The translations under genes were made by a program, and so were the position numbers. 40,361 bases of DNA from an uncultured Opitutia bacterium (GTDB taxonomy: Bacteria > Verrucomicrobiota > Verrucomicrobiia > Opitutales > Opitutaceae), in the NCBI GenBank assembly GCA_903881475.1, contig CAIRTK010000078.1, positions 1 to 40,361 on the forward strand. Direction: 5' to 3'. Positions 1-40,361 of this stretch are shown piece after piece. The notes under the pieces are model-generated. The model was given only the letters and a program-made list of their open reading frames with translations, was not told the DNA's origin and made no database searches. Within the stretch, counting starts at the first letter, position 1. Each line of letters starts with the position of its first letter.

Positions 1-103
1 CCAGCGATTCCTGCAACGGCGCGGTCAGCCGGGCGGCGGGGCTTTCCCAGATGCGGTAGGCCTTGCTGACGTTTTGGACGGAGATGACCGGGGCTTCGCT
101 CAT
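1..103 (-). CDS. Polysaccharide ABC transporter ATP-binding protein, 5' end only
   Basis: The first 34 codons of a minus-strand gene run off the left edge of the window. The peptide begins MSEAPVISVQNVSKAYRIWE, which matches the N-terminus of Wzt/TagH-type ATPases that energise export of O-antigen or other polysaccharides; the VSKAYRIW stretch is the usual lead-in to the A-loop. The P-loop and all catalytic motifs would lie outside the window. A diverged second copy of the same 5' end lies at 1753-1860, and the presumed partner permease gene is at 3602-4432 on the same strand. The family call is firm. Whether this copy is full length cannot be seen. Confidence 0.75.
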   Translation of the reverse strand, partial: MSEAPVISVQNVSKAYRIWESPAARLTAPLQESL

Positions 104-538
104 TCGGAGTCAGAGAGGCATGCCGGCAGCGACGAAGAGTATGGCGACATGGAAGAGGGAAATTGAGTGGATGTAAAAAGCCTTGGGTGGTTGGGCAAGT
201 AAAGGCTAGAGCATTCTAAGAATCAGTCCTGTCGGATGCTGTCATGGCGAGAAGCGAAGTGACGAAGCAGTCCAGCCCCTCGACAGGGCACGGGGCCATG
301 AGCTTGCCGAATGGCTAGATCGCCATGGCGCGCTATGCGCGCCTCGCGATGACAAACGGGTGGCCCGAAGGCTGCAGTCCAACTTCAACTCTTCTCATTC
401 CGGTCGCGGGACAGTTCGCTTTCGCCTCGCGAGCGCGGTGAAGCCGTGAGCGGTGTCCAGCAGGAAGCTTTGTACGGTGTTGGCGTACGATTTCTGGTTG
501 CCAAGGCGGGGGCTTTGCCGCGGCGTCACCCTGACCGC
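104..538. repeat. Intergenic stretch with a TCATGGCGAG-type inverted repeat
   Basis: No convincing gene is seen here. An imperfect inverted repeat has 12-base arms TGTCATGGCGAG (240-251) and CTCGCGATGACA (343-354), matching at 11 of 12 positions. This belongs to the widespread 'TGTCATNGCGAG' class of dispersed bacterial repeats. The same arms recur inside the element at 22644-22759. The AT-richer part (about 150-230) may hold the promoter of the leftward ATPase gene, but no clear -35/-10 pair was identified. In-frame codons extend upstream of the acyltransferase start at 539 but do not resemble the family. Confidence 0.6.
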
Positions 539-1672
539 ATGTCCAATCTATTGGAGAAACTGCCCGCCGCACCCGGTGAACGTTATTATCCCCAACTGGA
601 TGGCCTCAGGGCCCTGGCGGTTGCGACGGTCTTCATCGGGCATCTGATTCCCCTGCCGCTTTTGCAGAAAATCGTGGGCTGGGGTGATATCGGGGTCGTG
701 CTGTTCTTTTGCCTGAGCGGCTTTCTGATCACTGGAATCCTGCTTAAAATCGACTGCCGGGAGCTGACGGGAAAAGCCGTCGCCATCCGGTCATTCTATG
801 TCCGCCGGGCGCTGCGGATTTTTCCGATCTATTACCTGACCATCGCCCTTGCCGTGGCCGTGGGTTACGGCCCGGTCCGGGTCCATTTGCTCCGTTTGGT
901 CACTTACAGCCTCAATGTCCCCGGCCTGCCGCCGACGGATAATCTCTGGGCCGTGGCCCACTTCTGGTCGCTGAGTGTGGAGGAACAGTTCTACCTGTTT
1001 TGGCCGATGGTCGTTTTGTTCTTCCCGCGCCAGTTCCTGCGGCGATTTTTGGTGGCCCTGATTGGCCTGGCGTTCCTCTACAAGCTCTCCCTGGCGTTGG
1101 TCAACGCGTCCTACACCCTGGTGTTCGCCAGTCTTTTGGGCTGTCTCGACTCGCTGGGTTTGGGTGCGCTGCTGGCCATTGGCTGGAGTGAAGCGGCGAG
1201 CCGGGCGGGGACGGTTCGTCGCTGGGTTCGGGCAGGGATGGCGGGCGGAGCAGTCTGGGTGATCCTCACCGTGGTACGAATCGCGGTGGACATGGATGCC
1301 AATTACGCGGGTTATCTTTGGGTCGGGGTCGTCACTTTCGCGGCGGCGGCGGTGGCTTTCACGGGACTGATCGCGTTCGCCGCGAGCGGGACCCAGGGAC
1401 TGGTCGGGCGATTCCTGGAAAACCGATTCATGGTGATGGTCGGCCGGATCAGCTACGGCCTGTATGTCTACCATTTCTTCATGCGTTACATCCTGCGCTG
1501 GATGGTCAGCCGCCAGTACCTGCACCTGTCATCGCTCTGGAATTATGCGTGGCTCAGCATCCTGATGAGTGCCGTGGCCGCGGTCGTGTCCTGGCACCTG
1601 ATCGAAAAGCCGATCCTCCGGCTGAAGAAATACTTCAATTATGGCGTGCCTGCGAACGCGACACCGGCGTAG
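539..1672 (+). CDS. Membrane acyltransferase, acyltransferase-3 (OafA/YrhL) family
   Basis: A 377-residue multi-pass membrane protein predicted to move acyl groups (for example acetyl) onto a surface polysaccharide or other envelope glycan. Family signatures are visible: LDGLRALAVATVFIGH near residues 20-35 with the conserved Arg24 and His35, RRALRIFPIYY near residue 90, and WSLSVEEQFYLFWP in the middle of the first half. Hydrophobic segments follow through to a short basic tail. The ATG at 539 is chosen because family similarity begins about 15 residues later; a GTG at 446 would add 31 residues with no family match. The gene lies between the two ATPase 5' copies and opposes them in direction, so it may have entered or been rearranged into a polysaccharide locus. 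Acceptor and donor are unknown. Confidence 0.88.
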   Translation: MSNLLEKLPAAPGERYYPQLDGLRALAVATVFIGHLIPLPLLQKIVGWGDIGVVLFFCLSGFLITGILLKIDCRELTGKAVAIRSFYVRRALRIFPIYYLTIALAVAVGYGPVRVHLLRLVTYSLNVPGLPPTDNLWAVAHFWSLSVEEQFYLFWPMVVLFFPRQFLRRFLVALIGLAFLYKLSLALVNASYTLVFASLLGCLDSLGLGALLAIGWSEAASRAGTVRRWVRAGMAGGAVWVILTVVRIAVDMDANYAGYLWVGVVTFAAAAVAFTGLIAFAASGTQGLVGRFLENRFMVMVGRISYGLYVYHFFMRYILRWMVSRQYLHLSSLWNYAWLSILMSAVAAVVSWHLIEKPILRLKKYFNYGVPANATPA

Positions 1673-1752
1673 CTGAATTGAAGCGCCTCTGCAAAGGCTT
1701 CTAAATGGAGAGCAAACCCACGTTGCAGAACCGACTGAGTCCTTCGCCAGGG

Positions 1753-1860
1753 TCAGCCCAGTGATTTCTGCAAGGGTGTGGTCAGCCGAGCCGCCGGACT
1801 CTCCCAGATCCGATAGACCTTGCTGACGTTTTGAACGGAGATGACGGGAGCGTCAGGCAT
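1753..1860 (-). pseudogene. Truncated relic of the polysaccharide ABC ATPase gene
   Basis: A 35-codon frame encodes MPDAPVISVQNVSKVYRIWE, continues for 15 residues and then hits TGA. It is the same N-terminus as the partial gene at 1-103: 29 of the first 34 residues agree, and about 83 of 103 bases. Most base differences fall at third codon positions, so the two copies diverged as functional paralogs before this one was cut off. It lacks the P-loop and everything downstream. The break lies about 80 bp past the end of the convergent acyltransferase gene. It most likely marks the old position of the ATPase gene next to the permease at 3602-4432. Confidence 0.8.
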
Positions 1861-2015
1861 CACGGAGCGCTGGAATGAAGCTCACAGTTGATGGCAAAAT
1901 AGATTGGGAACAGATGTATAAATGGCAGGCGGATAGTAGATAGGCAGAGTGCACTGGCTCAAGCGGATTTTTGGAAAATGAGCGGTGCTTGCCTGCACCG
2001 GCGCTGCTTCTGATA
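1861..2015. other. AT-rich spacer upstream of two broken genes
   Basis: This stretch is richer in A and T than its surroundings. It sits between the ATPase relic (leftward) and the first dehydratase remnant (rightward). It resembles the spacer at 130-200 upstream of the other ATPase copy in having an ATTG...GATGTA..AAA word, so the duplicated segment may include the old upstream region. No firm promoter was identified. Confidence 0.35.
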
Positions 2016-2739
<724 letters not shown>

Positions 2740-2815
2740 CCATCGGTTCAGGGCATGCGGGCTCCAGAACCTGCGGAGTCTGATCGCACGGGCCAGGCGG
2801 CCGTCAGCCCCGCGA

Positions 2816-3370
2816 CTAGGCGTGCAGGGTTTGGGCTTGGCGTGGCTCCAGCCTGGCGATGGCAAACGCCAGCAGCTTGGCGGCGGACTGCTCCGCCGGC
2901 TCAGCGCCGGTGTGCAGGACCAGGTCGGCTTGCGCGGGCGGCTCGAAGGAATCCGTCAGCCCGGTGAAATGGGGGACATGGCCGCTGGCGGCCCGGGCGT
3001 AGAGGCCCTTCACGTCGCGTTGCCGGCAGATGGCGTAGGAGGCATCCATATAAACCAAGGAGACGTTGCCTGCGCCCACGACGTTGCGCACCAGCTGGCG
3101 GTGCACTTCCAGCGGCGTGATGAACGAAGCGATCGTGCACAGGCCGGATTGGGCCCCGAGCCGGGCGATGCAGGCGGCCCGGCGCAGGTTTTCCAGCCGG
3201 TCTTCCGCGGAAAACCCCAGGCCTTGGCAAACTCCGGCCCGGAGAACGTCGCCATCCAGTTCCAGAACCGGGACACCCCGGCTGCGCAGCGAGGCCGTCA
3301 GGCTGGCCGCCAGGGTGGATTTGCCGGCGCCGGACAGGCCGCAGAGCCAGAAGGTGTGGGAAGGCAGCAT
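2816..3370 (-). CDS. cysC: Adenylylsulfate (APS) kinase
   Basis: A 184-residue protein that phosphorylates APS to PAPS, the universal sulfate donor, in the cytoplasm. The Walker A motif GLSGAGKST is at residues 11-19 and is followed by LELDGD. DRLENLRRAA and the FITPLEVHRQLVRN segment (family FISP...R..R) come next, and DVKGLYARAASG corresponds to the substrate lid region. Length and order match stand-alone CysC. No ATP sulfurylase gene (cysD/cysN) is nearby. Its neighbours are a polysaccharide exporter gene and sugar-nucleotide gene remnants, so a role in sulfating an exported glycan is possible; that is inference. The ATG at 3370 lies directly beside a palindrome-and-purine repeat cluster. 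Assimilatory sulfate reduction is the alternative role. Confidence 0.9.
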   Translation of the reverse strand: MLPSHTFWLCGLSGAGKSTLAASLTASLRSRGVPVLELDGDVLRAGVCQGLGFSAEDRLENLRRAACIARLGAQSGLCTIASFITPLEVHRQLVRNVVGAGNVSLVYMDASYAICRQRDVKGLYARAASGHVPHFTGLTDSFEPPAQADLVLHTGAEPAEQSAAKLLAFAIARLEPRQAQTLHA

Positions 3371-3601
3371 TGCTATGCAGGAGAAGGGAGGCGAGGCGAT
3401 GCCTCGCGGGAGAAGGGTGAATGGAGAAAGGAGAAGGGAAGAACGCGACGGAGTCGCGCTGGAGAAAGGAGCAAGGATTAGGGAGAAGGGAGGACGCGAC
3501 GGGGTCGCGTGGGAGATAGGAGGGTGGAAGATGAGAAGTTTGAAGATGGCGGCCCGAGACTTGATGCCTACGGCTTAAAGCTTACCGCCTATCGCTTATT
3601 C
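3371..3601. repeat. Cluster of purine-tract plus variable-palindrome repeats
   Basis: No gene is seen. GGAGAAGGGAG-like purine tracts alternate with short stem-loops that all have three-base centres. These are GCGAGGC/GCCTCGC around GAT (3391-3407), CGCGAC/GTCGCG around GGA (3444-3458), and ACGCGAC/GTCGCGT around GGG (3494-3510). The stems differ between units while the layout stays the same. Related clusters lie at 4433-4771, 5400-5440, 9498-9600, 10179-10238, 10900-11000 and 11201-11312. The cluster separates cysC from the permease gene on the same strand. Confidence 0.75.
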
Positions 3602-4432
3602 CTACAACACATCCGCGAAGGCGGGCTTGAGTCGGCGGAAGACCGTATAGCCCAGATAGCATACGACCGCGCTGGTGGCGTACAAATAGGTCAGGTGGGT
3701 CGAACTCAACGGGCGGTGCCACAGGACTGCATCACGGGCGAGTTCGATGGCGAGCAGGATTGGGTTGAAGCGCAGGTAAACCCAAGCGGCGGGATATTTT
3801 TGAGCGGAATAAAAGACTCCACTCGCCCACATCAAGGCGGTCGTCACAAAGGGCATGACCTGGCCCACATCCCGGAAGAAAACTCCGAGCGCCGAAATGA
3901 ACCAGCTCAGGCCAAGCGAAAGCAAGATGACCGGAAGGAAGATGATCGGCAGCCAGAAAATCCCCCAGCCCGGGTTATGAGCGAAGAGCAGTAAACTGAG
4001 TAGCAGCAGCCCCAGGCTTACCAGCATGTGAAAAAGTGCGCCGCCCACCGTGGCGGTGGGTAATATTTCCAGAGGGAATACGACTTTCTTCACGAAGTTG
4101 GGATTGGCAATGATAAGGCTCGGTGAAATGCCCAGAACCTCAGAGACAAAATTGAAAACGACCAATCCCAGAAATATTCCCAAACCATAGTCAGCTTTCG
4201 TCTCACTCGGTAGGACTCCAAATCGGCCGCCGAAAATATAGCCCAAAACCAGGACATAGAGGCCAAGCATCAGGAGTGGATTAAGAAAGGACCAGATGAG
4301 TCCCAAATGACTTCCCTTATGCCGCAACTCGACATTGCGGAGCGTGAACTGCCAGAGCAGCTCGCGGTTTTTCCATAGGGCGGTGGCGAAGGCGAACGGT
4401 GAACGGCTGGGTTTTGCGGTATCCCGACTCAT
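3602..4432 (-). CDS. Polysaccharide ABC transporter permease (Wzm/ABC-2 type)
   Basis: A 276-residue inner-membrane protein that forms the channel of an ABC exporter for O-antigen, teichoic-acid-like or capsular polysaccharide. The cytoplasmic N-terminus is followed by LRHKGSHLGLIWSFLNPLL, the amphipathic and first-helix signature of ABC-2 permeases. About six hydrophobic segments follow, with the family's GVFFRDVGQ and SGVFYSAQKYP stretches before the last helices. The ATG at 4432 (MSRDTAKPS) is preferred. An in-frame extension to 4687 exists, but it is made of repeat DNA rich in Ser/Pro/Leu and matches nothing in the family. The cognate ATPase is not adjacent; only a relic (1753-1860) and a partial gene (1-103) lie downstream on this strand. 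Confidence 0.88.
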   Translation of the reverse strand: MSRDTAKPSRSPFAFATALWKNRELLWQFTLRNVELRHKGSHLGLIWSFLNPLLMLGLYVLVLGYIFGGRFGVLPSETKADYGLGIFLGLVVFNFVSEVLGISPSLIIANPNFVKKVVFPLEILPTATVGGALFHMLVSLGLLLLSLLLFAHNPGWGIFWLPIIFLPVILLSLGLSWFISALGVFFRDVGQVMPFVTTALMWASGVFYSAQKYPAAWVYLRFNPILLAIELARDAVLWHRPLSSTHLTYLYATSAVVCYLGYTVFRRLKPAFADVL

Positions 4433-4771
4433 GCAGTCAAAACGGCGCGTGTGGCGAAAAGGGGCAAGGAGAATTGCGCGACGCGGCGCGCATACGCGCA
4501 GGAGCAAGGAGAAGGGAGCAGGGAGGAGGGGAAAGGGGAAGGGCGGAAAAGAAGAAAGAAGAAACTCAGGAAGGGCGTAAGGTGAAAGGCGGAAGGTGGA
4601 GGGAGGCCGCGGCGTGGTCGCGTGGGAGAGGGGAGAGCATGGAGAAAGGAGAAGGGAGGCGCGCGGAATGCGCGGGATAAACGACAACCAATTGGGTGCA
4701 ACCCGCTATTTGCGCCAGGTGCTGGCGAGCCGGAGACTTGACGGTCTTTAACATCCGATTATCTAGGTCCC
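4433..4771. repeat. Purine-tract and palindrome repeat region
   Basis: About 340 bp without a credible gene. It is dominated by GGAGAAGGGAG-like tracts broken by GC palindromes such as GCGCG/CGCGC around CATA (4486-4499) and an imperfect CGCG-rich hairpin near 4605-4620. A further GC dyad lies around 4658-4675. It belongs to the same family as 3371-3601. Open frames through it are low-complexity and were not accepted as genes. The last 90 bp carry ordinary sequence leading into hicB. Confidence 0.7.
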
Positions 4772-4987
4772 ATGAGAAAGCTCACAGCAGTCGTTCACGC
4801 AGGTGAACCGGACGAGGGAGGTTTTTGGGCCACTTGTCTCGAAGTTCCCGGAGCCAATGGCCAGGGTGAAACCAAAGATGAATGCCTCGCTGATTTGAGC
4901 GCGGCCGTGCGACTTCTGCTCGAAACCGAGCGTGAGCAGCAACGCAAAGACGATCCAACTGCTGAGGAGATCACGATTGCGGTATGA
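4772..4987 (+). CDS. hicB: HicB-family antitoxin
   Basis: A 71-residue protein with the HicB partial RNase-H-like fold: MRKLTAVVHAGEPDEGGFWA, then CLEVPGANGQGETKDECLADL and a helical RLLLETEREQ. In the family it binds and neutralises the HicA mRNA interferase and often represses its own operon. No C-terminal HTH or ribbon-helix-helix domain is present, so any DNA binding would have to come from another factor. Its stop overlaps the hicA start by 4 bp (ATGA), giving translational coupling with antitoxin first. Confidence 0.85.
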   Translation: MRKLTAVVHAGEPDEGGFWATCLEVPGANGQGETKDECLADLSAAVRLLLETEREQQRKDDPTAEEITIAV

Positions 4988-5178
4988 AGCGGCGCGAGCT
5001 GCTGGCTCATTTGCAGCAGCAGGGATGTGTGCTACTGCGCGAGGGAAGCAGCCATTCCATTTGGGTAAATCCCGGCACAGGCAGGAAAGAGGCGGTGCCC
5101 AGACATCACGCAGTTAAGCGATATTTGGCGCGTTCCATTTGTCGCAATCTCTCCATCGCAGTGCCCAAAGGTGCCTGA
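4984..5178 (+). CDS. hicA: HicA-family mRNA interferase toxin
   Basis: A 64-residue dsRBD-like toxin with MKRRELLAHLQQQGCVLLRE, then GSSHSIWVNPGTGRK and VPRHHAVKRYLARSICRNL. The invariant catalytic histidine of HicA corresponds to His24 in the GSSHSIW motif. The VPRH segment and the C-terminal R-x-I-x-R-x-L helix are also canonical. In the family it cleaves mRNA when free of HicB. The pair sits in repeat-rich DNA between the polysaccharide locus and the efflux operon. Confidence 0.87.
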   Translation: MKRRELLAHLQQQGCVLLREGSSHSIWVNPGTGRKEAVPRHHAVKRYLARSICRNLSIAVPKGA

Positions 5179-5620
5179 TCTTGAACAGCCCCGATCGCCG
5201 CTCTCTCGTCAACCGCTAGAGGCTGCCTCGGATTTCGCTCCAATAGCGGTTCAGCCACGGTGGAGTGTCTTTAGCACAACGGTGCGCAACAGACGCGTTC
5301 AGCGATCAGCCCTCAGCTTTTCCTGATTTTCCAGTTCCGCCCTCCGCCGTCCCTGCACCCTGCTCCCTTTACCCGTCTCCCGCGCTTGGTGCCTCCTTTC
5401 CCCCACGCGATCCCATCGCGGTTCTCCCTTCTCCCTGCTCCGCCCAAAGTCCCGCGCTCCGACCGGGTTGAGCGCGGGACTTTGGGCTTGCGTTGACCGA
5501 TGTTCGCGATGGCCTCAGGTTTTTCACTGCGGAACCGATGCCGCCCCTAGGCGTCCACTCAAACTCCTCCCGCCCAGCGCAAAACCAGCGGGTTGAATTA
5601 CCTTAATCCACCCTCCCTTA
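5179..5620. repeat. Intergenic region with pyrimidine repeats and a strong hairpin
   Basis: About 440 bp with no credible gene. The middle (5320-5440) is the pyrimidine-strand version of the purine/palindrome family, including CGCGAT/ATCGCG around CCC at 5406-5420. A perfect 18-bp inverted repeat follows, with GCCCAAAGTCCCGCGCTC at 5442-5459 and its complement at 5470-5487 around a 10-base loop. It has no T-run, so it is not a classic intrinsic terminator. The promoter of the efflux operon probably lies between 5490 and 5620, but no clear boxes were seen. Confidence 0.6.
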
Positions 5621-6997
5621 ATGCTCCGAATCCTTCGCCCCGTTGCCTTGGTCCTCACGCTGGGTTGCCTCGTGCACAGCAGCCGCGCCCAGGCGCCCCA
5701 ACCGGTTTCCGTCCCCTTGCCCGAGGCCTTTTTCCCGGGGCTCAAGAGCATCCTCGACACGGCGATCAAGCAGTCGCCCCGCATGATCCTCCGGAACCTG
5801 GACAATGCGATGGCCGAGCAAGACCGCATCGCGGCCCGGGCCGGCCAACTGCCCTCGATCGGCGGCAGCCTGCAGTACAATCCCCTGGAGCGCGATTACC
5901 GGGCGGACCATGCCGGCTACCTGAAAACGCAGCAGCTGACCTACAACCTGACGTTTAACCAACCGCTCTATCACTGGGGCGAGTTGAAGGCCAACACGCG
6001 GATCGGCGAGCTCCGGCAGAAAATAACCCAGGGCCAGACGGCGGAGTCCTACCGCCTGCTCGTGCAGGAAATCCGCAGCCGCTACATGGCGGTGATCCTG
6101 TCCAAGACCGTCGTGGCCCGCGAACAGCTCAACCTGGCCATCGCGCGGGACCAGCTCGCGGTCGCCCAGGAGAAGTATGACAAGAAGGTCTTTTCCGATG
6201 CCGACATGTTCATGCCGCACCTGACCAGTGACCAGGCGACCCTCGCCGCCGACCGGGCGGCGGAGGACTACCGCAGCGCCAAGCTCACCCTCGCGAAGCT
6301 CACCGGGACGCCCGTGCTGGAGGAGAGTCAGGTGCCCGACGAGATTCCCAGCGTGACCGCTGCGCAGGACCGCTTGGAAGGCCTGATGAACGCCTATGTC
6401 TCGCAGAAAGATCCCAAATCCTATGCCCTCGACAATCTCCGCTCCCAGGCGGAGGTCGAGAAACTCAACTACACCGTCGCGAACGCGCGCCTGAAGCCGA
6501 AGCTCAACTTCGTGATGGGGACCACCAAGGACCAGCAGAGTTATACGGCGGACATCTCCACCCGCTATGACCTCCAGACCTACTACGCCGGCGTGCAGGT
6601 CAACTGGTCCATCTTCGACGGCTTCAGCACCCGGAGCATGGTCAAGAATGCTCTTCTGCGCCGCCGGCAGCTGGAGCAAAACATCGAGGATGCGACCACC
6701 AACCAGCTCGACGAGGTGCGCAGCGAGTTCAAGCAGCTGGGCTTCTCGGCGCGCGGCATGGAGTTGTCGGAACGGCTGTACGGTTCGAGCGAAGCGGGCC
6801 TGCACATGGAGCAGGATAACCTGAAGCGCGGATTGTCCTCCGAAGCCCAAGTGAGTGCGGCCAAGCTGAACTACTACTTCGCCCAGGTCGCGGTCTTCAA
6901 CGCCCGTGCCGACTACCTGACCCGGACGAGTGAATTCCTTTCGACGATGCTCGAGGATCCCGCCCTCGCGAATCTTCCGCAGCTGAACGACCAATGA
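5621..6997 (+). CDS. TolC-family outer-membrane efflux channel protein
   Basis: A 458-residue protein with a signal peptide (LVLTLGCLVHSSRAQA, cleavage probably after A25) and the two repeated halves typical of OEP/TolC proteins. These are long heptad-rich helices separated by beta-barrel strands such as SIGGSLQYNPLERDY and LNFVMGTTKDQQSYTAD. It would form the trimeric exit duct of a tripartite pump. The end overlaps the adaptor gene by 4 bp (ATGA). Being first in an operon with an HlyD-like adaptor, a MacB/LolC-like permease and a LolD-like ATPase, it probably serves an ABC-type exporter rather than an RND pump. The substrate cannot be deduced. Confidence 0.9.
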   Translation: MLRILRPVALVLTLGCLVHSSRAQAPQPVSVPLPEAFFPGLKSILDTAIKQSPRMILRNLDNAMAEQDRIAARAGQLPSIGGSLQYNPLERDYRADHAGYLKTQQLTYNLTFNQPLYHWGELKANTRIGELRQKITQGQTAESYRLLVQEIRSRYMAVILSKTVVAREQLNLAIARDQLAVAQEKYDKKVFSDADMFMPHLTSDQATLAADRAAEDYRSAKLTLAKLTGTPVLEESQVPDEIPSVTAAQDRLEGLMNAYVSQKDPKSYALDNLRSQAEVEKLNYTVANARLKPKLNFVMGTTKDQQSYTADISTRYDLQTYYAGVQVNWSIFDGFSTRSMVKNALLRRRQLEQNIEDATTNQLDEVRSEFKQLGFSARGMELSERLYGSSEAGLHMEQDNLKRGLSSEAQVSAAKLNYYFAQVAVFNARADYLTRTSEFLSTMLEDPALANLPQLNDQ

Positions 6998-8091
6998 AAA
7001 AAACACTGATTGGGTTGGCCGTCCTGGTGGTGCTGGTCCTTGGGTTGCGGGCCTTTCTCAAGCCGGTGGCGAAGGTGGTCGCGGTCGTTCCCGGCATCGC
7101 CGTCAAGAGCGTACCGGGGAGCGTCACGGTCGAGGCCGAATACCAGATGGACCTCAAAAGCGAGATCAGCGGCCGGCTGGTCAAGTCCGAGCTCGATCCC
7201 GGCAAGAGCGTCACCGCCGGCACGGTTCTCGCCCAAATCGACACCGGGGACCTGAAGCTGGAAATCGAGCGGATCCAAAGCGATTATGAGGCCAAGAAGG
7301 AAAGCATTGCGGTCGGCTCCGCCATCAAGCTCGACCTCGAGTCGGCGCGGGAAAACCTGGAGAATTTCGAGCGCCTGACCAAGGCCGGCAACTATCCGGT
7401 TGGCGAACTGGAAAAGCAGCGCCGGCTGGTGAAGCAGATCGAGCAGAAGCTCGCGCTGGAGGGCGTCACCCAGAAGCAGGACATCGCCAATTTTGAAAAC
7501 ACGCTGCGGACCAAGCGCCGCCAGCTGGAAAAGATGACCATCACCGCACCGTTTGACGGGGTGGTCTCCGCGGTGTTTGCGCGCCCGGGCGACCTGATCA
7601 ACGCGAATGCGCCCATCGCCACCCTCATCACGACCAGCCGCGCGGTCGAGGCGAAGATCAGCCAGGAAGATTTCGCCGACATCCGTCTCGACCAGAAGGC
7701 CCGGGTGCGTTTCCTCGGCCGCGATAACGACACCTATGACGCCACGGTGGTGAAGATCCTGCCCACGGCCGAGGCCGACACGCAGCGCTACCTGATCCAC
7801 CTCGACGTCAAGTGCCCGGTGGACGTGCTCGTGCCCGGCCTGACCGGCGAAGTGAACATCATCGTGGGCCAGCGGGCGGCGAAGGCGCTGATCCCGCGCC
7901 GCGCGCTGTTCGGCAACAATGTTTACGTCGTCCAGGATGGCCGCGTGCAGCTCCGCAAGGTGGAGATCGGCTACGTCAGCCTCAACATCGCCGAAATCAC
8001 CCAGGGCCTCGAGGCCGGTGACCAGGTGATCGTGGAGGAGCTCGACAAGTTCCGCGACGGCGACCGCGTGGGCACGGAAGTCGTCAAATAG
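6994..8091 (+). CDS. HlyD/MacA-like periplasmic adaptor protein
   Basis: A 365-residue membrane-fusion protein with an N-terminal anchor (LIGLAVLVVLVLGLRAF, residues 5-21). A split lipoyl domain follows: GRLVKSELDPGKSVTAGTVL and, after the hairpin, MTITAPFDGVVSAVFARPGD. Between them is a coiled-coil hairpin of about 100 residues rich in Lys, Glu and Leu. A beta-barrel domain and membrane-proximal domain end at LVIVEELDKFRDGD-like sequence. This is the MacA/HlyD layout that bridges an inner-membrane ABC permease to a TolC duct. It overlaps the tolC-like gene upstream. The 168 bp to the permease gene hold an inverted repeat. Confidence 0.9.
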   Translation: MKKTLIGLAVLVVLVLGLRAFLKPVAKVVAVVPGIAVKSVPGSVTVEAEYQMDLKSEISGRLVKSELDPGKSVTAGTVLAQIDTGDLKLEIERIQSDYEAKKESIAVGSAIKLDLESARENLENFERLTKAGNYPVGELEKQRRLVKQIEQKLALEGVTQKQDIANFENTLRTKRRQLEKMTITAPFDGVVSAVFARPGDLINANAPIATLITTSRAVEAKISQEDFADIRLDQKARVRFLGRDNDTYDATVVKILPTAEADTQRYLIHLDVKCPVDVLVPGLTGEVNIIVGQRAAKALIPRRALFGNNVYVVQDGRVQLRKVEIGYVSLNIAEITQGLEAGDQVIVEELDKFRDGDRVGTEVVK

Positions 8092-8137
8092 CCGACGTAT
8101 CGGGCCCGCCCGGCTCCATCGGCCCCAGGCAGCTCAA

Positions 8138-8263
8138 CCACGGATGAACCCGGATTTAACCGCAAAGTCGCCAAGGGTGCGAAGCTCGCAATCATTGCAG
8201 CTCTTCGCGGAGCAGTCCTTGGCTTCTTCGCATCTTTGCGTTTAAATCCGCAGTCATCCATGT
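8138..8263. repeat. Imperfect inverted repeat overlapping the permease start codon
   Basis: The left arm (8138-8167) and right arm (8234-8263) are complementary at 24 of 30 positions. Each contains the words CGGATTTAA and CGCAAAG. Inner sequence includes further GCGAAG/CTTCGC pairs. The arms are of the 'CCACGGATGAA...' dispersed class common in environmental bacterial genomes. The right arm contains the ATG at 8260 used by the permease gene, so the repeat supplies the translation start. Confidence 0.75.
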
Positions 8264-9501
8264 CGCCGAATTTCCACATCGCCTTCCGGTTTCTCACCGC
8301 GAAGAAGCGCGCCATGCTGATGAGCCTGTCGTGCACCGTACTGGGCGTCGGGCTGTTCATCGTCACGCAGGCGACCACGAGCGGCTTTGAGGAGTTCTTC
8401 ATCAAGACGATCCTGGGCACCGACGGCGCGCTGCGGGTCGAGGACAAGATCCAGGACACGATGCGCAGCATGAACGCCGGCGGCGGCTCGGACTTCCTCG
8501 TGAGCCACCGCGAGGGCGTGAAGTACATCGAGGGCGTCGAGGAGCCGAAGCGGGTCATCAGCGGATTGAACGACTTTGCGAACGTGTCCGGCACGTCGCC
8601 CGTGCTGCGGGGCAACGTCCTCGTGCGCAGCTCATTCAAGAATGAGACGGCCCAGGTGTTCGGCATCAACCTCGACGAGCACCTGAAGGTCTCCGACCTG
8701 CGCTCGCAGATCGTGCAGGGCGACATTTCCTCCTTCCGCGAGTCGCCGACCGGCGCGCTGATGGGCAAGGTGCTGGCCGAACGCCTGGAACTCGGCGTGG
8801 GCAACTCCTTCATCCTTGATTCCCAGGGCGAGCTGCGCCGCTACCGCGTGAGCGCGATCTATGAGACCGGAGTGTCGGACATCGACAAGACCCGCGTCTA
8901 TGTGCACATGAACGAGGCCCGCTCGCTGCTGAAGAAGCCGATCGGGGTGACGTTCATCCAGGTTGACCTCTTCGACAAGGATCGGGCGCCGGCGGACGCC
9001 TACCAGATGCAGGAAGTCCTCAAGCACAGTGCCAAGCCGTGGCAGGACCGCGAAAAGTCCTGGTTGTCGGCGTTTCATGCCCTGAGTGTTTCCTCGGCCA
9101 TCACGGTGTCGGTTTTCACGCTCATCGCCGGACTGGCGATGTTCAACACGCTCGCGATGATCGTCCTCGAGAAGACCAAGGACATCGCGATCCTGCGCTC
9201 GATGGGCTACGAGCGGCGCGACATCACCCGGATCTTCCTCTGGCAGGCAGCGATCGTGCTGGCGATCGGGGCAATCCTCGGCGCGCTGATCGGGGTGGTG
9301 GGCACCTATGCGGTGTCCAAGATCCCGCTGCCCATCAACGGCATCTTCAAGACGGAGACGTTCCAGGTTTCCTGGAACGGCTGGCACTACGTCGAGGCCG
9401 TGCTCACCGCCGCCATCATGGTGATGGCCGCCAGCATCATCCCCGCCCGCCGTGCCGCGCGCCTGGAGCCGGGCGATATCGTGCGGGGGACCGCGCAGTA
9501 G
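8260..9501 (+). CDS. MacB/LolC-like ABC transporter permease
   Basis: A 413-residue permease of the FtsX/MacB/LolCE type, which moves substrates from the inner membrane or periplasm by mechanotransmission rather than a transmembrane channel. FHIAFRFLTAKKRAMLMS leads into TM1 (LGVGLFIVTQATTSG). A large periplasmic domain of about 230 residues follows, then three C-terminal helices around VFTLIAGLAMFNTLAMIVLE, AAIVLAIGAILGALIGVVG and AVLTAAIMVMAASIIPARRA. The coupling segment KTKDIAILRSMGYERRDITR is diagnostic. The ATG at 8260 was chosen; a TTG at 8236 also lies inside the repeat arm. The stop codon (TAG, 9499-9501) is embedded in a palindrome. The partner ATPase gene is displaced 670 bp downstream. 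Confidence 0.9.
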   Translation: MSPNFHIAFRFLTAKKRAMLMSLSCTVLGVGLFIVTQATTSGFEEFFIKTILGTDGALRVEDKIQDTMRSMNAGGGSDFLVSHREGVKYIEGVEEPKRVISGLNDFANVSGTSPVLRGNVLVRSSFKNETAQVFGINLDEHLKVSDLRSQIVQGDISSFRESPTGALMGKVLAERLELGVGNSFILDSQGELRRYRVSAIYETGVSDIDKTRVYVHMNEARSLLKKPIGVTFIQVDLFDKDRAPADAYQMQEVLKHSAKPWQDREKSWLSAFHALSVSSAITVSVFTLIAGLAMFNTLAMIVLEKTKDIAILRSMGYERRDITRIFLWQAAIVLAIGAILGALIGVVGTYAVSKIPLPINGIFKTETFQVSWNGWHYVEAVLTAAIMVMAASIIPARRAARLEPGDIVRGTAQ

Positions 9502-9521
9502 CGCGGCGGACGCCGCGCTAC
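9498..9521. repeat. GC palindrome containing the permease stop codon
   Basis: Arms of 11 bp (GTAGCGCGGCG and CGCCGCGCTAC) flank a two-base centre. GGGAGAAGGGAGCAGGGAG purine tract follows directly, so this is a member of the purine/palindrome family. The permease stop TAG (9499-9501) is part of the left arm. Confidence 0.8.
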
Positions 9522-9626
9522 GGGAGAAGGGAGCAGGGAGAAGGGATGAGGCGGATGGGGCAGGGAGCAAGGGGCAGGAAAAGTTCACGGATTAAGGGGC
9601 AGGGAAACCAACCGAAACGACTCACG

Positions 9627-10118
9627 ATGAAAGACGAAACCTTCGAGAACTTGGAGGTCTGGCAGGAGGGTATTGAGCTCGCAGCCAAGGTCTATGATCG
9701 GATGAAGTCGTGCCGCGACTTGGGGTTTCGCAGCCAAATCCAAGAGGCCTCGGTTTCTGTGCCCGGTAGTGTATCAGTTTTGGATAATTGGGTGTGGGGC
9801 GGGTGCCCTCACCCGCCTTCGCCCCCGCGGGGTGAGGGCACCCCGCCCACATTGGGCCGAGAAGTTTCGGCCAAACTGATACACGACCCTGTGCCCAGTA
9901 ATATTGCCGAGGGCTATGAACGGGATACCAATACGGAATTTATCCGGTTTCTCATCATTGCGAAGGGTTCCTGTGGCGAAGTTCGATCCCAAGCTCATTT
10001 GGCACGGCGGATTAAGCTGCTAACGCCCGAGCAGGCCGACGAGCTGATCGCCGATGCCGCCCAGCTCTCGCGACGACTAGCCCGCTTCATCGCAGTTCGC
10101 CGCGAAAAATTCGGCTAG
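9627..10118 (+). CDS. Four-helix-bundle (S23/IVP-type) protein with in-frame insertion
   Basis: A 163-residue protein of the four-helix-bundle family often called S23 or 23S-rRNA-intervening-sequence protein; its molecular role is not established. Family landmarks are FENLEVWQEGIELAAKVYD at the start, GFRSQIQEASVSVP, then SNIAEGYERDTNTEFIRFL and an amphipathic C-terminus. The normal VPSNIAEG motif is split by 44 extra residues, rich in Gly, Pro and His, that come from a repeat insertion (9769-9884 plus flanks). Without them the protein would be 119 residues, the usual family size. The frame is preserved. The insert falls between predicted helices, so the protein may still fold. The gene interrupts an efflux operon and has repeat clusters on both sides. 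Confidence 0.85.
   Translation: MKDETFENLEVWQEGIELAAKVYDRMKSCRDLGFRSQIQEASVSVPGSVSVLDNWVWGGCPHPPSPPRGEGTPPTLGREVSAKLIHDPVPSNIAEGYERDTNTEFIRFLIIAKGSCGEVRSQAHLARRIKLLTPEQADELIADAAQLSRRLARFIAVRREKFG
9769..9884. mobile_element. MITE-like element inserted in the four-helix-bundle gene
   Basis: Terminal inverted repeats are GTGTATCAGTTTTGG (9769-9783) and CCAAACTGATACAC (9871-9884), identical except for one T. Inside, a long GC hairpin pairs GGCGGGTGCCCTCACCC-type sequence (about 9797-9815) with its complement (about 9829-9850). A 12-bp direct repeat flanks the insertion: CTGTGCCCGGTA at 9757-9768 and CTGTGCCCAGTA at 9889-9900, with one mismatch. This looks like a target-site duplication. The distance between the copies is 132 bp (44 codons), so the host frame is kept. 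No transposase is encoded. A related end sequence (GTGGTACAGTTTTG) is seen at 22644. Confidence 0.8.
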
Positions 10119-10173
10119 TCTTTCTGCAAGTCTGCTTCCTTCCTTTCCTTGTATCCATCCGCTTTTGTCCGAC

Positions 10174-10899
<726 letters not shown>

Positions 10900-11030
10900 C
10901 GCGCGGCGCCGCGGCGAGCGCCGCGCGGGAGAAAGGAGAAGGGAGAATGGAGCAGGGAGGCGAGGCGGAGCCTCGCGGAAGGACCGCGACGTTGTCGCGG
11001 GGAAAAGGGAGCAGGGAGCAGGATCCGGTT
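10900..11030. repeat. Purine/palindrome repeat cluster after the efflux operon
   Basis: Three stem-loops are separated by GGAGAAGGGAG-like tracts. They are CGCGCGGCGC/GCGCCGCGCG around eight bases (10900-10927), GCGAGGC/GCCTCGC around GGA (10960-10976), and CCGCGAC/GTCGCGG around GTT (10984-11000). The second has the same stem as the unit at 3391-3407 but a different loop. The first begins at the ATPase stop codon and could act as a transcript-end hairpin, although no T-run follows. Confidence 0.75.
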
Positions 11031-11041
11031 GCCGAGGGTGG

Positions 11042-11172
11042 AACGCATTGCCCCTAATGCGTTGATCGGTTCCGCTAACAGCCAAACCCGGATTGGATCC
11101 TCAGCGTGTTGAGGGCAACACGCTCCACCCTTCAATCCGTTGCACCCTGCGGCGGATTAGGGATAATCCGCC
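11042..11172. repeat. Three stem-loops of a second repeat family
   Basis: Three dyads each have 8-9 bp arms and a short purine- or pyrimidine-rich loop. They are AACGCATT/AATGCGTT around GCCCCT (11042-11063), AGCGTGTTG/CAACACGCT around AGGG (11103-11124) and GGCGGATTA/TAATCCGCC around GGGA (11151-11172). The last two are followed by CCACCC or CCTACC. A fourth member at 24707-24728 has the same AGGG loop and CCACCC tail with a covarying stem. No gene is seen in this stretch. Confidence 0.7.
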
Positions 11173-11200
11173 CTACCGCCCGGCTCCATAGGTCAAGGAT

Positions 11201-11312
11201 CGTTCCTGCTCCCTGCTCCTTGCCCCTTTCTCCGGCGCAACAGCGTCGCGCCTCCCTTCTCCGTCCTCCCTTCTCCCTTCTCCCGGCACGGCTGCGCCGC
11301 GCAGCCGTGCCG
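11201..11312. repeat. Pyrimidine tract and palindrome repeats upstream of the ACIII operon
   Basis: CTGCTCCCTGCTCC-type tracts alternate with an imperfect GGCGC/GCGCC dyad (11234-11252) and a strong hairpin, CGGCACGGCTGC/GCAGCCGTGCCG around GCCGC (11284-11312). These are oriented opposite to the cluster at 10900-11000, so the two clusters face each other across the second-family hairpins. Confidence 0.7.
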
Positions 11313-11353
11313 ATAAGCCCGGACGGGCCGGCCGAAAGGCGATGCTAATGATT

Positions 11354-11382
11354 TCGACAATGAAAATTACGCCGGAAATTTT
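11354..11382 (+). promoter_or_regulatory. Possible promoter of the ACIII operon
   Basis: An AT-rich island (11341-11395) in otherwise GC-rich DNA lies just upstream of the respiratory operon. TCGACA at 11354-11359 and AATTTT at 11377-11382 are 17 bp apart and could be weak -35 and -10 boxes. The assignment rests mainly on position and base composition. Confidence 0.25.
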
Positions 11383-11445
11383 GGTTTACAACGGAAACGC
11401 CGCCTCCTTCCTTCGACCGCGAGTCCAACCCTTCAACGACGTCCC

Positions 11446-11631
11446 GTGAGCCACGACCCATCGCGAAAACACTTTCTTGCCAAATTGATCGGGCTTTTTG
11501 CCGTTGCTGGCGTCGCTCCGAGATTGCTCGCGAAACCCGCCGCGCTCCCGGCGGCCCCGACCGCGGCTGCGGCCGCGGTCACCCTGCGCCCTGATTCCCG
11601 CGCTGTCGCTCGCCGCGGCGAGACGGCCTGA
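11446..11631 (+). CDS. Small protein with Tat-like signal, function unknown
   Basis: A GTG-initiated frame of 61 residues begins MSHDPSRKHFLAKLIGLFAV, which resembles a twin-arginine signal with an RK in place of RR (S-R-K-x-F-L-x-K) followed by a hydrophobic stretch. The rest is Ala/Pro-rich with a polar end (RPDSRAVARRGETA). It lies 26 bp upstream of actA and downstream of the AT-rich promoter candidate, so it would be the first cistron of the operon. Ala-rich composition and the short length leave open that it is only a leader or a chance frame. I do not recognise a family. Candidate roles such as an exported assembly helper for the Tat-dependent ActB are guesses. Confidence 0.45.
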   Translation: MSHDPSRKHFLAKLIGLFAVAGVAPRLLAKPAALPAAPTAAAAAVTLRPDSRAVARRGETA

Positions 11632-11657
11632 GGCCGTCAACGGACCCAACCCGGACC

Positions 11658-12311
11658 ATGTCGAACATCTTTCCCAAGTCGGCGAACAAGCTTCCGCTCC
11701 AGATCATCCTCTATCTGGTGGTCCTCGGCGGGGTGGTCACGGCCGGCGCGACCTACTACATGACGCCGAAGTACACGCGCGTCGGCTATGCCCCCGTCCA
11801 GCCCGTGCCCTACAGCCATGCGCTGCACGCCGGCCAACTCGGCATCGACTGCCGTTACTGTCATAGCAACATCGAGAAGTCGGGCGTGGCCAACCTGCCC
11901 ACTGCCCAGACGTGCATGAACTGCCACAACCAGGTGAAGAAGGACAGCCCCCTGCTCGCCGTGGTCCGCCAGAGCTATGAGACCGGCGAGGCGGTACCGT
12001 GGGTCAAGATCCACCAGACCCCGGACTACGTCTATTTCAACCACGCCATCCACGTGAACCGCGGCGTCAGCTGCGTGGAGTGCCACGGCAAGATCAACGA
12101 GATGGACGTCGTCGCCCACGCCAAGCCCCTCAGCATGGGCTTCTGCCTCGACTGTCACCGCGATCCCGCGAGCCATGTCCGCGAGAAGGCCGACATCTAC
12201 AACCTGGATTCCCCGACGATCGCCGAGAAGTCCGGCTTTGCCGCGGCGCACCAATTCCTGACCGACCGGAACATCAAACCTCCGCAAAGCTGCTCCGGCT
12301 GCCATCGATGA
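11658..12311 (+). CDS. actA: Alternative complex III pentaheme cytochrome c subunit ActA
   Basis: A 217-residue protein with one N-terminal membrane anchor (LQIILYLVVLGGVVTAGATY) and five CxxCH heme c motifs: CRYCH (about 65), CMNCH (86), CVECH (139), CLDCH (163) and CSGCH (212). Five hemes, the single anchor and the position directly before a large Fe-S/molybdopterin-like subunit identify ActA of alternative complex III (ACIII), the bc1-independent quinol:cytochrome c oxidoreductase. ActA conducts electrons from the ActB clusters toward ActE or the terminal acceptor on the periplasmic side. The stop overlaps actB by 4 bp. Confidence 0.95.
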   Translation: MSNIFPKSANKLPLQIILYLVVLGGVVTAGATYYMTPKYTRVGYAPVQPVPYSHALHAGQLGIDCRYCHSNIEKSGVANLPTAQTCMNCHNQVKKDSPLLAVVRQSYETGEAVPWVKIHQTPDYVYFNHAIHVNRGVSCVECHGKINEMDVVAHAKPLSMGFCLDCHRDPASHVREKADIYNLDSPTIAEKSGFAAAHQFLTDRNIKPPQSCSGCHR

Positions 12312-15300
12312 AACGCAAATTTCACCATCCCGAACCGTCTGAACGCGCGCTGTCCGGCCCGAAGTACTGGCGCAGCCTCGACGAGCTGGCGGCGACGCCC
12401 GGCTTCAAGGCGCAGCTGGCGCGTGAATTTCCCGAGGGTTCCTCCTCGATCGAGGGCGTGGACCGCCGGCAGTTCACCAAGATCATGGCCGCGTCCTTTG
12501 CCTTGGGCGGCCTCGGTCTCGCCGGCTGCCGCCGTCCGGAACAGTATGTGCTGCCCTACGGCAAGTCGGTCGAGGGTGTGATCCAGGGCCTGCCGCGGTA
12601 TTTTGCCACGGCGATGCCGCTGCGCGGCTCGGCCATCCCGCTGCTCGCGGAAACCCACCAGGGCCGCCCGACCAAGCTCGAGGGCAATCCCTCCTACGCG
12701 CCCCATGGCGGCGCGAGCTCGCTGCTCGCGCAGGCCTCCGTGCTCGACCTTTACGACCCGGACCGCGCCACGACGCACACGATCAAGGGCCAGGCCGCCA
12801 CGTCCGCGCAGGTTGCGGCGCTGCTGGCGGATCTCGCCAAGACGTACGCCGCCGCGAGTGGGGAAGGGCTGGCCTTCCTCGCCGAGGAATCCAGCTCCCC
12901 GACGCGTGCCCGCCTGCTGGGTCAGCTCAAGGAGAAGTTTCCCCGCGCCCTCTGGGCCGAATACGAGCCCGTGCAGGACGAGCCGCCGGCCGCCGCGGCG
13001 CGCGCGAGCTTCGGCCAGGACGTCAAGCCCCTCTACCAGTTCGCCAAGGCCAAGCGCATCGTCAGCATTGAAGCCGATTTCTTCCACGCCGAGGCCGGCA
13101 GCCTTTATTACTCGCGCGAGTTCGCCAAGGGACGCCGGGTGACGAAGAAGGAAGACCCAATGAACCGCCTCTACGTCGTGGAGAGCGGCCTCAGCCTCAC
13201 CGGCGGCATGGCGGACCACCGCCTGCGTCTGGCCAGCAGCCACATGGCGGCCTTCGCCGCCGCGCTGGCGGCCAAGGTCATGGGCGGCTCCCCGCTGGAC
13301 GCGCTGGGCCAGGGACTCGACTTCAAGGACAAGGACAAGTGGCTCGAGGCCTGCGCGCAGGACTTGCTCGCCCACCGCGGGGAATGCCTCGTGGTCGCCG
13401 GCGCCCAGCAGCCCGCGGCCGTGCATGCCATTGTGTACGCGCTGAACGCGTTCCTCGGGAACGTGGGTTCGACGATTGATTTTGTCGCCATCCCGGCCGC
13501 CACCGCCTCCGGCATCGGCGCGCTGGCCGCCGCCATCAAGGCCGGTGCGGTCAAGACGCTGTTTGTGCTCGGCGGCAATCCGGCCTACAACGCGCCGGCG
13601 GACCTCGACTGGAGCGCGCTGCAGAAGTCGGTGCCCGAGGTGATCCGCTACGGTTACTACGCTGACGAGACCTCGGCGCTGGCCGGCACGCAGATTGCGG
13701 CCACGCATTACCTCGAGTCCTGGGGCGACGCGCGCACGGTGGACGGCACGATCGTGCCGGTGCAGCCGATGATTCTGCCGCTGTTCAACGGCCTGACTGA
13801 GATCGAGGTCCTCGCCCGGGTGCTGGGCGAGACCCAGGCCGATCCCTACGCGCTGGTGTACGCCACGATCACCGGGCTCGCCGCGGGCGCGGATCCGGAG
13901 AAGGCCTTCCGGCAGTTCCTGCATGACGGCCTGGTCGAGGGTTCGGCCTACGCGAAGGTGGCGGTGAGCTATGACGCCAGCGGCGCCAGCTCCCTGTTCA
14001 AGTCCGCGCCGAAATTCGAGGCGCTGTCCGCCGGCAAGCTCGAGGTCCGCTTCGTCACCGACCACAAGATGGACGACGGCCGCTTCGCCAACAACGGCTG
14101 GCTGCAGGAAGTCCCGGACCCGGTCACCAAGATTTCCTGGGACAACGCGATTCTCATCAGCCCGCGCCTCGCGCAGGAGCTGGGGATCTACCCGAAGGGC
14201 TCGTTGCTGCAGATCGCGCGCGTCGAGAACGATGCGGACGCCGCAGGCAAGGAAAACGCCCACATCGCCGAAATCACCCTTGGCGGCCGCAAGATCCGCG
14301 GGCCGCTGCATATCCAGCCCGGCCTCTCCAACTACACCCTGATCCTGCCGCTGGGCTATGGTCGCACGGTCTCGGGCCGCGTGGGCAAGGACGCGGGCTT
14401 CAGCGCCTATCCGCTCCGGACGTCCGAAGCCCCGTATTTTGCCACGGGGGCGACAATCACCCTGACCGGCGAGCGCATGCTGCTCGCCAGCACCCAGGTG
14501 CACTGGTCGATGGAAGGCCGCGATATCGTCCGCGAAGCCAACTACGAGGGCCCGGAGAGCTATGCGGAGAACCCGGCCTTCGTGAAGGAAGTCGGCATGG
14601 AGGCGGAGACGCCTTCCGTGCTGGGCGAGGTGGGCGAGGCGATGACTCCGGCCGAGCGCGCCAGCCAGATCCCGCGCGGCGAGTCGCTGTACTCGACCCC
14701 GAAATTTGACGGCGTCCATCAGTGGGGCATGTCGATCGACCTCAATACCTGTACCGGGTGCAACGCCTGTGTCGTCGCCTGCCAGGCCGAAAACAATATT
14801 CCGATCGTCGGCAAGGACCAGGCGCTCCGCGGCCGCGAGATGCACTGGATCCGGCTCGACCGCTACTACTCCGACGGCCTGGCCGACGGCGCCGCCTTTG
14901 GCGGCGAGGGCAACCACCAGCTGCCCGAGGATCCCCAGGTTTCCCTGCAGCCCGTGGCCTGCCAGCAGTGCGAGCTCGCCCCGTGCGAGACGGTCTGCCC
15001 GGTCAATGCCACGGTGCACGACGACGAAGGCCTCAACGTGATGGCCTACAACCGCTGCATCGGGACCCGCTACTGCGCCAATAACTGCCCGTACAAGGTC
15101 CGCCGGTTCAATTATTTCGATTACAACCAGCGCCAGCTCGACAGCCTGTATCTCGGGCCCCTCGGGCCGCACGGCATGCCGGAGCTCGTCCAGATGGTGA
15201 AGAATCCCGAGGTGACGATCCGCATGCGCGGCGTGATGGAGAAGTGCACGTATTGCGTGCAGCGCATCCAGAATGGGAAGATCGAGCACAAGGTGAAGAC

Positions 15301-15660
15301 CGCCCAAGCGGGCAATCCGGGCGACGTCGTTGTCCCCGACGGCACGATCAAGACCGCCTGCCAGCAGGTGTGCCCGGCCGAGGCCATCGTGTTCGGCAAC
15401 GTCCTTGACGAGCAGAGCGCCGTGTCGAAGGCCAAGCTGCGGGAGCAGGACTATCAGCTGCTCGGCTACCTCAACACCCGTCCGCGGACCTCGTACCTCG
15501 CCAAGCTGCGCAATCCCAATCCCAAGATGCCTGATTACTCCGCGCTGCCGCTCAGCCGCATCGAGCACAACAAGAAGAGCCACCCCGGTGGAACGGAAGC
15601 CAAGCCCGAGGCGGGGCATGCCGCGCTGCCGGCCGCAAACAGCTTTGGAGGACTTAGCTA

Positions 15661-15661
<1 letters not shown>
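12308..15661 (+). CDS. actB: ACIII Fe-S/molybdopterin-like subunit ActB
   Basis: An 1117-residue fusion of a molybdopterin-oxidoreductase-like domain (about residues 100-780) and a four-cluster ferredoxin domain (about 800-1050). A Tat-type signal lies near residues 45-75 ([20 protein letters not shown]) and ends in LAGC, so the protein is probably exported by Tat and lipid-anchored. Cysteine groups are [11 protein letters not shown] (about 815), [13 protein letters not shown] (885), [11 protein letters not shown] (917), CTYC (980) and CQQVC (1018), fitting three [4Fe-4S] and one [3Fe-4S]. In studied ACIII the first domain binds no molybdenum. It overlaps actA by 4 bp. Its stop overlaps the actC start (TAATG), preceded by a GGAGG site at about 15648. 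Confidence 0.95.
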
Positions 15662-17094
<1,433 letters not shown>

Positions 17095-17101
17095 TCCGCC
17101 C

Positions 17102-17635
17102 ATGGCCACACCCAATTACGGATTGATTGCCACGTTCGACTCCCCGCCGGACCTGTACCACGCGGCGGAGAAGGTGCGCGATGCCGGCTACAAGAACTGG
17201 GACTGCATCACGCCGTTTCCGGTCCACGGGCTGGACAAGGCGATGGGCGTGCGCCGCTCCATCGTGCCGCGCATCTCGCTCGCCGGCGGCATCACGGGCT
17301 TCTGCACGGGCATGTCGATGATCTGGTGGACGGGCGCCTACGACTACCAGATCACGGTCGGCGGCAAGCCGCTCTTCAGCCCGATGTTCGCCTTCCCGGT
17401 CAGCTATGAGCTGACGATCCTCTTCACGGCCTTCGCCACGATCGGCGGCATGTTCTTCCTGAACGGCCTGCCGATGCATTACCATCCCGTGCTCAAGTAC
17501 GACCAGATCAAGCGCGGCATGGACGACACGTTCTTCATCGTCATCGAAGCGCGCGACCCGCGCTTCAACCTGGCCAACACCAAGGCGCTGCTTGAGCAGG
17601 CCGGCGGCAAGGAAATCAAGGAGCTGGAAGCCTGA
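17102..17635 (+). CDS. actD: ACIII membrane subunit ActD (DUF3341)
   Basis: A 177-residue protein with a soluble N-terminal domain (GLIATFDSPPDLYHAAEKVR, YKNWDCITPFPVHGLDKAMG) and two transmembrane helices (ISLAGGITGFCTGMSMIWW and ELTILFTAFATIGGMFFLN). The C-terminus carries a DDTFFIVIEARDP strand. This is the DUF3341 layout of ActD, whose role in ACIII is structural. The ATG at 17102, just after the actC stop, starts at the family's usual N-terminus (MATPNYGLIATF). In-frame ATGs at 17063 and 17075 within actC are alternatives. Confidence 0.92.
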   Translation: MATPNYGLIATFDSPPDLYHAAEKVRDAGYKNWDCITPFPVHGLDKAMGVRRSIVPRISLAGGITGFCTGMSMIWWTGAYDYQITVGGKPLFSPMFAFPVSYELTILFTAFATIGGMFFLNGLPMHYHPVLKYDQIKRGMDDTFFIVIEARDPRFNLANTKALLEQAGGKEIKELEA

Positions 17636-17638
17636 GCC

Positions 17639-18274
17639 ATGCGCAACGTCTATCTCGTCACCGCATTCCTCGTTGTGCTCACGGTCTCCATCCTTGGGCT
17701 CCGGGGCACGAAATTCACCCATCCGCCGATGGACGTCTTCCCCGAGTGGGCGTTCCCCGGCATGAAGCGACAGCCCAAGCCGCGCCCGCAGGGCGAGAGC
17801 ACCTTCTTCGCCGACGGCCGGGCGGACCGCCCGATTCCCGCCGGCACCGTGTCGCGCGATCCGCTGCGCAATGATTCCGCCCTTTACGAGGGCAAGGCCG
17901 CGGACGGCACGTTTCTCCGCGGGTTTCCCCCAGCCATCACGGTGGACGCCAAACTCATGGCGCGCGGCAAGGAGCGTTACACCATCTACTGCTCGCCGTG
18001 CCACGGCGGAGTGGGGGATGGCAACGGCATCACCAAGCAGTACGGCATGGGCGCGACGCCGACCTATCATGACCCGCGCCTGCGGGCCATGGCCGAGGGC
18101 GAGATCTTCAACACCATCACGCACGGCAAGGGCAATATGCTGTCCTACGCCGACAAGGTTCTTCCGCAGGACCGTTGGGCCGTGATCCTGTATGTCCGCG
18201 CCCTCCAGCGCGCGCAGACGGGCACCGTGGCGGACGTTCCCGAGGCCCACAAAACGGAGCTTGGCATCAAATGA
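17639..18274 (+). CDS. actE: ACIII monoheme cytochrome c subunit ActE
   Basis: A 211-residue protein with an N-terminal membrane anchor or signal (NVYLVTAFLVVLTVSILGL), a PMDVFPEWAFPGMKRQPK segment typical of ActE, and one heme c motif CSPCH in YTIYCSPCHGGVGDGNG. A downstream Met in HGKGNMLSYADKV is the likely sixth ligand. In ACIII it passes electrons to a soluble or oxidase-bound acceptor. It begins three bases after actD and overlaps actF by 4 bp. Confidence 0.94.
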   Translation: MRNVYLVTAFLVVLTVSILGLRGTKFTHPPMDVFPEWAFPGMKRQPKPRPQGESTFFADGRADRPIPAGTVSRDPLRNDSALYEGKAADGTFLRGFPPAITVDAKLMARGKERYTIYCSPCHGGVGDGNGITKQYGMGATPTYHDPRLRAMAEGEIFNTITHGKGNMLSYADKVLPQDRWAVILYVRALQRAQTGTVADVPEAHKTELGIK

Positions 18275-19548
18275 GCACCCACGCCGCAACCGCTCCCGCC
18301 GCCCTGGCCACGGATTCGACCTCATCGTCGTCCGCGGCCACCAAGGCCCTGATCATCGGTCTCGCCGGCCTGGCCGTGACGGCCGCGGGCATCGCGCTCT
18401 CGCCCAACAAGCACGGGCCGGTGATGTCCTATCTTGTCGGCGTGACCTATTGGACCGCCATTGCGATCGGCATGCTGATGATGGTCATGATCCACCACAT
18501 CGTGGACGCCTCCTGGTCGGTCGTCATCCGCCGCCAATGGGAACACGGGCTCGCGGCCTTCAAGTGGCTGTTTGTCCTGTTCCTGCCCCTGCTGATCCTG
18601 GCGTGGGTCAAGCCCGGCTACGTCTGGCCGTGGATGGATCTCCATCATGTGCTGCACGGGAGCGAGACGGTCGGCAACGACGTCCTCTACCAGAAGAAGT
18701 CCGGGTTCCTGAACCTGGACATGTTCACCGGTATGACGCTGGCGTTCTTCATCATTTGGGTCTGGCTGTCCGCCCGCCTCCGCAAGGCCTCGTTCACGCA
18801 GGACGTGGACGGCAAGGCGTCCTGGACCACGGCCAACCGGGTCAATGCGGCCATGGGCCTGCCGCTGGGTGCGCTCACGCTCACCTTCGCCGCGGTGTAC
18901 TGGGTGAAGAGCCTCGAGTACCACTGGTTCTCCACGATGTACGGCGTCTGGTTCTTCGCGAACTGCATGCGCGGCGCGCTCTGCTGCGGCGTCGTGATCA
19001 TGGTCTGGCTCTACCGCCGCGGGGATTACAAGGGCATCCTCAACACGAACCACTTCCACAGCATCGGCCAGCTGATGCTCGCCTTCACGGTGTTCTGGGC
19101 CTACGTGACCTTCTCCCAGTATTTCCTGATCTGGAACGCCAACATCCCCGAGGAAACCTTCTGGTATAACCTGCGCGAACTGAACCACGACGGCTCCACC
19201 AACCAGTGGTGGTACGTCGGCCTCGTGCTGGTGTTCGGCCATTTCGTGATCCCGTTCTGCGCGCTGCTGTCCTACCGCTTCAAGGTCACGCAGCCCATCA
19301 TCCGCCGCATCGCCTTCTGGGTGCTGACGGTGATCCTGGTCGACATGTGCTACAACATCCTGCCGGCGCTGAAGGATGCGCACGGTGATTCGCTGCCGTT
19401 CCTCTCGATCAACCTGCTCTGGGTGCTCACCTCGGTGATCGGCATCGGCGGCGTCTGCATCTGGGCCTATCTCCGGAGCCTCCCGACCACCAAGCTCATC
19501 CCGATCCGCGACCCGCGCATTGGCGAATGCCTGACTCACCATGAGTGA
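18271..19548 (+). CDS. actF: ACIII membrane subunit ActF (NrfD-like)
   Basis: A 425-residue polytopic protein, homologous to ActC but shorter, with about ten helices such as ALIIGLAGLAVTAAGIAL and SYLVGVTYWTAIAIGMLMMV. The HHIVDASWSVVIRRQWEHG segment after the second helix and the FVIPFCALLSYRFKVTQP stretch are characteristic. ActF is thought to pair with ActC in the membrane and lacks cofactors. ATG 18271 overlaps the actE stop (ATGA). Upstream in-frame codons belong to actE in another frame and were discarded. Its own end overlaps the following small gene by 8 bp. Confidence 0.94.
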   Translation: MSTHAATAPAALATDSTSSSSAATKALIIGLAGLAVTAAGIALSPNKHGPVMSYLVGVTYWTAIAIGMLMMVMIHHIVDASWSVVIRRQWEHGLAAFKWLFVLFLPLLILAWVKPGYVWPWMDLHHVLHGSETVGNDVLYQKKSGFLNLDMFTGMTLAFFIIWVWLSARLRKASFTQDVDGKASWTTANRVNAAMGLPLGALTLTFAAVYWVKSLEYHWFSTMYGVWFFANCMRGALCCGVVIMVWLYRRGDYKGILNTNHFHSIGQLMLAFTVFWAYVTFSQYFLIWNANIPEETFWYNLRELNHDGSTNQWWYVGLVLVFGHFVIPFCALLSYRFKVTQPIIRRIAFWVLTVILVDMCYNILPALKDAHGDSLPFLSINLLWVLTSVIGIGGVCIWAYLRSLPTTKLIPIRDPRIGECLTHHE

Positions 19549-19837
19549 TTCCCCCTCCAAGTCCGCTCCGCTCGTGACCATCCTGACCGTGCTGGCCGGC
19601 TTCGCGCTGTTCCTGCTGGTCGTGTACTATCTCTACGTGCCGCTGCAGACCGGTCCCTACACCGACGACGGCATCCACACGGCCGCGGTGCGGAAGGAGA
19701 ACCTGGCCAAGTTGCGGGAAAAACAGGCGAAGCAGGCGGCCAGCTACGGCTGGGTCGACCAGAAGAACGGCGTCGTCCAGCTCCCGCTGGAGCAGGCGAT
19801 GGACCTGACCCTCCAGAAATACGCCTCCAAGCAATAA
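19541..19837 (+). CDS. Small single-pass membrane protein of the ACIII operon
   Basis: A 98-residue protein with one helix (LVTILTVLAGFALFLLVVYY, about residues 11-30), a short exposed stretch, a charged helix (RKENLAKLREKQAKQAA) and a tail with SYGWVDQKNGVVQLPLEQAM. A YGWVD...GVV..P...AM pattern is, from memory, a recurring feature of small proteins near respiratory oxidase and ACIII genes in several phyla, but no function is assigned to it. The overlap with actF and position before the CcoN-like gene suggest a structural or assembly role in the complex. It is not CcoQ-like in sequence as far as can be seen. Confidence 0.8.
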   Translation: MSDSPSKSAPLVTILTVLAGFALFLLVVYYLYVPLQTGPYTDDGIHTAAVRKENLAKLREKQAKQAASYGWVDQKNGVVQLPLEQAMDLTLQKYASKQ

Positions 19838-19855
19838 CCGGCCCCACCCTTTGAG

Positions 19856-21280
19856 ATGACCACCGCACCCTCCGCCGCCACGCCGGCCGAAGTCACCGAG
19901 ATCGACGCCTCCGCGCGTTGCTCGCTGCTTTTGCTGCTCGGTTCCGCGCTCGCCTGGCTCGTCCTGAGCGGCGCGCTGGCGCTTGTGAACCTTGTCCAAC
20001 TCAACTCCCCGTCGTTCCTGGCGGAGTGCCCGGTGTTGTCCTTCGGCCGCACGCAGGCCCTGCAGGAGACGGCCTTCATCTACGGGTGGGCCGCCAATGC
20101 CGGCCTCGCCGTCGCCCTCTGGATCCTGGGCCGCCTCGGCGGCTCGCCGTTGCGCTCGTTGAACTGGGTCATCACCGGCACGATCTTCTGGAACGTCGCG
20201 GTCACGCTCGGGCTGGTGGGCATCGCGACCGGCGACGCCATGGCGCACACGTGGCTGCACCTGCCGCGCTACGTCCTCCCGATGATGCTGGTCGCCTACG
20301 GCACGATCGCCGTGTCCGGCGTGCTGGCCTGGACCGGCCGGCGCAACCCGATGACCTTCGCCGCGCAATGGTACGCAGTCGCGGCGCTGTTTCTCTTTCC
20401 GTGGATTTTCTCCGCCGCGCAGGTGATGCTGGTATTTACTCCCGAGCGCGGCGTCCTGCAGGCCCTGGTGGGAGGCTGGTTTGTGCAGGGAGCCTGGACC
20501 CTGTGGCTCGCTCCGCTCGCGCTGACCTCGGCCTATTACCTGGTGCCGAAAGTCAGCGGCCGGGCCATCCCGAGCTATGATTTTGCCGCGCTCAGCTTCT
20601 GGACCCTGCTGGTGGTCGGCGGGTGGACGGGTGGGCGCCATTTCATCGGCGGCCCGGTTCCGGCCTGGGTGGCGTCCATTGCCGGCGTCTCGTGCGCGCT
20701 CCTCCTGTTTCACTACATTGTCGTGGGCCTCAATCTCCGCGCCGCCTTCTCCAGCGGCGGCAGCACGGTGCTGAAGTTTGTCGCCTTCGGCCTTGGCGCC
20801 TACGTGTTGGGCGGGTTCCTCGATGCCCTGACGGCCATCCGGGGCGTGGCGCTGGTCACCCAGTTCACCTATTTCACCGCGGCCCAGTCGCAGCTCGCGC
20901 TCAATGGAGCTTTTTCCATGATGATTTTCGGAGCGATTTACTTTCTGGTGCCCCGCATCACGGGGCAGGCCTGGGCCTCCTCGACGCTGATCCGCGCGCA
21001 CTACCTGACGGCCATCATCGGCACGACCGCGCTGGTCGCGGCGCTCGCCGTGGCCGGCTGGGTCCAGGGTCACGACCTGAACGATCCGGCGGTGACGTTT
21101 GCGGTGATCGCCGGGCACACCAAGACCTGGCTGCAGGTGGCAACGGCGGCCCAGGCGCTGCTGGTGCTCGGTAATCTTCTCCTACTCGGCCATCTGCTGA
21201 AATCGGCCGTTTCGAGCCTCCTCGCCCCGGCGACCGCGACCTTCCGCCAGCCTCCGACGATGGAGGCGTCTGTGTCATGA
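19856..21280 (+). CDS. CcoN-like heme-copper oxidase subunit I homolog lacking ligands
   Basis: A 474-residue protein with about 12 hydrophobic segments and clear CcoN (cbb3 oxidase subunit I) landmarks: LSFGRTQALQETAFIYGW, APLALTSAYYLVPKVSGRAI, DFAALSFWTLLVVGGW, HYIVVGLNLRAAF and GAFSMMIFGAIYFLVPRITG. In CcoN these segments carry six ligand histidines. By eye alignment, the low-spin heme His becomes Gln70 and the first CuB His becomes Gln211. The HH pair becomes Arg261-His262, and the H-x-H heme pair becomes Gln344-Ser-Gln346. The Tyr of the active site is also absent. The protein should therefore bind neither the heme pair nor CuB and cannot reduce oxygen in the usual way. It is coupled by a 4-bp overlap to a CcoO-like gene. 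A structural or redox-complex scaffold role is inferred. Confidence 0.85.
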   Translation: MTTAPSAATPAEVTEIDASARCSLLLLLGSALAWLVLSGALALVNLVQLNSPSFLAECPVLSFGRTQALQETAFIYGWAANAGLAVALWILGRLGGSPLRSLNWVITGTIFWNVAVTLGLVGIATGDAMAHTWLHLPRYVLPMMLVAYGTIAVSGVLAWTGRRNPMTFAAQWYAVAALFLFPWIFSAAQVMLVFTPERGVLQALVGGWFVQGAWTLWLAPLALTSAYYLVPKVSGRAIPSYDFAALSFWTLLVVGGWTGGRHFIGGPVPAWVASIAGVSCALLLFHYIVVGLNLRAAFSSGGSTVLKFVAFGLGAYVLGGFLDALTAIRGVALVTQFTYFTAAQSQLALNGAFSMMIFGAIYFLVPRITGQAWASSTLIRAHYLTAIIGTTALVAALAVAGWVQGHDLNDPAVTFAVIAGHTKTWLQVATAAQALLVLGNLLLLGHLLKSAVSSLLAPATATFRQPPTMEASVS

Positions 21281-21909
21281 AAAACGGCTTCACTTTCTTC
21301 CTCGGTCTTTTCCTGGCCCTTGCCCTGGCTTGGGCGGGCATCGTGCTGGGCTCCCATGCCCAGCTTGGCCACCTCGCCCCTTATTTCGACGAGAACGAGG
21401 GCAAGGCCTTTCCTGAGCGCCTGCCCGGCATCGCCGCGCGCGGCCAGCTGGTTTATCAGGATCTCGGCTGTGCTGCCTGTCACACGCAGCAGGTGCGCCG
21501 GCCGGACTTCGGCAGTGACAAGGCGCGGGGCTGGGGTGACCGCCAGAGCGTGGCCCGCGACTATGTGAGCCAGCCCCACGTGCAGCTCGGCGAAAGCCGG
21601 ATCGGCCCGGATCTGGCCAACTTTGGCGCCCGGCCGCTGGCGGTGGATGCCGAACGCCTGACCCAATACCTTTACGACCAGCACGGCGGCATGCCGCCCT
21701 ACCGCTTTCTCTTTGAGACACGCAAGATCACCGGTGAGCGCTCCGCGACGGCGCTCAAGGTTCCGGCCGCGGTGGGCATGGAGGTGGTCCCGACCCACCG
21801 GGCCCAGGCCTTGGTGGCGTACCTGCAGAGCTTGAACAACGTGTACGAATATCCCGAGGCCCGTCCGGTCGAGCCGGCGGAAGAGAAGAAGGAGGGTGCG
21901 GCCAAATGA
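21277..21909 (+). CDS. CcoO-like monoheme cytochrome c
   Basis: A 210-residue protein with an N-terminal anchor (FTFFLGLFLALALAWAGIVL) and a heme c site CAACHTQQVRRPDFGSDKAR. The CHTQQVR..GSD.ARGWG and RSVARDYV-like stretches, RIGPDLANFG and MPPYRFLFE (likely Met ligand) are diagnostic of subunit II (CcoO/FixO) of cbb3 oxidases. The C-terminus is Glu/Lys-rich. Unlike the subunit I homolog encoded before it, this protein keeps its cofactor site. It overlaps both neighbours by 4 bp. Electron transfer between ACIII and another carrier is the likely role. Confidence 0.9.
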   Translation: MKNGFTFFLGLFLALALAWAGIVLGSHAQLGHLAPYFDENEGKAFPERLPGIAARGQLVYQDLGCAACHTQQVRRPDFGSDKARGWGDRQSVARDYVSQPHVQLGESRIGPDLANFGARPLAVDAERLTQYLYDQHGGMPPYRFLFETRKITGERSATALKVPAAVGMEVVPTHRAQALVAYLQSLNNVYEYPEARPVEPAEEKKEGAAK

Positions 21910-22571
21910 GCGACCAAACCCCCATCGACCCGCGCCAGGAGCAGGCCGGCGCCTCGGACGAAAGTCTGCTGGCGGCGCATGAGAAGCTGCTCGGCAAGAA
22001 GCCCGAGGACGGCGCGCATTACAAGATGCTGCCGCTCGCGCTGCTCTTCGTGTTCAGCGGCCTGATTTTCTACGCCGGCACCTATCTCAACCACTATTCC
22101 GGCCACTACGACCCGGCGATCTTCAACGAGAATGCCCATCCCAGCAGCGGGGCGGCGGCCGCAGTGAAGGTTGACCCGATGGTGCTCGGCAAAAAGAACT
22201 TCGAGCTGGTGTGCGCCACCTGCCACCAGATCAACGGCCTGGGCGTGGCGGGGGTTTATCCGCCGCTGGCCGGTTCCGAGTGGGTCAACGGCTCCGAGGA
22301 GCGCGTTATCCGCATCGTGGTCTATGGCCTCAAGGGCGAGGTCAGCGTCGAGGGCAAGACCTACAGTTCGGCGGCCATGCCGGTCATCGGCAAGGTCACG
22401 GGCTCCGGCTACAACTGGAGTGACGAGAAGATCGCGGCCGTCCTGACGTACGTGCGCGCCTCGTTCGGCAACAAGGCCCCGCCGATCACCGCCGAGAAGG
22501 TCGCCGAGATTCACGCCAAGGAAGGCGACCGCAAGGAGTGGTCGCAGGATGAGCTGCTCAAGCTCCATTGA
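21906..22571 (+). CDS. Membrane-anchored monoheme cytochrome c
   Basis: A 221-residue protein with a cytoplasmic N-terminus, one helix (MLPLALLFVFSGLIFYAGTY, about residues 40-60), a linker and a cytochrome c domain. The heme site is CATCHQINGLGVAGVYPPLA, with a Met ligand candidate in SSAAMPVIG. The domain resembles the small class-I cytochromes fused to or associated with cbb3 and caa3 oxidases. CcoP would carry two hemes, whereas this one has a single heme. It is the last gene of the ACIII cluster and overlaps the CcoO-like gene by 4 bp. It could be the exit carrier to a terminal oxidase encoded elsewhere. Confidence 0.88.
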   Translation: MSDQTPIDPRQEQAGASDESLLAAHEKLLGKKPEDGAHYKMLPLALLFVFSGLIFYAGTYLNHYSGHYDPAIFNENAHPSSGAAAAVKVDPMVLGKKNFELVCATCHQINGLGVAGVYPPLAGSEWVNGSEERVIRIVVYGLKGEVSVEGKTYSSAAMPVIGKVTGSGYNWSDEKIAAVLTYVRASFGNKAPPITAEKVAEIHAKEGDRKEWSQDELLKLH

Positions 22572-22588
22572 AGAGCGCTCATGGCCGG

Positions 22589-22832
22589 TTAAACGCCAAG
22601 TCGCGAAGAGGCAAAGATCCGAGCTAAGCCGAAGGTTTGGATAGTGGTACAGTTTTGCCTTGTCATCGCGAGCCTGGCGCAGCCGGGCGTGGCGATCCAG
22701 CTGGAGGGATGGCTTCGTCGCCCGCTACGCAGGCCCCTCGCAATGACAAACTGTACCATGACCAAGGTTTGTCCAAGGACTTCATCCTTCGCGGCGTAAA
22801 CTTTGCGCCTTCGCGTCTTTGCGCTTAAATCA
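22589..22832. repeat. Outer inverted repeat between the ACIII cluster and hldD
   Basis: The left arm near 22589-22616 contains TTAAACGCCAAG and GCGAAGAGGCAAAG. The right arm near 22800-22830 is an imperfect complement (CTTTGCGCC...GCGCTTAAAT). It is related to the element at 8138-8263. A second, shorter element (22644-22759) sits inside it. No gene is seen in the whole 22572-22840 gap. Confidence 0.65.
22644..22759. mobile_element. MITE-like element nested in another repeat
   Basis: The ends GTGGTACAGTTT (22644-22655) and AAACTGTACCAT (22748-22759) are near-perfect inverted repeats. Just inside lie TTGTCATCGCGAG and CTCGCAATGACA arms of the same class as 240-354. A word AAGGTTTG occurs on each side (about 22632 and 22764) and may be a target duplication. 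The ends resemble those of the element in the four-helix-bundle gene (GTGTATCAGTTTTGG). No protein is encoded. Confidence 0.65.
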
Positions 22833-22840
22833 GCTCCGCC

Positions 22841-23839
22841 TTACTCCCCGAGCTTTTTGCCCGGCACGAGGTAGCCCTGCACGTAGTCCTTCACGGCGTC
22901 GCTCAACGGGGTCATCGCTCGCGCGTAGCCCGTGGCGCGCAGCTTCGCGATATCGGCCCGGGTGTAATACTGGTACTTGCCCCGCAGCACTTCGGGCATG
23001 TCGATGAACTCGACCTTCGGCTCCCGGCCCAGCGCGCGGAAGATCGCCCCGGTCAGCGTCACCCAGGTGTTGGCCTCGCCCGATCCGAGATTATAAAGAC
23101 CGCCGGCCCGGGGCGCCTGCTCGGCAAAATGCAGGGTCATCTCGACGGCATCCTTCACGTAGAGGAAGTCGCGCATCTGCTCGCCGTCCTTGAATTCGGG
23201 TTTGTGACTCCGGAAGAGCTGGACCTGGCCGGTGGCGAGAATCTGCTGGTAGGCCTTGTTGACGAGCGAGCGCATGTCGCCCTTGTGGTCCTCGTTCGGG
23301 CCGAAGACGTTAAAATACTTCACCCCGACGATCTGGTTCAACCAGCCCTGCTGCTGGGCATACAGGTCGAAGAGGTGCTTCGAATAGCCGTACATGTTGA
23401 GCGGACGCAGCCGGCCCAGATCCTCGTTTTGGTCATCCATGCCCTCGGCGCCGTCGCCGTAGGTGGCCGCCGAGGAGGCGTAGATGAAGCGCGCTCCCTG
23501 GGCGAGCGCCCAGGCGGCAAGCTCCTTGGTGACATTGTAATTGTTGTCGATGAGGTAGCCGGCGTTCTTCTCGGTGGTCGAGGAGCAGGCGCCGAGGTGA
23601 AACACGGCGGAGAACCGGCCGAACGCGGCGGGATTGGCCGCCAGCTGCCGGCGGAACGCCTCGGCCTCGACATAGTCGGCGAACTTCAGCGGCGTGAGGT
23701 TCCGCCATTTTTCGTCCGAGCCCAGCACGTCGGTCACCACGATGTCCGTGTGGCCACGCCGGTTGAGGGCCCAGACGAGGGCGCTGCCGATGAAACCGGC
23801 GCCGCCGGTGACGAGGATGCGGCCGGAGAGTGAACTCAT
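22841..23839 (-). CDS. hldD: ADP-L-glycero-D-manno-heptose 6-epimerase
   Basis: A 332-residue extended short-chain dehydrogenase that epimerises ADP-D-glycero- to ADP-L-glycero-D-manno-heptose for lipopolysaccharide inner core. The NADP motif GGAGFIG is at the N-terminus, followed by HLGACSSTTEKN (the HldD-specific C-S-S-T-T-E stretch) and YASSAATYGDG. Tyr/Lys lie in MYGYSKHLFD, followed by KYFNVFGPNEDHKGDMRSLV and MRDFLYVKDAV. All are HldD landmarks. It starts at ATG 23839, overlapping the proC stop by 4 bp. It implies a Gram-negative outer membrane with heptose-containing core. Confidence 0.93.
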   Translation of the reverse strand: MSSLSGRILVTGGAGFIGSALVWALNRRGHTDIVVTDVLGSDEKWRNLTPLKFADYVEAEAFRRQLAANPAAFGRFSAVFHLGACSSTTEKNAGYLIDNNYNVTKELAAWALAQGARFIYASSAATYGDGAEGMDDQNEDLGRLRPLNMYGYSKHLFDLYAQQQGWLNQIVGVKYFNVFGPNEDHKGDMRSLVNKAYQQILATGQVQLFRSHKPEFKDGEQMRDFLYVKDAVEMTLHFAEQAPRAGGLYNLGSGEANTWVTLTGAIFRALGREPKVEFIDMPEVLRGKYQYYTRADIAKLRATGYARAMTPLSDAVKDYVQGYLVPGKKLGE

Positions 23840-24648
23840 GTGTCCCTCGACATTTCCTCGGAGCGCGCCTTGGCGGCAAGCACGGTCTCGCGCAGCGTGC
23901 CGCGGAAATCGCGCGCCTCCATCCGGCCCAGGCCGGCGAGGGTCATGCCCTTGGGCGAGGTGACCTGTCGGCGCAACTCCTCGGGATCGGTGCCCGTGCG
24001 GGCCAGCAGGCGGGCGGCGCCAAGCACGGTCTCGACGGCGAGGATTTTTGCCGTTTCCGGCGGCAATCCGCCGGCCACGCCGCCATCCCGGAGCGCGGCG
24101 GCGAATTCGAAGAGAAAGGCCGGGCCGCTGGCGCTGACGGCGGCGGCGGTGTCCATCAATGATTCCTCGATCTCGATGGCGTGGCCGAGGGCCGCGAGCA
24201 GCGTGGCGACCGTGGCGCGGTCCGCCGGAGCCAAGGGAGCGAGACTGCACCACGGGGTCATGCCGGCGCCGATGCGTGCGGGGGTGTTGGGCATGGCCCA
24301 GACGATCGCCCGGGCCAGCGGGAAGGTCTGGGCGAGCCGGGCGGGACGCTTGCCGGCGAGGACGGAGATGACGAGTTTGCCGGCGGTCAGCGTCGCGAGT
24401 TGCGGATCGGCGCCGGCGAGTTGCTGCGGCTTGAAGGCGACGACCAAGGCATCGGCGCCCGCGACCAGGGCGGGGAGCGAACCGGCGAGGGTAATGCCTG
24501 TGCGGGCGGCGAGCAGGGCCGCGGTCTGTCCGCCTCCGCCGAGACAGGCGAGGTCGGCCGGGGCGACGGTGCCTTGGGCGAGCAGGCCGTCGACCATCGC
24601 GGCGGCCATGTTACCGGCACCGAGAAAGGCGAATTTGGTCGCAGTCAT
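23836..24648 (-). CDS. proC: Pyrroline-5-carboxylate reductase
   Basis: A 270-residue cytoplasmic enzyme that reduces pyrroline-5-carboxylate to proline with NAD(P)H. The nucleotide motif FLGAGNMAAAMVDGLL opens the protein. It is followed by VVAFKPQQL, IVWAMPNTPARIGAGMT and the C-terminal signature DTAAAVSASGPAFLFEFA. VTSPKGMTLAGL is the conserved substrate-site loop. ATG 24648 was chosen because the family starts there; the in-frame upstream stretch to 24732 contains repeat DNA. It is coupled to hldD by a 4-bp overlap, although the two pathways are unrelated. Confidence 0.93.
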   Translation of the reverse strand: MTATKFAFLGAGNMAAAMVDGLLAQGTVAPADLACLGGGGQTAALLAARTGITLAGSLPALVAGADALVVAFKPQQLAGADPQLATLTAGKLVISVLAGKRPARLAQTFPLARAIVWAMPNTPARIGAGMTPWCSLAPLAPADRATVATLLAALGHAIEIEESLMDTAAAVSASGPAFLFEFAAALRDGGVAGGLPPETAKILAVETVLGAARLLARTGTDPEELRRQVTSPKGMTLAGLGRMEARDFRGTLRETVLAAKARSEEMSRDT

Positions 24649-24706
24649 AAGGCGAGAGGTGGAACGTGGTGCCCGCAACGCGCGGTTTGAAGAGCGGCCC
24701 GGTTCA

Positions 24707-24728
24707 AGCGCGTTGAGGGCAACGCGCT
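24707..24728. repeat. AGGG-loop hairpin of the second repeat family
   Basis: Arms AGCGCGTTG and CAACGCGCT flank AGGG and are followed by CCACCC. It matches the unit at 11103-11124 except for one base pair in the stem (C-G here, T-A there), a compensatory difference. It lies upstream of proC, in the 24649-24785 gap. Confidence 0.75.
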
Positions 24729-24785
24729 CCACCCTGACATCCGCCGGCGTCCGCGACTGGATTTCACCGGTGGGCTGAAGCCGGC

Positions 24786-25916
24786 TCAGGTATCGCCGAT
24801 CCGGCGCATCTTCTGCTCGAGCGGGTGGAGCAGGGTGGCGCTCGCGCCGCCGCCCTCGCGGTCGGTGAGGGTCACCTCGCCATCCAGGTTGCGCGGCGCA
24901 TGCCGGGCGATGGTCAGGCCCATGCCCACGCCGACGGTATGCTTGGAGCTGATGAAAGGTTCAAAGACGCGGTCGCGGATCTCCGGGTCCACGCCGCGGC
25001 CCTGGTCATCGATGCGGATCTGGAGGAAACGGCGGTTGCCGGACCGTTCGACGATCTCGGTCGTGATCGAGATCGGGCGGGCGGTGGCGTCGGGGGCGTA
25101 GGACTCCCAGGCATTGATCAGGACCTTGGCGACCACCTCCTCGAAGATCTCGTAGTTAGTATCGAACGAATAGTCGCCCAGCGGGTTGTTGAGGGTGACC
25201 GGGGCGGTGAGGTTGTTCTCGAGGTGGAAGCGCAGGACGCTGCCCTCAAGCAGGCGCTGCAGGTTGCCCTTCGCGAGCGGCGGGTTGGTCTTCACCAGCA
25301 GGAGGCTGAGCTGCTTGATGATGGAAACGATCCGGCCGATCGCCTCCTCGACATGATGGGCGTTCTTCTTCACCTGCTCGGGCTTGTCGTAGTAGGCCTT
25401 GATGAGGTCGAGGTGGCCCATCACGACGCCGAGCAGATTGTTGAGATTGTGGGCGATGCCCTGGGTCACGGCCCCGATCGTCGAGGCACGCCGGGCGTCC
25501 ACCAGGCGCCGCTGCAGGTCGAGCATCTCGCGGTTGATCGAGACGAAGCGCAGCTGCGTCTGGACGCGGGCGAGGGTTTCGTCGAGGTCGATGGGCTTGG
25601 TAATGTAGTCCACCGCGCCGACATTGAGGCCCTCGATCTTGCCTTCCTTCGAGGTGCGCGCGGTGACGAAAATGACCGGAATGGAGCGGGTGTCATCGGA
25701 GGCCTGCAGGCGCTGGCACACCTCGATGCCGTCCATGTCGGGCATCATGACGTCGAGAAGGATGAGGTCGGGCTTGTCCTTCCGGACGAGGTCCAGGGCC
25801 TCGATGCCGCTGTAGGCCGCGGCCACGCGCATGCCCTCACGCTCCAGTTTACGTTTCAGCAGTTGGACGTTGATGGGCTGATCATCGACGATCAGGATGG
25901 TTGGGGCGGCACTCAT
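24786..25916 (-). CDS. Receiver domain-histidine kinase hybrid
   Basis: A 376-residue soluble signalling protein. Residues 1-120 form a receiver domain (LIVDDQPINVQLLKR, phosphoacceptor Asp in LILLDVMMPDMDG, Thr/Lys in VTARTS and ITKPIDL). A coiled linker follows, then a dimerisation helix with the probable phospho-His in GIAHNLNNLLGVVMGH. The ATPase domain has an N-box (VLINAWESY), G1 (DDQGRGVDPE), F-box (VFEPFISSK) and G2 (VGVGMGLTIAR). The H-box is of the HNLNN type rather than HEINN. No membrane segment or sensor domain is present, so the input is probably phosphorylation of the receiver. No partner output gene is adjacent. Confidence 0.9.
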   Translation of the reverse strand: MSAAPTILIVDDQPINVQLLKRKLEREGMRVAAAYSGIEALDLVRKDKPDLILLDVMMPDMDGIEVCQRLQASDDTRSIPVIFVTARTSKEGKIEGLNVGAVDYITKPIDLDETLARVQTQLRFVSINREMLDLQRRLVDARRASTIGAVTQGIAHNLNNLLGVVMGHLDLIKAYYDKPEQVKKNAHHVEEAIGRIVSIIKQLSLLLVKTNPPLAKGNLQRLLEGSVLRFHLENNLTAPVTLNNPLGDYSFDTNYEIFEEVVAKVLINAWESYAPDATARPISITTEIVERSGNRRFLQIRIDDQGRGVDPEIRDRVFEPFISSKHTVGVGMGLTIARHAPRNLDGEVTLTDREGGGASATLLHPLEQKMRRIGDT

Positions 25917-25955
25917 TTCGTTGAAAGCAAAGCAACTGCGATGGCAAAGCGCAAG

Positions 25956-26831
25956 CTACTGCGCAGGGTGGAGACGAAATGCTTTGACGGTGTTCTTCAT
26001 GAGCATCGCGACGGTCATGGGGCCGACGCCGCCCGGGACCGGCGTGATCTTGCTCGCGAGGAGCGAAACCGACGGGAAGTGCACGTCCCCGGTAAGGCGG
26101 TAGCCGGTTTTTCTGGCTGGGTCGGGCACGCGGTTGATGCCGACGTCAATGACCACGGCGCCGGGCTTGACCATGTCGGCGGTGACGAACTCGGCGCGGC
26201 CGATAGCGGCGATCAGCACGTCGGCCTGGCGGGTGAGCGCCGGCAGGTTCGTGGTGCCGGAATGGCAAACGGTCACGGTGGCATTCGCGCCGGCCTTCTT
26301 TTGCAGGGCGAGCAGCGCGACGGGCTTGCCGACGATCAGCGAGCGGCCGAGGACGACCACGTGTTTGCCCTTCAGGTCCACACCGCTGCGTGCAAGGAGT
26401 TCCATGATGCCCGCGGGGGTGCAGGACACGAAGCCGGTCTCATCCTCTTGGGCAATTTTGCCGAGATTGAGCGTATTGAAGCCATCCACGTCCTTGGCCG
26501 GGGAAACGCGGCGGAAAACCGCGAGTTCGTCGATGTGCTTTGGCAAGGGCGACTGCACGAGGATGCCATCCACAGTGGGATCGGCATTGAGCTGATCGAT
26601 CAGGGCGAAAAGGTCCGCCTGGGAAATGCTCAGAGGCGGCAGGATCACCCGGCTGGTGAGCCCGATCTCGGCGGCGGTCTTCTCCTTTTTCTTCACATAG
26701 GAAACGGAGGCGGGATCCTCGCCAACGCGGACGAGGGCGATGCAAGGCTTGCGGCCGGTGAAGGCGGCGACCTCGGCCTTCAGCTCGGCAATAATGGCGG
26801 CGGCGACCTGGTTTCCGTCGATGAGTTCCAT
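25956..26831 (-). CDS. folD: Methylenetetrahydrofolate dehydrogenase/cyclohydrolase
   Basis: A 291-residue cytoplasmic enzyme that interconverts 5,10-methylene-THF and 10-formyl-THF. Hallmarks are [20 protein letters not shown] (the Tyr-x-x-x-Lys active site), [23 protein letters not shown] and [13 protein letters not shown], followed by TVCHSGT and VIDVGINRV. The C-terminal [16 protein letters not shown] matches the family signature. The length is normal. The upstream gap (26832-26930) contains short GTAGCG-rich repeats. Confidence 0.95.
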
Positions 26832-26839
26832 GGGAGAGA

Positions 26840-26874
26840 CGAGTAGCGAATAGTGCGTAGCGAGTAGCGGGTAG
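26840..26874. repeat. GTAGCG-word repeat upstream of folD
   Basis: Imperfect tandem words of GAGTAGCG and GTAGCGGGTAG type lie between the SH3-like gene and folD. The same words form the arms of the inverted repeat at 30098-30191. No gene is seen in this 99-bp gap. Confidence 0.55.
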
Positions 26875-26930
26875 AGAAGGACCAGGTTCGGACGCGGAGC
26901 GCGCAGCGCTGGTGCTCGCGCCGGTGGCGA

Positions 26931-27749
26931 CTACCGCAGTTGCAGACTCTCGACCTCGATCACGATGTCCTTGGTGCCGGGCACGGAAATCGCGGAGCCA
27001 TACACGACGACGACGTGGCCGATGTATTTGTCGATTTGCTCGGTGAGGAGGAGTTTGCTGATATCAACGTAGGCGTAACGGTCGCCGGAATCGTCGGCGA
27101 GCGCCCAGTCATAGGGCCGGCGCGGCTTGAAGGCGCTGCGCGTGGAAACGAACTTGCCCTGAAACAGGCGGGGCAGCGTGCTCGATCCGCCGTCGCCGAG
27201 GTTGACCATCGGGGCCGGCCGGCCGGCGGTGGTGACGCCGTAGGCGACCGGCGTCATGGGGGCGGGATCGACCGGGGCGCTGACATTGGTCGTGGCGGCT
27301 GCGGTGGCGATCGGCGGGAGATAGCCGGGAACGCCGCCGACATGGATGTACCCGGTCAGTTTCTTCTGGAGCCGGATCTGGGTCCATTTGCCATGCAGTC
27401 CGGTGATGTCCGACTTGTCGGACAGCTCGATCTTGGTCAGCTCGGCGGCGCCGGCCTTCGGCGCGGCGTAAACCGGGGCGCCCAGGCGGACATCGAGATT
27501 CTTCATGATGTCGCCGTTCTTCACGTAGCCGTCGACCGGCCCAGCCAGCTCGACCGCCAGCCAGCCGGCGGGGGTGGTGGCGAGGGCTCCCGGCGCCACG
27601 ACGGGCTCGCTGCCGGCGCTGAGGACAGTGAGGGTGGCCGACGATTCGTCGGGCTGCACGTGGACGGCGGTGGTCGCGGTCAGGGGTGCGGCGACCGCGG
27701 CGGTGGCGGTGGCGAGCAACAGGGCGGCGAGACGGAGGTTAGTCTTCAT
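26931..27749 (-). CDS. Secreted SH3-like domain protein, function unknown
   Basis: A 272-residue protein with a signal peptide (LRLAALLLATATAAVAA) and two or three small beta-rich modules that look like bacterial SH3 repeats: VHVQPDESSATLTVLSAG, GWLAVELAGPVDGYVKNGDI and then HGKWTQIRLQKKLTGYIHVG. The last third (YAYVDISKLLLTEQIDKYIG, VVVYGSAISV) resembles a nucleic-acid-binding-like beta fold. It is probably exported to the periplasm, where SH3 modules often bind peptidoglycan. ATG 27749 is preferred; ATG 27755 is two codons upstream. It overlaps the end of the pseudouridine synthase gene by 11 bp. No precise function is recognised. Confidence 0.82.
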   Translation of the reverse strand: MKTNLRLAALLLATATAAVAAPLTATTAVHVQPDESSATLTVLSAGSEPVVAPGALATTPAGWLAVELAGPVDGYVKNGDIMKNLDVRLGAPVYAAPKAGAAELTKIELSDKSDITGLHGKWTQIRLQKKLTGYIHVGGVPGYLPPIATAAATTNVSAPVDPAPMTPVAYGVTTAGRPAPMVNLGDGGSSTLPRLFQGKFVSTRSAFKPRRPYDWALADDSGDRYAYVDISKLLLTEQIDKYIGHVVVVYGSAISVPGTKDIVIEVESLQLR

Positions 27750-28542
27750 GGTCATCAAGATCAGGGGGCGTGGCGGAGGCTTCGAGGGCCGCATGCGGAG
27801 TGCGCGGTGATTGGAACAACAGTTCGATCTCCTTGGTAGAAAGTTGTTTCATGGCGTGCAACGGGATTCCCTTCAGCCGCAGGGCGCCGATCTGGTAGCG
27901 GCGGAGGCGCTTCACATCGTAGCCCAGCGTCGTGAAGAGCAGGCGGATCTCGCGTTTCTTGCCGTGGTGCATGTGCACGTCGAGATGGGTGGAGGCGTTC
28001 CCGGCGCCCGGGTTGACCAGCGCGGCGCGCTCGACCTTGAGGCGCTCGCCCTCGAGCACGATGCCCTTGACCAGCAGGGGCAGCCGGCCTGCCGGGAAAG
28101 GCTGCTTGAGAATGACGTAGTAGCGCTTCACGACCACGTTGGACGGGTGCATGAGCCGGTGGGCGAGGTCGCCGTCGGTGGTGAGGATAACGAGGCCCTC
28201 GCTGTCCATGTCGAGCCGGCCCGCGCAGAAGAACCGGTACTTGGCGAACTCGCGCGGCAGCACGCTGAAGATGGTGTCGGCGTGGTGCGGGTCGTCGTTG
28301 GAGCAAAGGAGCCCGCGGGGCTTGTTCATGGCGAGCGTGATGCGGGGCTGGGCGACGGTGCGCACGGATTTGCCGCTGACCGTGACCTTGTCGACGCCGG
28401 GGGAGATTTTCTGCCCGAGCGAGGCCTTGGCGCCATTCACCCAGACCTCGCCCTGCGCAATCAGCGCCTCGGCGGAGCGCCGCGAGCACACGCCGGCATC
28501 GGCGATGAATTTCTGCAGGCGGATGGGTTCGGCGGTGCTCAT
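27739..28542 (-). CDS. Pseudouridine synthase of the RluB/RsuA family
   Basis: A 267-residue rRNA-modifying enzyme. An N-terminal S4 RNA-binding domain (IRLQKFIADAGVCSRRSAEA, about residues 7-60) precedes the RsuA-type catalytic domain. That domain has the invariant Asp in GRLDMDSEGLVILTTDGDLA and supporting motifs MNKPRGLLCSN and KKREIRLLFTTLGYDVKRL. RYQIGALRLKGIPLH follows. The sequence style is closer to RluB (23S rRNA uridine) than RsuA, but the target cannot be settled from sequence alone. ATG 28542 begins the S4 domain; upstream in-frame codons are repeat DNA and were discarded. Confidence 0.9.
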   Translation of the reverse strand: MSTAEPIRLQKFIADAGVCSRRSAEALIAQGEVWVNGAKASLGQKISPGVDKVTVSGKSVRTVAQPRITLAMNKPRGLLCSNDDPHHADTIFSVLPREFAKYRFFCAGRLDMDSEGLVILTTDGDLAHRLMHPSNVVVKRYYVILKQPFPAGRLPLLVKGIVLEGERLKVERAALVNPGAGNASTHLDVHMHHGKKREIRLLFTTLGYDVKRLRRYQIGALRLKGIPLHAMKQLSTKEIELLFQSPRTPHAALEASATPPDLDDHED

Positions 28543-28610
28543 GAAAGTCGGGCCAGTTGGCGGAAGTTTTCTGGTCGTAGCAAGCCTGCGCACGGTCTGG
28601 CCTGGGGCTA

Positions 28611-28822
28611 TCACCACGAAGGGCACGAAGCTCACGAAGACCGAGCCCAAACCATCGGAATTTGGTCGCAAAAAGGCCCAAGGGCCTTGGGGCGGCGAAA
28701 GAATCTCCATTGCGCCTATAGGCGCAATGGAGATCAGGGCCGCGACTCCTGAGTATTTTTGCGTCGCTTTGCGGGCATTCTCCGTGGCTTGGCCTTCGTG
28801 CGCTTCGTGTCCTTTGTGGTGA
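28611..28822. repeat. CACGAAG-type inverted repeat element
   Basis: The 29-base arms at 28611-28639 and 28794-28822 are complementary at 26 positions and consist of CACGAAG words, a class of dispersed repeat widespread in environmental bacteria. The interior holds a 16-bp dyad AAGGCCC/GGGCCTT and a 32-bp perfect palindrome. It lies in the divergent gap (28543-28902) between the pseudouridine synthase and reductase genes. No gene is seen inside. Confidence 0.75.
28703..28734. repeat. Perfect 32-bp palindrome
   Basis: Each half is 16 bases (ATCTCCATTGCGCCTA and its complement) with no spacer, centred on TATA. The symmetry is exact over 32 bp. It is nested within the CACGAAG-type element and does not resemble the palindromes of the purine-tract family. 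Confidence 0.9.
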
Positions 28823-28902
28823 AATCGAAATTGCGTCTCGCCGCATGGCAAGGGCAGGGCGGATGAAACCGTGCTTGCCAGCGCGGACGGCGCGCCCCTT
28901 TC

Positions 28903-30084
28903 ATGCGCGCAGCCATGTCTGCCGCCGTTGACGCCTCTGCCTTCTCGAAAGACCACCCGTTTCCCGCCTGCCTGACGGAAAGCCGGCTGCTCAACAAGCC
29001 CGGTTCCGCCAAGGAAACCCGGCACTTTGCCGTGAGCCTCGCGGGCAGCGGGATGCATTACAAGGCGGGTGACTCCCTGGGCGTGTTCCCGGAGAACCGC
29101 CCGGCGGATGTCGCGGAGATTTTGTCCCTCCTCGGCGCAACCGGCGACGAGCCGGTAACGCCGGCGATGCTCCGGCTGCCGGGCCCGCTGCCGCTGCGCG
29201 AGGCGCTGACCTCGCGGCTGGCGCTCGCCGGACCGACGCGCAAGCTCGTCGAGACCCTGGCCGGCAAGGCCACCGATGCGGACGAGAAGGGCAAACTCAT
29301 GGGGCTGCTGCTGCCGGAGTCCAAGGAAGTGCTGGCGGCCTTCCTGGAAGAGCGCGAGTACGTCGACCTGCTGGCGGAGTTCCCCAGTGCGAAGCTGACC
29401 CCGCAGGAACTGACCGACCACATGCGGAAGCTCATGCCACGGCTCTACTCGATCGCCTCGTCGCCGAAGGTTTATCCCAACGAGATCCATCTCACGGTCG
29501 CGGTGGTGCGCTATGCAACCAACCACCGGGAGCGGGCGGGGGTCTGCACGACCTTCCTGGCGGACCGGGTGCAGGTCGGCACGACGCCGGTGCCGGTGTT
29601 TGTGTCGCATTCCCATTTCGGGCTGCCGGACGACGGCACAAAGGATGTCATCATGGTCGGCCCGGGCACGGGCATCGCGCCGTTCCGGGCGTTTGTGCAG
29701 GACCGGGAGGCGGGCGGCGCGACGGGCCGCAACTGGGTGTTCTTTGGCGACCAGCATCGCGCGACGGATTTTCTCTATGAGGAGGAGTGGAACACCTGGG
29801 TTGCGTCGGGCCGCGTGGCGCGCCTCGACACGGCATTTTCCCGGGACCAGACCCTGAAGGTCTATGTGCAGGACAGGATGCGCGAAAACGCCGCGGAACT
29901 CTGGTCATGGATCAAGGGCGGGGCCTATTTTTATGTGTGCGGCGATGCCAAGCGCATGGCCAAGGACGTGGACACCGCCTTGCTCGACATCATCGCGCAG
30001 CAGGGTGGCCTGGATGCGGCGGCCGCGGCGGACTACGTGAAGCAGCTGAAGAAGGACAAGCGCTACCAGCGCGACGTGTACTGA
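28903..30084 (+). CDS. Sulfite reductase flavoprotein-like FAD/NADPH oxidoreductase
   Basis: A 393-residue flavoenzyme with the CysJ/cytochrome P450 reductase catalytic core but no N-terminal flavodoxin domain. An FAD-binding barrel with a helical insert comes first (HYKAGDSLGVFPEN; RLYSIASSPKVYPNEI as the RxYS FAD motif; GVCTTFLAD). The NADPH domain follows (VGPGTGIAPFRAFVQ, YVCGDAKRMAKDVD, ending in KRYQRDVY). The aromatic C-terminal residue is typical. It could donate electrons to a sulfite reductase or to a separate flavodoxin or ferredoxin. No hemoprotein gene is nearby. ATG 28903 is used; ATG 28915 is equally plausible. Confidence 0.88.
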   Translation: MRAAMSAAVDASAFSKDHPFPACLTESRLLNKPGSAKETRHFAVSLAGSGMHYKAGDSLGVFPENRPADVAEILSLLGATGDEPVTPAMLRLPGPLPLREALTSRLALAGPTRKLVETLAGKATDADEKGKLMGLLLPESKEVLAAFLEEREYVDLLAEFPSAKLTPQELTDHMRKLMPRLYSIASSPKVYPNEIHLTVAVVRYATNHRERAGVCTTFLADRVQVGTTPVPVFVSHSHFGLPDDGTKDVIMVGPGTGIAPFRAFVQDREAGGATGRNWVFFGDQHRATDFLYEEEWNTWVASGRVARLDTAFSRDQTLKVYVQDRMRENAAELWSWIKGGAYFYVCGDAKRMAKDVDTALLDIIAQQGGLDAAAAADYVKQLKKDKRYQRDVY

Positions 30085-30097
30085 GAGAAAGGAGTGA

Positions 30098-30191
30098 GTA
30101 GCCAGTAGCGGGTAGCGCGCATCCGATCCGGCTCCGGTTCCGCGATTGCCAGGAATTTTCTACTCGCTACCCGCTACTCGCTACTGGCTAC
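30098..30191. repeat. Inverted repeat of GTAGCGGGTAGCG words
   Basis: The left arm GTAGCCAGTAGCGGGTAGCG (30098-30117) pairs with the right arm within 30160-30191, which carries CGCTACCCGCTACTCGC and CTGGCTAC. A 43-bp centre separates them. It lies between the reductase gene and fabG. Related words occur at 26840-26874. Confidence 0.7.
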
Positions 30192-30209
30192 AATCCGTCC
30201 TCAACCCTC

Positions 30210-30959
30210 ATGCTTACGTTCACCCAACGCACCGCCCTCGTCACAGGTGCGGGCCGCGGCATCGGCAAGGCGATTGCTGAAACCCTGGCCCGTCACGGCG
30301 TGACTGTCATTTGTGTCTCCAAATCCGCCGATTCCTGCGGCGCGACGGCCGCCGCGATCACCGCGGCGGGCGGCAAGGCGAAAGCCCTGCCCGTGGATGT
30401 GGCCGACGGGGCGGCGGTGGCGAAGGCCGCGGAGACACTGCTGGCCGAGTTTCCCGTGATCGACATCCTCGTGAACAACGCGGGCATCACCAAGGACGGG
30501 CTGCTGTTCCGGATGAGCGAGGGGGACTGGAACGATGTCATTTCCACCAACCTCACCAGCTGCTTCCACTGGACCAAGCACCTCGGCCGGCCCATGACGC
30601 GGGCCCGCTGGGGCCGCATCGTGAACATCACGTCCGTCAGCGGCATCATGGGCAATGCCGGCCAGGCCAATTATTCCGCGGCGAAGGCGGGCATGATCGG
30701 CCTGACCAAGACGCTGGCCCGGGAGTTCGCCGGCCGCAATGTGACCGTCAACGCGGTCGCCCCCGGCTTCATCAAGACCGACATGACGACCGAATTCGTC
30801 AATAACCCGGAGATTTCCGCCAAAGTCCTCGAAGCCGTGCCCTTAAAGCGCTTTGGCGAGGCGGCGGACATCGCCCACATGACGGCCTATCTTTGTTCGG
30901 AACAAGCCAACTACATCACCGGACAAGTTTTTGCCGTTGACGGCGGCATGGCGATGTGA
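30210..30959 (+). CDS. fabG: 3-oxoacyl-ACP reductase
   Basis: A 249-residue short-chain dehydrogenase that reduces beta-ketoacyl-ACP with NADPH in fatty-acid elongation. It has the TGxxxGIG motif ([16 protein letters not shown]), NNAG ([15 protein letters not shown]), catalytic Ser in [11 protein letters not shown] and Tyr/Lys in [12 protein letters not shown]. The closing segment [14 protein letters not shown] is standard for FabG. It precedes acpP and fabF on the same strand, forming the classic fatty-acid synthesis cluster, which supports FabG over the many other SDRs. Confidence 0.95.
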
Positions 30960-30987
30960 ACCCTCCAAACCACTCGAATTTACCAAC

Positions 30988-31251
30988 ATGGCTGACCCAA
31001 AAACTATCGAACAGCGCGTCAAAGAAATCATCGTTAATCAGCTTAACGTGAATGAGGAGCAGATCACCCCGACCGCTTCTTTCCTTGATGACCTTGGCGC
31101 CGATTCGCTCGACACGGTTGAGCTGATCATGGCCTTCGAGGAGGAATTCAAGGATGAGATCAAGGGTGAGATCCCGGAATCTGACGCCGAAAAGCTCCAG
31201 ACGGTTGGCCAGGTGATCGACTACATCAAGGGCAAGGCCGGCAAAGCCTGA
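30988..31251 (+). CDS. acpP: Acyl carrier protein
   Basis: An 87-residue acidic helical protein. The phosphopantetheine serine lies in [19 protein letters not shown], the standard D-S-L motif. The N-terminus ([20 protein letters not shown]) and the [20 protein letters not shown] stretch are typical. It carries growing acyl chains for FabG and FabF. ATG 30988 fits the family start; in-frame codons upstream lie in fabG's end. A strong intrinsic terminator follows at 31274. Confidence 0.96.
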
Positions 31252-31273
31252 GCGTCCTTTTGTCCAAATTTCC

Positions 31274-31325
31274 GGCGTCCTGCCCGTTTCCCCCGCGGGA
31301 ATATCTGGCAGGACGCCTTTTTGTT
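31274..31325 (+). terminator. Rho-independent terminator after acpP
   Basis: GGCGTCCTGCC (31274-31284) and GGCAGGACGCC (31307-31317) form an 11-bp perfect stem with a 22-base loop, followed by a T-rich run from 31318. It separates acpP from fabF. High acpP expression relative to fabF could result from partial read-through. Confidence 0.85.
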
Positions 31326-31354
31326 TCCTGAACCCGGGACCGCCTACATCGCCC

Positions 31355-32605
31355 ATGGAAAACTCCTTCACGCCGCGCCGGGTTGTGGTCACCGGCTTGG
31401 GCGCGGTGGTCTCGATCGGCCACACGGTGGAGGCCTTCTGGGCCAGCCTGCTGGCCGGTCGCTGCGGAATTGAGCGCGTAACGCATTTCGATCCCACGGC
31501 GTTTGCCAGCCAGATCGGCGCCGAGGTCCGCGGGTGGGATGCGGCGCAGCACATGGACCCGAAGGAAGCCCGCCGCAACGACCGCTATACCCATTTTGCC
31601 TTTGCCGCCGCGCGGCAGGCCGTGACGGATGCGGCGCTCGACGTCACGCACGAGAACGGCGACCGGGTCGGGGTCATCATCGGCTCCGGGATCGGCGGCA
31701 TGCAGACCATCGAGACGCAGCACGACGTCATGCGCGCGCGCGGCCCGCGCAAGGTTTCCCCGTTCATGATTCCCGCGCTCATCGGCAACATGGCCAGCGG
31801 GCTCATCGCCATCGAGCTTGGGGCCCGCGGGCCCAATTTCGGCATCGTCTCGGCCTGCGCGACGGGCACCCATGCGATCGGCGAGGCCGCCCATGCCATC
31901 CGCCGGGGCGACGCGGACGTGATGGTCGCCGGCGGCAGCGAGGCGGCGATCACGGAGCAGTCTTACGCCGGTTTCTGCTCGATGAAGGCGATGAGCACGC
32001 GCAACGACGCCCCGCAGAAGGCCTGCCGTCCCTTCGACCGGAACCGGGACGGCTTCATCATGGGCGAGGGCTCCGGGATCCTGGTGCTCGAGTCGCTCGA
32101 GCATGCCCAGGCGCGCGGCGCGCGCATCTATTGCGAGCTGGCCGGCTATGCGGCCACCTGCGATGCGTTTCACATTACGCAGCCGGATCCTGAGGGCCGG
32201 GGGTTGTCCCTCGCCATGATGCGGGCGCTGGCGCACGCCGGCGTGCGGCCGGAGCAGGTGGACTATATCAACGCCCACGGCACCTCCACGCCGTATAACG
32301 ACAAGTTCGAGACGCTGGCCATCAAGAAGGTCTTTGGCGACCATGCTGGCAGGCTCGCGATCAGCTCGACGAAGTCCATGACGGGTCACCTGCTGGGTGC
32401 CGCCGGCGGCATCGAGTCGGTCATCTCGGTCAAGACGATCCAGACCGGCATGATCGCCCCGACGATCAACCTGGAAGACCCGGATCCGGACTGTGATCTC
32501 GATTATGTGCCCAACGTCGCCCGCGCCGCCAAGGTGCGCACGGTGCTGAGCAACAACCTGGGCTTTGGCGGACAAAACGCCGCGGTGGTTTTCCGGGCCC
32601 TATAG
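31355..32605 (+). CDS. fabF: 3-oxoacyl-ACP synthase II
   Basis: A 416-residue condensing enzyme that elongates acyl-ACP with malonyl-ACP. The thiolase fold carries the Cys-His-His triad: Cys in [16 protein letters not shown], His in [13 protein letters not shown] and His in [28 protein letters not shown] at the start and [14 protein letters not shown] at the end are typical KAS II. It lies 29 bp past the terminator behind acpP and 10 bp before a lytic transglycosylase gene. Confidence 0.95.
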
Positions 32606-32615
32606 CGGGCGGCAC

Positions 32616-33134
32616 ATGAGAGCGATCGGCGCCGTTCTCATCGCCCTTTTGCTCCTTGGCCTGGCAGCCTGTCATCGGCGGGCTTTGCCGGAGCCGGTGG
32701 TGCCGCCGACCCGCCGGGAGATATGGGCGGCCATTCGGCCGCTGGCGGACCGGTACCGGATGTCGCCGGAATTCGTCTATGCGCTGGTCGCCGCCGAATC
32801 CAATTTCGACCCGGCCGCGCACAACGGCGAAGCCCGGGGCCTTTTCCAGCTCAAGCCGCGGGCATGGCGTGCGGTATCGGCGCTGCCCTATGTCCCGGCG
32901 GTGTGGGACTGGCGGGCGAACCTGGAAGTCGGGATCGACTACCTTGCCTATTCGCGGTCGTACCTGCACCGGAAAAATGTATTTTCCTACCCGCTGCTGC
33001 TCGCGGCGTTTCATTATGGCCTGGATTATGTCGAAGAGCGTGATTTCGACATCGGGCGCATCCCGACTCCGGCGAGCCCGATCTATCGCGAACTCTGGTC
33101 AGGCAACCTCGCGCCGGTGGCGCCTCCGCCTTAG
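32616..33134 (+). CDS. Lytic transglycosylase-like lipoprotein
   Basis: A 172-residue protein with a lipoprotein signal (IALLLLGLAAC, acylated Cys at about residue 19) and an SLT (goose-lysozyme-like) domain. The catalytic Glu lies in VYALVAAESNFDP, followed by ARGLFQLKP and a late AAFHYGLDYVEE motif. It would cleave peptidoglycan glycan strands from the outer or inner membrane face of the periplasm. The domain is compact and close to the minimum size for this family. It is probably co-transcribed with fabF, a pairing without obvious metabolic logic. Substrate cleavage is inferred from motifs only. Confidence 0.87.
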   Translation: MRAIGAVLIALLLLGLAACHRRALPEPVVPPTRREIWAAIRPLADRYRMSPEFVYALVAAESNFDPAAHNGEARGLFQLKPRAWRAVSALPYVPAVWDWRANLEVGIDYLAYSRSYLHRKNVFSYPLLLAAFHYGLDYVEERDFDIGRIPTPASPIYRELWSGNLAPVAPPP

Positions 33135-33157
33135 GGCGGGTTTGACCGCTCAGGCGC

Positions 33158-33188
33158 AAAAAAAGGCCCGCGGAGTGAACCGCGGGCC
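33158..33188 (-). terminator. Rho-independent terminator of rpmB
   Basis: Read on the minus strand, GGCCCGCGG (complement of 33180-33188) and CCGCGGGCC (complement of 33165-33173) form a 9-bp stem with a 6-base loop, followed by seven Ts (33164-33158). It lies just after the rpmB stop. The same hairpin could slow transcripts from the convergent transglycosylase gene, but there is no T-run on that side. Confidence 0.88.
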
Positions 33189-33211
33189 GGGAAACGGGGA
33201 AGGGATCGGAC

Positions 33212-33442
33212 TCAGGCCTTCTGAACCAGGCCGGCCTTGATGGCCTTGACCGAGACGAGCAGGCGTTTCGTGCCGCCATTGGGCATTTTGACGCGGATGC
33301 GCTGCAGATTCGGCCGGAATTTGCGCTTCGTGATGCTGGTCACGTGCGTACCGATGCCGCCGCTCTTCTTTGACTGACCCTTACGGTTGATGATCGAGCC
33401 CTTGACGGGACGACGACCGGTGATTGCACAGATTCTGGCCAT
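33212..33442 (-). CDS. rpmB: 50S ribosomal protein L28
   Basis: A 76-residue basic protein of the large ribosomal subunit. MARICAITGRRPVKGSIINR, then SGGIGTHVTSITKRKFRPNL and RIRVKMPNGGTKRLLVSVKA match L28 throughout. The zinc-binding CxxC pairs found in some L28 forms are absent. A terminator follows, and a candidate promoter lies 24 bp upstream of the ATG. Confidence 0.97.
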   Translation of the reverse strand: MARICAITGRRPVKGSIINRKGQSKKSGGIGTHVTSITKRKFRPNLQRIRVKMPNGGTKRLLVSVKAIKAGLVQKA

Positions 33443-33465
33443 GGTTTTGAGTGATTAAAGGGTCA

Positions 33466-33495
33466 TACGTAAAGGTCGGGCCCCGGGCGATGCAA
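33466..33495 (-). promoter_or_regulatory. Candidate sigma-70-type promoter of rpmB
   Basis: On the minus strand TTGCAT (complement of 33490-33495) is followed after 18 bp by TACGTA (complement of 33466-33471), about 24 bp ahead of the rpmB ATG. Position and spacing fit a housekeeping promoter that gives a short leader. The boxes are imperfect matches. Confidence 0.35.
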
Positions 33496-33503
33496 GGGGA
33501 ATT

Positions 33504-34496
33504 TTAAAACCGCGCGGCCTGCAGGACCTGGAATTTCTGCCCGAGGTGCGAAGGGTGCAGCAACTGCAGCAGGCTGAGCTTTTTCGGACTGAATCGAGCC
33601 GCCTCGGCCGCCGTGGTGGCGGCGATATAAGTGGCGGCGTGATGGATGAAAAAGGCTTCCTGCGACTCGACGGCCGGCGAAGCGAATCCCTCGCTCGCGA
33701 GTGCGATCTTCAGCCAGTCCCAACAGATATGGCAGGTCAGGTCCTGCTCGCCGGGTTGGGCGAGGAGATGGTTTGACTGGGTATGCCGATGATAGGCGCG
33801 GGCGGTGCCGGCAGGAGTTGCCTCGACCAGTTCCTGCCAGGATTTGCCGTAGTCGAACGCGAGAAAAAGGCCGGTCCACGGCTGCGCGGCAATCCGCCCG
33901 GCCAGTGCGGTGGCCGCGAGTGGGGCGTCAATGATGTAGCCTTCGGGCGCCGTTAGCGGAAAATCCGCCGGCATAGCTGCCGGCAGGGTCGTTTCGGAAA
34001 GGGCGCCATCATGCAGGGTCACACCGAGTTCCTGCCAGGATTTGCCGCGAAAGACGAAACGGCGGAAGGGCTGGGCATCGAAGAGTTCGTTGGAGAACAC
34101 CACGCAGTTTCCGCGCGGTTCGAGCGGATCTTCCAGGCGCAGCGTCTGCACGGACCGAAACGGGTGCTCCACGCCGGCCAACACGCTGCGACCGGGCTCG
34201 GCGCCGATCTCGACGAAAGTGAAGGCGCCGGGATCCTGACCGGCCAAGAGGGTCGTCACTGCGGCCGCGACCAGTTCGCCAAAGACCGGTCCGCTGGTGC
34301 TGGCGGTATAGAAGTCGGTGTCCGCCCCGTAGCCCACGCGTGGCCGAGGGCGGCGGTAGTAGCCCAGAACCGGGTGATAGAGCGCGAGCTCCATGAATTC
34401 CGCGAAGGTCAGGGCGCCGCCCGGCCCGGCCCGGAGGCGGAACGCGGCGAGGAAGTCCGCGGAGGGTGCGGAGGATGGCGTGGCTGACGAACCCAT
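33504..34496 (-). CDS. MidA/NDUFAF7-like SAM-dependent methyltransferase
   Basis: A 330-residue class-I methyltransferase of the DUF185 (MidA) family, whose mitochondrial member NDUFAF7 dimethylates an arginine of complex I. Landmarks are LTFAEFMELALYHPVLGYYR, DFYTASTSGPVFGELVA and the SAM loop FVEIGAEPGRSVLAG. VVFSNELFDAQPFRRF (N-E-L-x-D) and LFLAFDYGKSWQEL follow. The first SAM loop reads EIGAEPG where E-x-G-x-G-x-G is common, so the last glycines are shifted. The substrate in bacteria is not established. It is divergent from the protease gene with only 16 bp between the starts. Confidence 0.85.
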   Translation of the reverse strand: MGSSATPSSAPSADFLAAFRLRAGPGGALTFAEFMELALYHPVLGYYRRPRPRVGYGADTDFYTASTSGPVFGELVAAAVTTLLAGQDPGAFTFVEIGAEPGRSVLAGVEHPFRSVQTLRLEDPLEPRGNCVVFSNELFDAQPFRRFVFRGKSWQELGVTLHDGALSETTLPAAMPADFPLTAPEGYIIDAPLAATALAGRIAAQPWTGLFLAFDYGKSWQELVEATPAGTARAYHRHTQSNHLLAQPGEQDLTCHICWDWLKIALASEGFASPAVESQEAFFIHHAATYIAATTAAEAARFSPKKLSLLQLLHPSHLGQKFQVLQAARF

Positions 34497-34512
34497 TTAC
34501 AAAGCGAAGCAG

Positions 34513-35817
34513 ATGCACACAGTGAGCCGGATGCTCAAACGGATTCTCATCCTCGCGGCGGGCGTGGTGCTCGGCGTGGCCCTGTCACTGGGCGCGGCGA
34601 AACTGGCGCTGGTGTGGGGACTTTTCCCGAACCGTGACCTCGACCGCTCGTCATCCTATGTGAAGGAAGTGCTGCAGCTGGTGAACGAGAATTACGTGGA
34701 TGCGAAGGCGTCCGAGTACGACCAGCTCGCAAAATCCGCCATCCATGGCATGGTGGAGTCGCTGGATCCGCACTCGGAATTCCTGGAGTCGAAGGATTAC
34801 ACGGTGCTGGAGGAGGAGCTAAGCGGGGATTTCAGCGGCATCGGCGTCCAGGTCGAGATGCGCAAGGGCCGGGTGCTGGTCATCGCCCCCATCGCCGGTT
34901 CGCCGGGTGACCGCGCGGGCATCCTCCGGGGCGACGAGATTGTGCGGGTTGACGGCAAGCCCCTGGAGAAAGGGCTGTCCATGGACGGGGTGATCGACCG
35001 CCTGCGGGGCAAGCCGGACACGAAGGTGACGGTCGGGCTGTACCGGGCCAGCACCGGGAAAAACTTCGACCTCACCCTGATGCGCAAAATGATCCAGCAG
35101 GAGAGCGTTCGCGATGTCCGGGTGCTGCCGGCGCACACCGGCTATATCGAGCTGACGGAGTTTTCCGACCATACCGGCGAGGAGTTTGCCAACGCGCTGG
35201 ACCGCTTGCTGAAGGAGGGCATCGACAGCCTCGTCATCGACCTGCGGGGCAATCCGGGCGGGCTGCTGGATGCCGCGGTCGAGGTGGCCGAGCCGTTTTT
35301 CAAGAAGGGTGAACTCATTGTTTACACCCAGGGCCGGAAGCCGGCGGACCGGGAGGAATACCGCGCGGAGGCCGAGGGCGCCCCGCTCACGCTGCCGGTC
35401 GCCATCCTGATCAATGCGGGCAGCGCCAGCGCGGCGGAGGTGGTCACGGGTGCGCTGAAGGACACCGGCCGGGCGGTGGTGGTCGGCGAGCGTTCCTTCG
35501 GCAAGGGCTCGGTCCAGTCCATCTTCAAGCTAAAGAACGGCGAGGGCCTGCGCCTCACCACCGCCCGCTACTACACGCCGGGCGGCGTGAGCATCCACGA
35601 AAAGGGCATCAGCCCGCAGGTGGAGGTCGTGATGACGCCGGACGAGGACAGCAAACTCCGCCTGCAGCACCTGCGTTCCGACGTGACGGACCCGAAGGAT
35701 TTCAAGGAGCGCTTCGGATTCGCGCCGATCGAGGACCGCCAGCTTCAGGCCGCGCTCGATGTCCTCAAGGGCATCAACCTGCTCGCGGACCGGGCGGCGC
35801 CGGCGGAGGCCCGCTAG
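34513..35817 (+). CDS. C-terminal processing protease, S41 family
   Basis: A 434-residue periplasmic serine protease. A membrane anchor or signal (ILILAAGVVLGVALSLGAAK) is followed by a helical prodomain (VNENYVDAKASEYDQLAKSA). The PDZ domain comes next (GIGVQVEMRKGRVLVIAPIA, then GILRGDEIVRVDGKPL), followed by the tail-specific protease core. The Ser306-Lys331 dyad lies in NAGSASAAEVVTG and ERSFGKGSVQ, with the usual 25-residue spacing. Such CtpA/Prc enzymes trim or degrade envelope proteins by their C-termini. The ATG at 34513 is chosen; ATG 34531 (MLKRIL) would give a more compact signal. tsaD follows after 5 bp. Confidence 0.92.
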   Translation: MHTVSRMLKRILILAAGVVLGVALSLGAAKLALVWGLFPNRDLDRSSSYVKEVLQLVNENYVDAKASEYDQLAKSAIHGMVESLDPHSEFLESKDYTVLEEELSGDFSGIGVQVEMRKGRVLVIAPIAGSPGDRAGILRGDEIVRVDGKPLEKGLSMDGVIDRLRGKPDTKVTVGLYRASTGKNFDLTLMRKMIQQESVRDVRVLPAHTGYIELTEFSDHTGEEFANALDRLLKEGIDSLVIDLRGNPGGLLDAAVEVAEPFFKKGELIVYTQGRKPADREEYRAEAEGAPLTLPVAILINAGSASAAEVVTGALKDTGRAVVVGERSFGKGSVQSIFKLKNGEGLRLTTARYYTPGGVSIHEKGISPQVEVVMTPDEDSKLRLQHLRSDVTDPKDFKERFGFAPIEDRQLQAALDVLKGINLLADRAAPAEAR

Positions 35818-35822
35818 CGCAC

Positions 35823-36860
35823 ATGATCCTGGCGCTGGAAAGCTCGTGCGATGAGACTGCGGTGGCCGGGTTCGATCCGGCCCGCGGTCTGGCCGGGGAA
35901 TGGGTGCACAGCCAGATCGCGCTGCATGCCCGGCATGGCGGCGTGGTGCCCGACCTAGCTACGCGCGAGCATCTGCGGAACTTTCCGCCGCTGCTGGAGC
36001 GCGCGAAGGCCGCCATCGATTTTTCCCGGGTGACAAGGGTTGCGGTGACAAACGGACCGGGACTGGCCGCCTGCCTCGCCATCGGCGTGGCGGCGGCGAA
36101 GTCGCTGGCGCTGGCCTGGCGTGTGCCGCTGCTGGGGGTGAACCACCTGCGCGGGCATGTGTGGTCGCCCTTCATCGGCCTGCATGCGGAAGCGCCCGGG
36201 GATTTCGAGACCCGGCTGGGGGCATGGTTGCCGCAGCTCGGGCTCATTGTGTCGGGCGGCAACACACTGCTATTCACGCTCGCGGCGGACCGGCGGGTGA
36301 GCGTGCTTTCCTCGACCCGCGACGACGCGGCGGGGGAGGCGCTCGACAAGGGCGCCAAGCTCCTCGGCCTTGGATATCCGGGCGGGCCGCTGATCGAAAA
36401 ATTGGCGGCCGCGGGCCGGCCTGACGCCTTTGATTTCCCCCGTGGGATTGGCCGGCGGGACGAACTGGATTTCAGCTTCTCCGGCGTGAAGACAAGCCTG
36501 CGTTACCAGATTGAGAAGATGACGTCGGCGGACGTGCAAGTCCGCCTGCCGGACCTGTGTGCCAGCTATCAGCAGGCGGTGCTGGACGCGCTGGTCCGCA
36601 AGACGCGGGCGGCGCTGCTGCAGGGCGGCGGAGGGTACCGCAGCCTGGGTCTCTCGGGCGGGGTGGCGAACAACGGCGGCCTGCGGGCCGAGATGGAAGA
36701 CCTGGCGCGGTCGGCGGAGATCCCGTTTCTAGCAGCCCAGCCCCGGCACACGGGCGACAACGCCGGGATGATCGCGTTCGCCGCATGGGCGGACCTAACC
36801 GGCGTCGAACGCACGGCGGGGCTCGACCTGCGGATCGAGCCGGGCGCGGGAGTGGCGTGA
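35823..36860 (+). CDS. tsaD: tRNA N6-threonylcarbamoyladenosine synthase subunit TsaD
   Basis: A 345-residue ASKHA-fold protein that transfers threonylcarbamoyl to A37 of ANN-decoding tRNAs together with TsaB and TsaE. The N-terminal LALESSCDETAVAGFD, the metal ligands His108 and His112 in NHLRGHVWSP, and Asp312 in HTGDNAGMIAF are the family's metal site. LIVSGGNTLLF, GEALDKGAKLLGLGYPGG and LGLSGGVANNGGLR are nucleotide-loop motifs. It is likely co-transcribed with the protease gene. tsaB and tsaE are not in this window. Confidence 0.96.
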   Translation: MILALESSCDETAVAGFDPARGLAGEWVHSQIALHARHGGVVPDLATREHLRNFPPLLERAKAAIDFSRVTRVAVTNGPGLAACLAIGVAAAKSLALAWRVPLLGVNHLRGHVWSPFIGLHAEAPGDFETRLGAWLPQLGLIVSGGNTLLFTLAADRRVSVLSSTRDDAAGEALDKGAKLLGLGYPGGPLIEKLAAAGRPDAFDFPRGIGRRDELDFSFSGVKTSLRYQIEKMTSADVQVRLPDLCASYQQAVLDALVRKTRAALLQGGGGYRSLGLSGGVANNGGLRAEMEDLARSAEIPFLAAQPRHTGDNAGMIAFAAWADLTGVERTAGLDLRIEPGAGVA

Positions 36861-36862
36861 GA

Positions 36863-37163
36863 ATTTCGGATGGCGGATACCGAATGGCGGATCGGCACAG
36901 GGGCACGCGGTCAGGCCAAGCAGCTTGGCCAAAGGAGCGCCTTCAAATCCGTGATTCCTAGTTTGTCATTCTGAGCGCAGCGAAGAATCCAGTGAGATTC
37001 CGCTGCAAGCTTCGGCTAGAGCCAACTGGATTCTTCGCTGCGCTCAGAATGACAAAGCAGTGCTGACGACTGGCCCTGGATGAAGGCGAAGTGACCCCAA
37101 ATCTCGCATAATCCCCGGGTTCGTTCCGCCTGGTTTGGCCATCCGGTATCCGCCATCCGAAAT
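36863..37163. repeat. Outer inverted repeat between tsaD and rpoN
   Basis: ATTTCGGATGGCGGATACCG (36863-36882) has its exact complement at 37144-37163. The pair flanks the convergent gap between tsaD and rpoN and touches the rpoN stop codon. Inside lie a GGCCAAG/CTTGGCC dyad (about 36914-36930) and a second long inverted repeat. No gene is seen in the gap. Confidence 0.85.
36962..37056. repeat. TGTCATTCTGAGCG-type inverted repeat, 32-bp perfect arms
   Basis: The arm at 36962-36993 (TTTGTCATTCTGAGCGCAGC and 12 more bases) has an exact complement at 37025-37056, separated by 31 bp. This is a known kind of dispersed bacterial repeat recognised by the CATTCTGAGCG word. The perfect arms point to recent mobility or gene conversion. 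It is nested inside the outer repeat of this gap. Confidence 0.88.
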
Positions 37164-38635
37164 CACTTATAGTCGCGCCGGAGATTGCTCGGCAGGATGC
37201 CGAGTTCCTCGCGATACTTGGCGACGGTCCGGCGGGCGAGGGTGAGGCCCTTTTCCTGAAGCTTGGCGACGAGTTCCTGGTCGCTGAGCGGGGCGGTCTT
37301 GTCCTCGACGGCGACCAGATCGGCGAGCATTTCCTTCACGCTGGTGTTGGAGACCGAGGCGCCGCTGTCCGCCTGGTAGCCGGTGGTGAAGAAGAACTTG
37401 AAGTCGAAGATGCCGTGCGGCGTCTTCATGTACTTGTTGGCGATCGCACGGCTCACCGTGGTTTCGTGCACGCCGACGATGTCGGCGATCTGGGTCATGG
37501 TGAGCGGCTGCAGGCTGGAGACGCCCTTCTCGAAGAACGGGGTCTGCGCCTTGATGATCTCGCGGGTGATGCGCTCGATCGTCCGCTGGCGCTGCTCGAT
37601 GGAATCGATCAGGAATTTGCCGGAGCGCATCCGCTCGCGCAGGTACTCGCGCTCCTCCTTCGAGAGGGTCCCCTTGGCGATGAGGTCGCGGTAGGTGCTG
37701 GAGATGCGCAGGCGCGGGATGTAGTCGTTGTTGAGGTGGATCTTCCACTCGGTGCCCTCCTGCTCGACGATGACGTCCGGCACGACGACCCGGTTGTTGT
37801 CCTCGGCGAAGCGGCGGCCGGGGGCGGGATCGAGCTTCCCGATTTCCTCGATGGCGGCCTGGATGTCGTCGGCGGGGGCGCCGAGCTTGCGGGCGAGCTC
37901 GGGGATGCGGCGGCGGGAGAGCAGCTCAAACTGGTCGCGGATCATCCGGGCCGCGAGGGTGTCGCCCCGGCCCTTGGCCTTCAGCTGCGCGAGCAGGCAC
38001 TCGGCGAGGGTCTGGCTGCCGATGCCGGGCGGATCGAAGCTTTGCAGGAGCTGCAGGGCTTCGAGCACCGTCTCGTACGGCAGGCCGGTTTGCAGCGCGA
38101 TATCGGCGGGCGGTTGGGCCAGAAAGCCCCGGTCATCGAGGCTCCCGATCAGGTGCTGCAGCGCGGCGAGCAGGGGCGCGGAGAGATCGTCGAGCGCCAC
38201 CTGCTGCATGAGGTGCTCCTGCAGCGAGGTTTCGCTGACAAGGGAGTCGAAGAAATGCTGCCGCTTCTCCGCGTCTTCCGCGGTGTGGCTCTGCGAGCCG
38301 CCGGCGCTCGACATGTGGTCGCGCCAGTCTTGGTCGAGCTTGCCGAGGATCTCGAACTGCTTGTCGAAATCCATCTCCTCGCGGTGATCGCCGTCATCGG
38401 AGGACCCGGCGGCGCCCTCCTCCTCGGCGGTCGCGTCGGAATTCTTGTCGATGCTCTCGCCGTCCATCGGCTGCTCCTCGAGCGTGGGATTGGACTGCAG
38501 CTCCTCCTGGATGACGGAGCGCAGGTCCAGCGCGGCCACCTGGAGGATCTTCAGGGAATGCCGGAGCTGCGGCGCAAGAACAAGGGATTGGGTCTGGCGC
38601 TGGCGGAGGTCGTGGCTAAATCCGGGCCCGCTCAT
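37163..38635 (-). CDS. rpoN: RNA polymerase sigma-54 factor
   Basis: A 490-residue alternative sigma factor that needs AAA+ activators. Region I is Gln/Leu-rich (LRQRQTQSLVLAPQLRHSLK). An acidic linker (about residues 60-110), the core-binding domain, the HTH segment (VHETTVSRAIANKYMKTPHG) and the C-terminal RpoN box (ARRTVAKYRE) follow in order, and IFDFKFFFTTGYQ is typical. Length is normal. It lies 29 bp behind a Ser/Thr kinase gene on the same strand. No activator gene with the GAFTGA motif is present here. Confidence 0.96.
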   Translation of the reverse strand: MSGPGFSHDLRQRQTQSLVLAPQLRHSLKILQVAALDLRSVIQEELQSNPTLEEQPMDGESIDKNSDATAEEEGAAGSSDDGDHREEMDFDKQFEILGKLDQDWRDHMSSAGGSQSHTAEDAEKRQHFFDSLVSETSLQEHLMQQVALDDLSAPLLAALQHLIGSLDDRGFLAQPPADIALQTGLPYETVLEALQLLQSFDPPGIGSQTLAECLLAQLKAKGRGDTLAARMIRDQFELLSRRRIPELARKLGAPADDIQAAIEEIGKLDPAPGRRFAEDNNRVVVPDVIVEQEGTEWKIHLNNDYIPRLRISSTYRDLIAKGTLSKEEREYLRERMRSGKFLIDSIEQRQRTIERITREIIKAQTPFFEKGVSSLQPLTMTQIADIVGVHETTVSRAIANKYMKTPHGIFDFKFFFTTGYQADSGASVSNTSVKEMLADLVAVEDKTAPLSDQELVAKLQEKGLTLARRTVAKYREELGILPSNLRRDYK

Positions 38636-38664
38636 GAGCTGGATGATGACTGGCGGTTCTCATC

Positions 38665-39648
38665 TCAGGGGCGTGGGATGGGTGGACGGGACGAAAGGGA
38701 AGTGCCGCCCGGATCCTCGATGCCGAAGATCTCCTTGATATAGACCCCGAGCTTTTCGTTCGTGGGGCCGTAGCGGTCGCTGTAAAGGTACATCTCGAGG
38801 TCGGTCAGCATCTCGAAGGCGGACTGGTAGCGCTGCTCGCGGTCGCGGGTCAGGGCCTTCTGGATGATGGCTTCGAGCTTGGGGTTGATATCCTCGCGCA
38901 ACGTCGCGAAACGCGGGATGGGCATCATCAGGATGTTGCGGCGCGACTGGGCGCGGTCGATGGCGCGGAACAGGTTCTTCCCGAGCAGCAGCTCGGTAAG
39001 GACGATGCCCAGAGGAAACAGGTCGGCGCGGGCGTCGGTCACGGCGTAATTGGCCTGTTCGGGGGAAAGGTACTCGTCCTTGCCGGCGATCACCTTGCCT
39101 TCCTCGTTGTACATGAGGTCCAGGGCCTTCGCGATGCCGAAGTCCGTCAGCTTCACGTCGCCCTCGAAGGCGAGAAGGACGTTCTTCGGCCCGATGTCGC
39201 GATGGACGATGTTGAGGTGGCGGCCCTCACGGTCGCATTTCTGGTGGGCGTAGGCGAGGCCGCGGGCGATGCGGGAGATAATGAAGGCGGCAAGGTCCAG
39301 CGGGATCGGGCGGCGCAGGGACCGGTGCTTCTCGATGAAGACCTCCAGGTTCACGCCGCGCACGAACTCCATGACCATGAAGTACTGCCCGCCGATCTGG
39401 CCGAGATGGTAGGTCTGGACGATGTTCGTATGGATCAGGTCCGCCACGAGCCGGGCCTCACCGATGAAATTCTTCTGAAACTCCTCGATGGCGGAGAATT
39501 CCTCCCGGATGAACTTCACGGCGACAACCTTCTTGAAATTACCGGCGCCGAGCTGGACGGCCTCATAGACGACGCCCATGCCGCCCTCCGCGAGCTTGCG
39601 GATCATCTCGTAATGAATCTCGTTGAAAACGTGTTTGATGGACGCCAC
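38665..39648 (-). CDS. Cytoplasmic Hanks-type Ser/Thr protein kinase
   Basis: A 327-residue protein made of a kinase domain with little else. The Gly-rich loop is [16 protein letters not shown] and the ATP Lys is Lys45 in VVAVKFI. The catalytic loop is [15 protein letters not shown], the metal loop [10 protein letters not shown] and the activation-segment end [11 protein letters not shown], with conserved Arg/Asp in the C-lobe. All catalytic residues are present. There is no transmembrane helix, PASTA or other sensor domain, so it probably acts in the cytoplasm. The rpoN gene follows after 29 bp, suggesting co-transcription and perhaps a link to sigma-54 control; that link is inference. Confidence 0.92.
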
Positions 39649-39762
39649 GAAGCGGGAGGAAAGGGTGCGCCGGCGTGACTGGCAAGTGTTCAGTCAGAAT
39701 TTGGCGTGAAATCTGCTACAAGGTAAGTTTGACAGCCGATGCGGCCGACCTACGTTGCGCGC

Positions 39763-40080
39763 ATGATCACCCTCACCCCGCGCGCCGCGACCCGCGTGAG
39801 CGCCATGCAGGCCGAGCTGGGCGCTCCGAGCAAACGCCTGCGGGTCTTTGTCGAGACGGGCGGCTGCTCGGGTTTTCAATACGGCATGTCGTTTGACGAG
39901 CGGAAGGACGGCGATACCGAACTGCAGAGCGAAGGAGTGAGCTTTTTCGTCGATCCCTCAAGCCTCGCCTATCTCAGCGGATCCAACATCGACTTTGACG
40001 ACGGACTGCACGGCAAGGGTTTCGAGATCAACAATCCGAACGCCCAGAGCACCTGCGGCTGCGGCAAGTCGTTCAACTGA
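39763..40080 (+). CDS. A-type iron-sulfur carrier (IscA/ErpA family)
   Basis: A 105-residue protein that receives or delivers Fe-S clusters to apoproteins. The three conserved cysteines are in VETGGCSGFQYGMSF and STCGCGKSF. MITLTPRAATRVSAMQ and GKGFEINNPNAQ are standard for the family. ATG 39763 fits the family start; an ATG at 39739 would add eight residues. It is transcribed divergently from the kinase gene. Whether it is ErpA, IscA or SufA cannot be decided from the sequence. The Fe-S-rich ActB is one possible client in this genome. Confidence 0.92.
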   Translation: MITLTPRAATRVSAMQAELGAPSKRLRVFVETGGCSGFQYGMSFDERKDGDTELQSEGVSFFVDPSSLAYLSGSNIDFDDGLHGKGFEINNPNAQSTCGCGKSFN

Positions 40081-40131
40081 GCGGGTGGGCGGGCAAGTCC
40101 CGGTGTCCGCATAGTGTATTAACGAGGTTGC

Positions 40132-40158
40132 TTGATGCAATTTTGTCCGTGCTACGCT
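40132..40158 (+). promoter_or_regulatory. Possible promoter near the right edge
   Basis: TTGATG (40132-40137) and TACGCT (40153-40158, preceded by TGC as in an extended -10) are 15 bp apart. TTGCTT at 40128 would give 19 bp. The region is locally AT-rich and leads into an open frame that reaches the window end. The spacing is not ideal. Confidence 0.3.
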
Positions 40159-40270
40159 TCATGAAATGCAGTCACGGGACGTGCCTGTCCACCTTTTGAG
40201 CCTCAGGCCGGACAGTCCTAATATCTCGCCACCGATTTCCTTGGACACGGGACAGCAAACCCGAAAGCCC

Positions 40271-40361
40271 ATGATACAGATGTCCCCGTCCCCATCCCAG
40301 AACGCCTCATCCCCGCCCCCCAGGCCGGAGCTCCCGGAGGCGGAGCCGAGCGCCGCGCGAG
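40271..40361 (+). CDS. Possible start of a Pro-rich protein, cut by window end
   Basis: ATG 40271 opens a frame that is still open at the last base: MIQMSPSPSQNASSPPPRPE followed by LPEAEPSAAR. The same frame can be extended upstream to an ATG at 40166, close to where a transcript from the candidate promoter would begin. The composition (Pro, Ser, Glu) resembles a flexible N-terminal tail rather than a folded domain. No family can be recognised. It may also be chance in GC-rich DNA. Confidence 0.35.
   Translation, partial: MIQMSPSPSQNASSPPPRPELPEAEPSAAR

Follow-up and report, generated by a model that had tools for sequence, protein, structure and literature searches.

The ACIII operon and its CcoN-like gene

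The window, defined here as the whole stretch of DNA analysed (40,361 nucleotides), carries actABCDEF in order from position 11658 to 19548, the arrangement of an ACIII operon. These genes are followed by genes for a 98-aa protein, a CcoN-like subunit I (here called N), a CcoO-like cytochrome and a small cytochrome c. The features are listed in Table 1. The identity of actD comes from Pfam; those of the other act genes are assigned by domain and position, and the last of them is presumably actF, by its position. Five CXXCH motifs are present in each of the 70 actA found.

Table 1. Genes of the ACIII operon and of the N cluster in the window.
Feature	Position	Strand	Basis
actA, pentaheme cytochrome	11658..12311	+	PF14522 2.2e-13
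actB	12308..15661	+	ORF translation, homologs in same order; start and name inferred
actC (NrfD-like)	15661..17094	+	PF03916 6.4e-28; name by position
actD	17063..17635	+	PF11821 5.7e-65
actE, mono-heme cytochrome c	17639..18274	+	PF13442 1.6e-10; name by position
actF	18271..19548	+	Order and homology in related loci; start inferred
98-aa protein between ActF and N, with a single hydrophobic stretch	19541..19837	+	No Pfam family above cut-off
N, hollow CcoN-like subunit I, 474 aa	19856..21280	+	PF00115 3e-34; 3mk7_A TM 0.86
CcoO-like mono-heme cytochrome c	21277..21909	+	PF02433 FixO 2.8e-9; CXXCH and axial Met kept (MPPYRFLF)
Mono-heme cytochrome c	21906..22571	+	PF00034 7.5e-10; Met ligand kept

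The product of the N gene scores 89.9 bits against the NCBIfam ccoN model TIGR00780, below its equivalog cut-off of 583.15 bits. A sequence search of the PDB with HMMER returned five matches, all of them CcoN chains, including 9g6b_A (1.1e-15) and 3mk7_A (3.4e-15). An AlphaFold2 model built from 18 sequences has a pLDDT of 83.8 and a pTM of 0.88. The cbb3 CcoN chains lead the Foldseek ranking of this model, with 3mk7_A as the best match (E 7.2e-19, TM 0.86/0.87), and NorB stands below them with a TM of 0.77. The preliminary description of the locus had assigned the protein the length and helix pattern of CcoN, and both the PF00115 match and the structural match to 3mk7_A agree with this. Judged by sequence and predicted structure, N is a CcoN-fold protein of the C-family (cbb3) subunit I type. 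Nitric oxide reductase was rejected as an identity because the PDB sequence matches are CcoN chains alone and the histidine positions of NorB, whose FeB/heme site we take to be histidine-based, are also lost.

The window N has its fold, length and CcoO-like partner in common with the CcoN of cbb3 oxidase (3mk7, 9g6b). It differs from CcoN in lacking the complete set of heme b, heme b3 and CuB ligands, the active-site Tyr, and an adjacent CcoS-like gene.

Loss of the heme and copper ligands

Five of the six heme and CuB histidines and the active-site Tyr are missing from the window N. The ligand positions read Q70, Q211, R261-H262 and Q344-S345-Q346, and VGGW occupies positions 254 to 257. Columns 70 and 346, which we take to hold the His pair of the low-spin heme b, both carry Gln, as does column 344, presumably the place of the heme b3 proximal His. 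G255 stands where intact relatives carry a Tyr, assumed here to be the active-site Tyr of helix VII; this Tyr is present in 21/21 intact and 0/61 hollow copies (defined below). The CuB ligands, reported as His207, His257 and His258 in P. stutzeri (PMC3578206), are represented by Q211, R261 and H262, with one of the three kept.

The residues named for these positions in the preliminary description are correct by translation and alignment. The window motifs lie opposite the ligand motifs of 9g6b_A and 3mk7_A in the HMMER alignments, which, taken with the structural match of the model, argues that the histidines have not simply shifted elsewhere in the protein.

Each of the 19 relatives in the contig set is an open frame that lacks the ligand set, and each sits in this operon to the extent that its contig covers it. 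When 288 genomes of the phylum were searched with a profile, 91 had matches; 74 strong matches were taken with their surroundings, and 43 of the 74 are hollow. Only hollow sequences went into the search profile (A1), the most distant at 32% identity to the window protein; the search may thus favour hollow copies, and the proportions are no census. Among 99 aligned N proteins, 36 have all six histidines (intact) and 63 have zero to three (hollow). An actF gene accompanies 84 N genes, 63 hollow and 21 intact; two near copies (L057 and L014) are left out of the tallies of 61 hollow and 21 intact operons. Intact and hollow N occupy one and the same position in ACIII operons. The probability that hollow copies are an artefact of alignment or assembly is negligible, as independent assemblies agree (19/19 loci, and 43/74 further stretches hollow), the motifs line up with those of solved CcoN chains, and the predicted fold agrees.

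A held-out set was drawn from the order. Profile matches were found in 129 genomes, 37 of which were in the first set; of the 92 new genomes, 79 (80 loci) were used and 13 were left out. All six histidines are present in 37 of the 80 loci and not in the other 43. No locus has five, one has four (L256), twelve have three, and two have two. Two intact loci are without actF, one of them (L296) being a separate cluster, and 43 of the 78 ACIII-linked loci are hollow. The genome with L296 (G349) also has a hollow ACIII-linked N (L239); L296 itself is a ligand-complete cluster of N, CcoO-like and cytochrome c genes (N-O-c), preceded by a CcoS-like gene and followed by what looks by eye like a P-type ATPase gene. 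The nearest plasmid relatives (Azoarcus, Cupriavidus, Paraburkholderia) are likewise ligand-complete N-O-c clusters, and act genes were not detected near them within the stretch read.

The residues at the six ligand positions were counted in the window clade (24 rows). They are Q15 R6 T1 A1 H1 at position 70, Q22 E2 at 211, R24 at 261, H19 Q2 A1 K1 V1 at 262, Q18 L4 M1 T1 at 344, and Q22 K1 A1 at 346. The commonest residues, in this order of positions, can be written QQRHQQ for the window clade and AHSRRW for six other rows of the same family; 21 rows from other families give HSQKFI, and the five rows of family f8 give SESHFV. The glutamines had been described beforehand as a conserved redesign. 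Gln does prevail in the window clade, but the set varies even there and is absent from most hollow clades. A specific redesign to Gln was rejected, since Gln is largely the replacement of one lineage and other hollow clades mostly carry other residues.

Some histidines are kept or gained. H70 is kept in 20 of the 61 hollow rows, and in 19 of the 21 rows of one group, and H382 is kept in 55/61. His286 (window positions 20711-20713) has a conservation of at least 92% in the window clade and stands in place of a Pro found in 21/21 intact copies. This residue could be a new ligand or reflect a change of packing. These three histidines favour a reading in which hollow N holds a redox cofactor through new ligands (His286/His382, or His70 with a non-His partner) and acts as an electron-transfer or quinone-binding cytochrome b. 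We regard this as unlikely. No new ligand set is common to the hollow clades, His286 occurs in only 24/61 hollow rows (P, G, A or S in the remaining 37), and the mean number of histidines per aligned row drops from 17.9 in intact to 9.7 in hollow N.

Selection, the CcoS-like gene and recurrent loss

Every one of the 61 hollow N tallied is encoded by one uninterrupted frame, 467-585 codons long; the profile search favours open frames, and broken copies of N could be missed. One N, in G371, lies in two pieces on two contigs. A dN/dS check suggested beforehand points to purifying selection on hollow N, with values of 0.05-0.30 in 11 hollow pairs. The values are 0.05-0.08 in three unsaturated intact pairs, dS being saturated in three of the six intact pairs. 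These estimates were made on stop-to-stop frames and include some upstream codons. The median ratio of N to ActC distance is 3.62 for 395 hollow pairs vs 2.11 for 34 intact pairs. Among positions conserved in intact N (n=196), 43 are equally conserved in hollow N (at least 90% in both) and 62 are largely lost. Constraint on hollow N, as estimated from these comparisons, is lower than on intact N but real. Hollow N has the features of a pseudoenzyme, with catalytic residues lost and the predicted fold and selection retained.

Hollow N might instead be what remains of a lost oxidase, in slow decay and retained only for its position between useful genes. Its faster evolution, the lineage-specific substitutions and the existence of intermediates with 4, 3 and 2 of the 6 ligands would suit such a relic. 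This is nevertheless highly improbable given the dN/dS values, the 43 positions conserved in both sets, and the open frames in 61/61 hollow N at identities to the window protein that go down to 32% within A1.

A small gene is present between the small protein and N in the intact operons L068, L076 and L098. It matches FixS (PF03597) with E values of 3.7e-4, 5.3e-4 and 0.08, all below the Pfam cut-off. A CcoS-like model was built from the small gene of intact operons and applied frozen to the 80 held-out loci. Immediately before N, the CcoS-like gene is found in 21/21 intact vs 0/63 hollow operons, and in the held-out set it is present in 37/37 loci with six histidines vs 1/43 of the others. 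Eleven independent pairs on the tree compare this gene with the state of N; 10-11 agree and none oppose (p 0.001-0.002). The one exception, L230 in genome G339, has lost five of the six ligands and has kept the gene, and is perhaps a recent conversion. In the plasmid relatives, a similar CcoS-like stretch is fused to the N-terminus of N, although the matches are weak.

Genome-wide, in 24 chosen genomes, the CcoS-like gene was found in 7/7 intact vs 0/17 hollow genomes. The model, which covers this CcoS type only, had no match in the window operon or elsewhere in the genome of the window. Mere relocation of CcoS was rejected, as the gene was found nowhere in 17/17 hollow genomes by a search specific to this CcoS type. 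The same 17/17 count also stands against a cofactor held by new ligands. CcoH, CcoI and CcoS are reported as essential for active cbb3 (PMC7558416), and Rhodobacter CcoS mutants are reported to have a cbb3 that is fully assembled but inactive (PMC5742617). An inactive N can thus, by analogy with these mutants, still assemble with its cytochrome subunits, and hollow operons would resemble the CcoS-mutant state made permanent.

The number of times that the ligands were lost was read from three trees. The ActC+ActF+ActD tree (145 rows) requires 14 changes of state, 11 of them forced by well-supported branches, and contains 16 hollow-only clades when rooted at the midpoint. The ActB+ActC tree (70 rows) requires 8 changes, 6 of them forced. 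Five rows were left out of the ACIII trees, as were rows without well-scoring actB, actC or actF. The N tree alone, from which ten rows were left out, requires 3 changes and has long-branch warnings (L113, L114, L105, L115, L116 and L118). A single origin of hollow N was rejected because the ACIII trees need 8 and 14 changes despite the 3 of the N tree. Replacement of N between lineages could lower these counts; L062/L063 group with the window clade on the N tree and with L070 on the ActB/C tree. The intact state is taken as ancestral because it is that of the outgroups and because a complete ligand set would hardly re-arise. Ligand loss seems to have recurred, by different substitutions in different clades.

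Partner cytochromes, other oxidases and proposed role of hollow N

The CXXCH of the CcoO-like protein is kept in 61/61 hollow operons, and that of the cytochrome c in 60/61, the remaining protein not having been found. The axial Met of the cytochrome c is kept in 59/60 (one gap). The axial position of the CcoO-like protein is more variable in the 61 hollow operons (M 40, C 9, H 7, R 2, K 1, A 1, gap 1). This Met is present in 21/21 intact operons and replaced in 20/60 hollow ones (for example L012, L062 and L102-L112), where the replacement likely shifts the redox potential and the CcoO heme may be off the main path. Partner conservation fits a small cytochrome c that would stay on the electron path and a route from CcoO to heme b that would have been abandoned.

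Relatives of the 98-aa protein were found in 21/21 intact and 43/61 hollow operons. This protein carries a YGWVDQ..G...LP...AM stretch and has no family in NCBIfam. In L087, L088 and L092, the genes seen upstream of N are limited to actE and actF, and actA-D were not detected in the stretch taken; this genus may have a split ACIII operon. The actF of L066 and the actC of L119 each occur in two frames, which may be a frameshift or an assembly error.

Another PF00115 gene is present in 85 of the 87 hollow genomes (27/27 outside family f1, 17/17 in f1 and 41/43 held-out). These figures are per-genome counts of matches, with the type of each match not given, and from one of the f1 searches the count takes in just those 12 genomes of the family whose N was known to be hollow. 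The two exceptions, G476 and G360 (fragmented, 91% complete), show no other match. Among genomes with an intact N, this N stands alone as a PF00115 match in two of 21 (G146 and G001) and in two of 37 (G446 and G336, the latter 80% complete).

In 20/27 hollow genomes outside f1, the same strand carries a COX1 with a score above 400 bits no more than 5 kb downstream. It is taken as A-type, which is supported by the one copy tested in NCBIfam (CtaD at 476 bits, under the cut-off). COX2 (PF00116) is a few kb off in most of these genomes, about 3 kb beyond COX1. COX2 had seemed to be missing beside COX1 in L118 and L102, which raised the hollow N-O-c as a substitute for the CuA subunit II of the downstream A-type oxidase; this was rejected when PF00116 found COX2 in most of these genomes. 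The position of N-O-c between the ACIII genes and a high-scoring COX1 would also suit an adaptor or assembly factor for another oxidase, and hollow N might have gained such a regulatory role or one in transport (a proton or ion path). We consider a gained role of this kind very unlikely, as nothing in the sequence points to a specific new function and the heme c partners, which a pure channel does not need, are kept.

The genome of the window has a ligand-complete CcoN with apparent CcoG, CcoI and canonical-looking CcoS genes on contig C9 and a caa3-like set on contig C11, both named partly by eye. In G152 (L119) and G042 (L118) the ACIII-linked N is hollow and reads SESHFV. Their other PF00115 matches comprise, in each genome, two above 430 bits, a further one (G152) or two (G042) read as B-type, and one that is NorB-like; the NorB-like copy of G042 matches 3o0r_B at 1.1e-86. 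None of these other matches looks like CcoN. We infer that the hollow N of these two genomes, taken as Kam1 (G152) and SolV (G042), is the gene called cbb3 in Methylacidiphilum papers.

The ligand loss is read directly from the sequences, and we infer a docking or relay role as their most economical reading. Hollow N is probably a structural part of the complex. The favoured reading, which we hold to be probable, is that of a cofactor-free former oxidase subunit that would be kept as a membrane dock for cytochromes c between ACIII and a separate oxidase and would not reduce O2. The cofactor-free scaffold of the preliminary description survives in this form as the likeliest role, given ligand loss with gene, fold, partners and operon kept; its view of the glutamines as the design does not.

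A C-family subunit I would first have been built into the ACIII operon as actABCDEF-x-ccoS-N-O-c. N then lost, in the lineage of the window and separately in others, the Tyr together with most or all of the residues that bind both hemes b and CuB, and the CcoS-like gene disappeared from the operon. Hollow N would anchor the CcoO-like protein and the small cytochromes c in the membrane and dock them to ACIII. Electrons from quinol would pass out of ACIII by way of ActE and then the small Met-ligated cytochrome c, and would end at a separate terminal oxidase. This oxidase may be the caa3-like set on C11 or the cbb3 on C9 in the genome of the window, and the A-type oxidase encoded just downstream in several other families. 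Hollow N itself would no longer reduce O2.

A C-type subunit I gene beside ACIII, named as an oxidase, is reported from Opitutaceae and verrucomicrobial methanotrophs (Refojo 2010, cited in PMC8498564). The neighbourhood and taxa are the same as here, where the sampled ACIII-linked copies are hollow in 63/84 and 43/78. Co-location of ACIII genes with cbb3 is reported as in line with high O2 affinity in Methylacidiphilum (PMC6688271). In the ACIII-aa3 and ACIII-caa3 supercomplexes, the oxidase is described as coupled by gene order and by direct cytochrome c contact (PMC5928083); the pairing of ACIII with an oxidase is alike, and the partner described there is catalytic.

A literature search, with most subscription journals outside its reach, yielded no paper recognised as describing a ligand-less CcoN in ACIII operons. 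It found one earlier ligand-less case, a deranged COX1-like protein of Acetobacter, which is said to lack all metal-cofactor-binding residues and yet to be retained; it is described as clustering with CtaB and proposed as a CtaB stabiliser (PMC10715153). Loss of metal ligands with retention of the protein is common to this case and hollow N. Unlike the Acetobacter protein as described, hollow N is of the C-family, lies in an ACIII operon, keeps its cytochrome partners, is recurrent, and is accompanied by loss of CcoS.

On balance, the ACIII-oxidase core of Verrucomicrobiota would appear to have been turned about 11 or more times independently into a heme- and Cu-free docking or relay subunit, with the CcoS-like gene nearly always lost. 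The series of intact, partly emptied and empty N offers natural material on the roles of subunit I besides catalysis and on what a respiratory supercomplex needs. For genome annotation, it means that PF00115 or ccoN matches beside ACIII are often not oxidases.
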